64,000 nucleotides of DNA. It comes from Verrucomicrobiaceae bacterium E54 (GTDB taxonomy: Bacteria > Verrucomicrobiota > Verrucomicrobiia > Verrucomicrobiales > Akkermansiaceae). A program made the position numbers and the translations under genes. Location: the NCBI GenBank assembly GCA_022548915.1, contig JAKZES010000021.1, forward strand, positions 1 through 64,000, written 5' to 3'. The notes under the pieces are model-generated. The model did no database searches. It saw nothing but the letters and a program-made list of their open reading frames with translations, and had not been told where the DNA came from. Below, one piece after another: positions 1 to 64,000 of the stretch. Numbering within the stretch: position 1 is the stretch's first letter; each line of letters begins with the position of its first letter.

Positions 1-1
1 C

Positions 2-547
2 GATGTGGCCTATTTCGACGTCACCGACTTCAGTGTGGGGGACACCTTCGTGGTCACATCCACGACCTCGGATTCCAACTCGGTATTCTCCGCCAACTTC
101 GAGCAGGTGATCGGCATCGCCTTCGATACCGGCATAATCGCCCCCCCCGGCGAAACATTCGCCACCTGGATCTCCGGTTTCACCGGACTCGGCGGGCTCA
201 CCGGCCTCGACGACGACGCCGACGGCGACGGCATCGACAACGGCGTCGAGAACTACTTCGGCACCTTCCCCAACGAGTTCTCGCAGGGCTTGGTCTCCGG
301 CACACTCACCGGAAATACCTTCACCTTCGCCCATCCCCTAAACGCCTCTCCCGCCACCAACCTCACGGCAACCTACCGCTGGTCCAAGGACCTTTCAACA
401 TTCAACGCGGATGGAGATGCATTCGAAGGCACGACCGTCGATTTCGTCCAAGGCACTCCAGCCGGGGGCATGGTCAGCGTCACTGCGACCATCACCGGAG
501 CCCCTCTCGATCGCTTGTTCGTGGATATCGAAGTGACGCAGGACTGA
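2..547 (+). CDS. Secreted multidomain protein, C-terminal part (5' end outside window)
   Basis: The reading frame is open at the left edge, so only the last about 181 residues are present. From about nt 151 the protein contains a module with a Trp-Ile-Ser-Gly segment, an Asp-rich stretch (DDDADGDGIDNGVENYFGT) that resembles a calcium-binding type-3 repeat, and a beta-rich tail ending LFVDIEVTQD. The same module ends the protein encoded at 24351-26423. Such C-termini recur in large exported Verrucomicrobia proteins and may serve sorting or surface attachment; that role is inference. The enzymatic or binding part lies upstream of the window, so the function is unknown. The gene converges on the RES toxin gene, with stops 9 bp apart. 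Confidence 0.75.
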   Translation, partial: DVAYFDVTDFSVGDTFVVTSTTSDSNSVFSANFEQVIGIAFDTGIIAPPGETFATWISGFTGLGGLTGLDDDADGDGIDNGVENYFGTFPNEFSQGLVSGTLTGNTFTFAHPLNASPATNLTATYRWSKDLSTFNADGDAFEGTTVDFVQGTPAGGMVSVTATITGAPLDRLFVDIEVTQD

Positions 548-556
548 AGGCATCCT

Positions 557-1006
557 TCAAATCCGGGAGTCGAAACGGAAGTCCTCCGGCTTTGATACTC
601 GGATCCGGTCGATACCGGCATGCCCGGGGTTGAGCAGCAGCACGGACTCCTGCGGCACGATCGCGCTGGGCACCCGCAGGGCCAGGGCCCGGGACTCGCG
701 CAGCCAGGCCCCGCCGAAGCGCCGGGCGGCCGGTGACGATGGTAGCGCCGCCCAGTGCTTTGGCAGACGCTCCGGTTCTTCGATGGCGTCGTCGGGCACC
801 TCCACCTCGAAGATCCGCCAATCCAGCGAAAGCACTTCCCGCGGCGCGTGGACCACGATTTCGAGCGCCGCGAGCGACCTCGACCCCGCCAGATAGACGG
901 CCGGCAGCCCCGGAGGATTCCACCTCCCTCCGGCCAACCGGGCACCCTCGCCGCTCATCGCATCCTGCGCCCAGCGTGCTTGGACGAGCCGATAGAAACG
1001 GGCCAT
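557..1006 (-). CDS. RES-domain toxin (NAD+ phosphorylase family) of a type II TA pair
   Basis: The 149-residue protein has the RES-domain layout: an N-terminal YRLVQARWA segment, the GGRWNPPGLPAVYLAGS motif with its conserved Arg near residue 28, a following A..E helix (LAALEIVVHAP), and an extended C-terminal beta region. RES toxins of the MbcT/ParT type consume or modify NAD+ and are held inactive by a DUF2384 antitoxin. Here the antitoxin gene lies immediately upstream on the same strand, its stop one base from this start, which supports translational coupling and the TA call. Length is normal for the family. Toxicity and exact reaction are inferred from the family. Confidence 0.85.
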   Translation of the reverse strand: MARFYRLVQARWAQDAMSGEGARLAGGRWNPPGLPAVYLAGSRSLAALEIVVHAPREVLSLDWRIFEVEVPDDAIEEPERLPKHWAALPSSPAARRFGGAWLRESRALALRVPSAIVPQESVLLLNPGHAGIDRIRVSKPEDFRFDSRI

Positions 1007-1007
1007 T

Positions 1008-1451
1008 TCAGGTGAACACCCCGTGCTCCAGGCGCATCAGCAGCGCCTCCACTTCGCGGGCACCGACTTCGGTATCGGCGAAGTCGAGCGGGCACTCACC
1101 CTGAAACGCCACCGCGGGTGCCGCCAGCCACGAGCGCGCCCCTTCCTCGCCACCCAGTGCCTCGACCGCCCGGGCGAAGAGCCGCATGAAGCGGACCAGC
1201 CGATCCGATTCCATCCGATCCAGCTGCCCGGCTTTTTTCCGCCGGTGCAAGGTCGCCCGCGACATGCCAAGCAGCCCGGCCAGCCGCTCCTCGGTCACCC
1301 CGAGGAGACCTCTCGCCGCCTGGAATTCGGCCATGGCCAGACCATCGCGGACCCGGCCGACAACATAGGCCGCCTCGGGCTCCCGCAGGACTTCCGCCCC
1401 CTCCAATTCTTCAACGAGATGGGCATACAGCCCCCCCTCTTTGCGTTTCAT
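1008..1451 (-). CDS. Xre/MbcA/ParS-type antitoxin (DUF2384)
   Basis: About 147 residues. The centre holds an HTH-like segment (VTEERLAGLLGMSRATLHRR) and the C-terminal half is a toxin-binding DUF2384 helical domain containing the usual WL..P..aF.G..Pld.a.t..G...V...L pattern (SWLAAPAVAFQGECPLDFAD). It probably neutralises the RES toxin downstream and represses the operon. I chose the ATG at 1451 over an in-frame GTG at 1460 because GGTG lies six bases upstream of it. The gene follows addA on the same strand after 56 bp, so it may be read from the addBA transcript, from its own weak promoter, or both. Confidence 0.85.
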   Translation of the reverse strand: MKRKEGGLYAHLVEELEGAEVLREPEAAYVVGRVRDGLAMAEFQAARGLLGVTEERLAGLLGMSRATLHRRKKAGQLDRMESDRLVRFMRLFARAVEALGGEEGARSWLAAPAVAFQGECPLDFADTEVGAREVEALLMRLEHGVFT

Positions 1452-1507
1452 AAGAAACACCTACATCATTCACATGAAGCACTCAACCCTTTTCTCCCGC
1501 TGACGCG

Positions 1508-4500
1508 TCAAACCTCCACCCAAGCCGCAAGTTTCGTGCTCAGCAGCCACACCTCAATTTCCGCATCCGGGAAAATCTGCGCCAGTGCCTGGCGGTAGGC
1601 GCGCATCTGGCGCACATAGCGCTCCTGCAGGATTCCGGGGGATTCCGCGCCGTCGGTCTTGAAATCGATCAACTCGATCCGCTTGCCGCCCTCGAAGACA
1701 TGCAGCCGATCGATCACGCCGCTCATCCATTTCCCGTCGACGATCGCCTCGACCGGTTGTTCGCAGAAAAGCGCGACCTCCCGCCCCCGGCGTTCGAGCC
1801 GCTCGCGGATCGCCGGGACCTGCAGCAGCGCCGCGACGGCCTCGCCGGCCTCATCCGCGCTGAGGACCGGTTCCTCTTCATCCACCCAGCCGACCGCTTC
1901 AAATGCCTCGTGGACCGCGATGCCGAAGGCGCGCCCGCCCGCCGAACCGGTCGTCGCGGCCGCCCCGCCCTTCTCGCCGCTCGGCGTCGATCGGCCCCTC
2001 TGCGGCACCGCCTCGCCCAGCCTTGCGGCCGGTTCACCCTCCGCTTCCTTGCGGCGTCCGAGCGAGGTCATCCAGCCCGGGTCCCCCTCCTGCCACAGCA
2101 CCCCGTCGCCGTCGGCTCCGACCGACCGCAGGATCCAGTTCGCCGGCGAGGCGAAATCCTCCGCATCCTTTCGGCTCTTCGGCGGTTCCGGCAGCAGCAC
2201 GTAAAGCCCGCGCTTGGCCCGGGTCAGCGCGACATACTGCACGCACATCGTCTCGTAGCACTGCGCCTCGCCCCAGCATTCCTCCGCCTCGCGCAGCGCC
2301 GGCACCTGGTCGCGCACCCAACGCGCCGGGTTCTGCAAGACCCAGCCGTCGCCCGATGCGACGTCGAACTTCCCCGCGTCCGGCACCTGCCGGTCCTCGA
2401 TCTCGGGAAGAATCACCACGTCGAATCCCAAGCCTTTCGACTTGTGCACCGTCATGACCTGCACCGCCGCCGTGCCCGGACTCTGCGGGATTTCCAGCTC
2501 CGTGATCCAGCGCAGCGCCTCCCGCGCCGCGACGCCGCCCCCGGCATCGAAGGCCGCCAGCGCGCCGATCACATCTCCGGCCCGCCGCCGGCCGAACTCC
2601 GACAGCCCGTCCCACAGCGGCTCGATCACCCCCTCCAGCATCCCGGCAAAACCCTGCTCCGCCGCCTCGGCCATCAGCCCGTCCCACACCTTCCACGGCT
2701 CCTCGCCAAAACGCTCTAACAATATCTCCTGAAGCCGCGACATCGCGACCACGCCGCGGGCGAAATCATCCGCCGGATCGGCCAGCCAGGCGACCAGTTG
2801 GAAAAGCGCCACGCCCACCGGATGATCGACCGTCGGCTTGCGCGCGCCCTCCTCGATCACATCGAAGCCCTCACTCCGCAGCAGCTCGGCCACCGCCGCC
2901 AGCTGCGCGTTGGTTCGCACCAGCACCCCGCAGCTCAGTTCGCGCTCGCCGACGCCGATCTCCTTCATCAGCTCGACCATCCGCGCGTAGCGATTCTCCG
3001 CCTTGCCGGCCACCACCTCGACCCGGCTCTCACCGGTCAGTTTCGGCCGCGCCGCGACGTGCTCCTCCCATTCCCAACGCCCGTTCACGGCTTCGCCGAA
3101 AAGGTCGGTGATCGTCCCACGGTCGCCGCAGACCCGGTTGACCAGCGCCAGCACCGCCGGGCACGAGCGCCACGACTCGGGCATCGACTTCACCGTCAGC
3201 CCGCCCGCGTAGCGCCGCTTAACCTCGTCGAAGAGCGTCACGTCCCCGCCGCGCCAGCCGTAGATCGCCTGTTTCACGTCGCCGACCACGAAGAGCGAGC
3301 CCTCCGCATCGCTGGCCGCCTCGTCGAGCAGCGGCTCCATGCCCCGCCACTCGGCCCGGCTGGTGTCCTGGAACTCGTCGAGCAGCCAGTGGTCGTAGCG
3401 GGCGTCGAGACGGAAATCCACCGCCTCCCGGCGCAGCCGTTCCTCCTCGCTGGAAACCCATTTCCCCATCAGCACCTTGACGTCGTCGAAGCCCAGCATC
3501 CCGCGTCGACGCAGCCGGCGCTCACACTCGCGGTCGTACCGCGCCACCAAGTCCAGCACCGCCGCGGTCCGCTCGATCGCCGCGGCCAGCTCGCAGCCGG
3601 CCAGCAACTCCAGCATCCCCCGGAAGGCATCCTCCGCCGCCGGCCCCGGCGTGAATTCCTTGTAGTGCTTAAGCACCAGCGGCCCGCCCGCCGCCAGCCA
3701 CTCGCAGACGCCGTCGAAAAGCTTGCCTGCCGTCCCCAGCGAGCCGCTGCCCACGGTGTGCATCTCCAACGCGTCGACAAGCTTCTGATAGGCCTGGTCC
3801 TGACCCTTCCGCGTCCACTCGATCGTCGAGGCAGCCTTCCGCAGCGAGGTGGCGAAACGCCGCTTCTCCTCCTCCCATCGCCCGACCTCCGGCAGCTCGC
3901 CGAAGGCCGCGTGAAGCCGCTCCGGACTCACCGCCAGCCCCGACTTCCAGCGCCCGTGCCAGGCCTTGAAAAACCTGCCCAGCGGGTCGCTCACCCCGCG
4001 CTCCTCGCGGCCCACCGTGGCCCGCTTGAAGGCATGCAGGAACTCCTCCGCCTCGCCGCCCTCCAGCGCGTTGCCGAGGATGTCGGCCAGGATGTCCGAC
4101 AACGCCGCATCGAGCTTCGGACCCTGCACCAGCTCGAATTTCCCGCCGGTCAAGCCCAGCTCGTACTGGAACCCCCGTACCACGCGGGCGAAGAATCCGT
4201 CCATCGTCCCGAGCTGGAACCGCGGCAGCGCACGCACCACCTTCTCCAGCGTCTCGACAACCTCCAGCTTCCCGCCGATCGCCTTCTGCAAGGCCTCCGC
4301 CTTTCCGGCGTCGCGGGCCGCCTCGCCCAGCTTCGACAGCACCGAGTCGGCGAACTCGCCCGCCGCCTTGCGGGTGAAGGTCAGCGCCACGATGCGCTCC
4401 GGGTCCACGCCCTTCGCGCCGACCATGCCGATCACCCGGTTGCCGAGCTGATAGGTCTTCCCCGATCCCGCCGAGGCGAGAATGAGGAGGTTTTTGTCCA

Positions 4501-4513
4501 GGATCTCCTTCAT
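1508..4513 (-). CDS. addA: AddA-like ATP-dependent helicase/nuclease (UvrD/RecB superfamily)
   Basis: This 1001-residue protein carries the ordered SF1A helicase motifs: Walker A ASAGSGKT at about residues 13-20, motif Ia LTFTRKAA near 45, motif II DEFQDT near 379, motif III VVGDVKQAIYGWRGG near 408, motif V MTVHKSKGLGFD near 688 and motif VI YVALTRAKRG near 759. The C-terminus has a PD-(D/E)XK nuclease core (HEAFEA, then ELIDFKT near 946, then QMRAYR). AddA with AddB processes double-strand breaks for RecA loading and degrades foreign linear DNA. Its ATG overlaps the stop of addB by four bases (4510-4513), typical of a coupled operon. Family length is usually 1100-1250, so this is a compact version. 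Confidence 0.92.
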   Translation of the reverse strand: MKEILDKNLLILASAGSGKTYQLGNRVIGMVGAKGVDPERIVALTFTRKAAGEFADSVLSKLGEAARDAGKAEALQKAIGGKLEVVETLEKVVRALPRFQLGTMDGFFARVVRGFQYELGLTGGKFELVQGPKLDAALSDILADILGNALEGGEAEEFLHAFKRATVGREERGVSDPLGRFFKAWHGRWKSGLAVSPERLHAAFGELPEVGRWEEEKRRFATSLRKAASTIEWTRKGQDQAYQKLVDALEMHTVGSGSLGTAGKLFDGVCEWLAAGGPLVLKHYKEFTPGPAAEDAFRGMLELLAGCELAAAIERTAAVLDLVARYDRECERRLRRRGMLGFDDVKVLMGKWVSSEEERLRREAVDFRLDARYDHWLLDEFQDTSRAEWRGMEPLLDEAASDAEGSLFVVGDVKQAIYGWRGGDVTLFDEVKRRYAGGLTVKSMPESWRSCPAVLALVNRVCGDRGTITDLFGEAVNGRWEWEEHVAARPKLTGESRVEVVAGKAENRYARMVELMKEIGVGERELSCGVLVRTNAQLAAVAELLRSEGFDVIEEGARKPTVDHPVGVALFQLVAWLADPADDFARGVVAMSRLQEILLERFGEEPWKVWDGLMAEAAEQGFAGMLEGVIEPLWDGLSEFGRRRAGDVIGALAAFDAGGGVAAREALRWITELEIPQSPGTAAVQVMTVHKSKGLGFDVVILPEIEDRQVPDAGKFDVASGDGWVLQNPARWVRDQVPALREAEECWGEAQCYETMCVQYVALTRAKRGLYVLLPEPPKSRKDAEDFASPANWILRSVGADGDGVLWQEGDPGWMTSLGRRKEAEGEPAARLGEAVPQRGRSTPSGEKGGAAATTGSAGGRAFGIAVHEAFEAVGWVDEEEPVLSADEAGEAVAALLQVPAIRERLERRGREVALFCEQPVEAIVDGKWMSGVIDRLHVFEGGKRIELIDFKTDGAESPGILQERYVRQMRAYRQALAQIFPDAEIEVWLLSTKLAAWVEV

Positions 4514-7182
4514 GCCTTCACCTCCTCCACCATTTCCGCGAGCGGCCGGCCGCAGCCGAGCAGCGCGAAATCGTCATACTGCACCCGCTCCGCCGGCGGC
4601 CAGAAGACCCGCGCCTTCACCCGCCCGATCACCCACTCCGCACAGGCCAGCGCCGAGTCGCGGTCGGCCTCGGAAAACCCTTCCCACAACGACACGCCCA
4701 CCGCGTCCTCGGTTGCGCCGAGGACGACATAGCCCATCGCGTCCACCTCGCCGAACTCCATCGAGTAAATCGGCACCTGAAGGTTCGTCCAGCGCACCGG
4801 CTTGCCCTTGGCGTTGGTGCCGATCACCGCCTCCACCCCCTCAAGGTGCGGCGGCAGCACCGTCGCCGCGGTCACGCCGACCCGGTGATCCTTCTCGACG
4901 TCCTTGAGCGCGTTGTAGGTCTTGTAGTCGAGCACCCGGCGGCGGCCGTCGTCGTGACGGTCGATGCGGTCGACCTTGCCGACCAGCGTCACGCCCGCGA
5001 CCTCGCGCTCGAATTTTTCCTCCACCGCCTCGACCCGCCAGCCCGCGGCCCGCTCGCAGGCCTGCAGCCGCGCGAACCACGACAGTCGCTGCCGCGCTCC
5101 CTCGACCTGGATCCGCACCGCCAGCGGCGGGGTGTCGCCGTGTTTCTCCGCGACCACCCGCTCCAGCTCGGCATGCAGCCATTCCTCCAGCGCCCCGGAT
5201 TTCGAGAACTCCCGCACCTCCTCGTGGCGGCCCCAGTTCTCGAGGACGGCGTGCACCACGTTGCCGAAGTCCCGGGCATTCCACTCGACGCGTTCCGGCT
5301 CCCGCGAATACATCGCGACCCCGTGCTTCAGATAGAACCGCAGCGGACACGCCAGGTAGTCGCGCAGCGCCGTCACGCTCAGCCGTGGCTTCAACTCGAC
5401 CGTCGGCACCCGCCACGCCCAGTCCTGCTCCCATTTCATCCCCGCGTCCGGCGGCTCGATTTCCGCGAAAAGCAGCTCCACCCGCCGCGCCAGTTCCTCG
5501 CCCGAGGCCGCCAGCAGCAAGCGCGACGGCAACAGCGCGTCGCCGTCGGCGCTCGATTTCGCCAGCAGCAGGTCCACCCGGCCGCCCTCCTTCCGCGCCT
5601 CCGTTAGAGCCGTCAGCACGTAGGCATCGCGCGCCGCGCGACGCGCATCGGTCGTCAGCCCGAGCAATTCGCGCACGCCCTCCGAAAGCCACGCATCGGT
5701 CGCCGGCGCCGCCGGCACCCGGCCCTCGTTCATCCCGCACACCACCAAGTGCGCCCCCGGCTCATGCAGCAACTCCAACCACCCCTGCACGTCCACCACG
5801 CGCCCGTCGGGTGCTTCCTTCACTCCCTCGGAAAGCCCGGCCACCAGCAAATCAATCCAAAAGGCCGCGTCGCGCCGCACCCGGCCGATCACCGGCTCCA
5901 TCGCCGTCAGCCAATCGCGCACCTCGTCCCATTTCCCCGCCGCATCCACCCGCTCCAGCAGCCGCCCCATCGCCTCCCCGAACGGCTGCCGCAGAAACGC
6001 TCCCCGCACCGCCCCCAGCCGCTCCATCGTCTCCGCCGCCAGCGGTGGCAGCGGCATCCTGCCGCAGGCCGTCTCAGCGGCTTCCAGCCGCTGCACATCC
6101 TCCCCCGTCCTCACCAGCCCGCGGTCCCGCATCGCCGAAAGCTGCTCCACCCGCCGCATCCGCATGCCACCCGTCAGCGCCGCCGTTTCCTCCATCCCCA
6201 GCAAATCGATCGCCGTCGCCACCTCCGGCCGTGCCAACCACGCCCGCCACAGCGAAAGCCAGCCGCGCACCCGCGACACCGCCCCGCCGGCCGGATTGTG
6301 CACCGTCCAGCCCTCGCGCCCGAAGGCCCGCACCAGTTCCTCCGCGGTCTCCTCATCCGCCGAGCCCAGCGCCAGCTCGTCCGACGCCGTCCCCGCCGCC
6401 GCCACCCGCGCCACCGCCTGTCGCGCCTGCTGACGCGGATCCGCCGTCAGTTCCACCGAGCCCGCCTCCGGCCACGCGATCGCCCGCTCCTTCCAGGATT
6501 CAGGATCCGGCCTCCCAAATTCGTCGAATGCCTCGCCCTCCGGCGCGGCAACCAGGCAAACCACCTCGGCCCCCCGCAGCCGACGCACCGCCGCCTCCGG
6601 CAAATCCGGCACCCCGGCCAGCACGATCCGTCCCTCCGGCGTCTCGTTCATCCGCTGCTCCAGTGTCCGCGAGCGCCCGACCAGCCCCCACTTCGAAAGC
6701 ATCGCCTCCTTTACCCGCCACAACTCACCCAGCTCCCGCCAGCGCTCGCCCTCCACCGACTTCCCGAGCCGCCGAGCCGCCACATCGGGCGTCAGTCCCG
6801 CCTCCTGCAAGGCCCGCTCCAGCGACATCAGCGAGTTCGCCAGCGGCAGCGCCCAGCCGCTCGCCTCATCTTGTCCCGGCGGGCTCGGAAACACATTCGC
6901 GTAGCGTCCCCAGTCAACAACCCCCTCCAGCGCCTCCACCCAGGCCAACACCTCCGCCGCTGGCGGCGCCGCCTGCTCGGTCCGGATCAACGCCCCCGGC
7001 GTCACCACCTTGGGTGCCAGGCATCCGCCCCGCTCCGCCAGCGCTTCCCGCAGACGCCGGCCCGACTGAGCCGTCGGCACCACCACCAGCATGCCGGGCA
7101 GCTCGCCACGACGCTCCCAAAGCCAATCCACCAGCAAGCCCAGAAGCGGCTCGTCCCAGCCGAGGAATACCCGTCCATCCAT
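4510..7182 (-). CDS. addB: AddB-like PD-(D/E)XK nuclease/inactive helicase subunit
   Basis: The 890-residue protein starts with MDGRVFLGWDEPLLGLLVDW followed by MLVVVPTAQSGRRLREAL, the layout of AddB/RecC-like inactivated helicases without a clear Walker A. The C-terminal nuclease is evident: SVTALRDYLACPLRFYLKHG near residue 599, FGNVVHAVLENWG, then LVGKVDRIDRHDDG and VLDYKTYNA near 748. It is the partner of AddA, encoded first in the operon and overlapping it. The four cysteines that hold the AddB iron-sulfur cluster are not recognisable: a Cys occurs at the ACPLRF site, but the C-terminal C..C.....C cluster is missing. The start has AGAAGG a few bases upstream. Confidence 0.85.
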   Translation of the reverse strand: MDGRVFLGWDEPLLGLLVDWLWERRGELPGMLVVVPTAQSGRRLREALAERGGCLAPKVVTPGALIRTEQAAPPAAEVLAWVEALEGVVDWGRYANVFPSPPGQDEASGWALPLANSLMSLERALQEAGLTPDVAARRLGKSVEGERWRELGELWRVKEAMLSKWGLVGRSRTLEQRMNETPEGRIVLAGVPDLPEAAVRRLRGAEVVCLVAAPEGEAFDEFGRPDPESWKERAIAWPEAGSVELTADPRQQARQAVARVAAAGTASDELALGSADEETAEELVRAFGREGWTVHNPAGGAVSRVRGWLSLWRAWLARPEVATAIDLLGMEETAALTGGMRMRRVEQLSAMRDRGLVRTGEDVQRLEAAETACGRMPLPPLAAETMERLGAVRGAFLRQPFGEAMGRLLERVDAAGKWDEVRDWLTAMEPVIGRVRRDAAFWIDLLVAGLSEGVKEAPDGRVVDVQGWLELLHEPGAHLVVCGMNEGRVPAAPATDAWLSEGVRELLGLTTDARRAARDAYVLTALTEARKEGGRVDLLLAKSSADGDALLPSRLLLAASGEELARRVELLFAEIEPPDAGMKWEQDWAWRVPTVELKPRLSVTALRDYLACPLRFYLKHGVAMYSREPERVEWNARDFGNVVHAVLENWGRHEEVREFSKSGALEEWLHAELERVVAEKHGDTPPLAVRIQVEGARQRLSWFARLQACERAAGWRVEAVEEKFEREVAGVTLVGKVDRIDRHDDGRRRVLDYKTYNALKDVEKDHRVGVTAATVLPPHLEGVEAVIGTNAKGKPVRWTNLQVPIYSMEFGEVDAMGYVVLGATEDAVGVSLWEGFSEADRDSALACAEWVIGRVKARVFWPPAERVQYDDFALLGCGRPLAEMVEEVKA

Positions 7183-7360
7183 CGCCCTTCTTCATGACGC
7201 CCGCCGCGCGAACGCAAAAGCAAAAGCCGTCAAAACTTCACCCACCCCGCCCTTGTCCGACCCTCCACACATCGGGACCGAAGGTCTCCGTCAGCCGGTC
7301 GGCCGAGAGAAATCGGTTTTGGGGTTGAGCCCGGCACGGACTCTGCATGGAATCGTGCCC

Positions 7361-8590
7361 ATGCGTTTCCTTCCCTTGATTTCGCTTCTCCTGCTGCCGC
7401 TGCTTCACCTTTCGGCGCAGGACGAAACGGCCCCGTTGACCACCGAAGACCCGGCCGTCGCCGTCAAGAAGCTCGAACTTCAGCTCGTACCACTCACGGC
7501 GGCCCAGCTTGAGACGGAAGCCAGCGCCTGGCAGGAACTTGCCCAGAAAAAGGCCGGCGAACTGGCCGAGGCCAGGATCGCCGCACTTGAGGCTGGCAAG
7601 ACCACCACGAAGAACGTGGAGACCCTGATTGCCGAGGAAAAGGAACTCCTCAACCGACTGAACACCGTGCTCGACTCGTGGGAGGCCAAGGGTGGCGATC
7701 CCGCCACCATGCGCACGTGGCTGGCCGCCGTCCGCGGTGCCGAGCTGAGAATCGACAACCCGACCGGTCTCGCCGCCGCCTTCAAGCGCTGGATGGAAGC
7801 CGAGGACGGGGCCCGCGCCTGGTTGATCAAGCTGATCATCTTCGCGGTGATCGTCACCATCGGCCTGATCCTCGGATCCGTTTTCTCCAAGCTCGCCTCC
7901 AAGGCGATGGACCGCCACAAGGCCAGCTCCGAGCTGCTCGACCGCTTCGTCACTACCGTGGTCCGCCGTGGCATTCTCATCATCGCCATCGTCATCGGTC
8001 TCTCGACCCTCGGCGTGAAGGTCGGGGCCATCCTGGCACTCGTAGGTGGCGGTGCCTTCATCCTCGCCTTCGCCCTGCAGGACACCCTCGGCAACTTCGC
8101 CAACGGCATCATGCTGATGATCTACCAACCCTTCGATGTCGGCGACGCCGTCGAGGTCGGCGGTGTCTCCGGCTCGGTCGATTCCGTGAGCCTCGTCAAC
8201 ACCACCATCCGCAGCTGGGACAACAAGGTCATCATCGTCCCCAACAAGAACGTCTGGGGCCAGACGATCACCAACATCACCGGTGCGGATCAACGCCGGG
8301 TCGACATGGTCTTCGGCATCGACTACGGCGACGACGTCGACAAGGCGCAGGCCATCCTCGAGAAGATCGTAGCCGAGCACGAGCTGGTCCTCGACGACCC
8401 GGAACCGACGATCAAGATGCACGAACTCGCCGATTCCTCGGTGAACTTCATCTGCCGTCCGTGGGCCAAGACCTCCGATTACTGGACGGTTTACTGGGAA
8501 GTCACCAAGCGCGTGAAACAGGAGTTCGACGCCGCCGACATCACCATCCCCTTCCCCCAGCGCGAGGTGCACATGCACCAGGCCGGTTGA
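7361..8590 (+). CDS. Small-conductance mechanosensitive ion channel (MscS family)
   Basis: The 409-residue protein begins with a signal peptide (MRFLPLISLLLLPLLHLSAQ), followed by an approximately 110-residue helical, probably coiled region. Three transmembrane helices follow at about 155-178, 200-218 and 222-255. The last one plus its continuation is the MscS pore helix, rich in Gly and Ala (LGNFANGIMLMIYQPFDVGD). The C-terminal cytoplasmic part has IIVPNKNVWGQTITNIT and ends IPFPQREVHM, both standard in MscS. It releases solutes on hypo-osmotic shock. The longer in-frame extension back to 7091 is rejected because it lacks a sensible N-terminus and crosses the addB start. The gene diverges from addBA. 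Confidence 0.93.
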   Translation: MRFLPLISLLLLPLLHLSAQDETAPLTTEDPAVAVKKLELQLVPLTAAQLETEASAWQELAQKKAGELAEARIAALEAGKTTTKNVETLIAEEKELLNRLNTVLDSWEAKGGDPATMRTWLAAVRGAELRIDNPTGLAAAFKRWMEAEDGARAWLIKLIIFAVIVTIGLILGSVFSKLASKAMDRHKASSELLDRFVTTVVRRGILIIAIVIGLSTLGVKVGAILALVGGGAFILAFALQDTLGNFANGIMLMIYQPFDVGDAVEVGGVSGSVDSVSLVNTTIRSWDNKVIIVPNKNVWGQTITNITGADQRRVDMVFGIDYGDDVDKAQAILEKIVAEHELVLDDPEPTIKMHELADSSVNFICRPWAKTSDYWTVYWEVTKRVKQEFDAADITIPFPQREVHMHQAG

Positions 8591-8611
8591 CGGAAAGAGG
8601 GCGCACGGGCT

Positions 8612-9514
8612 TCAGGCATCGCCCTCGCCTTGACCGGCGACGGCCCCGTCAGGCGAAGCGGGCGCCAGCGGCTTGGTCACGGTGCGGACGAAGACCGCCC
8701 CGGCGAAGAGCACCATGGCGTTGTAGTAGATCCAGACCTGCACCAACAGGAAGGAACCGATCACGCCATAGACGCTGAAGCCCTGCCCGAACGAAAACGC
8801 CCCCAGCGCCCAGCGGCCGATTTCCCACAACAGCGCGACCCCGAGCGCCGTGCCGAGACACAGGCGCCAGCTCACCGGCTCCTTCGACAGGTAGCGGTAG
8901 AGCATGAAGAACACGAGCGTGTTGACGGCCACGCCCACCAGCAGGCTTCCGAGTCCCGGAATGCTCGCCGATGCCGGAAACCACTCGCGCACGATGGCAT
9001 TGCCGGCCCTCAGCAGCAGGCCCGCCACGAAGACGATCACCACCACCAGACCGGTGCCGAGCAGCATGGTCAACGAACGCACCCGGCTTGCGATCATGCG
9101 CCTCAGGGCATGGGCCACCCCCTTTGGCGCGGGCCGCTGGCGCACCTGCCAGATACGGTTGAAACCGCGGTCGATCTGCAAATACACCATCGATGCCGTG
9201 AACACGAGCGCCACCCCCGCCAACGGACCCGTGACCAGCGCGCCGGACTGGACGCGGCCGAGCATTTCCCCAAGTGCCTCGCCCACCTGCGGCGACAACT
9301 GCTGCGAGACCGTCGCGAGGATCTCCTCGCGCGCATCCCGCCCCCGCTCGACGAAGCGGAAAAAGTAGCCGACGCCCGCAATCAGCATCAACATCAGCGG
9401 AAAAAGCGAGAGCGCCGCGTAAAAGGCCACGCCGGCGGCCATCGATGGGCACTCGAAAAGCAGCAGGCCCCGTCCGAACTCGCTTGCCTGATGTTTGATC
9501 CTTGCCCACCCCAC
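8612..9514 (-). CDS. YihY/BrkB family inner-membrane protein
   Basis: About 300 residues with six predicted transmembrane helices. The first, after ECPSMAAGVAFYAALSLFPLMLMLIAG, shows the family hallmark (A..laY..llSLfPll). The region VFTASMVYLQIDRGFNRIW matches the conserved segment with Asn-Arg-Ile-Trp, and GSFLLVQVWIYYNAMVLFAGAVF is the final helix pair. Despite the old name RNase BN the family is a membrane protein of uncertain role, possibly a transporter or envelope factor. The start is a GTG at 9514. The gene converges with mscS (21 bp between stops) and diverges from the lipoprotein gene. Confidence 0.9.
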   Translation of the reverse strand: MGWARIKHQASEFGRGLLLFECPSMAAGVAFYAALSLFPLMLMLIAGVGYFFRFVERGRDAREEILATVSQQLSPQVGEALGEMLGRVQSGALVTGPLAGVALVFTASMVYLQIDRGFNRIWQVRQRPAPKGVAHALRRMIASRVRSLTMLLGTGLVVVIVFVAGLLLRAGNAIVREWFPASASIPGLGSLLVGVAVNTLVFFMLYRYLSKEPVSWRLCLGTALGVALLWEIGRWALGAFSFGQGFSVYGVIGSFLLVQVWIYYNAMVLFAGAVFVRTVTKPLAPASPDGAVAGQGEGDA

Positions 9515-9604
9515 GCCCCGACTATCGGAATTTCACCGCCCATCAGGCAAGTTCGCGCTCAAGGTTGATCCCAACCCGGAATTGCGCATCATGCGCCCTG
9601 TCTT

Positions 9605-11269
9605 ATGAATCGCCGACTCCTCACTCTCCTCCCGCTGCTGATGCTGGTGGCATCCTGCGCCGCTCCGATCAGCGTGAAGAACCACAAGGCGACTCCCCCA
9701 TCGGCAAGGGTGGTGCCCGAAACGACGCTCGCCTCGGCGCGAACCCCGGGCAAGGACGCCCGCAGCAAGCTCGGCCCTCTCCTCGATGCCCTGCGGACGG
9801 CCGGCAAGGCCATCGCCGACGGCGATGACAGCGCGGTCCCCGAGTACAACTACCTCACGGCCCGCCTGGTCGATCACCTGATCGAAGCGAAGGTCCAGCC
9901 CTGGCAACAGGCGGTCCGCGTGAACTCCGGATCGACGGAATACCTGCTCCGTGGAACCGAACCCGCCGATCTCCGCGATCCCGACCGGAAGTTCGTCCCC
10001 GCCGACCGGCTCTCCTTCGAGGGATTGCTGGCACGGGATACCGGTCGCACCCAGGGAGTCGGTGCCCCGCTCGTGAGCTTCCTCGGCAAGCAGCGGATGG
10101 AGCCCAGGGCGATCCCCTACCGCACCGTCACGGCGGTCGTCCGTTTCGATGCCAACGTCGCCACCCTCGACCTGCTCGACCCCTTCAAGACCCAGAGCTT
10201 CCGGCTCGGCGGACGGACCCTGCCGCTGCAGGCCGACTTCAACTCGCCGGTTGCCTACGGCTTGTCCAGGGAGCGCATCGACCTGCTCGGGTTCGCGCGC
10301 CTGATCAATCCCGCCGCCTACGACGAAACCGAGCGGCTGCTGAAGGTCCAGCCCTACGATCCCGACAAGATTCCCGTTCTGCTGGTGCACGGCCTGCAGG
10401 ACACACCGGCCTCCTTCGCCCCGATGTATTTCACCCTCATGAACGATCCCGCCGTCCGCGACAGGTTCCAGTTCTGGGCGTTCAGCTACCCGAGCGGCTA
10501 CCCCTACCCGATGCCGGCGGCCGCACTGCGAAAGGAGCTCGACGCCATGCGCCAGCTCCATCCGGATCACAAGGATCTCGTCATCATCGGCCACAGCATG
10601 GGAGGCCTGATCAGTCGGCTGATGGTCACCGACGTGGGGGAAAGGATCTGGCTCGAGTACTTCGGCACCCCGCCAGACAGCACCGAGATCGACGGCGAGA
10701 GCCGCCAACTTCTGGAGGACGCGCTGGTCTTCGACGCGCGACCGGACATCGCCCGGGCCATCTTCATGTCCGCCCCCCACCGCGGCAGTGAACTCGCCAC
10801 CAACATCATCGGCTGGATCGGCATCAAGCTGGTGCGCTTCCCGGCGACGCTCGCCGATGTCCGCGATTCCTTCGTCAACATCCTCACCCAGGACAGCTCC
10901 GGCACCCAACTCGACCGCTTCCCCAACAGCATCGACACGCTTTCGCCGCACAACCGGTTCATCAAGACGATCAACCGGTTTCCCATCCGCTCCGACATCC
11001 CCTACCACACCATCGTCGGCGACCGCGGCAGGGGGGACACCCCCGACAGCAGCGACGGCGTCGTGGCCTACTGGAGCTCGCACCTCGACGGTGCGGCCTC
11101 CGAGAAGATCGTGCCCAGCAATCACTCGTCCTACCACGACCCACAGGCCATCGAGGAGGTTCGGCGCATCCTCCACCTCCACGCCGGCCTTCCCTACCGG
11201 AAAAAAGCGGTTCTCGCCGACCGGGAGAAGCGCGAGATGGCCCGCCCTCCGGGACGCTGGCCCCAGTGA
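9605..11269 (+). CDS. Lipoprotein alpha/beta hydrolase
   Basis: 554 residues with a lipoprotein signal: positive MNRR, a hydrophobic core and the lipobox LVASC with Cys at residue 18. The C-terminal two thirds is an alpha/beta hydrolase: VLLVHGLQDTPASF near residue 260 supplies the oxyanion-loop HG, VIIGHSMGGLISRL near 328 supplies the Ser nucleophile elbow, and SNHSSYHDPQAIEEVRRIL near the end probably supplies the catalytic His. Substrate is not evident; esterase or lipase activity at the cell envelope is the likely role. No neighbour clearly shares its pathway; ppdK lies 263 bp downstream on the same strand. Confidence 0.85.
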   Translation: MNRRLLTLLPLLMLVASCAAPISVKNHKATPPSARVVPETTLASARTPGKDARSKLGPLLDALRTAGKAIADGDDSAVPEYNYLTARLVDHLIEAKVQPWQQAVRVNSGSTEYLLRGTEPADLRDPDRKFVPADRLSFEGLLARDTGRTQGVGAPLVSFLGKQRMEPRAIPYRTVTAVVRFDANVATLDLLDPFKTQSFRLGGRTLPLQADFNSPVAYGLSRERIDLLGFARLINPAAYDETERLLKVQPYDPDKIPVLLVHGLQDTPASFAPMYFTLMNDPAVRDRFQFWAFSYPSGYPYPMPAAALRKELDAMRQLHPDHKDLVIIGHSMGGLISRLMVTDVGERIWLEYFGTPPDSTEIDGESRQLLEDALVFDARPDIARAIFMSAPHRGSELATNIIGWIGIKLVRFPATLADVRDSFVNILTQDSSGTQLDRFPNSIDTLSPHNRFIKTINRFPIRSDIPYHTIVGDRGRGDTPDSSDGVVAYWSSHLDGAASEKIVPSNHSSYHDPQAIEEVRRILHLHAGLPYRKKAVLADREKREMARPPGRWPQ

Positions 11270-11270
11270 G

Positions 11271-11338
11271 GGTGGCGCAAAGCTTCCGCTTTGCGAGTGA
11301 TTCCCAAAGCTCCAGCTTCGGAGTTCCTCGCCGCCACC
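11271..11338. repeat. Palindromic intergenic element with GCTTCC hairpins
   Basis: An outer stem GGTGGCG/CGCCACC (11271-11277 with 11332-11338) encloses an inner perfect hairpin CGCAAAG-CTTCCG-CTTTGCG (11276-11295) and a second small hairpin around AAAGCTCCAGCTT. Related pieces occur downstream of ppdK (14453-14502). It looks like a REP-type repeat or structured 3' end after the lipoprotein hydrolase gene. Function is not known. Confidence 0.55.
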
Positions 11339-11410
11339 CCTTCTCGGGAAACCCCGCCACACCCCGGCCGGAGCCAAGCAAGGCCTGCCGTTTCCGCCGG
11401 AACTCGTTCA

Positions 11411-11438
11411 TTGACACGGGTTTCGCGCCCCCTAAGCT
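11411..11438 (+). promoter_or_regulatory. Candidate sigma-70-type promoter of ppdK
   Basis: TTGACA at 11411-11416 is followed after 16 bases by TAAGCT at 11433-11438. This is the best match to -35/-10 hexamers in the 263-bp gap upstream of ppdK, and would give a leader of about 85 nt. No transcription data support it. Confidence 0.4.
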
Positions 11439-11531
11439 CCGCGCGTCCGCGCCGGGGGCACTTTTGCACGCAGTCCGCATGCAGCCCGCCGGGCCGCGAA
11501 TTCTCAGTTACAACCCGACCACCACGAAAAG

Positions 11532-14360
<2,829 letters not shown>

Positions 14361-14409
14361 TCGTGGCGGTGGCTTCCAGCCCCCCTGCCTCGACAAGATC
14401 CCATTCCCA

Positions 14410-14444
14410 CCGCCCCTTCCGCCCCGCGCGGAAGGGGCGGTTTT
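14410..14444 (+). terminator. Rho-independent terminator of ppdK
   Basis: A perfect 13-bp GC-rich stem (14410-14422 with 14428-14440; left arm CCGCCCCTTCCGC) with a 5-nt loop is followed by TTTT. An identical hairpin occurs at 15639-15669. Confidence 0.85.
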
Positions 14445-14452
14445 GCGTTCGC

Positions 14453-14502
14453 GTGGCGCAAGCTTCCAGCGTGCGAGCCGATTGGCCCGCTTCCAGCGGG
14501 CC
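14453..14502. repeat. GCTTCCAGC palindromic repeat pair
   Basis: GTGGCGCAAGCTTCCAGC begins an imperfect hairpin, followed by a perfect one, GGCCCGC-TTCCA-GCGGGCC (14484-14490 with 14496-14502). The same GTGGCGCAA..GCTTCC start is seen at 11272. These look like dispersed intergenic palindromes. No protein is encoded in the 14361-14613 gap. Confidence 0.5.
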
Positions 14503-14613
14503 TTGAACCTGCAATTCGTGAAGCCCAGTCGTCTCCTGTTGTGAGGCAACACGCACTCCTTGAGCCGCTCCTTTCCTCGCTTGCGACTCCCCGAAAAGAG
14601 CTTCATCATCACC

Positions 14614-14919
14614 ATGATGCCACCTGAAGATCACCACTTCCGCCGCGAGGACCGCGCGTTGCTCTGGCAGCGCACGGCGCGGCACATCGAGGAGCATCCG
14701 GATGATCTTTCCATCGCCTTGGAAAACCTCGATCGATGGCAGGCGCTCGGACGCGTGCATCCGGGACCGATTCACGATTGGCGACGACGAATCCACGCCG
14801 CGCAGGATTCTCCCAAGGGACTGCGCGCTCTGGTCCGATTCATGGCGGCGCCAAACCACGATTCCGAGCCGATCAAATCCTGCTCCCCTTTCGTCGGTCT
14901 ACCGAGGACCGTTCGCTAG
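14614..14919 (+). CDS. Small helical protein, putative partner/antitoxin of the DUF6036 nucleotidyltransferase
   Basis: A 101-residue protein, MMPPEDHHFRREDRALLWQR.., rich in charged helices. The pattern R..LLWQRTARHIEEHP followed by A.ENLDRWQ and DWRRRI resembles the small proteins that often precede nucleotidyltransferase genes in putative toxin-antitoxin operons. Its TAG stop ends one base before the ATG of the next gene, so the two are probably translated together. Two adjacent ATGs (14614, 14617) are possible starts; an upstream TTG at 14560 is less likely. There is no clear ribosome-binding site. Function is inferred only from gene pairing. Confidence 0.65.
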   Translation: MMPPEDHHFRREDRALLWQRTARHIEEHPDDLSIALENLDRWQALGRVHPGPIHDWRRRIHAAQDSPKGLRALVRFMAAPNHDSEPIKSCSPFVGLPRTVR

Positions 14920-14920
14920 C

Positions 14921-15448
14921 ATGACGCTCGAGGCCCTCAAGCACCTTCTTCGTTCCGCCACTGCCTTGGCGGATGACCGGCGTTTTCTTGTCCTTGGCTC
15001 CGCATCGCTGCTCGCCACGTTTCCGGACCTCGGCGACGCAGACTCCATTCTTGCGACCACCTACGACGCGGACCTGTGCCCGGAACCTTTCGATGAACTC
15101 ACCGGCATCATGCTGGATGAGGCACTCGGAGAGAATCGCGCCTACTTCCGTCGCCACGGCTACCACGCCGATATCTTGAGAGACTCCATCCTCAATACCC
15201 TGCCAACAGGATGGCGGGAGCGACTCGTGACCATTCCCGACTGCCCGACCGCTTTGGCGCTCGAAGTGAATGACCTTGCCGCGGTGAAGCTCCTCGTCGG
15301 TCGCCCCAAGGATCTTGAGCTGATACGCCAACTCCATGAGTCTGGAAGAATCACAGCAGGGACGGTCCGCGAGCGGATCGATGCCCTGGAGATCTCGGTC
15401 GAACTCAAGCCAAGGCTTCTGGCAAATTTCAAATCCGCCATGGAGTAG
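14921..15448 (+). CDS. DUF6036-type nucleotidyltransferase-like protein
   Basis: 175 residues. The N-terminal half shows a minimal nucleotidyltransferase signature: FLVLGSASLLATFPD (Gly-Ser) followed by TTYDADL (Asp-x-Asp) near residue 48. The C-terminal half has LALEVNDLAAVKLLVGRPKDLELIRQL, a Lys/Arg-rich helical motif that is a hallmark of DUF6036 proteins. Relatives of the AbiEii/MenA type are toxins that modify tRNA or other targets with nucleotides; whether this protein does so is unknown. It is coupled to the small gene at 14614. A longer in-frame start at 14702 overlaps the partner and is rejected. The pair sits between duplicated ppdK ends, which suggests horizontal acquisition. Confidence 0.75.
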   Translation: MTLEALKHLLRSATALADDRRFLVLGSASLLATFPDLGDADSILATTYDADLCPEPFDELTGIMLDEALGENRAYFRRHGYHADILRDSILNTLPTGWRERLVTIPDCPTALALEVNDLAAVKLLVGRPKDLELIRQLHESGRITAGTVRERIDALEISVELKPRLLANFKSAME

Positions 15449-15488
15449 CCCGGGCAGTGGTCTGCCGCGAGTCACCCCATGATCGAGA

Positions 15489-15672
15489 GCCGCCGCCCAC
15501 GCCGCGATCACGGACGGCAGCAAGCCGTAGAGGCCACCAAGCGCGAGACGTTTCGCAAGACCGCCAAGAAGGCCGCGCGCAAGCAGTAATCGCGGTGGTG
15601 GCTTCCAGCCGCCGTGCCTCGGCCAGCTCCCATTCCCACCGCCCCTTCCGCCCCGCGCGGAAGGGGCGGTTT
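15489..15672 (+). repeat. Direct repeat copy B: degenerate ppdK 3' end plus terminator
   Basis: This matches 14262-14443. The stretch CACGCCGCGATCA..GACGGC..CAAGCCG is followed by an in-frame TAG and a 10-nt deletion relative to ppdK. A tail with about 12 extra bases then reads KRETFRKTAKKAARKQ in a shifted frame, followed by the TTCCAGCC spacer and an identical terminator. There is no start codon or upstream ppdK sequence, so it is a non-functional remnant. Confidence 0.8.
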
Positions 15673-15677
15673 GTTTT
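15639..15677 (+). terminator. Second copy of the ppdK terminator
   Basis: The same 13-bp stem as at 14410 (15639-15651 with 15657-15669) is followed by TTTGTTTT. It now ends the DUF6036 cassette. From 15678 to 15820 I recognise nothing except an AAGAGGAG ribosome-binding site just before the next gene. Confidence 0.8.
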
Positions 15678-15820
15678 GCAGACCGACTGCGCACCACGGA
15701 GCCCAACAGACGCATGAACCGCTGCTCGAATCGCCGACGGCGCGTCCTCCAATGCCCGACAGTCCCTTTCATTGACGCCAACTCGCCGGCAGGCCAGCTT
15801 CCCAAGAGGAGATGGTCGAC

Positions 15821-17230
15821 ATGAACCCCCACTCAGCGGAAGCAACTGGTCCCACCCGCACGACATCAAGTCCCTTCCACCGGCGAATCGCCATTCGTTC
15901 GGCGATCCTGATTACCGTGCTGGGAGTTGCCCAGGCCGCCCCGGTTGGCCATCCGCCCATTCCCGGACTCCCTGCGAGCCAATCCTACAAGCTGCGGATC
16001 GATGGCGTCCCCGTGGCGGTCAATGACGAAAGCGATTTCGACTTCCACACCGCCTTCTTCTCGATGGATGAACCGGTCACGGTCGAGGTCGAGTTTCCCG
16101 GCGACGCTTCCCACGCCTCCGTCCACCCCCTGCGACACGGCATCAAGCCGAAGGTGGTGGACAACACCATTTCCTTTCGTTTGGAGAAGCCGCTGAAGCT
16201 GGTCATCCGGACCGAGGGCATGCTGCCGCTGGCTCTCTGCGCCACCCCCGTGGAAAGGGAGATCCCCGAACCCGGGGAACCGCATGTCCTGTATTTCGGA
16301 CCGGGTGTTCACGAGCCCGGCCTGATCGAGCCGGTCTCCGGTCAGACCGTTTATCTCGCCGCCGGGGCCCTGGTGAAGGGCCGCATCGAGACCCGCGACG
16401 CCACCGGCGTCACCATCCGCGGCCGCGGCACGCTCGACTCCCGCGGCTTCTCAGTGCGTGACGACAAGACCCACGCCGTCCTCTTCGAGCGCTGCAAGGA
16501 CGTCCACCTCGAGGGCATCGGCATCCGGGGTGGAAGCTGGTGGATGACGCTCTTCCTGCTCACCAAGGACGCCTCGGCCACCCACCTCAGCCTGTTGGGC
16601 AAGACGGTCAACACCGACGGCATCGACATCGACGGGGCGGAGAACTTCGTCGCTCGGGACTGCTTCATCCGCTGCGAGGACGACGGCTTCGGCTGGCACG
16701 CGGTCGATGCCGAAGCCAACGGCCAACCACCGACCCGCGACTGCCTGGCTGAGGACTGCGTGATCTGGAACACCGGCTGGGGCAACGGACTGCGCGTCGG
16801 TGCCTCGATGGAGACCGACCTCTTCGAGAACATCACCTTCCGCAACATCGACGTCCTCGAGCACGCCGGTGCGGCCATCTACAGCGACCATTCCGACTGG
16901 GCCCTCTGCCGCAACATCCGCTTCGAGAACTTCTTCATCGAATCCCGCGGAAAGAAGGACCGCCCCGTCATCAACATCTACATCGCGAAGACCCGCTACA
17001 GCAACGCGACCGGCTTCCGCGACGAGCGCGGCCACTACGACGGACTGGAGTTCGTCAGGGTCTTCGCCCCGGCAGGCACTTCCGTCCAACTCACCGGACA
17101 CAGCGACGCGCACCGGATCGAGAACGTACTGTTCGGCCATTGCCGCCTTGGCAATGAGCCCATCGATGGCCCGGAGGACATCGAGACGAACGAGTTCGTT
17201 GGTCCCGTGAGGTTCGAGACCGCCGGTTGA
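15821..17230 (+). CDS. Exported GH28-like right-handed beta-helix protein
   Basis: 469 residues with a signal-anchor-like N-terminus (RIAIRSAILITVLGVAQAA). A small beta domain precedes a parallel beta-helix with the GH28 order of active-site-like segments: NTDGIDIDG near residue 264, then CEDDGFGWHA near 286, then WGNGLRVGAS. In GH28 the paired aspartates hydrolyse galacturonan or related glycosidic bonds; the canonical GHG and RxK motifs are not clearly kept, so specificity is uncertain. The ATG at 15821 was chosen because AAGAGGAG is nine bases upstream; the ATG at 15812 would touch it. It converges with an SGNH-hydrolase gene, only 4 bp between stops. Confidence 0.75.
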   Translation: MNPHSAEATGPTRTTSSPFHRRIAIRSAILITVLGVAQAAPVGHPPIPGLPASQSYKLRIDGVPVAVNDESDFDFHTAFFSMDEPVTVEVEFPGDASHASVHPLRHGIKPKVVDNTISFRLEKPLKLVIRTEGMLPLALCATPVEREIPEPGEPHVLYFGPGVHEPGLIEPVSGQTVYLAAGALVKGRIETRDATGVTIRGRGTLDSRGFSVRDDKTHAVLFERCKDVHLEGIGIRGGSWWMTLFLLTKDASATHLSLLGKTVNTDGIDIDGAENFVARDCFIRCEDDGFGWHAVDAEANGQPPTRDCLAEDCVIWNTGWGNGLRVGASMETDLFENITFRNIDVLEHAGAAIYSDHSDWALCRNIRFENFFIESRGKKDRPVINIYIAKTRYSNATGFRDERGHYDGLEFVRVFAPAGTSVQLTGHSDAHRIENVLFGHCRLGNEPIDGPEDIETNEFVGPVRFETAG

Positions 17231-17234
17231 TGGC

Positions 17235-20200
17235 CTAGTCGAGCAGTGGCTGAAGCGCCGCGAACCACTTGTCGGCCATCTTGGCCGCACCGCCTTCGGT
17301 CGGGTGGACCTGATCGGCCACCGTGTCGGACACGGGATCCCAGCCGTCGGCCTGGTTCACGATGATCACCGGCTGCTCCGGCGAATCGAGGTCGGTGGCG
17401 ACTTCCGTCAGGCGGGTATTCAGGGCCGGAATGTAGGAATACTTCGGCAGCTTCGAGCTGGTGATGACCTGGGCGAGCAGGATGACCACGTCCGGATTGT
17501 GGGTGCGGCAGGTGGCGATCATCGATCGGGTCGCCGCATCGACCTCGTTGACGATGGAGGCCTCGCCCTGGATGTCGGCGAAGTAGTTGTGTCCCGCATG
17601 AATGAGAACGATGTCGGCGATATGAGCGGGAAAGATCGTGGCCAGGTTGGCGGCGACCTGGGTCGCGTTCTGTCCACTGTAGCCCTCGTGCTTCAGGGTC
17701 ACGCCCTGTTGGGTGTTGGTCTTGCTGCCGACGAACTCGTAACGATAGCCGGCGGTGGTGAGAAGGCCGTTCAGGACCGGTCGATAGACGAAGTAGCCCG
17801 TGCCGCCTTCCGTGATCGAGTCGCCGACGCACATGATCCGGGCCTTGGGCTCGGTATTGGTGGCGATGTAGAAGGACCGGTCCTCGGCGGGCGTCGATTC
17901 CTGGAGGGGAATCTCCGATCCTGAGGCGGGAAACGCGTCCGCGAACCGCTGCTCCCAGCGCTTGCGGTACAGCGGACCCTCGAGGTCACTCGAGCGATAG
18001 ACGAAGTATGGGGACGATGCCGGCCCGGTGAGAAGCAGATCGACATTCGCTGCAGGATCCGCCGAGACAATCTTCAGGCCCAATGCAGCGGGCGCGGTGA
18101 CCGTGATGGTGGTGTCGTCCAGAAGGGCCGGGTCGCTGACGAGCGGGTTGCCCGACGGATCCCGGATGTCGGCGGCGGTGGGTATGCTCAACCGCAGGGT
18201 GCCCTCGTTGGTCGGCGTGACCACCACGGTGAAGATCCCTGGCGAGGCCTCGGTGATGGCGCCAAAGTTGACGTTCGCACTGCCCGCATTTGCAAAGTCA
18301 GCCGCGCTGACGGTGCCCTCGTTGATGTCCTCGCTGAACTCCACGGTGTACGTCACCGGAACATCGACCTCGACGGATGCGCCTCCCCGGTCGTCAGTGA
18401 TGCCAACCAAGGTGGGAGGGTCGGGATCCGGGTCCGCTTGCGCCACGCTGCCGCTCACCGTGATATTGTCCCAGCGAAGGATGTCCGTGAATAGGGGCGG
18501 CGCGCTCGACGTGGCATAAAGACGGAACGTGATGGATGCCAAACCGTCATAGGAACCGCCCGAGAGATCGAGCGTGGCAGACTCATAGGGGGTGCCTACC
18601 GTTGCAGGATTCGCCGAATAGTTTCCCGGAATGCTGCTCACGAAACCATCGAGGCTCGATCTCACTTCGAAAGTGAACTGCGAACCTGCCTGGGCCGCCT
18701 GAACGTAGTAGTCGAAAGCCAACTCGGTGAGATGGAGTGAGTAGCCGCCGACCGCGGTGATGGTGAATTCGATGTAGCTCGTCCCGGCAGTGTCGCTGGG
18801 GCCGCGACCGAAGTAGTTGCCGGCGGTGGACCGACCGAACGAGGCCGAGCTGCCCGATGTCCACCCCGCTCCGGTCATGGTGGACGAGCTCGTGTTGGTT
18901 GCCTCGGTGGTCGGATTGTCCAGCGATGCATCTTCGAAGTCATAGAAGACGATGCTCGGGCTGGGGGTTTGGGTCGTGATGCCGATCACGAGCGCCGGAT
19001 TGGTCTGAAGATTCGGGGCGGTGGCGTCATCCTCGGCCACAAAGTAGACGTCGTAGGTGGTGCCGGGTGTCAGTCCGGTGATGGCTGCCGTGCTCTCGGT
19101 GTCGGCGCTCAAGGCGATGCTGCCACCGGCGATGGCGGGACTGTTGCTGGAATCGTCGCCTGCCTTGACTTGAGCGGCCGAGGGAGCCGGATCGCCATCG
19201 GCGACGACCACGAAGTAAGCGGTGCCGGTCTCGTCAATCCGGGCGCGTGCGGTGGCACCAGTGGTGGTGACCCCGTCGACCTGCGGCCAACCGGCGATCC
19301 AGGCAGGTGGCGTGGTGTCGGCCATGGTGACGGTGATGATAGTGTCGTCCAGAAGGGCCGGGTCGCTGTCGAGTAGGTTGCCCGAAGGATCCTGAATGTC
19401 GGCGGTGGTCGGGATGCTCAACTGCAGCGTGCCTGAGGTGGTCGGCGTGACCACCACGGAGAAGATCCCCGGCGAGGTTTCGGTGATGGTGCCGAAGCTG
19501 AGGTTCGAACTGCCCGCATTGGCAAAGTCAGCGGAACTTACCGTACCTTCGTCGATGTCCTCGCTGAACTCCACGGTGTAGGTCACATCGACATCAACCT
19601 CAACGGACGCGCCTCCCTGGTCGTCGGTGATGCCAACCAAGGTGGGCGGAGAGAGATCCGGACCAACAGGGGTGTAGGTGAAATCCACGTTGTCGAAACG
19701 GATCGTGTCGTTGATCGAACCGAAGCCGATCTGCGCGTTCGCAGAATCAAAGGTGAAGCCGGTCACCCCGACGGTCAGTATGTCGGTGCTGAAGTCGTTG
19801 ATCGTGATGGTAAAGTCGCCCGTGGTGCCGCCGGTCGGGGTCCAGGTGACCGTGGCGCGATACCAAGTGTCGTCAGAAATGGTCGCGCCCTCTGAAGCCA
19901 GTACGTCACTTGTCCCATCGGAGGTTCCGTCCTGGATGATGCCGGCGATGGCATTCGGATTTCCTTCCGTGATGCGTGCGTAAAGCAATTCGCCTGCCGA
20001 GGTGCCCGTGATCCCGTTGGCCACGTCGCCGATGATGAAGCCGACGTCATCGAAGCCGGCTTCGTTGGGCATCAGGAAGTCGAAGGTGCCGGAAACCGCG
20101 TTGGACAGGTCGATTGCCGCCGTATTGACCAGATAAGCTCCGGGAAGCCCGTTGTTGCCGACGCCAGCGGTGGCGGACACTTGTCCTGCAAGACCCGCAC

Positions 20201-20405
20201 TTCCCCCTGCTCCGTTGCTTCCGGCTCCGGCCGACGAAGTTGCGTAAGTGGCGGTGCCGGCCGTCTGGACCAAGCTCCAACCGGCCGGTGGCGTGTTGCT
20301 CCCAGCGGTCGAGGATTCGAAATCTTCGTCCAGCGTGATCTGTGCATCGAGCGTGGAAGTCAGGCAGCCAGCCAGAACGGCGAGTGCGGTTGTGAGATGT
20401 TTCAT
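17235..20405 (-). CDS. Large exported protein with repeated beta domains and C-terminal SGNH/GDSL hydrolase
   Basis: 1056 residues with signal peptide MKHLTTALAVLAGCLTSTLDAQ. The order is a lectin-like beta-sandwich (residues 25-245), a SwmB-like Ig repeat (about 252-345), an FN3-like segment ending YDVYFVAEDD, a second beta-sandwich, a second SwmB-like repeat (about 661-760), then an SGNH hydrolase. The latter has GDSITEG (block I Ser) near 858, HAGHNYF (block III Asn) near 934 and DQVHPTEGG (block V Asp/His) near 1033. It is probably an esterase that deacylates a polysaccharide. The two SwmB repeats are nearly identical, a recent internal duplication. The start is at the signal peptide, not the upstream in-frame codon at 20489. 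Confidence 0.85.
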   Translation of the reverse strand: MKHLTTALAVLAGCLTSTLDAQITLDEDFESSTAGSNTPPAGWSLVQTAGTATYATSSAGAGSNGAGGSAGLAGQVSATAGVGNNGLPGAYLVNTAAIDLSNAVSGTFDFLMPNEAGFDDVGFIIGDVANGITGTSAGELLYARITEGNPNAIAGIIQDGTSDGTSDVLASEGATISDDTWYRATVTWTPTGGTTGDFTITINDFSTDILTVGVTGFTFDSANAQIGFGSINDTIRFDNVDFTYTPVGPDLSPPTLVGITDDQGGASVEVDVDVTYTVEFSEDIDEGTVSSADFANAGSSNLSFGTITETSPGIFSVVVTPTTSGTLQLSIPTTADIQDPSGNLLDSDPALLDDTIITVTMADTTPPAWIAGWPQVDGVTTTGATARARIDETGTAYFVVVADGDPAPSAAQVKAGDDSSNSPAIAGGSIALSADTESTAAITGLTPGTTYDVYFVAEDDATAPNLQTNPALVIGITTQTPSPSIVFYDFEDASLDNPTTEATNTSSSTMTGAGWTSGSSASFGRSTAGNYFGRGPSDTAGTSYIEFTITAVGGYSLHLTELAFDYYVQAAQAGSQFTFEVRSSLDGFVSSIPGNYSANPATVGTPYESATLDLSGGSYDGLASITFRLYATSSAPPLFTDILRWDNITVSGSVAQADPDPDPPTLVGITDDRGGASVEVDVPVTYTVEFSEDINEGTVSAADFANAGSANVNFGAITEASPGIFTVVVTPTNEGTLRLSIPTAADIRDPSGNPLVSDPALLDDTTITVTAPAALGLKIVSADPAANVDLLLTGPASSPYFVYRSSDLEGPLYRKRWEQRFADAFPASGSEIPLQESTPAEDRSFYIATNTEPKARIMCVGDSITEGGTGYFVYRPVLNGLLTTAGYRYEFVGSKTNTQQGVTLKHEGYSGQNATQVAANLATIFPAHIADIVLIHAGHNYFADIQGEASIVNEVDAATRSMIATCRTHNPDVVILLAQVITSSKLPKYSYIPALNTRLTEVATDLDSPEQPVIIVNQADGWDPVSDTVADQVHPTEGGAAKMADKWFAALQPLLD

Positions 20406-20456
20406 GACGGTGTGAGATGAGTTGCGGGGGCGATGAGCAGGCTGCACAGACAATTG

Positions 20457-20479
20457 AGGCCCACACGATGTGCGGGCCT
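20457..20479 (-). terminator. Hairpin between the discoidin-like gene and the SGNH gene
   Basis: On the minus strand AGGCCCGCAC-ATC-GTGTGGGCCT forms a 10-bp stem with one G-T pair. There is no clear T-run, so it may be a weak terminator or a processing/stability element. Confidence 0.4.
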
Positions 20480-20513
20480 CCCTGAGCAAGGGGTTCGTGA
20501 CCGGGCAGCGCCT

Positions 20514-21167
20514 CTAGCGACGGCGGCGCAGCAAGCCCAGCAGGCCGAGGCCACCCAGGAGCACGGCACTTGGCTCGGGAACTGCGGTAAACTGGACCTC
20601 ATTCAAGCCAACATAGCCGGTGGCATTGCCATCGAATGCCGAATCCACCTCAAACCGGATGTGCCTGACTGCGGTTGTGGGCAAGTTGATGCCGGTCTGG
20701 GTTTCGAAATCAAAGCCGGTGTCAGCCGCTCGTTGAGTGGGAGTCTGGGCGAAATTCACGTTCGTGCCGATTTGGGTCCAATTGGCCGCACCCGCCCCTT
20801 CCGGATCTCCGGGCAACGCGATTGTGGACACGTAAACGTCCAGTTGATTGATACCCCAATCAATGTAGCGGTTCGCGTTCCAAACTTGAATGGAATCCAG
20901 AACATATCCGGCACCCAAATCGAAAGCGATCCAGGTATCCGCTCGGGCCACAGTGCTGTTAGTGAACCACTCCGTCCCAGTGTCACCGTAGTTCGCGGTG
21001 ATGCCTGAGCCATCGACGACAAATTCATTCTCGTAGGCAGCATTGGTGTTGGTGTCCGACGCGGTGACCGTGATGCCCGAGCCATCAATCAGGGTAGCAG
21101 CGTGGCTCGCAATCGGGCACGTGCCGATCACTGCGAGGAAAAAGAGGAACCGGTTTTTTGATTTCAT
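20514..21167 (-). CDS. PEP-CTERM protein with F5/8-type C (discoidin-like) domain
   Basis: 217 residues: signal peptide (MKSKNRFLFFLAVIGTCPIASHA), then a discoidin-like beta-sandwich recognisable from WIAFDLGAGYVLDSIQVWN and the final IRFEVDSAFDGNATGYVGLNEVQF. The C-terminal sorting tail is VPEPSAVLLGGLGLLGLLRRRR. Exosortase-family enzymes are expected to process that tail; none is encoded in the window. The domain suggests carbohydrate or matrix binding. Its upstream region contains copy 1 of the shared operator/promoter element (21215-21270), so it is a probable target of the XylR-like regulator. Confidence 0.88.
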   Translation of the reverse strand: MKSKNRFLFFLAVIGTCPIASHAATLIDGSGITVTASDTNTNAAYENEFVVDGSGITANYGDTGTEWFTNSTVARADTWIAFDLGAGYVLDSIQVWNANRYIDWGINQLDVYVSTIALPGDPEGAGAANWTQIGTNVNFAQTPTQRAADTGFDFETQTGINLPTTAVRHIRFEVDSAFDGNATGYVGLNEVQFTAVPEPSAVLLGGLGLLGLLRRRR

Positions 21168-21214
21168 GGGGCGTGGCGATTCGTAGGCCGTATGACCAAC
21201 AGGGACTGTGAAAT

Positions 21215-21270
21215 ACCCTATTCGCGATTCCGCGCCTCCGGCAACACGTTACAGCGTTTTTTGCTTCGCT
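21215..21270 (-). promoter_or_regulatory. Operator/promoter copy 1 (XylR-like regulon)
   Basis: Read on the minus strand, the 12-bp dyad ACGCTGTAACGT (21246-21257) is followed after one base by TTGCCG (21239-21244). After 18 bases comes TAGGGT (21215-21220). The start codon of the PEP-CTERM gene is about 48 bases further. The AGCGAA..AAAAA stretch upstream of the dyad is shared with copies 2 and 3. Confidence 0.65.
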
Positions 21271-21290
21271 CTAAGCGTCGATCGATTACG

Positions 21291-21614
21291 ATGACCAACA
21301 TGCCCCACCGCGTCGCATCCTGATTTTCACGATTCTGGAGCACACCGCACGGCGGCAGATGGTGCAGGGGGTGGGGCGTTATTCGCGGGAAGGGCACCGC
21401 TGGCAGCCAATCATTCCGTGGGCGGATCTGGACGTGTGGGCCCTGCCGGAGGGGATGAATGCGGATGGCGTGATCGCTTTTCCGCATACCCGGGAGAGGA
21501 TCGATTTTCTGCTCGAATCGAAGTGCCCCGTGGTCTGTGTGGGCCCGCACTTTTCCGAAGTGGAGCTGCCACAGGTCGATTGGGATGACGAACTGACGGG
21601 GCAGATGGCGGTCG
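21291..21614 (+). pseudogene. Truncated, frameshifted copy of the XylR-like regulator
   Basis: From about 21314 the sequence aligns codon for codon with the intact regulator from its residue about 6 (RILI..LEHTARRQMVQG.GRY.REGHRWQP). It stops matching after the DWDDELTGQMAV segment at 21607-21614. The ATG at 21291 is out of frame with the body, so the copy is both frameshifted at its start and cut at about a quarter of its length. The upstream operator region is duplicated as well. No ligand-binding core or DNA-binding domain remains. Confidence 0.85.
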
Positions 21615-22079
21615 TCAGGGCCGTGCTGCTGAAACTGAGGGCCTGGGTGTCATCGCCGGTCGTGGGGGTGAAGCTGACGGTGGCCAGGACGGTGCCGGGG
21701 TCGGGTCCCGGTGCGGCCGTTCCGTCCAAATCCGAGGCCAGCGAGTACAGCGTGAAGGTCTGCGGCGACGAGGAAGTGCTGTTCTCGGCGAGCGGAGCTC
21801 CGGTCACGAAGAAGGTGAGAGTGGTGGCGCCGGCCGCAGCGGATTGACCCGACAGGTCGAAGGTCAGGAAGGTCCGGGCGAAGTCATCGGTCCCGATCGG
21901 ACCCACGTACAGGTTCCCGACGTAGTCCCTGTCGAGGGGCCCAGGGCGAACCTGCCCGCGGCGTCGTAGGTGGGAAGGAGGACTCCTCCGTGAGCCGATG
22001 GAGTCACGAGGGAAAAGAGCACTGCAGCGGCATGGGAAAGGCCGCATGAGCTGATGGAATGGTTTTTGTTGGGATTCAT
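21607..22079 (-). pseudogene. Frameshifted, truncated secreted protein (relative of the 24351 gene)
   Basis: On the minus strand the piece starts MNPNKNHSISSCGLSHAAAV, a signal peptide. It continues VLLPTYDAAGRFA, then shifts frame near 21930-21950 into DYVGNLYVGPIGTDDFARTF. The latter aligns with GNLGVGPVSGSDDYFRSYLT in the protein encoded at 24351, as does TFTLYSLASDLDGTAAPGPD. Similarity ends at ALTTA where the regulator fragment begins. Gene start and signal peptide survive; the C-terminal half is gone. Confidence 0.8.
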
Positions 22080-22085
22080 GAGTGG

Positions 22086-22116
22086 CAATGAAAAGCCGAC
22101 GGTGAACCGTCGGCTT
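22086..22116 (-). terminator. Terminator of the PEP-CTERM gene at 22164
   Basis: A perfect 10-bp stem AAGCCGACGG/CCGTCGGCTT with a 4-base loop (22093-22116) is followed on the minus strand by TTTTCATT. It lies 48 bp past the stop of the PEP-CTERM gene and shields it from the pseudogene downstream. Confidence 0.75.
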
Positions 22117-22163
22117 CGTTGGACAGCGGGGCAACAGCCACTGATCCGGCTTACGGCACACCC

Positions 22164-22877
22164 TCAGACGTGCCTCCGACGGCGCAGCAACCCGAGGAAA
22201 CCTAGCCCAGCCAAGAGAGCGATCGAGGGTTCGGGAACGACCGCGCCGTTGAGGGTAAAATTGTCAATCCGGTGAATGGGCTGGGTAAGAGTGTTTTCGT
22301 TGTCGTAGAGGTAGATTCGAAACTCGATTGGTCCGGCAAGACCCTGGTAAGCGGCACCGCTGAGATCGATGTCGAGATTCTCGTAGTAATAGCCAGTGGC
22401 GCCCTGATCAGCCGCCGTAAAGCTCTTCGATCCAAGCACGTCAGGCACCGTGAAGCCGTCGACACTCGAAAACACGGAAGCACCCAAAGTCTTTCCAATG
22501 CCATCAGGGACAGATACCCCGTTCAGCGTATATCCCAGATCGACCGTGAGGCTGGTAAGGTTCAGTTCGAATCCGGTATCGGGGGTGATGGTGACCGTGA
22601 CGTATTGACTGTCGCTGATGGCACCTGAGAGGTTGCTTTCACTGGTTCCATTGACGCGGGCGAATATGTTGCCACCAGAGCTGAAGCCCGTGTTGGTTGT
22701 CATGGCAGCATTGAAGCTGAAGCTCGAAGCGGTCAAATCACCTGCCGAGGCGGTCACCGCCGCCCTCGACGCCGCGTCACTCCCGGTAAATTCGTAAGAG
22801 GCCAACACGACCGCTTGTGCTCGGGAGACCAAGACAACGGCCGCTGCCGCAATGAGGAGAGTGGAAATGGATTTCAT
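22164..22877 (-). CDS. PEP-CTERM protein, beta-sandwich, function unknown
   Basis: 237 residues. The signal peptide is MKSISTLLIAAAAVVLVSRAQA. The middle is a beta-rich domain (YVTVTITPDTGFELNLTSLT, later IEFRIYLYDNENT and HRIDNFTLNG) of the kind found in many verrucomicrobial exported proteins and related to lectin-like folds. The tail is VPEPSIALLAGLGFLGLLRRRRHV, a PEP-CTERM sorting signal. The start at 22877 follows AAGGTC and fits the predicted promoter (22904-22961), which gives a leader of about 20 nt. It is divergent from the XylR-like regulator and probably controlled by it. No enzymatic motif is visible. Confidence 0.85.
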   Translation of the reverse strand: MKSISTLLIAAAAVVLVSRAQAVVLASYEFTGSDAASRAAVTASAGDLTASSFSFNAAMTTNTGFSSGGNIFARVNGTSESNLSGAISDSQYVTVTITPDTGFELNLTSLTVDLGYTLNGVSVPDGIGKTLGASVFSSVDGFTVPDVLGSKSFTAADQGATGYYYENLDIDLSGAAYQGLAGPIEFRIYLYDNENTLTQPIHRIDNFTLNGAVVPEPSIALLAGLGFLGLLRRRRHV

Positions 22878-22903
22878 GAGCTTGACCTTAAAAATCTGCG
22901 CCA

Positions 22904-22961
22904 AGCCTAGCGACCTCCCCAATTCGCCGCAACACGTTCCAGCGTTTTTCCTTTCGCTTTT
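22904..22961 (-). promoter_or_regulatory. Operator/promoter copy 2 (XylR-like regulon; regulator/PEP-CTERM intergenic)
   Basis: On the minus strand the dyad ACGCTGGAACGT (22934-22945) is followed after one base by TTGCGG (22927-22932). A 17-base spacer and TAGGCT (22904-22909) come next. The dyad lies between the divergent PEP-CTERM gene and the regulator gene, so it could also serve autoregulation. Confidence 0.7.
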
Positions 22962-22987
22962 AGCGTCGATTGGCTGAACTTAAGCGC

Positions 22988-24151
22988 ATGACCCGCGCAC
23001 ACCGCATCCTGATTTACACGGACTTGGAGCACACCGCCCGGCGGCAGATGGTGCAGGGGCTTGGGCGCTACGCACGGGAAGGTCACCGCTGGCAGCCGAT
23101 GATCCCGTGGGCGGATCTGGACCTGTGGTCGTTGCCGGAGGGAATGGAAGTGGACGGGGTGATCGCCTTTCCGAACACCCGGGAGAGGATCGATTTCCTG
23201 CTCGGATTGCCGTGTCCCGTGGTCTGCGTGGGTCCGCACTTTTCCGAGGTGAAACTGCCGCGGGTCGATTGGGATGACGTGCTGGCGGGGCGGATGGCGG
23301 TCGGGCATCTGGCAGGTCTGGGGATGAGGCGGATCGCGTTTGTCGGCACGGATTTCGGGCTCGGTTACGTGTCCAAGCGCTTGCAGGGTGCACGGCTTGC
23401 GGCGGCGGAGCACGAATTGGACATCGATGCCCTTGAACTGGAGCCCGGCGGTCACCGGGCCGGCAAGGCGGCGGCGGTCACCAAAAGCGCGATGAAGTGG
23501 TTGAAGGGGCTCGAACCGCCCTTCGGCGTGCTCGCCGCCACGGACATCACCGGCTTCGACCTGCTCAACGCCCTGCGGAGCGCCGACATCGCGGTGCCGG
23601 AGCAGGCGGCGGTGATCAGCATCGGCGGGGACAACGTGTTGTGCCCGTTTTGCGACCCGGCGCTTTCGAGCGTGGAACTGCCCGGCGAGCAGGTGGGCTA
23701 CGAGGCGGCGCAATTGCTCAATCAATTGATCGACAAGCAGAAGCCGGCGAAGGAACTCCGCGTACCTCCCCGGCGGGTGGTGGCTCGGCGCTCGTCCAAC
23801 ATGGTCGCCACCGGCGACGAGATGGTTCGCCGGGCCTTGACCTTCATCCGCGAGCACGCGAGCGAACCGATCGGCGTCGGCGACGTGCTCGCCGTCGTGC
23901 CTTTGTCGCGGCGTCCGCTCGAGTTGCGGTTCAAGCGGGACACCGGGCGCACGCTGCAGAAGGAGATCTGGCGGGTGCGCCTGGAGCGGGCCAAGGAAAT
24001 GCTGATCGAGACCGACCTTCCGGTCGCCGAGATCGCCATCCGCTGCGGGTTCAGCGAGCCGCAGCGGATGACCGAGGTGTTCGGCCGCGAACTCAGCGTG
24101 GCACCTGGATCGTTCCGCCAATCCCATCGGCTCACAGGTGGCAGCAGGTGA
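22988..24151 (+). CDS. XylR-like transcriptional regulator (LacI-type ligand domain + AraC HTH)
   Basis: 387 residues. Residues about 6-270 form a LacI/periplasmic-binding-type sensor (RILIYTDLEHTARRQMVQG, MRRIAFVGTDFGLGYVSKR, VLAATDITGFDLLNALR, AVISIGGDNVLCPF). Residues about 282-380 form an AraC-type double HTH (RALTFIREHASEPIGVGDVL, then IAIRCGFSEPQRMTEVFGRE). Such regulators sense a sugar and usually activate catabolic genes by binding next to the -35 box, which matches the three elements in this region. I chose the ATG at 22988 over TTG at 22970. A truncated copy lies at 21291. The TGATCC/GGATCA hairpin at the stop codon (24149-24166) is too weak to call a terminator. Confidence 0.9.
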   Translation: MTRAHRILIYTDLEHTARRQMVQGLGRYAREGHRWQPMIPWADLDLWSLPEGMEVDGVIAFPNTRERIDFLLGLPCPVVCVGPHFSEVKLPRVDWDDVLAGRMAVGHLAGLGMRRIAFVGTDFGLGYVSKRLQGARLAAAEHELDIDALELEPGGHRAGKAAAVTKSAMKWLKGLEPPFGVLAATDITGFDLLNALRSADIAVPEQAAVISIGGDNVLCPFCDPALSSVELPGEQVGYEAAQLLNQLIDKQKPAKELRVPPRRVVARRSSNMVATGDEMVRRALTFIREHASEPIGVGDVLAVVPLSRRPLELRFKRDTGRTLQKEIWRVRLERAKEMLIETDLPVAEIAIRCGFSEPQRMTEVFGRELSVAPGSFRQSHRLTGGSR

Positions 24152-24180
24152 TCCCTCTTCGGATCATTCCATCAGACGCA

Positions 24181-24239
24181 CAAAGCGAAAAGAAAAACGC
24201 TGGAACGTCTTGCCTTGGATGGACGGCAACTGATATCTC
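24181..24239 (+). promoter_or_regulatory. Operator/promoter copy 3 (XylR-like regulon; upstream of the 24351 gene)
   Basis: The conserved block AAAGCGAAAAGAAAA is followed by the dyad ACGCTGGAACGT (24197-24208), one base, TTGCCT (24210-24215), an 18-base spacer and TATCTC (24234-24239). Orientation relative to the downstream gene is the same as for copies 1 and 2. The leader would be about 105 nt. Confidence 0.65.
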
Positions 24240-24350
24240 TACCCAGTTGAAGGTGGTAGTCAGGAAGAGTTTCGGATGCCGCTTTCGTGAGCCATTCCCC
24301 AGTGGCCCCCTCAACAAAACCTATGATATCGGCCCAACCACAAAGAACCC

Positions 24351-26423
24351 ATGAAACCTGCATTTTGCTTCTTCCGCCTCCCGTTTGCCACTGCCGCCCG
24401 AATGCTCGACCAAGATCTCAGCCGGATAGCAGGAGTACTTGGCATCGGCACGGTTGCCGCCCTGATGCTCGCCGCGACGGCGGGTGCGCAAATCTACAGC
24501 GACAACTTCGATGACAACACCAACACCGGCTGGACCTACCTGGACCGCAGTGGCGGCACGACCCTCATGACCACGACTGGCGGTTCGGGGACCTCGCCGT
24601 CCTTTGCCGAGCAGAACCAGCAGTTGGAGCAGACGGTGGCGAACTACACCTTCCCCATCGACGCGTTGAATAGCATCCCTTCGATTGGTGGGATTGCCCT
24701 GTCGGGGTCCGGAGTTGTCACCACCAGCCATTACGCGATCACTGTTGTTTTCGAAAGTTTGGAGCCCGGCAACAACAACCAGGATCATTGGATTGTTTTC
24801 GCTTATGAGGATGAGGACAATTTCATTGGGGCGACAGTGCTGGGGAACAATTTGTTGAGACTGTTTCAGATCGTCGATGGCGAGAGTACCCTGGTCTACG
24901 ACGGCGTGGGCGACATCACCTTCAGCCATGACCCGACTCCCATTACTGTCGAAGTCAACACGGCCTCCGGCGCGGTGTGGGCCAGCTACGGTGCGGGGCC
25001 CAAAGTCCTGCTCGCAACAGGCCTGACGATCCCCAACGGCCAAAACGGGGTAGGCTCGAACAACGACGCCTACACGATTGACAACTACAGCATTGTGGAA
25101 GTCACCGATATCACGGCCCCGTCCTGGACCGCGACTTACCCGCAAGCTGATACGGAGACGGTTGACGGCTTCACCGCACGTGCTGCGACCAACGAGCCGG
25201 GCACCGCTTACTACGTGGTCGTGGCCGACGGTGCCACCCCACCCACTTCGGTGGAAGTCAAGGCAGGCACCGGCTCGGGCGGCTCGGGTGAAATCGCCAG
25301 CGGCAGCATCGCCCTGAGCACAGCCGACACCGAGAATACCGCGGCCGTAACTGGACTCGCGTCCAGCACCGCCTACGACGTCTACTTCGTGGCGGAGGAT
25401 GGCTCTGCCAACCTGCAGGCCAGCCCACAGAAGGTGGACATCACCACGACTTTGGCAGCAATCACGCTCAATCCCAGCTTTGACAGCATAGGGCGATTCA
25501 AGGCCAGCGGTGGCAATACCGATCCCGTAAACGCCAGCACCGGAAACCTTGGGGTGGGACCGGTCTCGGGTTCCGACGACTACTTCCGCAGCTACCTGAC
25601 ATTCGACCTATCGGGTGAAAGCACCGCCACCGGCGAGTCGGTCCTGACGCTCTCAAGCACTGGCTTTACTTCACGGGACGAAGCCAACGACCTCGAACTT
25701 GAGCAGACCTTCACCTTGTATGCATTGGCGTCGGATTGGGACGGCACAACCGCGCCCGGACCCAACCCGGGAACCATCCTCGGCACGGTCACACTCACCA
25801 TCACAACCGGCGACGACACCCAGTACCTGAGCTTCAGCAGTGCGGCCCTGACCACCGCCTTCAACAACGCGGTCGGCGGCAATCTCTATCTCGGCATCCT
25901 TTCGGACGGCGAAGGCCTCGCACCTGCTGCAAACGACCGCAGTTTCAAGTGGTTCGGCAGCAGTGAAGACCCAGGCGCAGAGCCGACCTTGACCTACGTC
26001 GCCGCCGCTGGCGGAGAAACCTTCACCGACTGGATCTCGGGAAAATCCGGTGTCGGTGGGCAGTCCGCGCTGGGTGACGATCCCGACGGCGACGGCAACG
26101 ACAACGGAGTGGAGAACTTCTTCGGCACCGAGCCCGGGATCTTCTCCGAGGGCCTCGTGGTGACCGCGGTCGACACCGGTGCCGGGACCTTCACCTTCAC
26201 CCATCCGCAGGGTTCGCTCGCGAGCGACCTGACCGCCGGCTACCAATGGTCCACCGACCTCGCCATCTTCCACGACGATGGTGCCTCCAGTGGCGGAACG
26301 ACCGTCAACTTCTCGACGGTGCCGGATCCTGTGGTGGCAGGCACTCCCACCACCGTCACCGCGGCCGTGACAGGGACCGCGATCCAGAAGCTGTTCGTGC
26401 GGGTGGAGGTGACGCAGAATTGA
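24351..26423 (+). CDS. Exported multidomain protein (lectin-like, FN3, DNRLRE-like, C-terminal sorting module)
   Basis: 690 residues with a long signal sequence ending VAALMLAATAGAQ. The order is: a lectin-like beta-sandwich (about residues 44-245), an FN3-like segment ending STAYDVYFVAEDG (about 250-365), a DNRLRE/CBM-like beta domain (about 370-545: SYLTFDLSGE, FTLYALASDWDG, YLSFSSAALTTAFN), and a C-terminal module from about 557 (FTDWISGKSGVGG, then DDPDGDGNDNGVENFFGT, ending LFVRVEVTQN). No catalytic motif is visible; it is probably a glycan-binding or structural surface protein. The C-terminal module matches the protein at the left edge of the window, and the DNRLRE-like part matches the pseudogene at 21607. 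Confidence 0.82.
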   Translation: MKPAFCFFRLPFATAARMLDQDLSRIAGVLGIGTVAALMLAATAGAQIYSDNFDDNTNTGWTYLDRSGGTTLMTTTGGSGTSPSFAEQNQQLEQTVANYTFPIDALNSIPSIGGIALSGSGVVTTSHYAITVVFESLEPGNNNQDHWIVFAYEDEDNFIGATVLGNNLLRLFQIVDGESTLVYDGVGDITFSHDPTPITVEVNTASGAVWASYGAGPKVLLATGLTIPNGQNGVGSNNDAYTIDNYSIVEVTDITAPSWTATYPQADTETVDGFTARAATNEPGTAYYVVVADGATPPTSVEVKAGTGSGGSGEIASGSIALSTADTENTAAVTGLASSTAYDVYFVAEDGSANLQASPQKVDITTTLAAITLNPSFDSIGRFKASGGNTDPVNASTGNLGVGPVSGSDDYFRSYLTFDLSGESTATGESVLTLSSTGFTSRDEANDLELEQTFTLYALASDWDGTTAPGPNPGTILGTVTLTITTGDDTQYLSFSSAALTTAFNNAVGGNLYLGILSDGEGLAPAANDRSFKWFGSSEDPGAEPTLTYVAAAGGETFTDWISGKSGVGGQSALGDDPDGDGNDNGVENFFGTEPGIFSEGLVVTAVDTGAGTFTFTHPQGSLASDLTAGYQWSTDLAIFHDDGASSGGTTVNFSTVPDPVVAGTPTTVTAAVTGTAIQKLFVRVEVTQN

Positions 26424-26519
26424 TGCCGGAAGCATGGAGGGCCGCTGCGAACTCGGTTGCCTTTAAAAACGGGCAGCCGATTTTTCGATTCATCTCTGGA
26501 AATCACACAACGAACGACC

Positions 26520-29500
26520 ATGGAGGAAGCATCTCGGTTTGGGACGGCATCAGGCGGACGGACTGCGGCAGCAGTCGCTTTTTGCCTGGCTCTGGCATGG
26601 GTGGTGGCACCGGCCGCCGGCCAGCCATTGACCAACGGGTCGTGGACGATCGACCGGATCGACGGCGAGACCGTGCGGCTCACCGGGCCGGACGGCGCGA
26701 CCGCCGATTTTGGCATGACCTTTCGGGTGTTCCTGGCCACCAGCGATCCCAAGCCGGCAAAGACGCAGGTTTCCGGCGTGGACTACAATGGCGGCACCTC
26801 GTGGGTGGCCTCCGTGCCCGACCCGGACAGCGGCATCGGCGGGGGCGACAACCCGGACTGGGGCGATGGCTTCGATCCGGACATCGTGACCAATCCGGGC
26901 AGCCGCACCGCCAATTTGTTCAATGCGGCCGCCTCGAAGGAAATCCGGCCGACGGGCGACACGGTCGAGGCGGACGGCATCCGCTACCAGTTCGCCGCCG
27001 ATCCGACATTTGCCTTCAGCACCCGGATCGCATTCGACGCAGAAACCGGCGTGCCGACGATCACGACGACGCTTGAATCCACCGGAACGGCGTGGTTCTC
27101 GGTGGCCTATCTGGGAGCACCCGCCAGTTCGTTCGCGGATACCGAACAGGTCTGGCAGCCGCTCGTCTGGCAGGGTCGGCGGTTTCCATCGACCAGCTAT
27201 CTAACAGCATCTTACCACTGCCCGGTGCCCTCCACCCTGGTGACGAAGGCGGGCAGCACCGTGGGTGTGGTGGCACATCCTGCGGAATTTCCCTTCATGC
27301 CGCTGCCGGTCTTCGAGAACTCGCGCTTCGGCGTGGCGGTGCGCAATGCCGCCGGTGAAGCGCAGCCGATCCTTGCCGCGCCGATCCTCGGCGGGACCGG
27401 TTCGCGACTGACAGCCGGACAATCCTTCACCTTCCGCATGTGCCCCTTTGTCGCGACCGGCGACACCACGATCGCCTTCGAGCGCATCGCCCGCGACCTC
27501 TACGATTTCCGCGATGTGCGCCACAACCAGATCGGTTCGATGAATACGGCGCTCGACAACATGCTGGCCTACGGGATGTCCGACTACAGCCAGTTTCTCG
27601 AGGAAGAGAAAGGCTGTAGCTATGCGACCGACGCGCCGGGCGCGGTGAAGAACGTGTCGTCGCTCAGCCCGCTGGACATGGCGCTGACCACTGACGACGA
27701 GACGATCTGGAAGCGCCGTGCCTATCCCTACATCGAATACATGCTCTCGCGGAAAAAGTTCCTCTTCACCACCGACGAGTCGCAGAACATCCAGAATCCC
27801 TCCTACACGCTCGAGGGTCCGGTGGCCCCAATCTCCGAGCTGGTCGCGCTGAACCGCATCAGCAACGGCGCGGCTTCCGAAATGCTTGAACTTGCCGAAG
27901 CCGAGTATGAGTCCAGCCGGGTCCGCAACCTGAACGTGGCCGAACCGGGGGACACCTGGCAGAATTCCCTCCAGCTCTATCGCGCCACCGGCGACGCGTC
28001 CTACCTGCAGACGGCGATCGAAGGGGCCGACGCCTACATCGCGCGCCGCATCACGGACTTGCCCGAGGACTTCAACGACCCGGACGCGGCCCTGTATTTC
28101 TGGACGGGGTATGCCCCGCGCTTCATCGACCTCCTGCTGCTCTACGAGGCGACGGGCGAGCAGCGCTTCCTCGACGCCTCATGGAAGGCGGCACGCTTCT
28201 TCGCGATGCACTGCTGGTTCGCGCCGCGGATTCCGGATGAAAACGTCACGGTCAACCAGGGGAACCAGGCACCGGTCTACTACTACCTCGAGAAACGAAC
28301 CGTCGGGCCGATCAGCATTCCGGAGGAAACGGTGCCGGCATGGCGGGTCTCCGCCCAGGGCCTGACCTGCGAGTCCTCTGGCACCAGCACCGGCCACCGG
28401 GCGATCTTCATGGCGAACTACGCGCCCTGGTTCCTCCGGCTTGCCTGGCTCAAGGACGACGATTTTCTGCGCGACATCGCCCGCAGCGCGATCGTCGGGC
28501 GCTGGATGAATTTCCCCGGCTACCACATGAACACCGCCCGGACCACGGTGTATGAAAAGCCCGACTACCCGCTCCGGCCGTTCAACCAGCTGAGCTACAA
28601 TTCCTTTCACTTCAACCATATCTGGCCGCTGATGTCGGTCGCGCTCGACTACTTGGTCACCGACGCGGAGACCCGCTCGGATGGAGCCATCTCCTTCGAG
28701 CGGGAATTCATCGAAGGCTACGCGTACCTGCAGAGCAGCTACTACGGCATGCGGCCCGGAGAATTCCATGGCGAGCAACCGGTGCGCCTGTGGATGCCGA
28801 AGGGACTGGCCGAGGTGTCGAGCAACGAACTCAACTACATCGCGGCCCGCGGGGAAGACACCCTCTGCCTCGCCTTCACCAACCAGAACTTCAGCGAGGA
28901 AGCCGCCACGGTGACGCTCGACACCGAGTTGGTGCCCGCCCTGTCCGGCCGCACCCGCACCGCCCGGGTGTGGATCGACAACCAGCCCGCCGCTGCCGTA
29001 CAGGTTTCCGACGGACGTTTCTCCCTGACCGTCCCGGCCAAGGGCATCGCGGCGGTGATCATCGACACGACCGAAGTCGTTCCGGTTTTCCAGGAGGGGT
29101 TCGCCGATCTTTCCGAGTCGGATGCGTGGGTCGAGGGACATCTCGAGTGGACCGACCCGGCTGCCCGGGCGATGATCCTGAATTTCGGATCCCGTTACCG
29201 GTCCTTCTACTTTTACCTCAAGGACAGCAAGAGAGCCTTCAGCCCGTTGCGATTGCGCTACGAAATCGACGGTCGCTACGGCGAGGCGGCGGATGCGGAT
29301 TTCCCCTGGGAGTTCACCGTGCCCCTCGGGTCCGGGGATGAATCGGTGCTCTTCGAATTGGAAGCCACCCGGCCCGACGGTGTCGTGGAAGCCTTCGGTC
29401 CCAGCGTGCTGGTGAAGGATGCCTCCGGTGGATTTCGTCTCGGTGACTCGACGGCCACCCGCCGCGTCATTCCCGGCTCGACCGCCGCGCGGGTGCCGGG

Positions 29501-32057
29501 TCAGCGCCTGCTCGCGGACCGTGGTGCCGCCGCATCGAGGCGGGTGGTGATGAAGGCGCCGGACGGCCGACTTCTCGACCATGCCGATGGCACTCCGGCC
29601 CTCGGAGAGTCGGCCCGCACGTGGCTCCTTGATGAAGTCGCCCCGGGGCAATTCACGCTCCGGGACGGTGTCGGCGGCCACTACCTCGCCCTGAGCTCCA
29701 CGGATGGGGTCGAGCCACTGCGCGAGGTCTTCGCCTCGTTCGACCAGCGGATCGAAAGCACCTCGCCTTCATCTCCGATCGCCGCCCACTGGAGCCTGCG
29801 CGTGGGGCCGCTGGGCGGATCGGAAGCCGTGCGCTCGCTGCTGAACTTCGATCTAACAGGGCTTCCGACGAACCCCGACTCGGTCGAGTTGAGGTTGGTC
29901 CGTGGGGCGAACGCGGCCGGCGACCCGGCTGATCTCGACCAGGATTTTGCGGTCTATCAACTGGCTCGCGGTTTCGTGAACGGCCAGGCCACCTGGCTCT
30001 CGGCCGGCACCGGCGTGCCGTGGACGCCCCCCGGCGGCGATGTGGCCGGAGACGCATTGGTTTCGATTCCCTACAACCCATCGGCTGCCGGCGAAGGACA
30101 AGCTCTCGTCTTCCCGGATCAGCCGGCATTTCGCTCAGCGGTCGAATCGGCCATCGCGGCGGGCACTCCGTTCAACCTGCTGATTCGCTCGAACCGGGAA
30201 GACAACCTGCAACGCAGCGAGGCCTACCTCGCTTCGTCCGAGCAGGAGGCGACGATCGCCCCGCGTCTGGTGCTCGATTACCGCACCGCCTTCGCAGCCG
30301 GTGCCGAAGTGGTGCTCGATGCCGCGGGTGCGGACCGCTTCGCCCTCAAGCCGGTCTCCGAGGGCGGGCAGGCGCTGATGCATCTGGAAAGCGGTATCCA
30401 TCTTCTCCCGGGCGCAGATGGAATCGTGCTCGCCCGCGACATCGGAGCCGACGCGGGCTGGACACTCACGCCGCCTTTGTCCTCCCGGATCATTCTCGGA
30501 TCCGAGGGCGCGATGCTGTCCGGCTCCGGAGTGGATCGAATGGTCGGTGTCGCGCCTGCCGGCACCACCGGAAACGCCCTCCGCTGGGAAGTCTTCGAGA
30601 CACCGGACGGCACCATTCGGGTCGTGCATGCCGCCAGCGGTCAGTTCCTCACGCTGGTCGAGGAGGCCTCCGAGTGGATCCAGGTTCCGATTGTCGAAGA
30701 CATCCGCATTCGTTCAAGCGACGAAGCCCAGGCGATCGACGCGGACCTCGCGGCGGGTTCGATCAATGCCACCACCAGCTTCCGCTCGCTGATGCGCTTC
30801 GACCTCTCCGGCCTGCCGCCGGGCTTCACACCCACCGATGCCGAGCTCGCGCTCGACGTCCGGATCCGGGACGCCACGTCGGAAGGCGCGGCGCACACGC
30901 TCCAACTCTTCAAGCTCACCCAACCCTACCGCTTCACCGGAGCGACCTGGACCACCGCCGGACCCGGCCCATGGAACCAGCCTGGAGGCACCCACGATCC
31001 CGCCGTACTCGGCACGGCCGCGGCGAATCCGGCGAACGTCAACCCGGGTCAGGACCTCGTTTTCCCGGGCAACGCTGCTTTCGTATCCGCCGTGCAGGGC
31101 GCGTTGGCGGGCGAGCTCGACCTGCTGCTCCGTTCCGACCGCGAGAATACCGGACGCAGCTTCTTCTGGCTGGCGTCGAAGGAGGACGACGGCGTGAACG
31201 GCCTCGAAGGCCCCAGGCTGCGGGTGCGCGGGACTGCAGGCCACCGACTCGTGCTCCGGCCGCCGGGGACCGAGGGGGCCCAGGCCTTCCGCTGGGTCGA
31301 TGCCGGGGAGGCGGGCACGCTCCTTCAGGAAACGGCGTCCGGACGATTTCTCACCACCACCGGCGGCAGTCTGGAAACCACTCTCGATCCGGCGGCCGCC
31401 ACCGCCATCCAAATCACCGAGCCCGAATCCGGATCCTCACTGGATGGCAGCCAGCTCGACACGACCTACCTCTGGACCTGGTTCGGCGCCGTCGATCCAT
31501 CGTCGCACCCGTGGCATTTCCACACCGAACTCGGGTGGGTCTATGTCGGTTGGCAGGGAACCGATTCGCTGTGGGGCTGGATGGATGGCATGGGGTGGAT
31601 CTACACCAGCGAACTCGCCTATCCGCTGTGCTTTTCCGAGCAACGGAAGGAGTGGATGCTGGTCGAGCACCTTCCGGATGAAGGGGAGGTCTGCTTCACC
31701 GGATTGAGCTCCCACACGGAGCACAGGCGTCCTTCGGCCGCGGGCTTCGATGTCTCCGCGTGGCTGGAAATGGGAGCGATTCCGCCACCGCCGACCTCGC
31801 CGCCGCAAGGCCCCGCCGACTTCCCGCCGGATACCGAGCCTGTCCTCGCCCGATCCACCCGCCTGCTCAAGGGGCCCGACCCGGATGCGTGGCGGCTGGT
31901 GACCTACGGAAATCCCGAGGAGGCGCTCGTTCTCCGGGAAAGTTCCGATTTGAACACCTGGTCATGGGTCGATGAACTGCATCCCATCGATCGCGGACCC
32001 ATCATTTTCCAACTCACCCGGGCGACCGACGCAGCCTTCTGGCGGACCGGACCATGA
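26520..32057 (+). CDS. Giant exported glycan-active protein with toroid-like and CBM-like domains
   Basis: 1845 residues with signal peptide (TAAAVAFCLALAWVVAPAAGQ). Residues about 30-330 are beta-rich. About 340-770 form an alpha-helical region with aromatic-rich helices (YIEYMLSRKKFLFTTDES, DTWQNSLQLYRATGD, YFWTGYAPRFIDLLLLYEAT) resembling (alpha/alpha)n toroids of glycoside hydrolases or polysaccharide lyases. Two DNRLRE-like domains follow (about 1085-1265: RSLLNFDLTGLP; about 1405-1570: RSLMRFDLSGLP). A Trp-rich domain (HFHTELGWVYVGWQG, then GMGWIYTSELAYP) and a tail (ESSDLNTWSWV, FWRTG) complete it. No named family fits with confidence, so the catalytic type is open. The next gene, a symporter, follows 96 bp later. 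Confidence 0.75.
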   Translation: MEEASRFGTASGGRTAAAVAFCLALAWVVAPAAGQPLTNGSWTIDRIDGETVRLTGPDGATADFGMTFRVFLATSDPKPAKTQVSGVDYNGGTSWVASVPDPDSGIGGGDNPDWGDGFDPDIVTNPGSRTANLFNAAASKEIRPTGDTVEADGIRYQFAADPTFAFSTRIAFDAETGVPTITTTLESTGTAWFSVAYLGAPASSFADTEQVWQPLVWQGRRFPSTSYLTASYHCPVPSTLVTKAGSTVGVVAHPAEFPFMPLPVFENSRFGVAVRNAAGEAQPILAAPILGGTGSRLTAGQSFTFRMCPFVATGDTTIAFERIARDLYDFRDVRHNQIGSMNTALDNMLAYGMSDYSQFLEEEKGCSYATDAPGAVKNVSSLSPLDMALTTDDETIWKRRAYPYIEYMLSRKKFLFTTDESQNIQNPSYTLEGPVAPISELVALNRISNGAASEMLELAEAEYESSRVRNLNVAEPGDTWQNSLQLYRATGDASYLQTAIEGADAYIARRITDLPEDFNDPDAALYFWTGYAPRFIDLLLLYEATGEQRFLDASWKAARFFAMHCWFAPRIPDENVTVNQGNQAPVYYYLEKRTVGPISIPEETVPAWRVSAQGLTCESSGTSTGHRAIFMANYAPWFLRLAWLKDDDFLRDIARSAIVGRWMNFPGYHMNTARTTVYEKPDYPLRPFNQLSYNSFHFNHIWPLMSVALDYLVTDAETRSDGAISFEREFIEGYAYLQSSYYGMRPGEFHGEQPVRLWMPKGLAEVSSNELNYIAARGEDTLCLAFTNQNFSEEAATVTLDTELVPALSGRTRTARVWIDNQPAAAVQVSDGRFSLTVPAKGIAAVIIDTTEVVPVFQEGFADLSESDAWVEGHLEWTDPAARAMILNFGSRYRSFYFYLKDSKRAFSPLRLRYEIDGRYGEAADADFPWEFTVPLGSGDESVLFELEATRPDGVVEAFGPSVLVKDASGGFRLGDSTATRRVIPGSTAARVPGQRLLADRGAAASRRVVMKAPDGRLLDHADGTPALGESARTWLLDEVAPGQFTLRDGVGGHYLALSSTDGVEPLREVFASFDQRIESTSPSSPIAAHWSLRVGPLGGSEAVRSLLNFDLTGLPTNPDSVELRLVRGANAAGDPADLDQDFAVYQLARGFVNGQATWLSAGTGVPWTPPGGDVAGDALVSIPYNPSAAGEGQALVFPDQPAFRSAVESAIAAGTPFNLLIRSNREDNLQRSEAYLASSEQEATIAPRLVLDYRTAFAAGAEVVLDAAGADRFALKPVSEGGQALMHLESGIHLLPGADGIVLARDIGADAGWTLTPPLSSRIILGSEGAMLSGSGVDRMVGVAPAGTTGNALRWEVFETPDGTIRVVHAASGQFLTLVEEASEWIQVPIVEDIRIRSSDEAQAIDADLAAGSINATTSFRSLMRFDLSGLPPGFTPTDAELALDVRIRDATSEGAAHTLQLFKLTQPYRFTGATWTTAGPGPWNQPGGTHDPAVLGTAAANPANVNPGQDLVFPGNAAFVSAVQGALAGELDLLLRSDRENTGRSFFWLASKEDDGVNGLEGPRLRVRGTAGHRLVLRPPGTEGAQAFRWVDAGEAGTLLQETASGRFLTTTGGSLETTLDPAAATAIQITEPESGSSLDGSQLDTTYLWTWFGAVDPSSHPWHFHTELGWVYVGWQGTDSLWGWMDGMGWIYTSELAYPLCFSEQRKEWMLVEHLPDEGEVCFTGLSSHTEHRRPSAAGFDVSAWLEMGAIPPPPTSPPQGPADFPPDTEPVLARSTRLLKGPDPDAWRLVTYGNPEEALVLRESSDLNTWSWVDELHPIDRGPIIFQLTRATDAAFWRTGP

Positions 32058-32153
32058 TCGGTGGGTTCGTCATCGCCGAACTGGACCTCGCCCTGCCGGA
32101 TTCTGCGGATGGGTGGAACCCGTGACACCCGATAGAATCCGACCCGACCCTCC

Positions 32154-33884
32154 ATGCACTCCGCCGACTGGATCGTCCTCAGCGCCTACCTCGCCGCCAC
32201 GGTGGGGATCGGCGTGCTGCTGGGGCGCAAGGTGAAGAGCACCGCCGACCTGTTCGCCGCCGGCGGGGCCTCGCCGTGGTGGGCCAGCGGACTCAGCGCC
32301 TTCATGACGATGTTCTCCGCCAACACCTTCGTGGTGTGGGGCGGCATGGCCTACGAGCACGGCATCGTCGCGATCATGGTCAACCTCTGCTACGGCATCG
32401 CCGCGCTGCTGGCGGGCTACACGGTCGCCGGAAAATGGAAGCGGCTCGGCATCCGCACCCCGGCGGAATTCGTCGAGCGCCGCTTCGGCAAGGGCGCGCT
32501 GCACTTCTACACCTGGTCGATGATGATCTACCGCATGGTCGGCGCGGCGGGCGCCCTCTACGCCATCGCCACCCTCACCGTGGCGGTGACCCGCGGCAGC
32601 GACACCGCCGTCAGCGTCGGCGGAATGCCGCCGGAACTGGTCACCGCGATCCTGATCTTCGCCGCGGTGGTCGTCCTCTACACCATGATCGGCGGATTGT
32701 GGGCGGTGCTGATGACCGACGTGATCCAGTTCATCGTGCTCAACGTCGCGGTGATCTTCGTGGTGGCGCTGATCCTGCTCGATATCGGCGGGCTCGGCGG
32801 CTTCATCGCGCAGGCCCCGGAGGGTTTCCTGTCGCTCACCTCGGGGCGCTACACCTGGTTCTTCCTCTTCGGCTGGGTGGCGATCCACTACTTCATGATC
32901 GGTGCCGAGTTCGCCTTCGTGCAGCGCTACCTGTGCGTGCCCACCGCGCGCGACGCCCGCCGGGGCACGGTGCTGTTCGGCTTGATGTATCTCTTTTCGC
33001 CGTTCCTCTGGCTGCTCCCTCCCCTGCTGTGGCGCGTGCAGAGCCCGATCCCGGAAGGGGCGACCGACGACATGATCCGCGTCCTCAAGGAGGAGGCCTA
33101 CATCAAGTCCTGCCGCCATGTCCTGCCCATCGGCATGGTCGGGCTGATGATGGCCGCGATGTTTTCCGCCACGGCCAGCCTGATCAGCTCGCAGCTCAAT
33201 GTCTTTTCCGGTGTCCTCACCCATGACATCTACCGTCCGTTGAGGAACCAGATCACCGACCGCAGCCTCCTCCTTGCAGGAAGACTCTTCACGCTCCTGT
33301 TAGGCGCCGTGATCGCCGGCATCGCCCTGTGCATCCCGATGCTCGGCGGCGCGGAGCGGGTGATCATTTCCATCACCGAGCTGATGGTGGTGCCGCTGCT
33401 CGCGCCCATCCTCATCGGCCTGCTCAGCAGGAAGGTGAACGTCGGCGCCCTGTGGCTCACCGCAGGGATCTGCATTCCGCTGGGGCTCATGCTGCACTTC
33501 AGGCTGATCGTGCCGCCACAGGACAGCGCCATCGGACAATGGCTCTTCGACCAGTCGAAGACCTTCGTCGGCGTGGTGCTGCCGATGGTCATCGTCCTCG
33601 TCGCCCACCTGCGGGCGCGGGGCGTCGACCACCGCTGGCGGCGGATCGAGGCACTGCAGGCCGCCGAGACCGAGGCGGAAGCCACGCGAACCGGCAGGGC
33701 CGACGCCGCCCCGGCGCGCATCGTCGGCTGGAGCATGGTGGTGCTCGGCGCCGGCATGACCTGCCTGATTCCGCTCAATCCCGGCCAGCGGAGCATCATT
33801 CTGCTCTTTGCCCTCCTGGTCGCCGCCATCGGGCTCGCGATGCTCGGCGGCGCAAGATACCTTCAATCCCGCAACGCTTCATGA
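32154..33884 (+). CDS. Sodium:solute symporter (SSS family)
   Basis: 576 residues with about 13 hydrophobic helices. The N-terminus DWIVLSAYLAATVGIGVLLG and the segment FAAGGASPWWASGLSAFMTM match the first two helices of SSS transporters, including the small-residue-rich sodium-site helix. RLGIRTPAEFVERRFGK is the conserved loop after helix 3, and FSATASLISSQLNVFSGVLTHDIY is the helix 8 signature. It likely imports a sugar, uronate or sialate-like product with sodium. Its TGA overlaps the ATG of the FAD oxidoreductase, so the two form an operon downstream of the giant secreted protein. Confidence 0.92.
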   Translation: MHSADWIVLSAYLAATVGIGVLLGRKVKSTADLFAAGGASPWWASGLSAFMTMFSANTFVVWGGMAYEHGIVAIMVNLCYGIAALLAGYTVAGKWKRLGIRTPAEFVERRFGKGALHFYTWSMMIYRMVGAAGALYAIATLTVAVTRGSDTAVSVGGMPPELVTAILIFAAVVVLYTMIGGLWAVLMTDVIQFIVLNVAVIFVVALILLDIGGLGGFIAQAPEGFLSLTSGRYTWFFLFGWVAIHYFMIGAEFAFVQRYLCVPTARDARRGTVLFGLMYLFSPFLWLLPPLLWRVQSPIPEGATDDMIRVLKEEAYIKSCRHVLPIGMVGLMMAAMFSATASLISSQLNVFSGVLTHDIYRPLRNQITDRSLLLAGRLFTLLLGAVIAGIALCIPMLGGAERVIISITELMVVPLLAPILIGLLSRKVNVGALWLTAGICIPLGLMLHFRLIVPPQDSAIGQWLFDQSKTFVGVVLPMVIVLVAHLRARGVDHRWRRIEALQAAETEAEATRTGRADAAPARIVGWSMVVLGAGMTCLIPLNPGQRSIILLFALLVAAIGLAMLGGARYLQSRNAS

Positions 33885-36157
33885 TCCACGAAGGCCCCAC
33901 CACCATCCGGCAACTCAAGACCGAAAGCCCCGAATCCGACCTCGTCGTCGTCGGCGGCGGACTGGCGGGCACCTGCGCCGCGATCGCAGCCGCCCGGGAA
34001 GGCCTGCGGGTGGTCCTCGTCCAGGACCGCCCGGTCCTGGGCGGCAACGCCTCGAGCGAGGTCAGGCTGTGGGTCCTCGGCGCGACCTCCCACATGGGAA
34101 ACAACAACCGCTGGTCGCGCGAGGGCGGCATCATCAACGAGATCCTCGAGGAGAACGTCTATCGCAACCGCCAGGGCCATCCCTACATCCTCGACACCAT
34201 CCTGTTGGAGAAGGTCGTCGAGGAACCGAACATCACCCTGTTGCTCAACACGGCGGTGCATGAGGTCGAGAAGAGCGACCCGGACACCGTGTCGGCCGTT
34301 GTCGCCTTCTGCCCGCAGAACTCGACCCGCTACGTACTGCGCGCTCCCCTTTTCTGTGACGCCTCGGGCGACGGCATCGTCGCCTTCCTCGCTGGCGCGG
34401 CCTTCCGCATGGGGGCGGAGTCGGCGGATGAGTTCGGCGAGGGATTCGCGCCCGATGAAGGCTACGGCCACCTGCTCGGCCACTCGCTGTACTTCTACAC
34501 CAAGGACGTCGGCACGCCGGTCCGCTTCACCGCCCCGAGCTGGGCGCTCAAGGACGTCAGCGGCATCGCCCGCCACCGCCGCTTCAACACCAACATGCAG
34601 GGCTGCAACTTCTGGTGGCTCGAATACGGCGGCCGGCTCGACACGGTGCACGACACCGAAACGATCAAGTGGGAGCTGTGGAAGGTCGTCTACGGCATCT
34701 GGGACCACATCAAGAACTCCGGCGAGCACCCCGAAGCGGAAAACCTGATCCTCGAATGGGTCGGACACATTCCGGGAAAACGCGAAAGCCGCCGCTTCGA
34801 GGGCGACTACCTCATGCGCCAGCAGGACGTCATCGGGCAGACGCCCTTCGAGGATGTCGTCGCGCATGGCGGCTGGGCGCTCGACCTGCATCCCGCCGAC
34901 GGGGTCTATTCCGAGCGCGCCGGCTGCACCCAGTGGCACGCCAAGGGGGTCTACGGCATCCCGTGGCGTTGCTACTACAGCCGCAATATTTCGAACCTGT
35001 TCCTCGCCGGCCGCATCATCAGCGCGACCCACGTTGCCTTCGGCTCCACCCGGGTGATGGCGACCTGCGCCGCTGGCGGCCAGGCCGTCGGCACCGCCGC
35101 CGCTCTTTGCCGCGAGCGCGCCTGCCTGCCACGGGAGATCGCGGGCGACGATGCCCTGCGCGAACTCCAGCAGCGACTCGACCGGGCCGGCCAGTTCCTG
35201 CCGGGGATCGATCCCGACGACCCCGACGATCTCGCTCCCGCCGCCACCGCCACCGCAAGCTCGCAGTTGCGACTCGGCGAACTTCCCGGCAATCACGCCT
35301 GGTTGCGGCTCGACAGCGGCTGGGCCATGCTGTTGCCGCTCGCGGAAGGTCCGTGTCCGGTCTTCGGCTTCGAGATCTCCAGCGAACAACATGGAGCACT
35401 CCGTGTCGAACTCCGGCGGGCCAGGAAGGCTGCCAACTTCACGCCCGATGAACTGATCGAGGCGATCGAGGTCCCCTTCCCCGAGGGCGAAACGCGCATC
35501 GAGGCCCGCTTCCGCACGCCGGTCACGCGCGAAGGCTACCATTTCGTCAAACTCAACGAGCACCCGGCCATCCACGTCCGGCTCAGCGATGAACGCCGGA
35601 CCGGCGTCCTCGCGGTTTCCAACGCCTACAACAAGGCCGTTGCGACCTCGAGCATGCAGACACCGCCCGAGGAAACCGGAATCGATTCCTTCGAGTTCTG
35701 GCTCCCGAAACGGCGCCCCGAGGGTCGCAACCTCGCCATGACGATCAATCCTCCACTCGATGTCTTCGGTCCTGCCAACGTGACCCGGGGCCCGGCACGC
35801 CCGACCCGCACCGTGAATGCCTGGGTCGCCGACCCCGCCGACCGGGAGCCGGAACTCGTGCTCACATGGCCCGAACCGGTCCAGATCGGCCGGGTGATCC
35901 TCGAATTCGACGCCGACTGGGACCACCCGATGGAGAGCGTGCTCATGACCCACCCTGAAGAAGTGGTCCCGTTCCTGGTGCGCGACTTTGATCTCCTGGA
36001 TGAGGCGGGCGACGTTGTCGCGGCAGCCCGGGACCACCGGTCGGCTCGCTTTGACCAGCCATTCCCCCATCCTTTGACGACCCGCCGTCTGACCCTGCGC
36101 GTGCATGCGACCCACGGCTCCCCGGCGGCCGTGTTCCGGATCCGTGTGCTGCCCTGA
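33881..36157 (+). CDS. FAD-dependent oxidoreductase (FAD_oxidored/PF12831-like), cytoplasmic
   Basis: 758 residues, no signal peptide. A dinucleotide-binding motif VVVGGGLAGTCAAIAAA near residues 21-37 is followed by VLGGNASSEVRLWVLGA. A second FAD segment is NLFLAGRIISATHVAFGSTRVMATCAAGGQAVG, typical of this family. From about residue 440 a beta-sandwich extension (VFGFEISSEQHGALRVELRRA, later VLTWPEPVQIGRVILEFDADWD) is appended, which may bind a sugar. Members commonly occur in polysaccharide loci and may oxidise or isomerise sugars; substrate is unknown. Start ATG overlaps the symporter stop (ATGA). Confidence 0.85.
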   Translation: MIHEGPTTIRQLKTESPESDLVVVGGGLAGTCAAIAAAREGLRVVLVQDRPVLGGNASSEVRLWVLGATSHMGNNNRWSREGGIINEILEENVYRNRQGHPYILDTILLEKVVEEPNITLLLNTAVHEVEKSDPDTVSAVVAFCPQNSTRYVLRAPLFCDASGDGIVAFLAGAAFRMGAESADEFGEGFAPDEGYGHLLGHSLYFYTKDVGTPVRFTAPSWALKDVSGIARHRRFNTNMQGCNFWWLEYGGRLDTVHDTETIKWELWKVVYGIWDHIKNSGEHPEAENLILEWVGHIPGKRESRRFEGDYLMRQQDVIGQTPFEDVVAHGGWALDLHPADGVYSERAGCTQWHAKGVYGIPWRCYYSRNISNLFLAGRIISATHVAFGSTRVMATCAAGGQAVGTAAALCRERACLPREIAGDDALRELQQRLDRAGQFLPGIDPDDPDDLAPAATATASSQLRLGELPGNHAWLRLDSGWAMLLPLAEGPCPVFGFEISSEQHGALRVELRRARKAANFTPDELIEAIEVPFPEGETRIEARFRTPVTREGYHFVKLNEHPAIHVRLSDERRTGVLAVSNAYNKAVATSSMQTPPEETGIDSFEFWLPKRRPEGRNLAMTINPPLDVFGPANVTRGPARPTRTVNAWVADPADREPELVLTWPEPVQIGRVILEFDADWDHPMESVLMTHPEEVVPFLVRDFDLLDEAGDVVAAARDHRSARFDQPFPHPLTTRRLTLRVHATHGSPAAVFRIRVLP

Positions 36158-36170
36158 ACGATGATCCATC

Positions 36171-36199
36171 CCGCCCCGCGCGGCAGAGGCGGTTTTCTT
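36171..36199 (+). terminator. Terminator after symporter/oxidoreductase operon
   Basis: Stem CCGCC/GGCGG (36171-36175 with 36188-36192) with an inner CCGCGCGG palindrome is followed by TTTTCTTT. It lies 13 bp after the oxidoreductase stop. Confidence 0.75.
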
Positions 36200-36288
36200 T
36201 CAGCTCCGTGATGCCACGAAACTCTGGCAGTTTTCCTTTCCGACCGGGCTCCGAAGCTTTAGGAATCCAGATACTAAACTTCAAACCC

Positions 36289-38055
36289 ATGTCATCCGCA
36301 TCCGCGACCACCCCGCTCCGCGACGCCGTGATCCGGCTCGCCGGTTACTCCCAGGACGGCATCCAGTCGATCGGTGGATTTCTCGCCCAGCTTGCCGGAT
36401 CCACCGCCCAGGACGTCATGACCTACATGACCATCCCAAGCACCATTTCCGGCGGCCCGAGCATCTTCCAGGTCCATCTGGGCTCCGGCGAGGTGCTCCA
36501 CCCCGGTGACGAGGCCGACACGCTGGTCGCCTTCTATCAGGATTCCTACGAGGACCACCTCGGAGCGCTGCGCGACGGTGGCATCTGCTTCTACGACAGC
36601 GACCAGGTGACCGAGTTGAAGGAAGAGCGCGACATTCGCCACATCGGAGTCCCCTTCACCTCGGCCTCGATCGAGGCGATCGGCGGCTCCGCCAAGGACC
36701 GCGGCAAGAACATCTTCGTCCTCGGCATGCTGTGCGCCGTCTACAAGCTCGACCGCGAGAAACTGGTCGAGATCATCACCCGCAAGTTCGGGAGGAAATC
36801 CGAGGATGTCCTGCGCAACGCGCTGCTGGCCTTCGACGCAGGTTACTCCTATCCGGTCCACGACATCAACCACATGCCCTTCGCGCCCGGCGAGAACGAG
36901 GAGGCCAACCGGATCTCGACCGACGGCAACACGATGCTCGCGCTCGGGCTTATCGCCGGCGGGTGCCGCTACGGCGCCGGCTACCCGATCACCCCCTGGA
37001 CCAGCATCATGGAGCTGCTCCGCTCCGAACTGCCGAAGTACGGCGGCATGTTCATCCAGGCCGAGGACGAGCTCGCCGCCGTCGCCCTCGCGATCGGCGC
37101 GTCCTACGCCGGCCACCTGGCGGTGACCGGTTCATCCGGCCCCGGGCTGTCGCTCAAGTCCGAGGCCATCGGCTACGCCACGATGGCCGAACTGCCGCTG
37201 GTGGTGGTCAACATCCAACGGGGCGGACCTTCCACCGGCATGCCGACTTCGGTGGAGCAGTCGGACCTGATGCAGGCGATCTACGGCTCCCACGGCGACT
37301 CACCCCGCGTCGTGCTCGCCCCGCGCGACGTCGAGGACTGCTTCTACACCGCCGTGCGCGCCTGCCAGATCGCCCGCGACTACTCGACGCCCGTCATCAT
37401 CCTCTCCGATCAGGCCATCGCGACCCGGACCGAGGCCTTCCCCGAGCCGGATCTCGAAGAACACTGGGTCGAGCCGATGCTCGATCTCTCGGCCTGCCCG
37501 GCCGACTGCAAACCCTACCCGCTCGACCGGATCACACGCCACGCGCCGCCCGGCTGCCCGTCGCCCGAGGGAAAATATCCGGTCGTCACCGGCCTCGAGC
37601 ACGACGAGTGGGGCCATCCTTCGGCCAATCCGGAGATGCACGAGAAGATGTCGGCGAAGCGCCGCGAGAAGCTCATCAAGCTCGCCAACTCCTTGCCCGC
37701 CCCCGACTTCTTCGGCGACGAGCAGGGCGATCTCCTCTTCGTCGGATGGGGTTCCACCTACGGCCCCATCAAGGAGGCCGCCGAGCGGCTCCGCAACGAG
37801 GGCTACAAGGTCGGTTCGATCCACCTGCGCAACATCCATCCGCTGCGCAACGGCATCGGCACCATCTTCCGGCGCTTCAAGCACGTCCTCGTTCCCGAGA
37901 TGAACGACCCCGGCATCTACGGTTTCGGCCAGCTTGCCACCCTGCTGCGGGCCGTCACGTGCAACCCGAACATCCAATCCTTCAACAAGATCCAGGGCCT
38001 GACCTTCCGGGTCCGGGAAATCCATGAACGAGCCCTGAAGGTGCTGAAACGGTAA
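36289..38055 (+). CDS. korA: 2-oxoacid:ferredoxin oxidoreductase, fused gamma-alpha subunit
   Basis: 588 residues. Residues about 8-190 form the gamma (POR_N/KorC-like) domain (AGYSQDGIQSIGGFLAQLAG), and about 200 onward the alpha domain with YGAGYPITPWTSIMELL and LAVTGSSGPGLSLKSEAIGYA, LPLVVVNIQRGGPSTGMPTS. The C-terminal domain includes VGWGSTYGPIKEA and HLRNIHPLRNGI. With KorB it oxidatively decarboxylates a 2-oxoacid (2-oxoglutarate or pyruvate) using TPP and reduces ferredoxin. The fused form is standard for two-subunit KGOR. I use the ATG at 36289; an earlier in-frame ATG at 36208 adds a tail with no family match. korB follows 36 bp downstream. Confidence 0.92.
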   Translation: MSSASATTPLRDAVIRLAGYSQDGIQSIGGFLAQLAGSTAQDVMTYMTIPSTISGGPSIFQVHLGSGEVLHPGDEADTLVAFYQDSYEDHLGALRDGGICFYDSDQVTELKEERDIRHIGVPFTSASIEAIGGSAKDRGKNIFVLGMLCAVYKLDREKLVEIITRKFGRKSEDVLRNALLAFDAGYSYPVHDINHMPFAPGENEEANRISTDGNTMLALGLIAGGCRYGAGYPITPWTSIMELLRSELPKYGGMFIQAEDELAAVALAIGASYAGHLAVTGSSGPGLSLKSEAIGYATMAELPLVVVNIQRGGPSTGMPTSVEQSDLMQAIYGSHGDSPRVVLAPRDVEDCFYTAVRACQIARDYSTPVIILSDQAIATRTEAFPEPDLEEHWVEPMLDLSACPADCKPYPLDRITRHAPPGCPSPEGKYPVVTGLEHDEWGHPSANPEMHEKMSAKRREKLIKLANSLPAPDFFGDEQGDLLFVGWGSTYGPIKEAAERLRNEGYKVGSIHLRNIHPLRNGIGTIFRRFKHVLVPEMNDPGIYGFGQLATLLRAVTCNPNIQSFNKIQGLTFRVREIHERALKVLKR

Positions 38056-38091
38056 GCCCAGCGCCAGGAAAGCCAATCCCCCATCCCACCC

Positions 38092-38976
38092 ATGAGCAGT
38101 TCCACCGAGAAACTCACCAAGAAGCAGCTCAAGGCCGACCACCCGACCTGGTGCCCGGCCTGCGGCGACTTCGCCGTGCTGGCCTCCTTCTTCAATGTCG
38201 TCCAGAAGCTCGGGATCCCGCACGAGAAGATCGTCTGCGTGGCCGGGATCGGCTGCTCGTCGCGCTTCCCCTACTTCGTGAATGCCCACGGCATCCATTT
38301 CATCCACGGCCGTGCGGTGCCGCTGGCGACCGGCATCTCCCTTTCGCGTCCGGACCTGCATGTCTTCGTCTTCGGCGGCGACGGCGACGGCTACTCGATC
38401 GGCGGCAACCACCTCACCCATGCCGCGCGCAAGAACGTCAACCTGTCGTACGTGATCATGGACAACTTCGTCTATGGCCTGACCAAGAACCAGACCTCTC
38501 CGACGACGCCGATCGGGCATCCGTCGAAGACCGATCCCCGTGGGGCCATCGACCGACCGATCAACCCGATGGCGCAGCTTGTCGCCAGCGGTGCCACCTT
38601 CATTGCCCGCACCCATGCGGCCCAGGTGAAGCACATGAACGAGATGTTCGAGCGGGCCATCCTGCATCCCGGCTTCGCGGTGGTCGAAACCCTCTCGGAA
38701 TGCACGATGTTCTATCCCGGGTCCTTCGACTCGGCCAATCCCCGCAAGGGCGGCGTCTTCGACCTCGTCGATGAGGAAAACCAGAACCTCGAATCGACCG
38801 CCGCGGCGATGGCGCTCGCGGAAGAGGATTTCCCTGGCAAGTTCGGCGTCTACTACGAGACCCGGAGGCCCACCAAGAACGAACTCGAATGGCAGTGGGT
38901 CGAGGACGCACAGGCCCAAACCCCCGACCTCTCCGAAAAGGATCTTCTGCGCCAGCGTTTCGCGGGAATGAGGTGA
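38092..38976 (+). CDS. korB: 2-oxoacid:ferredoxin oxidoreductase, beta subunit
   Basis: 294 residues. WCPACGDFAVL near residue 20 and GIGCSSR near 57 carry the cysteines for the [4Fe-4S] cluster. GGDGDGYSIGGNH near 101 binds Mg-TPP, and VIMDNFVYGLTKNQTSPTTP is a conserved family stretch. It completes the enzyme with KorA, supplying the TPP and iron-sulfur sites. No separate ferredoxin gene is adjacent, so the electron acceptor is encoded elsewhere. The end of the protein lies 88 bp from the convergent permease gene. Confidence 0.93.
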   Translation: MSSSTEKLTKKQLKADHPTWCPACGDFAVLASFFNVVQKLGIPHEKIVCVAGIGCSSRFPYFVNAHGIHFIHGRAVPLATGISLSRPDLHVFVFGGDGDGYSIGGNHLTHAARKNVNLSYVIMDNFVYGLTKNQTSPTTPIGHPSKTDPRGAIDRPINPMAQLVASGATFIARTHAAQVKHMNEMFERAILHPGFAVVETLSECTMFYPGSFDSANPRKGGVFDLVDEENQNLESTAAAMALAEEDFPGKFGVYYETRRPTKNELEWQWVEDAQAQTPDLSEKDLLRQRFAGMR

Positions 38977-39063
38977 TCGGAGCTGAGACGCTCCCATACC
39001 ACAGGGAGAGCGGTCATCCACTCATGCCGGATCGCGGGGCTGGACTTCCCCCGCCACCACCTT

Positions 39064-40128
39064 TCACCCGGGAGGCGCTTCCGGTTTTTCCGGTGCCGCG
39101 ACCGGTGGATTCACCACCTGCGCGGGTGCTGGCGGTGTACCTTGGGTCAGCACGGTTCCCTGCGCCACAGCTGGCTGGGACGGCGGAGTCGCGCCCCCGG
39201 GAACATTCGCCTGCGGTGCCTTGACCCAGGCGGGCGCCTTGGGAGTCACATCGGCATAGACGGCGACCAGACCCATCCCGACGAGTCCGACCAGACCCGC
39301 GAAGCCGGCGGTCATCGCGGTGGTCATCCCGACCACGAAAGGCGTGAAAAACAACAGACCCACCACCATGAAGCTGGGTTTTACCTCATACGCATGGATC
39401 ACCAGTCTCAACCGCGATCGGGCCAGCCCGAGGCCCATCATGATGAAGCAGAGGGTCGCCGCGAAGGCATTCAGGTGCCAGAACACCCCTGCGCCCTTGG
39501 TCTGGGCACCACAGGCCGCCAGCGCGATGCCCCCGGAGGCGAGCGTCGAGCCCAGGAAAAGCACCATCACCGCCATCCGGGCACCCAGCCCTTGAAACGA
39601 CGACGCCCCGATCGCCCCCGCGCAGACGACGCCCGACAGACCGAGAACCGTGAGGGTGCAGGCAAGATCCCGGACGAGCTCGATGCCCCCGATCTGGTAG
39701 CGGACGAGCACGTAGGGCAGCAGCGAGAAGAGCGTGAGCACGCACAGCGACCAGAGGCTGAAGAACTTCCCACGGACCACCTTCCAGCGGCTGAGCTTCG
39801 TCAGCAGCAGCAGCTCATGGTTTCCCTCGTCCAGCTCCTGGCCCATCAGGACCAGTCCCCCGAGTGGCATCACGACCACGCAGACGATGGTAATCGCCAA
39901 CCACAGAGGCCCCGAGGAGCCCAGCAGCAGGATGTTCATCATCCCGACCATCTCGGCGAAGCCCTCGGTCGCACCGGTCTGGAACTCGACGATCACCGCG
40001 GCAATGGCCAGGGCGTGAACCGCGAGGAACGGAATCACGAAGCTTCCGCGCCGCATGTTCTGGCGCATTTCCTTGACCAGCATCGAACCGAAGCGGTCGG
40101 GAAGGTCGTTCTTGAGCACCGCTTCCAC
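39064..40128 (-). CDS. ABC-2-type permease-like membrane protein
   Basis: About 354 residues, at least eight hydrophobic helices. The N-terminus (LVKEMRQNMRRGSFVIPFLAVHALAIA) and the segment ELDEGNHELLLLTKLSRWKVVRGKFFSLW, with a loop of polar residues before the helix, match ABC-2 permeases. The C-terminus is a Pro/Ala-rich tail from about residue 300. No ATPase gene is adjacent in the window, so the partner is elsewhere or the protein is atypical. I prefer GTG 40128 because GGAGG lies eight bases upstream; a TTG start at 40164 is the alternative. It is divergent from the amidase gene. Confidence 0.7.
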   Translation of the reverse strand: MEAVLKNDLPDRFGSMLVKEMRQNMRRGSFVIPFLAVHALAIAAVIVEFQTGATEGFAEMVGMMNILLLGSSGPLWLAITIVCVVVMPLGGLVLMGQELDEGNHELLLLTKLSRWKVVRGKFFSLWSLCVLTLFSLLPYVLVRYQIGGIELVRDLACTLTVLGLSGVVCAGAIGASSFQGLGARMAVMVLFLGSTLASGGIALAACGAQTKGAGVFWHLNAFAATLCFIMMGLGLARSRLRLVIHAYEVKPSFMVVGLLFFTPFVVGMTTAMTAGFAGLVGLVGMGLVAVYADVTPKAPAWVKAPQANVPGGATPPSQPAVAQGTVLTQGTPPAPAQVVNPPVAAPEKPEAPPG

Positions 40129-40230
40129 GCCCTCATCCTCCCTCGACCCGGGCCGTGTGGGCAAGGCAGGAGGCGGGTTTCACCGGATTTTCACGCAGCC
40201 GCGTGCCCTCCCCCGGCCCGGAAAACACAT

Positions 40231-40259
40231 TTGTCATGAGGCATATTCGCCGCTAACCA
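40231..40259 (+). promoter_or_regulatory. Candidate promoter of the amidase gene
   Basis: TTGTCA (40231-40236), a 17-base spacer and TAACCA (40254-40259) lie about 35 bases before the ATG at 40293. It is the only good hexamer pair in the divergent intergenic region. Confidence 0.4.
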
Positions 40260-40292
40260 TCCGGCTGCGTCAGGATCGCCCCACGAACACTC

Positions 40293-41354
40293 ATGACCCG
40301 CCTCCCCATCACCGTTCGAATCCTCATGCTGCTTCTCGGCGGCATGATGGTGGCCGATGCCGCCTGGGAGGAGCGGACGCTGCACGGGCGTGGCTATGTC
40401 AGCGTCAACTCGATCAAGAAGTTCTACAACTTCAAGCAGATGAACTGGTCGGGGAAGAGCATCGTACTGGAGGACGCCAAGGTGGAGATGCGGCTGAAGA
40501 CGGGTTCGCACGAGTGCCTCATGAACGGGGTGAAGTTCGTCTTCAGTTACCCGGTTGAAGTCTCGGGTGGAAAGGCGTGGCTGTCAAAGATCGACCTGAT
40601 GAAGCTGGTCCACCCGGTCCTTCGACCGAGCATCATCGAGAACGCCGGCAGCTTCCGAACCGTCATCATCGATCCCGGTCACGGAGGCAAGGATCCCGGA
40701 GCCACCAACGCCATCGGCACCGAGGCCCGCTACAACCTCATTGTCGCCAAGCACCTGAAGGAACACCTGGAAAGGGACTACAAGTACAAGGTCATCATGA
40801 CCCGTGAAGACAATCGATTCCTGTCACTCCAGCAGCGGGTGGACATCGCGAACCGCATCCGGGACAACGCCGTCTTCATCTCCATCCACCACAACTCCGG
40901 CCGCTCGGCCGCGCGTGGCATCGAGACCTTCACCTTGTCTCCCGTCGGGGTCTCCCACTACGGCCGTGGGCTCAAGGCCAGCGACTTCAGCCCGAAGACC
41001 GGCAACTACCACGACTCCGCCAACGTCGCGCTGGCCACCGCCATCCACGGCACCCTGCTCACCACGCTCAAGGACAAGAAGACCGGCAAACCCTACACGC
41101 TCGACCGGGGAATCAAGCGCGCCCGCTTCAGCGTGCTGAGCGGCGTGAAGCATCCCTCGGTGCTCGTCGAGTGCGGGTTCATGACGCATCCGTACGAAGC
41201 CCGCTTGATCAACGACCCCGGCTACCAACGGACCGTGGCGAAGTCGATTGCCTTCGCCGTGCAGAAGTACCGGGCAGCCGTCGGGCGCCCGCAGGCTGCC
41301 ACTTCCGGCACTTCCGGCACCGCGCCGCAGCGCGGGAGGATGCAGACAAACTGA
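40293..41354 (+). CDS. N-acetylmuramoyl-L-alanine amidase (Amidase_3)
   Basis: 353 residues with a signal sequence (VRILMLLLGGMMVADA). Residues about 25-110 form a copper-amine-oxidase-N-like or AMIN-like beta domain (YVSVNSIKKFYNFKQM). The catalytic domain from about residue 124 has the zinc ligands and catalytic Glu in order: DPGHGG (His), GTEARYN (Glu), SIHHNSG (His) and VECGFM (Glu). It cleaves the amide bond between MurNAc and the stem peptide in the periplasm, probably during daughter-cell separation or remodelling. The C-terminal tail after residue about 325 is low-complexity. Confidence 0.93.
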   Translation: MTRLPITVRILMLLLGGMMVADAAWEERTLHGRGYVSVNSIKKFYNFKQMNWSGKSIVLEDAKVEMRLKTGSHECLMNGVKFVFSYPVEVSGGKAWLSKIDLMKLVHPVLRPSIIENAGSFRTVIIDPGHGGKDPGATNAIGTEARYNLIVAKHLKEHLERDYKYKVIMTREDNRFLSLQQRVDIANRIRDNAVFISIHHNSGRSAARGIETFTLSPVGVSHYGRGLKASDFSPKTGNYHDSANVALATAIHGTLLTTLKDKKTGKPYTLDRGIKRARFSVLSGVKHPSVLVECGFMTHPYEARLINDPGYQRTVAKSIAFAVQKYRAAVGRPQAATSGTSGTAPQRGRMQTN

Positions 41355-41392
41355 AGCGCGGGAGGCAACGGGCCAGGGCCGCTACCCGCGCC

Positions 41393-43180
41393 CTACTCGA
41401 CCGGGGGCAGCGGATCGAGTTTCTGGCCGATCTTCAAGAGCCTGTGGCGCAATCTTCCATAGGGCACGTCCTGCACCGGGAACTCCTCCTCCACCGCCAT
41501 CGCTGCCGCGACACCCGCCGATTCCCCGAGAATCATCCACACCGGCTCCATGCGGATGGAGGTCATGGCGATGTGGCTGGCCGAGCAGCAGACCGGCACC
41601 AGCAGGTTGGAGCATTCCCGCTTCCTGGGAACGATGGCTTCGTAGGGAATGGCGTAGCTGCCGTTCTGCTTTCCTCCGTCCAGATACAGGATGGAGAATT
41701 CCCCGCCCTGAAGCGCCACCTTGCCGTCAAGCGCCACGGTCGCGTAGGACCAGTCATCCACACCGTAGGAGGCGAGACCGACCGAGTGCTTTGGTGCGGT
41801 CTTTGCCTCCAGGTCCTTCTGGGTGACGACGTAGTCCGAGATCATGCGCCGCGCCTCGCGGACGTAGAGTTGATGCGGCCAGCCGCCGGTTTCATCAAAG
41901 TCGCCCCGGTCGAAGGTCAACTCCCGGGCCTGGGCCCGGAGCTTCGCAGGAACCACCGGATCGGTGCGCAGGAAATGGATCAGCTTGCAAAAGAACTCCT
42001 GGTGGAACTTCCAGATGGACGCCCGGGTGGCCCAATCGCCGTTGGGGTAGTTCTCCGAACTGCCGAAAATGGTGGTCGTCATCAGGGCACGGCTCAGGTT
42101 GGTGTCCGGCAGGCGCGGCCTGAGCCTGGAACCGGCATCCGCTTGTCGCGGCTTGAAGGTGTCGATGACGGGCTGCCCCAGGCGGTTGAAGGATCGGGCG
42201 GAATAGATGTCGACACCATCGCGCATGGCCCGGCGGAACAATTCAAACTCGGCGGGGTCGTAGCGGGCGGGCTCGGGGATCGCGATGCCCTCACCCCTGC
42301 GGTTGAACTTGTAGCGGAAGCAGTAGGCCATGGTCAGGCCGTCGGCGCTGCCCTCGGGGCCGATCTTTCGATCCTGAACGAAGGGAATGGTGCCGCTCCC
42401 GGGATCTCCCTCCTCGAGCCACGGGTCGATCTCGTAGAGCCACAGGTTGGGCCGCACCCCGGCGAGGCTCTCGCCATACTGCTCGCGCGACTCGCGGCCC
42501 CAGGTGTAGTTCGTGCCGCTCATCGCCAGCAGATCACCTTCGTAGGAGCAGTCGATGAAGACCCTGGCCCGGATGTGGACGGCATTGTGCGCGAGCGGTT
42601 CGGGGATCGGGCAGCCCGTCCGGTCCACCGGGGCATGGTCGAGCCAGATGGCCTGGATCGCGCTGCCTCCGGGAGAGACGCGGATGACCTCGCGCAGCTT
42701 GGCCGGGTCCTGGCGCGTGGCCGAGTGAATGGTGGTGTCGGTGAGTTGCACCTTGCCGAGGCGATGGTCGTAAATCACCTCGATCCCGTGGTCCTCCACC
42801 AGCTTGAGAAAGCGCTCACGGTAGGTCCGGTTGCTGTGACCGATCCGCGTGGTCTGGGAGTAGGTGCTGTTGCCGCCCGGCTTGCGGTCGGCGAAGTCGT
42901 CCAGCCCTTCGGTAAGGAACTTGTGGGTCGAACCTCCGACCGCCGCCTCGCGGCCCCAGTCGAGATGGTCGATACCGCCACCGGTCATACCGCCCAGCCA
43001 ACGGCTGGGTTCCACCAGGATGACCGTGGCCCCTTCCCGGCTGGCCGCCACCGCGGCCATCACGCCACTCGCCGTGCCGCCATAGACGCAGACATCGGCC
43101 TCGCGGGGAACAACGGGTTCGGCTGGCACACATGGGGCAAGAATCAGCAGCCCGGCGGCAATGGGTAAGAATGGCTTCAT
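41393..43180 (-). CDS. Exported FAD-dependent oxidoreductase (FAD_oxidored-like)
   Basis: 595 residues with a Sec-type signal peptide (MKPFLPIAAGLLILAPCVPA). VCVYGGTASGVMAAVAASREG is the dinucleotide-binding motif, and VEPSRWLGGMTGGGIDHLDWG continues the FAD fold. The later ARVFIDCSYEGDLLAMSGTNYTWGRES and LLVPVCCSASHIAMTSIRMEPVWMILGESAGVAAAMAV are family hallmarks. There is no twin-arginine motif, so the FAD would have to be inserted outside the cytoplasm. The gene follows the sulfatase with 34 bp between, probably one operon. Sugar-related substrate is inferred from context. Confidence 0.88.
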   Translation of the reverse strand: MKPFLPIAAGLLILAPCVPAEPVVPREADVCVYGGTASGVMAAVAASREGATVILVEPSRWLGGMTGGGIDHLDWGREAAVGGSTHKFLTEGLDDFADRKPGGNSTYSQTTRIGHSNRTYRERFLKLVEDHGIEVIYDHRLGKVQLTDTTIHSATRQDPAKLREVIRVSPGGSAIQAIWLDHAPVDRTGCPIPEPLAHNAVHIRARVFIDCSYEGDLLAMSGTNYTWGRESREQYGESLAGVRPNLWLYEIDPWLEEGDPGSGTIPFVQDRKIGPEGSADGLTMAYCFRYKFNRRGEGIAIPEPARYDPAEFELFRRAMRDGVDIYSARSFNRLGQPVIDTFKPRQADAGSRLRPRLPDTNLSRALMTTTIFGSSENYPNGDWATRASIWKFHQEFFCKLIHFLRTDPVVPAKLRAQARELTFDRGDFDETGGWPHQLYVREARRMISDYVVTQKDLEAKTAPKHSVGLASYGVDDWSYATVALDGKVALQGGEFSILYLDGGKQNGSYAIPYEAIVPRKRECSNLLVPVCCSASHIAMTSIRMEPVWMILGESAGVAAAMAVEEEFPVQDVPYGRLRHRLLKIGQKLDPLPPVE

Positions 43181-43214
43181 GCTGGTGGATGATCGGTGAA
43201 GGTGGGGCTTCGGT

Positions 43215-44756
43215 TCAGCGAGCTTCCTCAAGAAGCTGGTTCAACTCACGAACCCTGTCCGGTTCACGGTCCCATTGGTTCTCTTGCTCGGCGGGATCGG
43301 TCCGCAGGTGATAGAGTTGTCCGGGTGCGCCGGGGACCGGCTGGCTGTCGCGTGGCGGCGGCCAACCCCCGGAACCCCGGGTGCCGGCGATCAGCTTCCA
43401 ATCGCCACGGCGGATCGCGAGAACGCCGTGGCTCGAATGCTGGATCATCGAGCGCCGGGGCGGAGCATCGTCATGCACCTCGCCCAGCAGGACCGGCAAC
43501 TGGTTGACGCTGTCGCGTGCCCCTGCCTCCGGCATCGCCGGTGCCCCGGCCACCGCCGTCAGCGTGGCCACAAAATCCGTCAGGGAAAACAGCTGGCCAG
43601 CCTGCGTCCCGGCTTCGATCCGGCCCGGCCAGCGCACGATGAGGGGCACGCGATGCCCGCCCTCCCAGATATGGGCCTTCCAACCGCGAAGCTCCCCGTT
43701 GGAGGCATGGCCATGACGCTCGAACAGCCAGTTGCGCCCGGGCCCCGCCAGTCGTTTGCCACCCTCCCCGCGCTTGAAGTCGCCCGGCAGCGCGCCGTTG
43801 TCACTGGTGACGATGATTACGGTGTTTTCCCGCTGGCCGCTGGCTGTCAGCGCCTCGTCCACCTGCCCGACGATCCAGTCGAACAGCCACACGAGATCGC
43901 CGCGCGAGCCGGCCTTGCTCTTGCCCCGGGCGAACTCCGGCACCACCTCCTCGACACAGGGTTCATGCGGCGCGTTTGGGGCCAGGTAGAGGAAGAAGGG
44001 ACGCTCATGGTCCGCCGCCTGCCGGATGTAGGCGCGGGCCTTCCCGGCGATCACCAGATCGGCCCGCGCGTGGCTCCAGCCCTCCGCCGCCATGCCATGG
44101 TCCCCGTGGGGCACGGCCTGATGGCTGAAGCGGCTGGCCACGAAATGCTCGTCCTCGATGAACCCGTAGGGCGGCGCGCAGGTGCCGCAGCCCGCATTCC
44201 AGTACGCCTGATCGAATCCGACCGAAGTCGGCCCTCCCGTCACTGGTTTGCGGAAGTCCACCTCCTTCTCGCGGCTTGTCGGCCTGCCCTCCCGGTCGTG
44301 GAAGGTGGCGCCGATGTGCCATTTGCCGATGCAGGCGCTTCGATAGCCGCGCTCCTTCAGCAGCGACGGCAGGGTCGGCTCGCCGGGTTGGATCAACGGC
44401 GGGCTGTAGCCACCGATCACCCCCTTCCGTAGCGTCCGCCAGCCGTAGCGTCCGGTGATCAAGCCGTAGCGCGTCGGCGTGCACACCGCCGAGGGCGAGT
44501 GGGCATCGGTAAAGCGCATGCCCTCCGCCGCCACGCGGTCCATGTGCGGGGTCGGGATCCTGCTGGCTTCGTTGTAGCAACCGGGATCGCCGTAACCCAT
44601 GTCGTCGGCGAGGATCAACACGATGTTGGGCAGGCGCTCCCGCGGACTTTCCGCGGCTGCGGCCCACTCCGGCACCGACAGCGCGAGCAGCACCATCCCT
44701 GCCGCCAGTGGCCATGTCGCGGCAAGTCCGCCGGTTGATGGCTGGCTAGGATTCAT
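43215..44756 (-). CDS. Exported sulfatase (formylglycine-dependent)
   Basis: 513 residues with a signal peptide ending VLLALSVPEWAAAA. PNIVLILADDMGYGDPGCYN holds the Asp-Asp metal ligands. SAVCTPTRYGLITGRYG contains the CTPTR motif in which Cys (about residue 91) becomes formylglycine. VTSDNGALPGDFKRGEGGK carries the C-terminal Asp-Asn metal site. It hydrolyses sulfate esters, probably of a marine-type polysaccharide. No maturase gene (FGE or anSME) is in the window. It is placed between an exported FAD oxidoreductase and exported beta proteins. I use the ATG at 44756 since the upstream frame lacks a signal peptide start. Confidence 0.95.
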   Translation of the reverse strand: MNPSQPSTGGLAATWPLAAGMVLLALSVPEWAAAAESPRERLPNIVLILADDMGYGDPGCYNEASRIPTPHMDRVAAEGMRFTDAHSPSAVCTPTRYGLITGRYGWRTLRKGVIGGYSPPLIQPGEPTLPSLLKERGYRSACIGKWHIGATFHDREGRPTSREKEVDFRKPVTGGPTSVGFDQAYWNAGCGTCAPPYGFIEDEHFVASRFSHQAVPHGDHGMAAEGWSHARADLVIAGKARAYIRQAADHERPFFLYLAPNAPHEPCVEEVVPEFARGKSKAGSRGDLVWLFDWIVGQVDEALTASGQRENTVIIVTSDNGALPGDFKRGEGGKRLAGPGRNWLFERHGHASNGELRGWKAHIWEGGHRVPLIVRWPGRIEAGTQAGQLFSLTDFVATLTAVAGAPAMPEAGARDSVNQLPVLLGEVHDDAPPRRSMIQHSSHGVLAIRRGDWKLIAGTRGSGGWPPPRDSQPVPGAPGQLYHLRTDPAEQENQWDREPDRVRELNQLLEEAR

Positions 44757-44851
44757 GACATGAGACCGACTCGTCGGCCGCTGAGGACCCCGCACATGCT
44801 GCCCGGACCTTCAGCGATCGTTCGCAGCCATCCGCCGGCTTCCGGCACGGC

Positions 44852-45877
44852 TCATGGCAGCTTTTCGACGACCGCAAAGAAGCGCCGCGAATCGCCACCC
44901 CCCGGGATGCCGGTGAGCGAGTTGGTGTCGGGCGTGGCCTCGATATCGCCCTGATTTCCCCACACCGGCCAGGTCTCCGGCGGGGTTGAAAGGTCGGTCG
45001 CACTCACGAGATCATACACCCGGCCCGCCTGGCTGTTCCAGCTGAAGTCGTAGTGACCCGGAGTGTCCGCGCTGGCGACGATGGTGAGTTGCAAGGGCTC
45101 CGCCGCCGGGGCCGACACGGTGAGGTTCCTCAGGCGAAACTGGTCGGGGCCGGTCGTCCCGTCATTTCCATCATAGCCCGCCGCGCCGACGCGCCAGGCG
45201 TAGAAGTCATAGCCGGCCCCGACATCGATCTCACCGAGTTCGACGGTCGTGTATTGCTTGGGAACCTCCTTGGCACCGGCGATCCCGCTCCCCGTCTGGG
45301 CCACCTTGACGTCCAGAACCTTCACCGCATCGCGCTGGAGCCATCCATTGTAGAAGCTCGCATCCCCACCGTTGGCGCTCAGGACCGGACCGGTTTCCCC
45401 GGCATTCCACGCAAAGACCTCGAACCACAGGTAGAGCGGCCCGTTCGAATCCGCCCCGTGCGTCAAGTCATTCAGATACACGTCGACTTCGACGGTCTGC
45501 GGGGTGGTGGTGGCCCCGCCATCCTCGACGAAGAGGAGGTTCGCCCGCAGATTGCCACCGGCGGGATAACCCGGGATGTACTGCAGCACCTCGTTGCCGA
45601 ACGACTGCCAGACATTCAAGCCGTTCAGGATCCAGTCGCCCGTGCTCTTGTCCGTGTCGACGAAGGAATCATTGCCGCCGTCGGTGTCGAACTGGACCGT
45701 GCCGGTCGTGGTGTCGAGCCGATACTGGTGCCTCCCGTCGCCGCTCCACGGATCCGACAGGGTCACGGCCGAAGGGATGCCGGTCACCACGTCGGCATTG
45801 GCAGTGAAAACAAGGGATGACAGGGCGAGGGCGAAAAGCGGGCAGAGCGGCTTCATCGGCTGGAAAGCAGGTTTCAT
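44852..45877 (-). CDS. Exported protein, paralogue of the 46008 gene with a different C-terminus
   Basis: About 341 residues with a signal peptide (LCPLFALALSSLVFTANA). The first about 240 residues align almost completely with the protein at 46008 (shared TTGTVQFDTDGGN, DWILNGLNVWQSF, GYPAGGNLRANLLFVEDGG, YLWFEVFAWNAGETGPVLSANG). The DNA includes a 61-base identical stretch (45129-45189 and 46093-46153). After DQFRLRNLT it switches to a verrucomicrobial module (YDFSWNSQAGRVYDLVSATDL) instead of a PEP-CTERM tail. Function is unknown; a lectin-like fold is likely. The start may instead be the ATG at 45856. Confidence 0.8.
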   Translation of the reverse strand: MKPAFQPMKPLCPLFALALSSLVFTANADVVTGIPSAVTLSDPWSGDGRHQYRLDTTTGTVQFDTDGGNDSFVDTDKSTGDWILNGLNVWQSFGNEVLQYIPGYPAGGNLRANLLFVEDGGATTTPQTVEVDVYLNDLTHGADSNGPLYLWFEVFAWNAGETGPVLSANGGDASFYNGWLQRDAVKVLDVKVAQTGSGIAGAKEVPKQYTTVELGEIDVGAGYDFYAWRVGAAGYDGNDGTTGPDQFRLRNLTVSAPAAEPLQLTIVASADTPGHYDFSWNSQAGRVYDLVSATDLSTPPETWPVWGNQGDIEATPDTNSLTGIPGGGDSRRFFAVVEKLP

Positions 45878-46007
45878 GATGCTTTGGACTGAGGGAGGTT
45901 GGACAGAACGACGGGCTTGGGTGGGACAGCAGCGACGGTCGGACAAGGCGGCGGGTCGGGGATGGCACCCGGTATTGCGGGATCGTGGCGGGAACGCGGA
46001 AGCCGCC

Positions 46008-46838
46008 TCAACGGCGACGCCGCAAGCCGGTCGCCAGGCCGAGCAGCGCCAGACACAAGGCGGAGGACGGCTCCGGAACCGCGGTGATGTTGCTCAGGCG
46101 AAACTGGTCGGGGCCGGTCGTCCCGTCATTTCCATCATAGCCCGCCGCGCCGATCCGCCAGGCGTAGAAGTCATAGCCGTCGCCGACATCGATCTCACCT
46201 AGCTCGACGGTCGTGTACTCCGCGGGGACCTCCTTGGCACCGGCGATCCCGCTCCCCGTCTGGGCCACCTTGACGTCCAGAAGCTTCACCGCATCGCCTT
46301 GGAGCCATGGGTTGTAAATGCTCGCATTCGGACCGTTGGCACTCAGGACGGGGCCGGTTTCCCCGGCATTCCACGCAAACACCTCGAACCACAGGTAGAG
46401 CGGCCCGTTTGAATCCGTCCCGTGCGTCAAGTCGTTCAGATACACGTCGATTCCGACAGTCTGCGGGCTGATGGTGGCTCCCCCATCCTCGACGAAGAGA
46501 AGGTTCGCCCGCAGGTTGCCGCCGGAGGGATAACCGGGGATGTACTGCAGCACCTCGTTGTTGAACGACTGCCAGACATTCAAGCCGTTCAGGATCCAGT
46601 CGCCCCCGCTCTTGTCGGTGTCGACGAAGGAGTTGTTGCCGCCGTCTGTGTCGAACTGGACCGTGCCGGTCGTGGAGTCGAGCCGGTACTGGTGCTGCCC
46701 GTTGCCGCTCGTCGGAGCCGACGGGGTCACGGCCGAAGGAATGCTGCTCACAATGGCGGCACCGGCAGCCGCCGAGAACGCCGAAAGAGTGCCTGCGGCA
46801 AGCGCAAGGGTAATGGAGGTCGGGGCGGGGAAGCGCAT
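46008..46838 (-). CDS. PEP-CTERM protein, paralogue of the 44852 gene
   Basis: 276 residues with signal peptide SITLALAAGTLSAFSAAAGA and the same beta domain as the preceding paralogue: GQHQYRLDSTTGTVQFDTDG, DWILNGLNVWQSF, PLYLWFEVFAWNAGETGP, GYDFYAWRIGAAGYDGNDG. It ends VPEPSSALCLALLGLATGLRRRR, a sorting signal for the exosortase system. The intergenic space to the neighbouring paralogue is about 130 bp with no recognised site. The substrate is not visible. Confidence 0.82.
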   Translation of the reverse strand: MRFPAPTSITLALAAGTLSAFSAAAGAAIVSSIPSAVTPSAPTSGNGQHQYRLDSTTGTVQFDTDGGNNSFVDTDKSGGDWILNGLNVWQSFNNEVLQYIPGYPSGGNLRANLLFVEDGGATISPQTVGIDVYLNDLTHGTDSNGPLYLWFEVFAWNAGETGPVLSANGPNASIYNPWLQGDAVKLLDVKVAQTGSGIAGAKEVPAEYTTVELGEIDVGDGYDFYAWRIGAAGYDGNDGTTGPDQFRLSNITAVPEPSSALCLALLGLATGLRRRR

Positions 46839-46919
46839 GGTGGTTGATGGATCGCTTTTCAGGGGGCGGTCGGTGGGGACCCGGACTTGAAGGGGTGATG
46901 GTTCCGGCTTGAACATTCT

Positions 46920-47612
46920 TCACGCATCACGCCGACGGCGCAGGAGCATCAGCACGCCGAGAGTTCCCAACAGCGGGACCACCGAAGGCTCGGGGATGAC
47001 CTGAATGGTGCCCGCGAACGAGAGGTTGTCGATGCCGATATTCCAGCCGTCTTTGTTCTCGTAGGCATCCGTCGAAATCACAATCGTATTGGTACCGCTG
47101 ATCAGTGCTTCGCTGTCGGTGAAGCTCAGCGTCCCCCCGGAGGAAATCGTCGAAGTCGAAAGGGTCGCGTCAAAGGCGGTGCCGTTGACCGTGACATTCA
47201 TCGGGATGGCCCGGCCCCCGCCTTGGTTCGCCCCCGCGTTTGTCAGGCCTTGGTAACCGAACGATATCGAGGTCAGGGTGCCTGTCGCGCCGGCAGCCAA
47301 ATCAAACTGGAAGGTTGCCGCCCAGTCGCCCGTGTTCTGCACATTCAGGGCGGGCGCAAAGGCCTCTTTGCCATAACCGGTGGTGAAAAAACCGGCGGGA
47401 TCGAAGCCCGCATCGCTGTCGAGCAGTGTGTAACTTGCCGACGTGCCAGGAGTCACATTCACCAGGTCATCGCCCGTCCAGACGATGCCGGTCATGGTCT
47501 CGCTGGCACTCGACTTCGTCGCCGAGTCAAAGTTCGTCTCCGCAATCACGGCCGCATGGGCTGCCGGGGTGATCACCAGAGCTGCTGCCAGGGTAAGTGC
47601 TTTGTGATTCAT
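46920..47612 (-). CDS. PEP-CTERM protein, beta-sandwich
   Basis: 230 residues. Signal peptide MNHKALTLAAALVITPAAHA is followed by a beta-rich domain (LTSISFGYQGLTN, NTIVISTDAYENKDGWNIGIDNLSFAG) of the lectin-like type common in exported verrucomicrobial proteins. The tail VIPEPSVVPLLGTLGVLMLLRRRRDA is a PEP-CTERM signal. It is first in a minus-strand series leading to the sulfatase and FAD oxidoreductase and is divergent from the regulator at 47783. No catalytic motif is visible. Confidence 0.85.
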   Translation of the reverse strand: MNHKALTLAAALVITPAAHAAVIAETNFDSATKSSASETMTGIVWTGDDLVNVTPGTSASYTLLDSDAGFDPAGFFTTGYGKEAFAPALNVQNTGDWAATFQFDLAAGATGTLTSISFGYQGLTNAGANQGGGRAIPMNVTVNGTAFDATLSTSTISSGGTLSFTDSEALISGTNTIVISTDAYENKDGWNIGIDNLSFAGTIQVIPEPSVVPLLGTLGVLMLLRRRRDA

Positions 47613-47712
47613 GATTCGGGGGCGTGATTCAATCCTTGTGTCGTTCGGAGGGTCCGCGCAGCGAACCTCCGGTCGGCCTTGAAGAGGCTTTCGATTGCGG
47701 CTCAAGGGAAAC

Positions 47713-47745
47713 AGGGCCACCCCGGGATTCCAGAATTTTGGCCCT
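47713..47745. promoter_or_regulatory. Inverted repeat in the regulator/PEP-CTERM divergent region
   Basis: AGGGCCA (47713-47719) and TGGCCCT (47739-47745) form a perfect 7-bp inverted pair with a 19-base spacer, located 38 bases before the regulator start. It might be an operator, but a 7-bp GC-rich pair is not strong evidence in this genome. Confidence 0.25.
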
Positions 47746-47782
47746 TGCCCACTATCCTGTTTTCCCCTGTGCTTTGGGCGGC

Positions 47783-48856
47783 ATGGCGGAATGGAGACCG
47801 GTGTCGAAGAAGCTGCAGCTCGCCGCCTACCTGCGCGCGGAGTTGCAGGAGGGCCGGTGGCAGGGCCGGATGCCCGGGGTCATCCGGCTGGCCCGCGAAC
47901 TCGGCGCGTCGCGGGACCTGGTGGAAGAGGCGCTGCGGGAGTTGGAGCACGCCGGGGTGCTGCACGCCCAGGGACCGGGACGCGGACGGGCCATCGGTTC
48001 CGGGGTTCACCCGGCCGGCCAGCGGAGGTTCCGGGTGACGGTCCTTGCGGGGGACGCGGCCGACCGGAATTCGCCCATCATCTATCAACTGGTGCGCGCG
48101 CTGCAGGATGCGGGTCACCTGGCGGGTGTCGCGGGGAAGACGCTGGCCGGCATGAACGACAAGCCCGGGCGGGTGGCGCGTTTCGTCGAGCAGTCCGCCA
48201 CCGACGCCTGGGTGGTGATGTGCGCCACGCGCCCGGTGCTGGAATGGTTCGCGCAGGGACCGCGACCGGCATTCGCCCTGGCGGGCCGGGCCAACCGGAT
48301 CGCACTGCCGAGCGTCGCTCCGGACAAGCTGACGCCGATGCGCGCGGCGCTGCGGCACCTGGTGGAACTCGGGCACCGTCGGATCGTCCTGATGTCGCGC
48401 CCCATCCGCCGAATTCCGGATCCGGGCCTGACCGAGCGGACCTTCCTCAATGAACTCGAGGCGCAGGGAGTGGTGACGGGGCGCTACAACCTGCCGGACT
48501 GGACGGAGGGGGTCGAGGGCTACCAGGCGGGGCTCAGGTCACTGTTCCGAACCACTCCGCCCACGGCGATGCTGCTGGACGAAGCGTTGTTCGTGGTTCC
48601 CACGCTGCAGTTCTGCATGGCCAACGGCCTCCGGATTCCGCAGGACGTTTCGTTGATTTCGACCGACCCCGATCCGGCCTTCATGTGGAGCCACCCTCCG
48701 ATCTCGCACATCCGCTGGGATCTCAAGCCGATGATTCGACGCATCGTCCGGTGGGCCGACAAGGCCAGCCGCGGCCAGGAGGACCCGCGGAAGTCCCTGA
48801 CGAAGGGAAGTTTCGTCGAGGGTGCCACCATCGGCCCGGTGCCGAAGGGCCGGTGA
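47783..48856 (+). CDS. GntR/LacI-like transcriptional regulator
   Basis: 357 residues. The first about 75 are a GntR-type winged helix (KKLQLAAYLRAELQEGRWQG, IRLARELGASRDLVEEALRELEHAGVLHAQGPGRG). The rest is a LacI-type ligand-binding fold (LDEALFVVPTLQFCMANGLRIPQDVSLISTDPDPAF). Family members sense sugars and repress or activate neighbouring carbohydrate genes. Here the neighbour is the divergent exported-protein/sulfatase series, so regulation of that series is the natural inference. The ATG at 47783 is preferred over an in-frame upstream codon at 47624 with no domain match. It converges with map. Confidence 0.85.
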   Translation: MAEWRPVSKKLQLAAYLRAELQEGRWQGRMPGVIRLARELGASRDLVEEALRELEHAGVLHAQGPGRGRAIGSGVHPAGQRRFRVTVLAGDAADRNSPIIYQLVRALQDAGHLAGVAGKTLAGMNDKPGRVARFVEQSATDAWVVMCATRPVLEWFAQGPRPAFALAGRANRIALPSVAPDKLTPMRAALRHLVELGHRRIVLMSRPIRRIPDPGLTERTFLNELEAQGVVTGRYNLPDWTEGVEGYQAGLRSLFRTTPPTAMLLDEALFVVPTLQFCMANGLRIPQDVSLISTDPDPAFMWSHPPISHIRWDLKPMIRRIVRWADKASRGQEDPRKSLTKGSFVEGATIGPVPKGR

Positions 48857-48915
48857 GCGACCGGAGCATCCGGCACCACCACGCGGCGGCCTGCAAAGCC
48901 GCTCGCCCCATGCTC

Positions 48916-49710
48916 TCAAATCCCCAGCAACTCGCGCGTCGCAATGCGAGGCCGGTCGGTCAGGAGTTCGGGGTCGCCATCCGTGACCAGGACCGTGTGC
49001 TCGAAATGCGCCGATGGCCGACGATCGGCGGTGATCACCGTCCAGCCGTCGTCGAGAATCCGGACATGCGGCGTCCCGGCGTTCACCATGGGCTCGATGG
49101 CGAGAATCATGCCGGGTTGGAGAATGGGGGTCTTGCCGGCCGGCCGATAGTTCGGAATCTGGGGTTCCTCATGGAGTTCCCGCCCAACCCCGTGACCGAC
49201 GAATTCGCGGACCACGGAAAATCCGAGCGGCTTCACATACTCTTCCACGGCTCCGCAAAGCTCCGCCAGACGGAGTCCGGCCCGCGCCTTGTCGATCGCC
49301 TCGTAGAGCGACTGCTCGGTGGCCATCAGCAGGCGCTTCGTGTCCGCAGGGATCTCACCGACCGGGAAGGTGGTCGCATTGTCGCCGATCCAGCCGTTCT
49401 TCACGATCCCCACGTCGATCTTGAGGATGTCGCCGGGATGCACGACGCGGGGTCCGCCGATGCCGTGCACCACCTCCTCGTTCACCGAGATGCAGGTGTG
49501 CCCGGGAAAGCCGCGATAGCCGAGAAAAGCGCTCTTGCACCCCTCGCGCTTGATCAGGCTCGCCGCGTGTTCGTCAATCTCGCCGGTCGTCACCCCCGGC
49601 TTCACCGCTGCCACAATCTCCTGAAGAATCGCACTGGCCGTGCGGCCCGCGACCCGCATGTGCTCGATCTCACGCGGGCCCTTGATCCGGATCTTGTGTC
49701 GCTTGGCCAT
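48916..49710 (-). CDS. map: Type I methionine aminopeptidase
   Basis: 264 residues. The metal ligands are visible: the first Asp in DILKIDVGIVKNGW, the second in WIGDNATTFPVG, then a His in FVGHGVGRELHEEPQIPNY, and Glu residues in ILAIEPMVN and near FEHTVLV. HTCISVNEEVVHGI is the conserved segment before the metal site. It removes the initiator Met from nascent chains. The gene follows secY after 17 bp, as is common at the end of spc operons. Start MAKRHKIRIKG at 49710 fits the short spacing; the ORF continues upstream inside secY and that extension is rejected. Confidence 0.95.
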   Translation of the reverse strand: MAKRHKIRIKGPREIEHMRVAGRTASAILQEIVAAVKPGVTTGEIDEHAASLIKREGCKSAFLGYRGFPGHTCISVNEEVVHGIGGPRVVHPGDILKIDVGIVKNGWIGDNATTFPVGEIPADTKRLLMATEQSLYEAIDKARAGLRLAELCGAVEEYVKPLGFSVVREFVGHGVGRELHEEPQIPNYRPAGKTPILQPGMILAIEPMVNAGTPHVRILDDGWTVITADRRPSAHFEHTVLVTDGDPELLTDRPRIATRELLGI

Positions 49711-49727
49711 CGCTGATGAACCGCGGA

Positions 49728-51239
49728 TCAGCCCCTCGCGATCCAGGCGACCGCACCGATCACCAACAGCAGGCCGATGAAGGCCCACAGGTAGACGATC
49801 GCGGTGCCGGCGCCGGCAGTGCCGGAGTTTTGCGAGAGCCGGTCGTAGCGGCCCTTGAGCTTGCCCTTCCGCAGGAAGCCGTCGTAGTGGCGCTGGAGGA
49901 GGTGGGTCTCCACCTGGCGCATGACATCGAGGATCACGCCAACCAGAATCAGCAGACTGGTGCCGCCGAAGAACTGGAGCACCATCGAGCCCGGAGGCAG
50001 GCCCACCAGTTTCCCGATGGCCACCGGCAGGAAGAAGATGAGGGTCAGGAAAATCGCACCCGCAAAGGTCAGGCGGGTCATCGTGAAGTCGAGGAAGTCG
50101 GCGGTCGGCTTGCCGGGGCGCACCCCGGGGATGTAGCCGCCGTTGCGCTTGAGGTCCTCCGAGATCTGCGAGGGCTGGAACATCGTCGCCACCCAGAAGT
50201 AGGAGAAGAAGAAGATGAAGATCGCTCCGAGCACGTAATACCAGGTGCCGCCGAGGAGCGCGTCCTGGAGGCTGCGCGACCAGCCGGCATTCGGAAACAT
50301 CTGGGTCAGGATGATGGTCGGCAACGACAGCACCGCGGTGGCGAAGATGATCGGCATGACGCCGGCGTAGTTCACCTTGAGCGGGAGATACTGGGTCTGG
50401 CCACCGAACTGCTTGCGGCCGACGACCCGCTTGGCGTACTGGATCGCGATTCGCCGCTGGGCCTGGGTGATGGCGATGGTTCCCGCAATCACCAGCAGCA
50501 GCATGGCAATCATGACCACCAGCATCATGACCTCGAAGGTGCTGGCACCCTCACGGGCCACGAAGTATTGCCAGGTCTGGAGCAGCGCTCCGGGGAGGGC
50601 GGCGATGATGTTTACCGTGATGATGATCGAAGTGCCGTTGCCGATGCCCCGCTCGGTCATCTGGTCGCCGATCCACATCAGAAGCAGCGTGCCCGCGACG
50701 ATGGTCAGCACCGTGATGATCTGCCACAACACGTCCGGCTGGGGCACGAGATCCCGACCGAGGCGGTTGATCGTGTCGCCGATGCCGCCCATCAGTGGAT
50801 TGCTCTCCGGGGCCATCAGTGCCTTGGCGACGAAGACCCCCTGCACCAGCGCGATGGCGATGGTGAGGTAGCGGGTGTACTGGGTGATCTTCTGCTGGCC
50901 GCCGTCCTCGCGGCGGAGCCGCGAGAGCTTGGGCACCACGGCCGACATCAGCTGCATCATGATCGATGCCGAGATGTAGGGCATGATGCCGAGGGCGAAC
51001 ACACCCGCCTGCTGCAGCGCACCACCGGAGAAAATCCCGAGAATCGCCTGCAGTCCACCGGCGGTGGTGGCGTCGCTCTGCTCCTTGGCATCCTGCATCC
51101 ATGCGTCGATCACCGAGGCATCGACGCCCGGCAGGGTGACGTGCACGCCGAGGCGCACGATCACGATCATTGCAAGGGTGAAGAGAATGCGGTCGCGGAG
51201 TTCGGGAACCTTCCAGGTATTCGCGAATGCGGAAATCAT
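49728..51239 (-). CDS. secY: Preprotein translocase subunit SecY
   Basis: 503 residues with ten hydrophobic helices. Evidence includes the N-terminus FANTWKVPELRDRILFTLAM, the plug/helix-2 region GIFSGGALQQAGVFALGIMPYISASIMMQLM, and the cytoplasmic loop around RRIAIQYAKRVVGRKQFGGQ. GFIPGVRPG has the variant NGGYIPGVRPGKPTADFLD, and LLILVGVILDVMRQVETHLL is the last helix with tail. It forms the protein-export channel with SecE/G, needed for the many exported proteins in this window. Start ATG at 51239 begins MISAFANTWKV. Confidence 0.97.
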   Translation of the reverse strand: MISAFANTWKVPELRDRILFTLAMIVIVRLGVHVTLPGVDASVIDAWMQDAKEQSDATTAGGLQAILGIFSGGALQQAGVFALGIMPYISASIMMQLMSAVVPKLSRLRREDGGQQKITQYTRYLTIAIALVQGVFVAKALMAPESNPLMGGIGDTINRLGRDLVPQPDVLWQIITVLTIVAGTLLLMWIGDQMTERGIGNGTSIIITVNIIAALPGALLQTWQYFVAREGASTFEVMMLVVMIAMLLLVIAGTIAITQAQRRIAIQYAKRVVGRKQFGGQTQYLPLKVNYAGVMPIIFATAVLSLPTIILTQMFPNAGWSRSLQDALLGGTWYYVLGAIFIFFFSYFWVATMFQPSQISEDLKRNGGYIPGVRPGKPTADFLDFTMTRLTFAGAIFLTLIFFLPVAIGKLVGLPPGSMVLQFFGGTSLLILVGVILDVMRQVETHLLQRHYDGFLRKGKLKGRYDRLSQNSGTAGAGTAIVYLWAFIGLLLVIGAVAWIARG

Positions 51240-51343
51240 GGGTGTGTGGGTCGGTCGGGAAAAAGGCTCTCTTTCAAACACGTTGAGGAAGCGTGCCAGC
51301 GCTTCCCCAACGACTCGGAATCATGGTCGGCTGGGGATCGGGA

Positions 51344-51799
51344 TCACCCGGCGGCCGGCAGTTCGAGCGTGCCACCCGCCTTCTCGATCTTCTCCTTGGC
51401 CGAGGCGCTCGCGGCATCCACCGCGATGGTCAGCTTCTTGTTGAGCTGGCCCTGGCCAAGGACTTTGACGATGTCGCACTTGCGGCTCACGAGGCCCTTC
51501 GCCCGCAGGCTTTCCTCGTTGACCGTCTCTCCCTCCTCGAAGAATCGCTCGAGTTGGGCGAGGTTGACGACCGAGACCTTCGTCTTGAAGTCGATGTTGT
51601 TGAAGCCCTTCTTCGGAAGGCGGCGGTGAAGGGGCATTTGGCCCCCTTCGAAACCGGGACGGATGGACCCACCCGAGCGGGCCTTCTGGCCCTTGTGGCC
51701 CTTGCCTGCCGTCTTGCCGCGACCGGAGCTTTCACCCGCACCGAGACGCTTGTTCCGGTGCTTGGCGCCCTTGTTGGGCTTGAGAGTGTGGAGTTTCAT
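51344..51799 (-). CDS. rplO: 50S ribosomal protein L15
   Basis: 151 residues: the N-terminus MKLHTLKPNKGAKHRNKRLG, the Gly-rich GRGKTAGKGHKGQKARSGG, and FEGGQMPLHRRLPKKGF are all L15 signatures. The length is normal. It lies in the spc operon but directly after rpsE, with only 53 bp between, so the usual rpmD (L30) gene is absent. It is followed by secY after 104 bp. Confidence 0.97.
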   Translation of the reverse strand: MKLHTLKPNKGAKHRNKRLGAGESSGRGKTAGKGHKGQKARSGGSIRPGFEGGQMPLHRRLPKKGFNNIDFKTKVSVVNLAQLERFFEEGETVNEESLRAKGLVSRKCDIVKVLGQGQLNKKLTIAVDAASASAKEKIEKAGGTLELPAAG

Positions 51800-51852
51800 G
51801 ATTCGATTTTTCCCGCGCGTGCAGGAATGGACGTTCGATGTTCAAATTTCGG

Positions 51853-52512
51853 TTAGATCGACTCCTTCTTCGCCTTGCCGCGGGCCGCGTAGATCTGGTC
51901 GCGGGTGCGGAGTTGGGAAAGGGCCTTGAGGGTCGCCTTGACCACGTTGGCGTGGTTGGCGGAGCCCAGCGACTTGGCCAGCACGTCACGGATGCCCACG
52001 GCCTCGCAGACCGCGCGCACCCCGCCGCCGGCGATGATGCCGGTACCGGGGGAGGCGGGCTTCAGCAGCACCTTGCCACCACCATACTCGGCGTAGCTTT
52101 CGTGAGGAATCGTGCCATCGGCCAGATTCATCGGATTGAGCGACTTGCGGCCGGCCTCACTCGCCTTGCGAATGCAGTCGGCCACCTCGTTGGCCTTGCC
52201 GAAGCCGAGGCCGACCTTGCCCTCCTTGTCGCCGACGACGACCAGGGCGGAAAAGCTGAAGCGGCGACCGCCCTTCACGACCTTGGCGCAGCGGTTGATG
52301 AAAACGACCTTCTCGGTCACTTCCTTGCCGTCGACCATGGCCGGCGCGCGTTCTTCCCGGCGAGGCCCGCGGCCGCGACCACGACCGCGGCCCTGTCTTG
52401 CTTCAGATGGTCCAGACCTGGCGGCATCACCCGAGTCACCAGCGGCGGCAGGCGCTGCAGGCTGGTCCGGTTTGGGCGAGGAGGCGGGGGGTGTTTCGTT
52501 GGTAGTCACCAT
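51853..52512 (-). CDS. rpsE: 30S ribosomal protein S5 with N-terminal extension
   Basis: 219 residues, about 50 longer than the usual 165-170. The S5 core starts near residue 63 ([23 protein letters not shown]), with [16 protein letters not shown] and the C-terminal domain [21 protein letters not shown]. The extra N-terminal segment is a Pro/Ala/Gly-rich, then Arg/Gly-rich stretch ([17 protein letters not shown]). The domain order is intact, so function in decoding accuracy is expected. The gene stands between rplR and rplO. Confidence 0.96.
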
Positions 52513-52539
52513 GACGATGGATTTGCGCTTGTCTGGAAT

Positions 52540-52896
52540 TTAGAACTGGAGGCCGGCTTCACGCGCGGCGTCGGCGAGGGCCTTGATCTTGCCGTGATAC
52601 AGATGGCCACCGCGGTCGAAGACCACGGCGCTGATGTTGGCCGCCTTGGCGCGCTCGGCGACAAGCTGACCGACTGAGGAGGCACAGGCAACATTCGATG
52701 CCGACTTCTCGACGCTTTTGTCGAGCGTCGAGGCCGAAGCGAGGGTCTTGCCGGCCTCGTCGTCGATCACCTGGGCGTAGATGTGCTGATTGGAATAGTG
52801 GACCGCGAGACGGGGGCGTTCGGCGGTGCCCTCGACTTTGCGACGAATCCGCTTGTGGATCCGGCGACGCACTTCCTTGCGATTCAATTGACTCAT
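52540..52896 (-). CDS. rplR: 50S ribosomal protein L18
   Basis: 118 residues with the L18 signatures [38 protein letters not shown] and [24 protein letters not shown]. It binds 5S rRNA. Length and position (after rplF, before rpsE) are the standard ones. Spacing is 20 bp from rplF. Confidence 0.97.
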
Positions 52897-52916
52897 GACT
52901 CGTGGATGTTTGCGGA

Positions 52917-53456
52917 TTACTTGGCGACGCTCTTGCCTTCCTTGCGGCGGACGCGCTCGCCTGCGTAGCGCACGCCCTTGCCCTTGTAGGGCTCCGGCGG
53001 ATAGAAGCTGCGGACTTCGGCCGCGAACTGCCCGACCATCTGCTTGTCGATGCCTTCCACCTTGATCTTGGTGTTGTCGGCGACGCTGACGGTGAGCTCG
53101 GACGGGATCGGGTGCAGGATCGGGTGCGACTTGCCGAGCGCGAGGTCCAGGGCCTGGCCCTTGACCGCGGCACGCATGCCGACGCCCTGGATCTCAAGCT
53201 CCTTGACGAAGCCATCGGTGACGCCGGTGATCATGTTGTTGATCAGGCTGCGCACGGTGCCGTGGAGGGCGCGGTGCTCGCGCAGCTCGGAGGCGCGGGA
53301 GACGACGACCTGGCCGTCCTCCTCGGCGACCGAAACGCCCTTGGGGAGGTCGAGGTCGAGTTTCCCCTTGGGTCCCTCGACGGCGACACTGCCGTTTGAA
53401 ATATTCAACTTCACCTTGTCGGGCAAGGCGATGGGTTTGAGTCCAACTCGTGACAT
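52917..53456 (-). CDS. rplF: 50S ribosomal protein L6
   Basis: 179 residues: [19 protein letters not shown] at the start, [14 protein letters not shown], and the C-terminal [24 protein letters not shown] are L6 signatures. It contacts the factor-binding site of the large subunit. Order rpsH-rplF-rplR is conserved. Confidence 0.97.
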
Positions 53457-53483
53457 GGTATCGGTTCCTTTCTCGGGTTGGGG

Positions 53484-53882
53484 TTACCAGACGTTGGCGA
53501 GGATCTCTCCGCCGAGACGCTGGCGCCTGGCGGTGGCTCCGGACATCACGCCCTTCGAGGTCGAGACGACCGCGATACCGAGTCCGTTGAGGACACGCGG
53601 AATGTCATCGGCCCCGGCATAAACGCGGCGGCCCGGCTTGGAAACACGCTTCAGATCGGTGAGCACGGAGCGTCCGTCGACGTAGCGCGCCTTGACCTTG
53701 ATCTCGGGAAACTTCTCGGTGGTGACCACCTCGTAGCCCCAGATGTAGCCCTCTTCCTGAAGGATCTTGGCGATGTCGGCCTTGATCCGCGAATAGGGCG
53801 CGGTGAACTCCTCGTTTCCGGCCCGGCAGCAGTTTTTGAAGCGGGTCAGGAAATCGGAGATGGGATCGGTGAGAACTGCCAT
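53484..53882 (-). CDS. rpsH: 30S ribosomal protein S8
   Basis: 132 residues starting MAVLTDPISDFLTRFKNCCR. YVDGRSVLTDLKRVSKPGRRVY and the C-terminal GIAVVSTSKGVMSGATARRQRLGGEIL are S8 signatures. The frame is open further upstream inside rplE, but the ATG at 53882 gives the family N-terminus. Between rplE and this gene are 32 bp, so rpsN (S14) is not present at its usual place. Confidence 0.97.
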   Translation of the reverse strand: MAVLTDPISDFLTRFKNCCRAGNEEFTAPYSRIKADIAKILQEEGYIWGYEVVTTEKFPEIKVKARYVDGRSVLTDLKRVSKPGRRVYAGADDIPRVLNGLGIAVVSTSKGVMSGATARRQRLGGEILANVW

Positions 53883-53914
53883 TTTCTTGTAAGCTGAAGT
53901 TGCGTCGGAGGGAC

Positions 53915-54493
53915 TCAGGCGGCGGCGCCTTCCTCGGTGGATTTGGTGGTTTCGCGGAACGGCATGCCGATCTCCTTGAGCAGCGCGCGGCCCTCGTCGT
54001 CGGTGGTGGCGGTGGTCACGACGATCAGGTCGAAGCCGATCTGACGCTTGATCTGGTCGAGCTCGATCTCGGGGAAGATCGACTGGTCCGGGAAGCCGAT
54101 GGCGAAGTTGCCGCGGCCGTCGAAGCCCCTCGGGCTGATGCCGCGGAAGTCGCGGATGTTCGGCGCCGTGACGTTGATGAAGCGGTAGAGAAACTCCCAC
54201 ATGCGCTCGCCACGCAGGGTGACCCTGGCACCGAGGGGCTCCCCGGCGCGCAACTTGAAGTTCGCGACCGCCTTCTTCGAGAAGGTGATCGACGGCTTCT
54301 GGCCGGTGATCTTGGCGATTTCGATGACGGCATCGTCGACCGCCACCTTGCGGTCGGGCTCGTTGCCGAGGCAGGTGGTCAGGACGACCTTCTCGATCTG
54401 CGGAACCTGGTGGGGATTGGTGTAGCCGAGCTTCTCCTTGAGAGCCGGCACCACCTTGTCCAGGTAGTGTTGTTTCAGTACTGGTGTGCTCAT
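53915..54493 (-). CDS. rplE: 50S ribosomal protein L5
   Basis: 192 residues: LKQHYLDKVVPALKEKLGY, QVPQIEKVVLTTCLGN, RAGEPLGARVTLRGERMWEFL and GFDGRGNFAIGFPDQSIFPE are all L5. It binds 5S rRNA and contacts tRNA. A structured 67-bp gap precedes it on the minus strand. Confidence 0.97.
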   Translation of the reverse strand: MSTPVLKQHYLDKVVPALKEKLGYTNPHQVPQIEKVVLTTCLGNEPDRKVAVDDAVIEIAKITGQKPSITFSKKAVANFKLRAGEPLGARVTLRGERMWEFLYRFINVTAPNIRDFRGISPRGFDGRGNFAIGFPDQSIFPEIELDQIKRQIGFDLIVVTTATTDDEGRALLKEIGMPFRETTKSTEEGAAA

Positions 54494-54560
54494 TTTTTCA
54501 GCGGGTCAGCGCTTTGGTTGTGGCGCTTAAGCGCGGGCCGGACCCCGACAGGGTCGGGAC
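54494..54560 (-). promoter_or_regulatory. Structured spacer between rplX and rplE
   Basis: The 67-bp spacer holds a CCCGAC/GTCGGG hairpin (54544-54549 with 54553-54558) and a perfect palindrome GCGCTTAAGCGC (54523-54534). In Escherichia coli S8 represses the spc operon by binding RNA at the rplE start; a comparable role here is only a possibility. Confidence 0.35.
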
Positions 54561-54785
54561 TCAGCCCAGTTTCTTGACGTTGGAGATATGGATGGGGGCG
54601 TCTTCCTCGATGATTCCTCCATCGGGATGGTTCTCGGAACGGCGGACGGCCTTCTTGACCTTGCGCGCACCTTCGACGACCACTTGGCCCTTGGATGCAT
54701 TGACGAGCATCACGGTGCCGCGCTTGCCCTTGTGGTTGCCGGCGATCACTTCGACTTCGTCGCCTTTCTTGACGTGGGTCTTCAT
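54561..54785 (-). CDS. rplX: 50S ribosomal protein L24
   Basis: 74 residues, a short L24: [20 protein letters not shown] is the KOW motif, followed by [19 protein letters not shown] and [11 protein letters not shown]. It is an assembly initiator of the 50S subunit. E. coli L24 is about 104 residues, so the C-terminal extension is missing. Confidence 0.95.
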
Positions 54786-54811
54786 GGGAAAACGGTGGGA
54801 TGGGATAGGAA

Positions 54812-55177
54812 TCAGAGGACCTCGGGAGCGAGGGAGACGATCTTCATGAACTGCTTCTCGCGAAGCTCGCGGGCGACCGGTCCGAAGATGCGGGTGCCGC
54901 GCGGATTGTTGTCCTTGTCGATGATGACGATCGCGTTGTTGTCGAAACGCAGGATCGAACCGTCGGAGCGGCGGATCGGCGCCGCCGTGCGGACGACCAC
55001 CGCCTTGACCACCGTGCCCTTCTTGATCGAAGCGGTGGGGATGGCATCGCGGACGTGGGCGGTGATGATATCGCCGACGTCAGCGCTGCGGGAGCGCTTG
55101 CCGAGGACGCCAATCATCTTGGCGGAACGGGCACCGGTATTGTCGGCGACCGAGGCGAGGGATTCCATCTGGAGCAT
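54812..55177 (-). CDS. rplN: 50S ribosomal protein L14
   Basis: 121 residues: [40 protein letters not shown] and [19 protein letters not shown] are L14 signatures. It is in the standard order before rplX. Upstream lies the longest spacer inside the operon (107 bp). Confidence 0.97.
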
Positions 55178-55186
55178 GGCAGTAGT

Positions 55187-55284
55187 GGGGTAAATGCTGA
55201 AACTTTGAAAACTAGAACGCTGAAACTGGAATTGATGCCGGACTGAGTGATTTCAGCATTTCCGATTTTCAGCTTTTGCTGGAA
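55187..55284 (-). repeat. Inverted-repeat-rich, AT-rich spacer between rpsQ and rplN
   Basis: AATGCTGAAA near 55193 and TTTCAGCATT near 55253 are inverted partners and can close a hairpin of about 70 nt; a further TTTTCAGC and GCTGGAA pair follows. The base composition contrasts with the GC-rich genes on both sides. Similar TTTCAG words recur at 60945-60972. Confidence 0.45.
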
Positions 55285-55554
55285 CTAGTGGCTGAGGACC
55301 TCCGCGAGTTTCCAGCACTTCAACTTGGAGATCGGCTTGGTTTCGACGATCCGGACCTTGTCGCCGACGGCCGCTTCGCCGTTCTCGTCGTGGACGTAGT
55401 ACTTCTTGGACTTCTTGACGATCTTCTTGAAGGCCGGATGCGGAACGCGGGCGACGTGCTCGACGACGATGGTCTTGTTCATCTTGTCGGACACGACCAC
55501 GCCGACGCGGGTCTTGCGGAGGTGCGGACGGCTGTCCTGCTGGGTCTCGCTCAT
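55285..55554 (-). CDS. rpsQ: 30S ribosomal protein S17
   Basis: 89 residues: KTRVGVVVSDKMNKTIVVEH, the KYYVHDENGEAAVGDKVRIVETKPISKLKCWKL pattern and ending LAEVL are S17. It binds the 5' domain of 16S rRNA. Order rpmC-rpsQ is standard; the spacing to rpmC is 28 bp. Confidence 0.96.
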   Translation of the reverse strand: MSETQQDSRPHLRKTRVGVVVSDKMNKTIVVEHVARVPHPAFKKIVKKSKKYYVHDENGEAAVGDKVRIVETKPISKLKCWKLAEVLSH

Positions 55555-55582
55555 GGCTTGGGAGTGATGGGATGGAATCGGT

Positions 55583-55786
55583 TCAGGCCTCGCGGCGGCG
55601 TGCGTTGAGGTAAGTCATGGCCCGGGCGGTGTCGCGGCGGACCTGCCGGATGCGGGCCGAGTTTTCAAGTTGGCCGGTGGCCTTCTGGAGGCGCAGGTTG
55701 AAGGCCTCCTCCTTGAGGTCGCGGATGCGGGCCTCGAGCTCCTTGACGGTGAGCTCGGCGAATTCGTTGGTCTTGGTCGATGCCAT
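55583..55786 (-). CDS. rpmC: 50S ribosomal protein L29
   Basis: 67 residues of the helical L29 type: LTVKELEARIRDLKEEAFNL, FNLRLQKATGQLENSARIR and VRRDTARAMTYL. It sits at the exit tunnel. It lies between rplP and rpsQ. Confidence 0.95.
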   Translation of the reverse strand: MASTKTNEFAELTVKELEARIRDLKEEAFNLRLQKATGQLENSARIRQVRRDTARAMTYLNARRREA

Positions 55787-55809
55787 GATCGGAAAGCGGT
55801 TGGAGTCGT

Positions 55810-56229
55810 TCAGGAATGCGGATTGCGGACAACGAAGCGGGTCGGAACGCCCAGCTTGTAGGAGGCGAGGCGCATGGCCTCACGGGCCTGCGACTCGGGG
55901 ACCCCCGACACCTCGAAGAGCATGTTGCCGGGACGCACCACGGCCACCCAGGCATCGACGGCGCCCTTGCCCTTACCCATCCGGGTTTCCGGGGGACGGC
56001 GGGTGATCGACTTGTGCGGGAAAATCCGGATCCAGACTTTCCCCTTACGCTTGAGGTAACGGTTGATCGCGATACGGCAGGCTTCGATCTGGCGGTTGGT
56101 CATCCATCCGCGACCGAGGCATTGAAGTCCGAAGTCACCGAATGCGACGGTCGTGCCGCGCTGGGCATTACCGGCGCGGGAGCCGCGGTGCGACTTCCGG
56201 AACTTCGTGCGTTTGGGCATCAAAGGCAT
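55810..56229 (-). CDS. rplP: 50S ribosomal protein L16
   Basis: 139 residues: [59 protein letters not shown] and [20 protein letters not shown] are L16. It contacts the A-site tRNA and 5S rRNA region. Start may be the ATG at 56220 (MPKRTK). Normal length. Confidence 0.97.
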
Positions 56230-56273
56230 GGCTTGGTCCTCCTAGGGGTAGGTTGTCGTTTGAAAACAGGGCT

Positions 56274-56972
56274 TCAGGCGGAAGGCGCGTTGTTGCGGGG
56301 GCGGCGCGGGCGGCGCTCCACTCCCTGCGGCAGGGCACCCTTGTCGGCGTCCTCCTTCTTGTTGATCCAGCATTTCACCCCGATGATCCCGTAAACGGTC
56401 CGGGCTTCGGCGAAACCGTAGTCGAGAGGGACGCGGAGCGTCTGGAGCGGCACCTTGCCCTCGCGATACCACTCGGCGCGGGCGATGTCGGCGCCACCCA
56501 GGCGGCCGCCGCAGCGGATCCGGATGCCCTCGGCGCCGAAGTCCATGGTGGTCTGCACGACCCGCTTCATGGCCCGGCGGAAGGAGATCCGGCGCTCAAG
56601 CTGGACGGCGACGTTCTCGGCGACGAGCTGGGCGTCGAGTTCCGGCTTGCGGATTTCGATGATGTCGATCTTGACGTTGCCCTCCGAGCAGAGCTGTTGG
56701 AGGTCCTTGGTCATGCGCTCGATCTCCGAACCCTTGCGGCCGATGATGAGGCCGGGGCGGGAGGTGTGGAGGGTGACGCGGACGCTGGCCCAGGCACGCT
56801 CGATCACGACCTTCGAAAGGGCGGCGAACTGCAGGCGCTCCGAGAGATACTTGCGGATTTTCAGGTCTTCGTGGAGCTTTTCGGCGTAGTCCTTGCCGGA
56901 GGCATACCACTTCGAGCGCCAGTCCTTGTTGACGGCGAGACGGAATCCGATGGGATTGACTTTTTGGCCCAT
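56274..56972 (-). CDS. rpsC: 30S ribosomal protein S3
   Basis: 232 residues. [20 protein letters not shown] begins the protein; the KH domain carries [13 protein letters not shown] and the C-terminal domain [20 protein letters not shown] and [19 protein letters not shown]. It ends with an Arg/Pro-rich tail ([11 protein letters not shown]). It shapes the mRNA entry site. Gene order rplV-rpsC-rplP is standard. Confidence 0.97.
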
Positions 56973-56993
56973 GATAAATCGAGGTTCGGGAAA

Positions 56994-57383
56994 TCAGGCT
57001 TCTGCCTTGGGGGAAAGGTGACGTTTCTTCGGCTTGGCTTCCTCTTCCTCCGGAGTTTCCGCGAGGGTGACGAAGATGTGACTGGTGCGCTTGAGGATCG
57101 CGCCGGCGGAGCCGCGGGCACGGGGCTTGAAGCGCTTGAAGGTGGGACCCTCGCCGATGACCGCCTCCTTGACGTAGAGACTCTCGGCGTCGAGCGCGAA
57201 GTTGTTCTCGGCGTCCGCGATGGCGGTCTTGAGGGTCTTGTTGATCAGGAACGCGGCCTTCTTCGGGGTGAAGGCGAGAATGTCCAGCGCGGCCGAGACC
57301 GGCAGGCCCTGGATCTCACGGGCAACGTCACGCGCCTTCTTCGGCGACAGGCGGACGAACTTGGTGGTGCTCTTGACTTCCAT
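56994..57383 (-). CDS. rplV: 50S ribosomal protein L22
   Basis: 129 residues. Core signatures are FVRLSPKKARDVAREIQGL, ILAFTPKKAAFLINKTLKTA and the tunnel loop GPTFKRFKPRARGSAGAILK. After TSHIFVTL the protein has an acidic then basic tail (EEEEAKPKKRHL) longer than in most bacteria. It follows the inserted coiled-coil gene after 32 bp, whereas rpsS would normally precede it. Confidence 0.96.
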   Translation of the reverse strand: MEVKSTTKFVRLSPKKARDVAREIQGLPVSAALDILAFTPKKAAFLINKTLKTAIADAENNFALDAESLYVKEAVIGEGPTFKRFKPRARGSAGAILKRTSHIFVTLAETPEEEEAKPKKRHLSPKAEA

Positions 57384-57415
57384 CAGACGGTGGGATGAGG
57401 GGTTGGGAGAAAGGC

Positions 57416-58141
57416 TTATTCGATTTCGAGAAGGGCGATGTCGCCGAGGCGCACGGGACCCTGACCGGATTCCATAGACTCGACGAAGGCACCGGAGATC
57501 CGTCGACGAACGTCGGCGATGATCGCGGTGCCGTAGGGCTGGTCGCCTCGGTGGAGGCGGTAGGTGGATCCGATCCGGACGTCCTGCTGTTCCCCGATGT
57601 TGAGAACCAGCATGCCGCTTTCCGAATCGATGCTCAGCACCTTGGCCCGACGGGGCGAAACCGAGGTTTGAGCGGTGGGGGCGGGCTTCTGCCTGAAGCC
57701 GAGAACCGAGTCAAGCTCTCGCATGGCAGTTTCGACACGAAGCCGCGAATCGGGGTCCGAAGCGAGGGCCGTGCGGAGGAATTCCGACACGGCACCGGAG
57801 AGGCGCATCGCACCGGCTTCGAGGCCGGCGATCCGCTCGTTGAGGATCTGGATGTCGGCGGTCGCCTGGATCAGGCGTTCGTCGCCGCCATCGAGAAGGT
57901 CGCGGCCAAGGGCCTCGAGGTGGCTGCGGACCTGGGCCAGATGCTCGGAAGCCTCCTTTTCGGCCCGGTTCGCTTCGGCGATCCCCTGCTCCAACACCCG
58001 GTTCTGGATACGGAGTTCGGCGAGTTCCTTCTGGAGCGCCGCCATTTCCGGGTTCACCGTCTGCCCCTGGCACACGCTCAGCGCGAACCCCAGCCCGAGA
58101 AGGGCGGCGGCAGGGCGTCGGATGGCGTGGTTGAGGGACAT
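57416..58141 (-). CDS. Exported coiled-coil protein inserted in the S10 operon (function unknown)
   Basis: 241 residues starting MSLNHAIRRPAAALLGLGFA and continuing LSVCQGQ, a Sec-type signal peptide. Residues about 30-150 are a charged heptad-like coiled coil (MAALQKELAELRIQNRVLEQ, AEANRAEKEASEHLAQVRSH). Residues about 170-241 form a beta domain with pattern AKVLSIDSESGMLVLNIGEQ and IGSTYRLHRGDQPYGTAII, ending IALLEIE. Spacing to rpsS (22 bp) and rplV (32 bp) equals that of real ribosomal genes, so it should be cotranscribed. It is not a ribosomal protein and I do not recognise a named family. An in-frame upstream extension overlapping rpsS was rejected because it lacks any domain. Confidence 0.85.
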   Translation of the reverse strand: MSLNHAIRRPAAALLGLGFALSVCQGQTVNPEMAALQKELAELRIQNRVLEQGIAEANRAEKEASEHLAQVRSHLEALGRDLLDGGDERLIQATADIQILNERIAGLEAGAMRLSGAVSEFLRTALASDPDSRLRVETAMRELDSVLGFRQKPAPTAQTSVSPRRAKVLSIDSESGMLVLNIGEQQDVRIGSTYRLHRGDQPYGTAIIADVRRRISGAFVESMESGQGPVRLGDIALLEIE

Positions 58142-58163
58142 GAGGCGGACGGGTTGCGGAGGA

Positions 58164-58433
58164 TTACTTCTTACCGATGCCGCCGTGGGCGCGGAAGATG
58201 CGCGTCGGGGCGAATTCGCCGAGCTTGTGGCCGACCATGTTCTCGGTGACATACACCGGGACGAAGGTCTTGCCGTTGTGCACGGCGAAGTTCAGGCCGA
58301 CGAAGTCGGGCGTGATCATCGACTTGCGGCTCCAGGTCTTGATCGGCTTCTTGTCGTTGGTTTCAACGGCCTTGTCGATCTTCACCAGGAGCTTCTGGTC
58401 GACGAACGGTCCTTTTTTCAGGGAACGGGACAT
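58164..58433 (-). CDS. rpsS: 30S ribosomal protein S19
   Basis: 89 residues: [60 protein letters not shown] and [12 protein letters not shown] are S19 signatures. It binds S13 and the 16S head. rplB precedes it; the next gene on the strand is the exported coiled-coil gene instead of rplV. Confidence 0.97.
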
Positions 58434-58454
58434 GATGCTGGGAGTCGGATGGGG

Positions 58455-59294
58455 TTAGCGCTTCTTCTTGCGGCGTTCGACGATGAACGTGTTGGTCGGC
58501 TTCTTGTGCTTGCGGGTCTTCTGGCCCTTGGCGTGACCCCACGGGGAAAGCAGGTGCTGGCGACCACCACCGGACTTCGACTTGCCCTCGCCACCACCGT
58601 TCGGGTGGTCGACGGGGTTCATGCACATGCCGCGGACGGTCGGGCGCTTGCCCTGCCAGCGGCTGCGGCCGGCCTTGCCGGAAATCTCGTTCATGTGGTC
58701 GCGGTTGCCGACCTGGCCGATGGTGCAGTAGCACTGGGAATTGAAGCGACGGATCTCGCCGGAGGGCATCTTCACCAGCGACCACTCGCCTTCGCGGTTG
58801 GAAAGGACGGCCTGCTGGCCGGCGGCGCGGGCGACCTTGCCGCCATTGCCCGGGGTGAGCTCGATGTTGTGGATTGCGGTGCCGAGCGGGACCTTGCTGA
58901 GGGGCAGGGCGTTGCCCGGCTTCGGCGCGGCCTTCTCACCGGCGATCACCTTGGCGCCGACCTTGAGACCGACCGGCGCGAGGATGTAGCTCTTCTGGCC
59001 GTCCTCATACTGGAGAAGAGCGATGCGGCAGGTGCGGTTCGGATCGTACTCGATGCCGACGACTTCGGCCGACACGTCGTGCTTGCGGCGTTTGAAGTCG
59101 ATCATCCGGTAGTGGCGCTTGTGGCCGCCGCCGATGTGACGCGTGGTGATCCGCCCCGTGTTGTTGCGGCCACCGCTCTTCTTGAGCGGGGACAGCAGCG
59201 ACTTCTCCGGCTTCTTCTTGGTGATTTCCTCGAAGGTCGGAAGCGTCTTGTAGCGCTGGGGTGGCGTGAGGGGTCTGAACTCTTTGAGAGGCAT
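58455..59294 (-). CDS. rplB: 50S ribosomal protein L2
   Basis: 279 residues: [60 protein letters not shown] and [20 protein letters not shown] are L2. It is essential for peptidyl transferase structure. The ending IVERRKKKR is unremarkable. Standard order rplW-rplB-rpsS. Confidence 0.97.
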
Positions 59295-59338
59295 GGCTCG
59301 CTAAAGGGTTGTGCGGTTGGGCAGGTGAAAAATGTGAA

Positions 59339-59623
59339 TCAGACGAGGTCGAGGTTCTCGCCCTCCTTGAGGCGGACGATGGCCTTCTTCCAGTGGGCGG
59401 TGCGGCCTTGATCGGCCCGGCGGCGGCGTTTGGTCTTGCCGACCTGGTTGAGGGTGCGAACGGCCTCGACCTTCTTTCCGAGAAGGCCTTCGACAGCGCG
59501 CTTGATCTCAAGCTTGTTGGCCCGCGGATCAACTTCGAGGACGACCTCGTTGTTGAGTTCGTTGAGCATGGTCGCCTTCTCCGAGACGCGGACGTTCCTG
59601 ATGACTTGGTAAAGATCTTTCAT
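59339..59623 (-). CDS. rplW: 50S ribosomal protein L23
   Basis: 94 residues: MKDLYQVIRNVRVSEKATML, VLEVDPRANKLEIKRAVEGL, LLGKKVEAVRTLNQVGKTKR and KKAIVRLKEGENLDLV fit L23. It docks SRP and trigger factor at the exit site. Order rplD-rplW-rplB is conserved. Confidence 0.96.
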   Translation of the reverse strand: MKDLYQVIRNVRVSEKATMLNELNNEVVLEVDPRANKLEIKRAVEGLLGKKVEAVRTLNQVGKTKRRRRADQGRTAHWKKAIVRLKEGENLDLV

Positions 59624-59647
59624 GGTTCCGTTGGGGCTCGGGGGGGG

Positions 59648-60256
<609 letters not shown>

Positions 60257-60289
60257 GGTCGGAAATACGTTGGTGTTTCAGCTCGTGCC

Positions 60290-60934
60290 TCAGGCTGTCG
60301 GAGCCGGCTTCTTCTTGGCGGGGCGGATGGTCAGGTAGCCGTTCTTGTGGCCGGGGAGTGCTCCCGAAATGAGGATCACGTTGTCCTCGGGGCGGACGGC
60401 GACGACCTTGAGATTCTGGGTGGTGCGGCGGTCGGTGCCCATGTGGCCGGGCATCTGCTGGCCCTTCCAGACGCGGCCCGGAGTCGAACCCGCGCCGATG
60501 GCACCGGTCCGGCGGTGCATCATGGAGCCGTGGGTCTGCTTGAGACCGCCGAATCCATAGCGGCGGACCGCACCCTGGAAGCCGCGGCCCTTGGTGGTGC
60601 CGATCACGTCGACCCACTGTCCGGCGGAGAACAACTCGACGCCCGGATGCTCCTCGGGAACCTCCTCGTCGGCTCCGAAGCGGAACTCCTGAACGAGATA
60701 CTTGGCACCGGAACCGTGCTTCTTGAAGTGACCGAGGGCCGGCTGCGAGGTGCGACCTTCCTTCTTGTCGTCGTAGCCGACCTGGACGGCGTTGTAGCCG
60801 TCGCTCTCGACGGTCTTGCGCTGGATGATCGTGTTGCCGCCGACTTCGACGACCGTCACGGGAATCATCGACTGCGTCTCTTCGTCGAAGAGGCGGGTCA
60901 TTCCGAGTTTCTTACCTAGAAGTCCGAGGGACAT
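60290..60934 (-). CDS. rplC: 50S ribosomal protein L3
   Basis: 214 residues: [60 protein letters not shown] and [21 protein letters not shown] mark L3. The Gln that PrmB methylates in E. coli appears within RGFQGA. It starts the rplC-D-W-B series. Confidence 0.96.
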
Positions 60935-60944
60935 GGTGACTGGG

Positions 60945-60972
60945 GATTTGAGATTTCAGATTTGAGATTTCA
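60945..60972. repeat. 14-bp tandem direct repeat before rplC
   Basis: GATTTGAGATTTCA occurs twice in immediate tandem (60945-60958 and 60959-60972), in the 59-bp spacer between rpsJ and rplC. It is AT-rich against a GC-rich background. Similar TTTCAG words are in the rpsQ-rplN spacer. Confidence 0.7.
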
Positions 60973-60993
60973 GGATTGTTGCGGCGCAACTCC

Positions 60994-61302
60994 TCAGATG
61001 CGGATGGCGATGTCGACACCGGCCGGAAGGTTGAGCTTCTTGAGCTCGTCCACCGTGCGGGCGGTCGGGTCCAGGATGTCGAGCACGCGCTTGTGGGTGC
61101 GGATCTCGAACTGTTCGGCCGACTTCTTGTTGACGTGCACGGAGCGGTTCACGCTGAATTTCTCGATGCGGGTCGGAAGCGGAATCGGCCCGGCAACCTT
61201 GGCGCCGGTACGCTTGGCGGTCTCGACGATCTCCAGGGCGGAGCGATCGATCGCACGGTGGTCGAATGCCCGGAGGCGGATGCGGATCTTCTGGTTTTCC
61301 AT
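60994..61302 (-). CDS. rpsJ: 30S ribosomal protein S10
   Basis: 102 residues: [60 protein letters not shown] and [16 protein letters not shown] fit S10. It also acts as NusE in antitermination. It follows fusA after 37 bp; tuf, often placed between the two, is absent. Confidence 0.97.
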
Positions 61303-61339
61303 GACGTCGGAAGGAGTAGAGTTTGGTTGAAAGTACGAT

Positions 61340-63481
61340 TCAGCGTTCGTTGATGATTTGCTCGACGATGTTGGGCGGCACCTGCTCGAAGTGCGACGGG
61401 GTCATCGAATACGAGGCACGACCCGAGGAGAGGGTGCGGACCGCGGTGGAGTAGCCGAACATTTCCTTGAGCGGGACGGCGGCGTGGATCACGGCAAGCT
61501 TGCCCTTGGACTCCATCTCGCCGATCTGTCCGCGGCGGCGGCTCAGGTCGCCCATCACGTCGCCCTGGTAGTCGTCGGGCGTCGAAACCTCGACCCCCAT
61601 GATGGGCTCGAGCAGGACGGGCGAGGCCTTCTTGAAGGCGTCGCGCATGGCAAAGATGGCCGCCATCGTGAAGGCATTCTCGTTGGAGTCCACCTCGTGG
61701 AAGGACCCACCCAGAAGATCGACGTGAACGTCGACCACCGGATATCCGGCGACGATGCCGTTGGTCATCGCGTCCTGGATGCCCTTGATACAGGCGTTGT
61801 GAAACTCCTTGGGGATCTCGCCGCCGACGATCTGGTTGTCGATGGTGAGACCCTTGCCCTTTTCGTTCGGGCCGACGTGCAGACGGACGTGACCGTACTG
61901 ACCGCGGCCACCGGACTGCTTGACCAGCTTGCCCTCGCCACCGGCCTTGACGGTGATCGTCTCGCGGTAGGCGATCTGGGGAGCACCGGTATTGGCCTCG
62001 ACCTTGAACTCGCGACGCAGGCGGTCGACGATGATCTCGAGGTGCAGCTCGCCCATTCCCGAAATGATGGTCTGGCCGGTGTCCTCGTCGGTCTTGACCG
62101 TGAAGGTCGGGTCCTCTTCGGAAAGTCGGACGAGCGCGACGGCGAGCTTCTCCTGGTCGGCCTTGGTCTTCGGCTCGACCGCCATCGAAATCACCGGCTC
62201 GGGGAAAGTCGGCGGCTCGAGAACCACATCGTAACCGGAAGCGGCCAGAGTGTCGCCGGTCTGCACGTTCTTCAGCCCGACCATGGCGGCGATGTCGCCG
62301 GCGTAGCAGGCCTCGATGTCGGTGTGCTTGTCGGACTGGATCCGGATCAGGCGCCCCACCCTCTCGCTCTTGCGGGTGCGGGGATTGTAAACGGTGTCGC
62401 CCTTGCGGATGACACCCGAGTAAACGCGGAAAAAGACCAGCTTGCCGACGAACTTGTCGGCCCACAGCTTGAATGCCAGGGAACAGAACTTGCCGTCGTC
62501 GCCGGTCTTCACCTCGACCTTCTGCTCGGTGTCGTCCGGATTCATGCCATGGGCGGAACGGACGTCCAGCGGGCTGGGAAGGTAGTCGATGACGGCGTCG
62601 AGCAGGTACTGCACGCCCTTGTTCTTGAAGGCGGAGCCACCGGTGACCGGCACGATCTTGTTGGCGATCGTCGCCCGGCGGATGGCCGCCTTGAGGTCCG
62701 CCGCCTGAATCGGCTCCTCCATCACGAACTTCTCGCCGAGTTCGTCATCCACACCGGCGACGGTCTCGACCAATTCCTGGTAGGCCGCCTCGGCGGTCTC
62801 CTTGAGCCCGTCCTCGAGTTCCTTGACCTCGTAGGTGGAACCGAAGGTGGCATCGTCGACGTAGAGGACGGCCTTCTGGTTGACCACATCGATCTGGCCA
62901 CGGAGATTCTCCTCGGAGCCGATCGGAATGAGAACGCGCACGGCATTGACGCCGAACTTCTCCTTCACCTCCTTGAACACGCGGTCGAACTCGGCGCCGA
63001 CGCGGTCCATCTTGTTGACGAAGACGATCCGCGGAACCTCGTACTTGCTTGCCTGGCGCCAGACCGTCTCGGTCTGGGGCTGCACCCCGGCGACGCCGCA
63101 GAAGACGACGATGGCGCCGTCGAGAACCCTCAGCGAGCGCTCCACCTCGGCGGTGAAGTCGACGTGACCGGGGGTGTCGATGATGTTGATGCGCTGCTTC
63201 TCCTCCTCGAAGGCCTTGAAGACACCCTCTTCTTCACGCTGCCACCATTCGGCGGTGACGGCGGCGGAGGTGATCGTGATTCCCCGCTCGCGCTCCTGCT
63301 CCATCCAGTCGGTCGTGGCCGCACCGTCGTGCACCTCCCCGATCTTGTGGATCATCCCCGTGTAGAAGAGGATGCGCTCGGTGAGCGTGGTCTTGCCGGC
63401 ATCGATGTGCGCCGCAATCCCGATATTCCGAGTCCGCTCAAGCGGAAACGGGCGATCGGGATGGTTGACGGTGGCACTCAT
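61340..63481 (-). CDS. fusA: Elongation factor G
   Basis: 713 residues. G1 [19 protein letters not shown] near residue 25, switch [12 protein letters not shown]3 [21 protein letters not shown]4 [13 protein letters not shown] and the domain IV/V sequence [20 protein letters not shown] are present. It drives translocation with GTP. The length is normal for EF-G. Location between rpsG and rpsJ follows the str-S10 order. Confidence 0.97.
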
Positions 63482-63516
63482 CGGAGACGGGCGGTGAAGG
63501 AATCAGCGGAAAAGGA

Positions 63517-63990
63517 TCACCAGCGGAAGTGGGCGAAGGCGCGGTTGGCCTGGGCCATCTTGTGAACGTCGTCGCGCTTGCGGACCGAGCTGCCCTGGTT
63601 GTTGGCGGCGTCCTTGATCTCGTTGGCGAGGGCGACGTGCATCGGCGTGCCCTTGCGGCTGCGGGCGTAGCCGACGATCCAGCGCAGGGCCAGGGACTCG
63701 GAACGGTCGGCAGCCACTTCGAGCGGCACCTGGTAGGTCGCACCACCCACGCGGCGGCTCTTGACCTCGACCCGCGGCTTGGCGTTCTCGATCGCGCGGG
63801 TGACGACCTCGAGGGGATCGACGGTGTCGACTCCTTCGTTGGCCTTGTCGATGGCGGCGTAGACAATGCGCTCCGCGAGGGAACGCTTGCCGTCGCGCAT
63901 CACCTTGGCGATGAGGTGGCCGACGAGGGAACTGTCGTAGCGGGAATCGCGACGATCGGGCTTGTGGAAGACTCGCTTGCGGCGGGACAT
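63517..63990 (-). CDS. rpsG: 30S ribosomal protein S7
   Basis: 157 residues: MSRRKRVFHKPDRRDSRYDS, LVGHLIAKVMRDGKRSLAERI, PRVEVKSRRVGGATYQVPLEV and ALRWIVGYARSRKGTPMHVA are S7. It nucleates the 30S head. The start is ten bases from the window edge, so rpsL is expected just upstream, outside the window. Confidence 0.97.
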   Translation of the reverse strand: MSRRKRVFHKPDRRDSRYDSSLVGHLIAKVMRDGKRSLAERIVYAAIDKANEGVDTVDPLEVVTRAIENAKPRVEVKSRRVGGATYQVPLEVAADRSESLALRWIVGYARSRKGTPMHVALANEIKDAANNQGSSVRKRDDVHKMAQANRAFAHFRW

Positions 63991-64000
63991 GATGAAATCA

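Follow-up and report, generated by a model that had tools for sequence, protein, structure and literature searches.

Two neighbouring minus-strand genes of a 64,000-nucleotide stretch of DNA from Verrucomicrobiaceae bacterium E54 (the window), here termed A and B, both encode proteins of the secreted type and share one mature body, which is followed by a PEP-CTERM tail in B and by a different module in A. At a probability of about 0.6, we favour the interpretation that the cell produces a single, probably glycan-binding body in two forms, one sorted by exosortase and the other unsorted and fused to fibronectin type III (FN3)-like or enzyme modules. The features of the locus are the following.

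46920..47612, minus strand: gene C, encoding another PEP-CTERM protein immediately upstream of B; frame open to 47720, likely ATG at 47612
46838-46008, minus strand: gene B, signal peptide (by eye), body and PEP-CTERM; likely ATG at 46838, frame open to 46916
46082..46768, minus strand: body of B, 90% DNA identity to the body of A, gapless
46011..46079, minus strand: PEP-CTERM tail of B, above the TIGR02595 cut-off
45856-44852, minus strand: gene A, signal peptide (by eye), body and predicted FN3-like module; ATG at 45856 (or 45877)
45118..45804, minus strand: body of A, from the local alignment with the body of B
44855..45127, minus strand: predicted FN3-like C-terminal module of A; the model (pLDDT 89.3) is a beta sandwich of five strands
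43215..44795, minus strand: sulfatase directly downstream of A (PF00884, E 2.3e-47)
41393..43231, minus strand: FAD-dependent oxidoreductase downstream of the sulfatase (PF12831, E 3.1e-79)

The best local alignment of A and B is a single ungapped block of 687 nucleotides (offset 964, 89.96% identity). Within it lie the 61 identical bases (61/61) at 45129-45189 and 46093-46153, with a mismatch at the very next base; the first-pass annotation had reported this run and the mostly common sequence around it, and its coordinates are exact. It had also placed a switch after the motif DQFRL.N(L/I)T, and this is borne out, A reading DQFRLRNLT-VSAPAAEP... and B reading DQFRLSNIT-AVPEPSSALCLALLGLATGLRRRR-stop, that is, the VPEPS end in B and a different module in A. 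The tail-side border of the block lies at ACC-G, whose G opens the codon preceding VPEPS of B. The comparison of substitution density across the switch, which had been proposed as a check, agrees: windows of 30 nucleotides at offset 964 hold 23-30 identities inside the block (28, 30 and 28 nearest the tail switch) and 6-13 beyond it (13, 12, 11, 9, 6 and 8). Toward the other end, windows over the signal-peptide region hold 27, 18, 15 and 7 identities per 30 nucleotides. Neither the 3' flanks nor the 5' flanks with the signal peptides align better than shuffled sequences, of which 268/300 and 75/300, respectively, reach the observed score. The notion of a swapped end thus holds for the C-termini, but it is not the tail alone that changes: the unit common to A and B is the mature body, set in two frames, each with upstream DNA, a signal peptide and a C-terminus of its own. 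Over the 228 codons of the block dS is 0.20 and dN 0.081, and from this dS we infer that flanks free of selection, had they been duplicated together with the block, would have kept an identity of roughly 80%. Promoter and terminator scans gave no more matches than in shuffled sequence.

The tail of B has the PEP motif, the hydrophobic stretch or helix and the basic end of PEP-CTERM, and scores 19.2 bits against TIGR02595 (cut-off 16; 24.6 bits in the six-frame search) and 19.6 bits, slightly under the cut-off of 20.7, against Pfam PF07589; the N-terminus of B, read by eye, is hydrophobic. No PEP-CTERM match is seen in gene A up to E 1 with the TIGR02595 and Pfam profiles. The genome has one match to the exosortase profile PF09721 (E 9.3e-50) and 49 TIGR02595 matches over the cut-off, the PEP-CTERM inventories being incomplete in that the C242 gene is absent from this genome's own list and the L097 gene from its list. 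The earlier proposal that related proteins are sent to different destinations by exchange of their ends hence keeps one half of its footing, a PEP-CTERM tail on B in a genome that encodes an exosortase, and loses the other, the module of A as the sorting alternative being unsupported.

The body of gene C has no homologue within the window up to E 1e-4. An origin of the B tail as a copy of the C tail by unequal duplication was considered and dropped, the two tails being just weakly similar: one comparison gives a score of 13 against a shuffle mean of 8.9, which 8/300 shuffles reach, and another a score of 20 against a shuffle maximum of 26. Such a weak likeness is not telling, since any two PEP-CTERM coding sequences may have it. 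With a sulfatase and an FAD-dependent oxidoreductase encoded after A in the same direction, the A/B locus fits a polysaccharide locus. Upstream of gene C a divergent regulator (47624-48856, plus strand) has, by eye, a GntR-type N-terminus and a LacI/XylR-like sensor; a regulator of similar appearance lies after an ORF that ends in the module in contig C144 (L007:1720-2823). The window also holds a second, weaker case of the arrangement at 17238-22979 on the minus strand. Here a PEP-CTERM protein (22167-22979) has a body similar to residues 518-690 of the 1092-residue GDSL-esterase ORF 17238-20513 (30% identity, E 1.3e-11), the similarity stopping at the PEP motif; between the two, 20517-21248 encodes another PEP-CTERM protein, whose F5/8-type match is below threshold.

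We read the 85-residue module of A as an accessory module with a predicted FN3-like fold. The model at pLDDT 89.3 was built from 20 sequences (a single-sequence model of A reaches 32.6), and its top 50 structural matches are mostly titled FN3 or FN3-bearing, at middling Z of 5.6-7.0; among the best are the xylanase CtXyl5A and the pectate lyases PelI and Pel3 (Z 5.9-7.0), and Foldseek gives E 0.2 or weaker. Gene A has no Pfam match up to E 1, fn3 included, 22 module sequences have none to Pfam fn3 up to E 0.1 and one weak match to DUF7397, and no PDB chain matches the module significantly by sequence. A profile of the module matches 60/145 genomes of the family at E 1e-6, with a maximum of 33 matches per genome. 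Loci were surveyed in two sets, with PEP-CTERM called by our own pattern: 50 hand-picked from the search lists, and hence non-random, with 44 module ORFs including that of the window, and the next 20 by rank, mostly of one genus and with several near-identical orthologues. The module is internal in 45/65 ORFs of these loci, which argues against a dedicated sorting tag; on this ground, and with a predicted FN3-like fold that has a xylanase and pectate lyases among its best structural matches, the earlier claim that the module is itself a sorting alternative is not upheld. In the genus g16 (e.g. G097, G051) modules of this type have expanded to more than 30 matches per genome in some species, and those in the loci examined are mostly internal, with about 170 residues after them.

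The first-pass annotation had suggested looking for similar switches elsewhere in the genome, and they are common. Under one rule for PEP-CTERM genes and controls alike (a homologue of the body over at least 100 residues within 6 kb), 18/47 PEP-CTERM genes of this genome (38%) have such a neighbour as against 16/141 control ORFs (11%; Fisher p 1.1e-4), the controls being the longest non-overlapping ORFs of 150-450 residues from the same regions rather than called genes, and 5 of those 16 having a PEP-CTERM partner. Two of the 49 PEP-CTERM matches were left out, C185 having no matching ORF and C216 a body below 100 residues. A genome of the same genus (G002, one contig) gives 10/27 (37%) against 4/91 controls (4%; p 4.6e-5), and the two genomes pooled p 2.5e-8. 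The homologues lie on the same strand in 26/26 and 15/15 cases (41/41 together) and across a gap of less than 400 bp in 21/26 and 12/15, and the homology ends at most five residues from the PEP motif in 24/26 and 15/15 (39/41). These counts include weak homologies, with 26-31% identity in 4/26 of the own-genome cases and 28-34% in 3/15 of those in G002; 29/47 and 17/27 PEP-CTERM genes, respectively, have no such neighbour.

By looser rules, our own PEP pattern over whole regions at E 1e-4 gives 25/52 ORFs, and within 6 kb 19/47 stand against 12/140 with no 100-residue limit and a smaller control target set. Approached from the side of the module, a PEP-CTERM paralogue lies in the region for 21/44 module ORFs of the hand-picked set (that of the window among them), always on the same strand (21/21), and for 8/21 of the rank-ordered set, where one paralogue has the opposite orientation; the common body is not directly before the module in 2/21 of the former and 6/8 of the latter. 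At E < 1e-10 bodies and homologues form 32 clusters, several of them spanning more than one locus, and the arrangement hence exists on many different bodies. The dS of 21 other own-genome pairings, a set that leaves out 5 of the 26 homologues, ranges from 0.24 to 1.96.

Every partner ORF listed for the two genomes is longer than its PEP-CTERM ORF. The few partners scanned include a SASA esterase, a GDSL esterase and a sulfatase, and those at L106 and L174 match no family. Several partners carry the body in mid-protein, starting at ORF residues 924, 599, 479, 463, 461 and 305. A second tandem pair, on C242, joins body, A-type module and SASA esterase in one gene and body and PEP-CTERM in the next. 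The body of its module gene is 63% identical to that of the PEP-CTERM neighbour and 40% to that of its counterpart in G066, and the C242 and G066 module genes are 66.6% identical after the body, which indicates that body and tail have had different histories here. Directly downstream of the C242 pair lies an ORF that by eye is transposase-like (L041:6025-7488, minus strand). For the F5/8-type loci (G053 and G152), the body of the large protein groups with its counterpart from the other species (91%), and PEP-CTERM and module bodies are mixed in the grouping. The large-protein body was thus inherited gene by gene, and such arrangements can be old. Concerted evolution was rejected as a general rule in view of these large-protein bodies and is kept for C242 versus G066. 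At L135:6543-12377 an ORF of 1945 residues begins with the body of its locus and continues with three lamin tail domain stretches and a CotH kinase domain, and L136 has a similar ORF of 1932 residues, incomplete at the end of the stretch.

Genes for FecR-type anti-sigma factors, which mostly adjoin ECF sigma genes (e.g. L041:307-2477 in this genome), also occur near PEP-CTERM genes: 10/18 FecR matches lie within 6 kb of any of 67 PEP-CTERM places as against 2.3 expected, and relatives offer examples at L104:10249-12236 and L135:2321-4215. The FecR protein ends in the body of the secreted proteins at three loci (C242, G066 and G053), that of C242 ending in the same body as the tandem pair there. 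Sensors with the common body are nonetheless not a general rule, the C-terminal domain being common to a neighbour in 5/18 FecR genes and a PEP-CTERM body being common to the FecR protein in C242 alone; the contig of the window has no FecR match. This calls to mind the Sigma-I/RsgI system, which serves polysaccharide sensing in Clostridium thermocellum, in that at some loci a FecR protein beside an ECF sigma factor carries the body of the secreted proteins. We take the sigma and anti-sigma families of the two systems to be different, and the phylum is another.

The bodies are probably glycan-binding domains. Some bodies of other pairs contain an F5/8 (galactose-binding-like) domain; that of A matches neither a Pfam family nor a PDB sequence at E values up to 1, and glycan binding by the A/B body is therefore a guess. 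A first scan of the genome contigs with the A/B body gave no relative, and among the 96 other genomes searched two have matches to it, all partial or weak. We infer a division of labour in which exosortase would process the tail of B, the body being thereby directed to the surface or matrix or kept there, and in which A, with no recognised sorting signal and its body followed by the FN3-like accessory module, would provide a soluble or matrix-associated copy. More generally, a small PEP-CTERM protein beside a longer same-strand protein that joins the body to FN3-like, enzyme or other domains is a recurrent design in this genome and its relatives, through which a cell would put one binding specificity both on its own surface and on those proteins that act on the polymer. 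The body behaves as a cassette, and the tail boundary, the unlike flanks at low dS, the mid-protein bodies and the split histories at C242 and G066 all fit its copying as a unit.

An unlikely account, if one that deserves real weight, is ordinary tandem duplication, in which drifting copies gained or lost one tail by chance and serve no paired function. The tandem, same-strand placement of A and B at dS 0.20 is what it would predict, most PEP-CTERM genes lack a body-sharing neighbour, and PEP-CTERM genes are described as turning over fast by duplication and loss in the part of PMC1569441 considered here. At dS 0.20, however, flanks and signal peptides should align, and they fail to. A body followed by a switch also recurs with other bodies, in 38% of PEP-CTERM genes here (controls 11%) and 37% in G002 (controls 4%); the homology stops by the PEP motif in 39/41 homologues, and several partners have the body in mid-protein. 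It is improbable, too, that the near-identical blocks act as a recombination reservoir through which neighbours convert each other and vary the cell surface in the manner of antigenic variation, the faintest of the alternatives by our estimate: the 61 identical bases within a 90% block and the differing histories of body and tail between C242 and G066 would suit it, but in G053 and G152 the bodies of the large proteins group by gene and not by locus, and a crossover between copies in direct orientation would be expected to delete rather than to switch.

Alternatively, the module of A could itself be a tag for sorting or secretion. It would then be comparable to the beta-sandwich C-terminal domain of type IX secretion substrates, which, as far as is known, always stands at the extreme C-terminus. 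Modules of the A family are in contrast followed by at least 100 residues in 26/44 ORFs of the chosen loci and 19/21 of the next loci by rank, and are N-terminal in two own-genome ORFs, both weak matches; the type IX component SprA (PF14349) has no match in this genome and none in the control genomes either. What speaks for tags of some kind is a FYRV-like signature within 18 residues of the stop in 27/36 complete partner ORFs as against 24/274 control ORFs, a signature picked after such tails had been seen and a count that leaves out five incomplete partners (three from this genome and two from G002); one partner with such an end, at L145, is a sulfatase. That the FYRV-like tails form one family with the A module is not established, profile comparison by hhalign of two other FYRV groups with it giving probabilities of 16% and 7%. 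A tagging role of the module is thus very doubtful. We regard as quite unlikely the broader variant in which the terminal, FN3-like FYRV end of the partners would be a second C-terminal address in Verrucomicrobiota, Akkermansiaceae systematically encoding pairs that give one binding body either the exosortase or the FYRV address, in some loci with a third copy as the sensor of an anti-sigma factor. The pairing of an exosortase-sorted body with an unsorted, module-bearing copy remains our preferred reading.

The pairs offer natural matched controls, in that one body occurs both tagged and untagged, usually one gene apart; more than a third of the PEP-CTERM genes tested in the two genomes become approachable through them, and the esterase or sulfatase fused to the body in some neighbours hints at the polymer. 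The module of A resembles by structure the FN3-like domains of polysaccharide-degrading enzymes, namely CtXyl5A (5g56), PelI (3b4n) and a C. thermocellum Fn3-like protein (3mpc), at Z 6.4-7.0, and differs from known FN3 domains in sequence, with no significant Pfam fn3 or PDB match; the matched parts of 5g56 and 3b4n we take to be FN3 domains. That tails vary between homologues is already known. The side-by-side pairing in one genome has no description in the literature searched, including the parts considered of PMC1569441, PMC3237569, PMC4960237 and PMC13174399, which is weak evidence of absence with subscription papers outside the scope. B shares its tripartite tail, and its genome an exosortase, with the PEP-CTERM/exosortase system (TIGR02595, PF07589; Haft 2006, PMC1569441). 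As far as the part of that paper considered here goes, little homology links PEP-CTERM proteins to known ones, their sorting role is poorly understood, and their genes stand mostly in single-gene operons, with no mention of a body-sharing neighbour; more than a third of the genes tested here have one. Likewise, the consulted portion of PMC3237569 describes homologues that differ in the presence or type of their C-terminal tail (GlyGly-CTERM, LPXTG or PEP-CTERM), which sometimes replaces a longer region, with examples that are family members across genomes, whereas in the present case both ends occur side by side in one genome and on many bodies.

Follow-up and report, generated by a model that had tools for sequence, protein, structure and literature searches.

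A conserved gene for a predicted Sec-exported protein between rpsS and rplV in the S10 operon of Verrucomicrobiota

Few gene orders in bacteria are as well conserved as the S10 operon, whose genes normally serve translation. Why, then, would a gene for an exported protein lie inside it? The question is raised by a stretch of 64,000 nucleotides from Verrucomicrobiaceae bacterium E54 (contig JAKZES010000021.1; hereafter the window), in which an exact open reading frame at 57416..58141 on the minus strand, here called gene X, encodes a protein of 241 amino acids that is predicted to be exported. Gene X is preceded by rpsS (S19; 58164..58433, minus strand; Pfam S19, 4e-38) and followed by rplV (L22; 56994..57383, minus strand; Pfam L22, 6e-36). 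The ORF coordinates place 22 bp between rpsS and X and 32 bp between X and rplV, exactly the spacings given in the original prediction, and both neighbors are now identified by Pfam. The window ORFs near X follow the standard S7, EF-G, S10 and spc order in a rpsG-fusA-S10-spc run that reaches from S7 to S5 (51853..63990, minus strand). Within the run, rpsN (S14) is absent between rplE and rpsH, where a gap of about 35 bp is found (window positions 53879-53915). An Rfam scan of the window returned no match.

A protein search found X in 55 of 57 relatives, always as a single match, and in 49 of 49 high-quality genomes; the two relatives with no match are represented by genomes that are 61% and 72% complete. 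With such a distribution, X is more than a chance reading frame. At the level of the order, both flanks are present in 53 loci, and each of these has one X ORF with a signal-like start between them, on the same strand; the rpsS-X-rplV order holds in 13/13 loci with organism names, which include Haloferula rosea, a Luteolibacter sp. and MAGs labelled Akkermansia, Prosthecobacter and Verrucomicrobiaceae. Full-length X also occupies this place in all 25 loci read at the class level and in five loci from other classes of the phylum. Profile searches matched 226 of 286 class genomes and 117 of 195 phylum genomes, tallies that count paralogues together with X, so the statement about position rests on the fetched loci, which were drawn from most families. 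The rpsS-X-rplV arrangement is conserved and X is not specific to one strain. Thus the proposal that X belongs to the S10 operon is supported by its conserved place, which extends well beyond the order.

The X protein begins with basic residues, a hydrophobic core and a small-x-small site before Q. A rule-based reading of 53 homologues places the predicted Sec signal peptide at residues 1-26 (58064..58141, minus strand), with cleavage between VCQG and QT. By these simple rules, a basic start is present in 53/53 homologues, a hydrophobic core in 52/53 and a cleavage-like motif in 51/53, and a lipobox in none of the 53. Export of X by Sec, as originally predicted, is strongly indicated by these features of the window protein and of nearly all its homologues. 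In one locus (L159:1043-1797), X upstream of rplV is split between two ORFs that overlap in different frames, and the first of them has a lipobox-like IAGC; this is either a frameshifted lipoprotein form or an assembly error.

The AlphaFold2 model of full-length X, built from 13 sequences, has a mean pLDDT of 70 and a pTM of 0.33, and a model of the C-terminal domain (C-domain) has a pLDDT of 86.4 and a pTM of 0.77. A single helix is drawn from residue 31 to 128 in the full model, with pLDDT falling to 62 near residues 81-90. Since 49 of 53 homologues share G79 and 23 of the 53 have a four-residue insertion at 86/87, beside the G79 region, we infer a helical hairpin. Helix 1 (residues 31-78; 57908..58051, minus strand; pLDDT 74-86) and helix 2 (residues 88-147; 57701..57880, minus strand), both taken from the AlphaFold2 model, would be joined by a turn at residues 79-87 (GRDLLDGGD; 57881..57907, minus strand), proposed from G79, the indel and the drop in pLDDT. 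The long coiled coil of the original prediction therefore stands as a helical region, which is probably a hairpin rather than a single long rod. The beta domain expected at the C terminus is likewise predicted by the C-domain model, as a six-stranded small barrel (residues 165-241; 57419..57649, minus strand) that comes closest in fold to the N-terminal barrel of F1-ATPase subunits. Over 80 residues, the full model also aligned (Z 10.9, rmsd 2.6) with one chain of the LPHT ring of the flagellum, although many barrels score alike; from the title of that structure, we read the chain as FlgT.

To which proteins is X related? Pfam and NCBIfam searches with full-length X gave coiled-coil noise and no model at cut-off, and most of what a full-length profile found among PDB sequences was of the same kind; TsaP came up at 0.046, and MreC at 0.34 and 0.69. 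The C-domain therefore had to be searched alone. A deeper C-domain profile matched TsaP with an E-value of 4.3e-7 and, weakly, a MexC-like adaptor (0.0037). FlgT_C (PF16538) gave weak matches to 12 of 30 C-domains; the best among the matches listed scored 25.1 and 25.4 bits, under the curated cut-off of 27 bits, and the X protein of the window had no match to this Pfam model. The C-domain is a remote relative of the barrels of periplasmic assembly proteins (FlgT_C, TsaP) that falls outside the curated families. No family could be named for X at the outset; this still holds at curated cut-offs, but remote kin have now been found.

Both relatives differ from X in important respects. TsaP (PDB 3jc8), a protein of the type IV pilus secretin, is exported and has a C-terminal domain related to that of X by profile; it also carries a domain named LysM by its depositors, which binds peptidoglycan. 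In contrast, X carries helices where TsaP carries LysM, and it is encoded in a ribosomal operon. Neither X nor any of 46 full-length members showed a LysM match, and X as TsaP is ruled out. The C-terminal domain of FlgT resembles that of X in its weak model matches and may share its fold, judging from the LPHT ring chain, but no flagellar context is seen around X. FlgT serves flagella and TsaP serves pili; no link of X to either is seen, which counts against reading X as a scaffold from its kinship with these two proteins.

A third likeness is to MreC, in which a helical part is likewise followed by a small beta barrel. X might accordingly belong to the elongasome as a periplasmic scaffold, acting in wall synthesis beside the genome's own MreC. 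Weak matches of MreC models to C-domains (8/30, best 1.7e-4; 2/30 in another search, best 2.5e-4) are consistent with this, as are membrane-anchored paralogues that share the X C-domain. The C-domain is perhaps remotely related to MreC. However, the best C-domain score among the matches listed for MreC (PF04085) was 15.1 bits against a cut-off of 28 bits, none of 46 full-length members matched the model at E 0.01, and TsaP is closer by profile. MreC also has a membrane anchor, whereas X has a predicted signal of the cleavable type and retains no anchor, and a true mreC is present in the genome (G000:C211:76786-77232, 118.6 bits) and in each of 18 relatives. That X is MreC itself is ruled out by the separate mreC genes and the lack of a full-length match at E 0.01, and we regard a role as an MreC-like factor as improbable. 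The membrane-anchored paralogues (L189-L204; for example L189:7671-8417, L198:7499-8248 and L202:7319-8910) occur in many Verrucomicrobiota genomes, some of which have two adjacent copies. Like X they carry the C-domain after a coiled coil, but they retain an N-terminal membrane helix and lie in other genomic places.

Is X expressed with its ribosomal neighbors? A promoter scan found no promoter-like site from 56900 to 58500, and terminator-like sites were no commoner than in shuffled sequences. The rpsG-fusA-S10-spc run is probably read as one or few transcripts. In an Akkermansia-like locus (L208), which we take to be from A. muciniphila ATCC BAA-835, exactly 15 genes run from rpsG to rplN, and X is number seven when they are counted from rplN. 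In this locus and a second one (L209), the ribosomal block stops at rplN, with no L24, L5 or S8 match in the next 6.7 kb (below position 6711); the spc half apparently lies elsewhere in these genomes. An A. muciniphila transcriptome study reports joint induction of the block Amuc_0294-0308 (PMC11480725). By gene count, the A. muciniphila orthologue of X is Amuc_0300, inside that block, and a listing of 0296-0297, 0301 and 0304 as ribosomal genes (PMC13335675) fits this count. Through the match of gene numbers, co-regulation of X with ribosomal genes in Akkermansia is indirectly supported. The cotranscription originally proposed is likely, given the short gaps, the absence of a promoter-like site in the scanned interval and the reported induction of the Amuc_0294-0308 block.

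Taken with export and the predicted fold, these observations point to X as a soluble periplasmic protein, exported by Sec, that serves as a scaffold or assembly factor and whose supply through the S10 operon keeps step with ribosome synthesis and growth rate, a reading to which we assign a probability of roughly 45%. Selection and codon usage bear on it in different ways. Between X and three close relatives, dN was 0.11-0.22 and dS 0.50-0.81, with a pairwise dN/dS of about 0.2-0.4; X is under purifying selection, milder than that on rpsS and rplV. In a comparison confined to window genes, the codon usage of X would place it within the top fifth of 26 other genes but below every ribosomal gene, and the latter argues against coupling.

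Codon usage unlike that of ribosomal genes is also a point in favor of the main rival explanation, in which X is a functional envelope protein that entered the S10 operon by chance, has no link to growth rate, and is kept in place since its relocation or loss would impair rplV expression. In one sub-clade X has been relocated yet retained, closing an MFP-RND operon in three genomes and lying beside other neighbors in two, and X has been lost elsewhere with a clean short gap, as such a frozen accident would allow. However, the position has survived across most of a phylum. Furthermore, six of the genomes read (L156, L158, L159, L164, L182 and L220) have an S10 operon that is split ahead of X, and in all six X is still directly upstream of rplV; the gene before X is tatC in two split-operon genomes (L156/L219 and L220). 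On balance we hold the frozen accident to be unlikely, though it carries appreciable weight.

The association with rplV, kept even in split operons, would in addition be expected if the translation or export of X, a secreted protein, regulated rplV in cis, as SecM does for secA. The C-terminal tail of X is variable in length and sequence and the folded domain is conserved, so a role as an arrest peptide is unlikely; X also persists away from rplV. We therefore give very little credence to a secretion monitor. In the genomes where relocated X closes the MFP-RND efflux operon (L214, L217 and L218), a MarR-type regulator gene lies upstream in L217. This arrangement, together with the weak profile match to the MexC-like adaptor, could mean that X is a periplasmic adaptor accessory to MFP-RND pumps, but it is confined to one sub-clade and X is elsewhere found with ribosomal genes or other neighbors; such a role deserves hardly any weight.

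Absence of X was traced on a tree of L2, S19, L22, S3 and L16 from 89 loci. In 22 loci, rpsS and rplV have no X between them and are mostly 21-60 bp apart. The label "no X" changed 8 times on the tree, compared with 19.8 times when labels were shuffled, and several absences are nested among carriers. In a reduced genome of 0.9 Mb (L169, G072), X is lost and the rpsS-rplV gap is 173 bp, and its close relative L128 retains X. The history of X reads best as a probably old insertion followed by several losses, on a tree that is unrooted and weak in its deepest branches. In one clade (L146, L148, L150, L151 and L163), a short X of about 130-190 aa from stop to stop, with the C-terminal domain only, occupies the same place. 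In another locus (L160:904-1477), rpsS and rplV are separated by 574 bp that contain no recognizable X and possibly hold a decayed copy or another insert. A search of genomes without X for its remnants gave only matches that we read as artifacts, since the ORFs used as queries run into rpsS. A second form, seen in some genomes that lack X in the operon (L147, L149) and also in L145, was rejected as a moved X because its members are membrane-anchored paralogues. Since several lineages have lost X, including the 0.9-Mb genome, X is not universally needed, and since it left the ribosomal genes in one sub-clade, its ribosomal coupling is not obligatory.

Returning to the growth-coupled scaffold, we envisage the following mechanism. 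Sec would carry X into the periplasm, where, as a soluble protein with a hairpin of helices and a small beta barrel like those of FlgT_C and TsaP, it may assemble with itself or with a partner in an envelope structure, as the relatives of the domain suggest. X may oligomerize or bind that partner through its barrel and so act as an envelope scaffold or assembly factor. Because its gene would be read together with ribosomal genes, more X would be made when more ribosomes are made, and this coupling to growth rate may be the reason for its position. X could then be an envelope growth factor, as the original prediction had put forward.

One would not expect the S10 operon of much of a phylum to keep a gene for an exported envelope protein, and in the article texts searched for the gene or the operon we found no description of X. 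Our results suggest that envelope building is tied to ribosome building in much of the Verrucomicrobiota, the gut bacterium Akkermansia included. That much of the phylum hard-wires envelope assembly to ribosome production by means of a dedicated periplasmic scaffold in the S10 operon is possible but doubtful; if true, it would be a growth-law coupling that we have not found described. The Akkermansia gene (Amuc_0300 by gene count), so far unstudied, is now directly testable, and X provides a genetically simple setting in which to ask how envelope growth is kept in step with the ribosome content of the cell.
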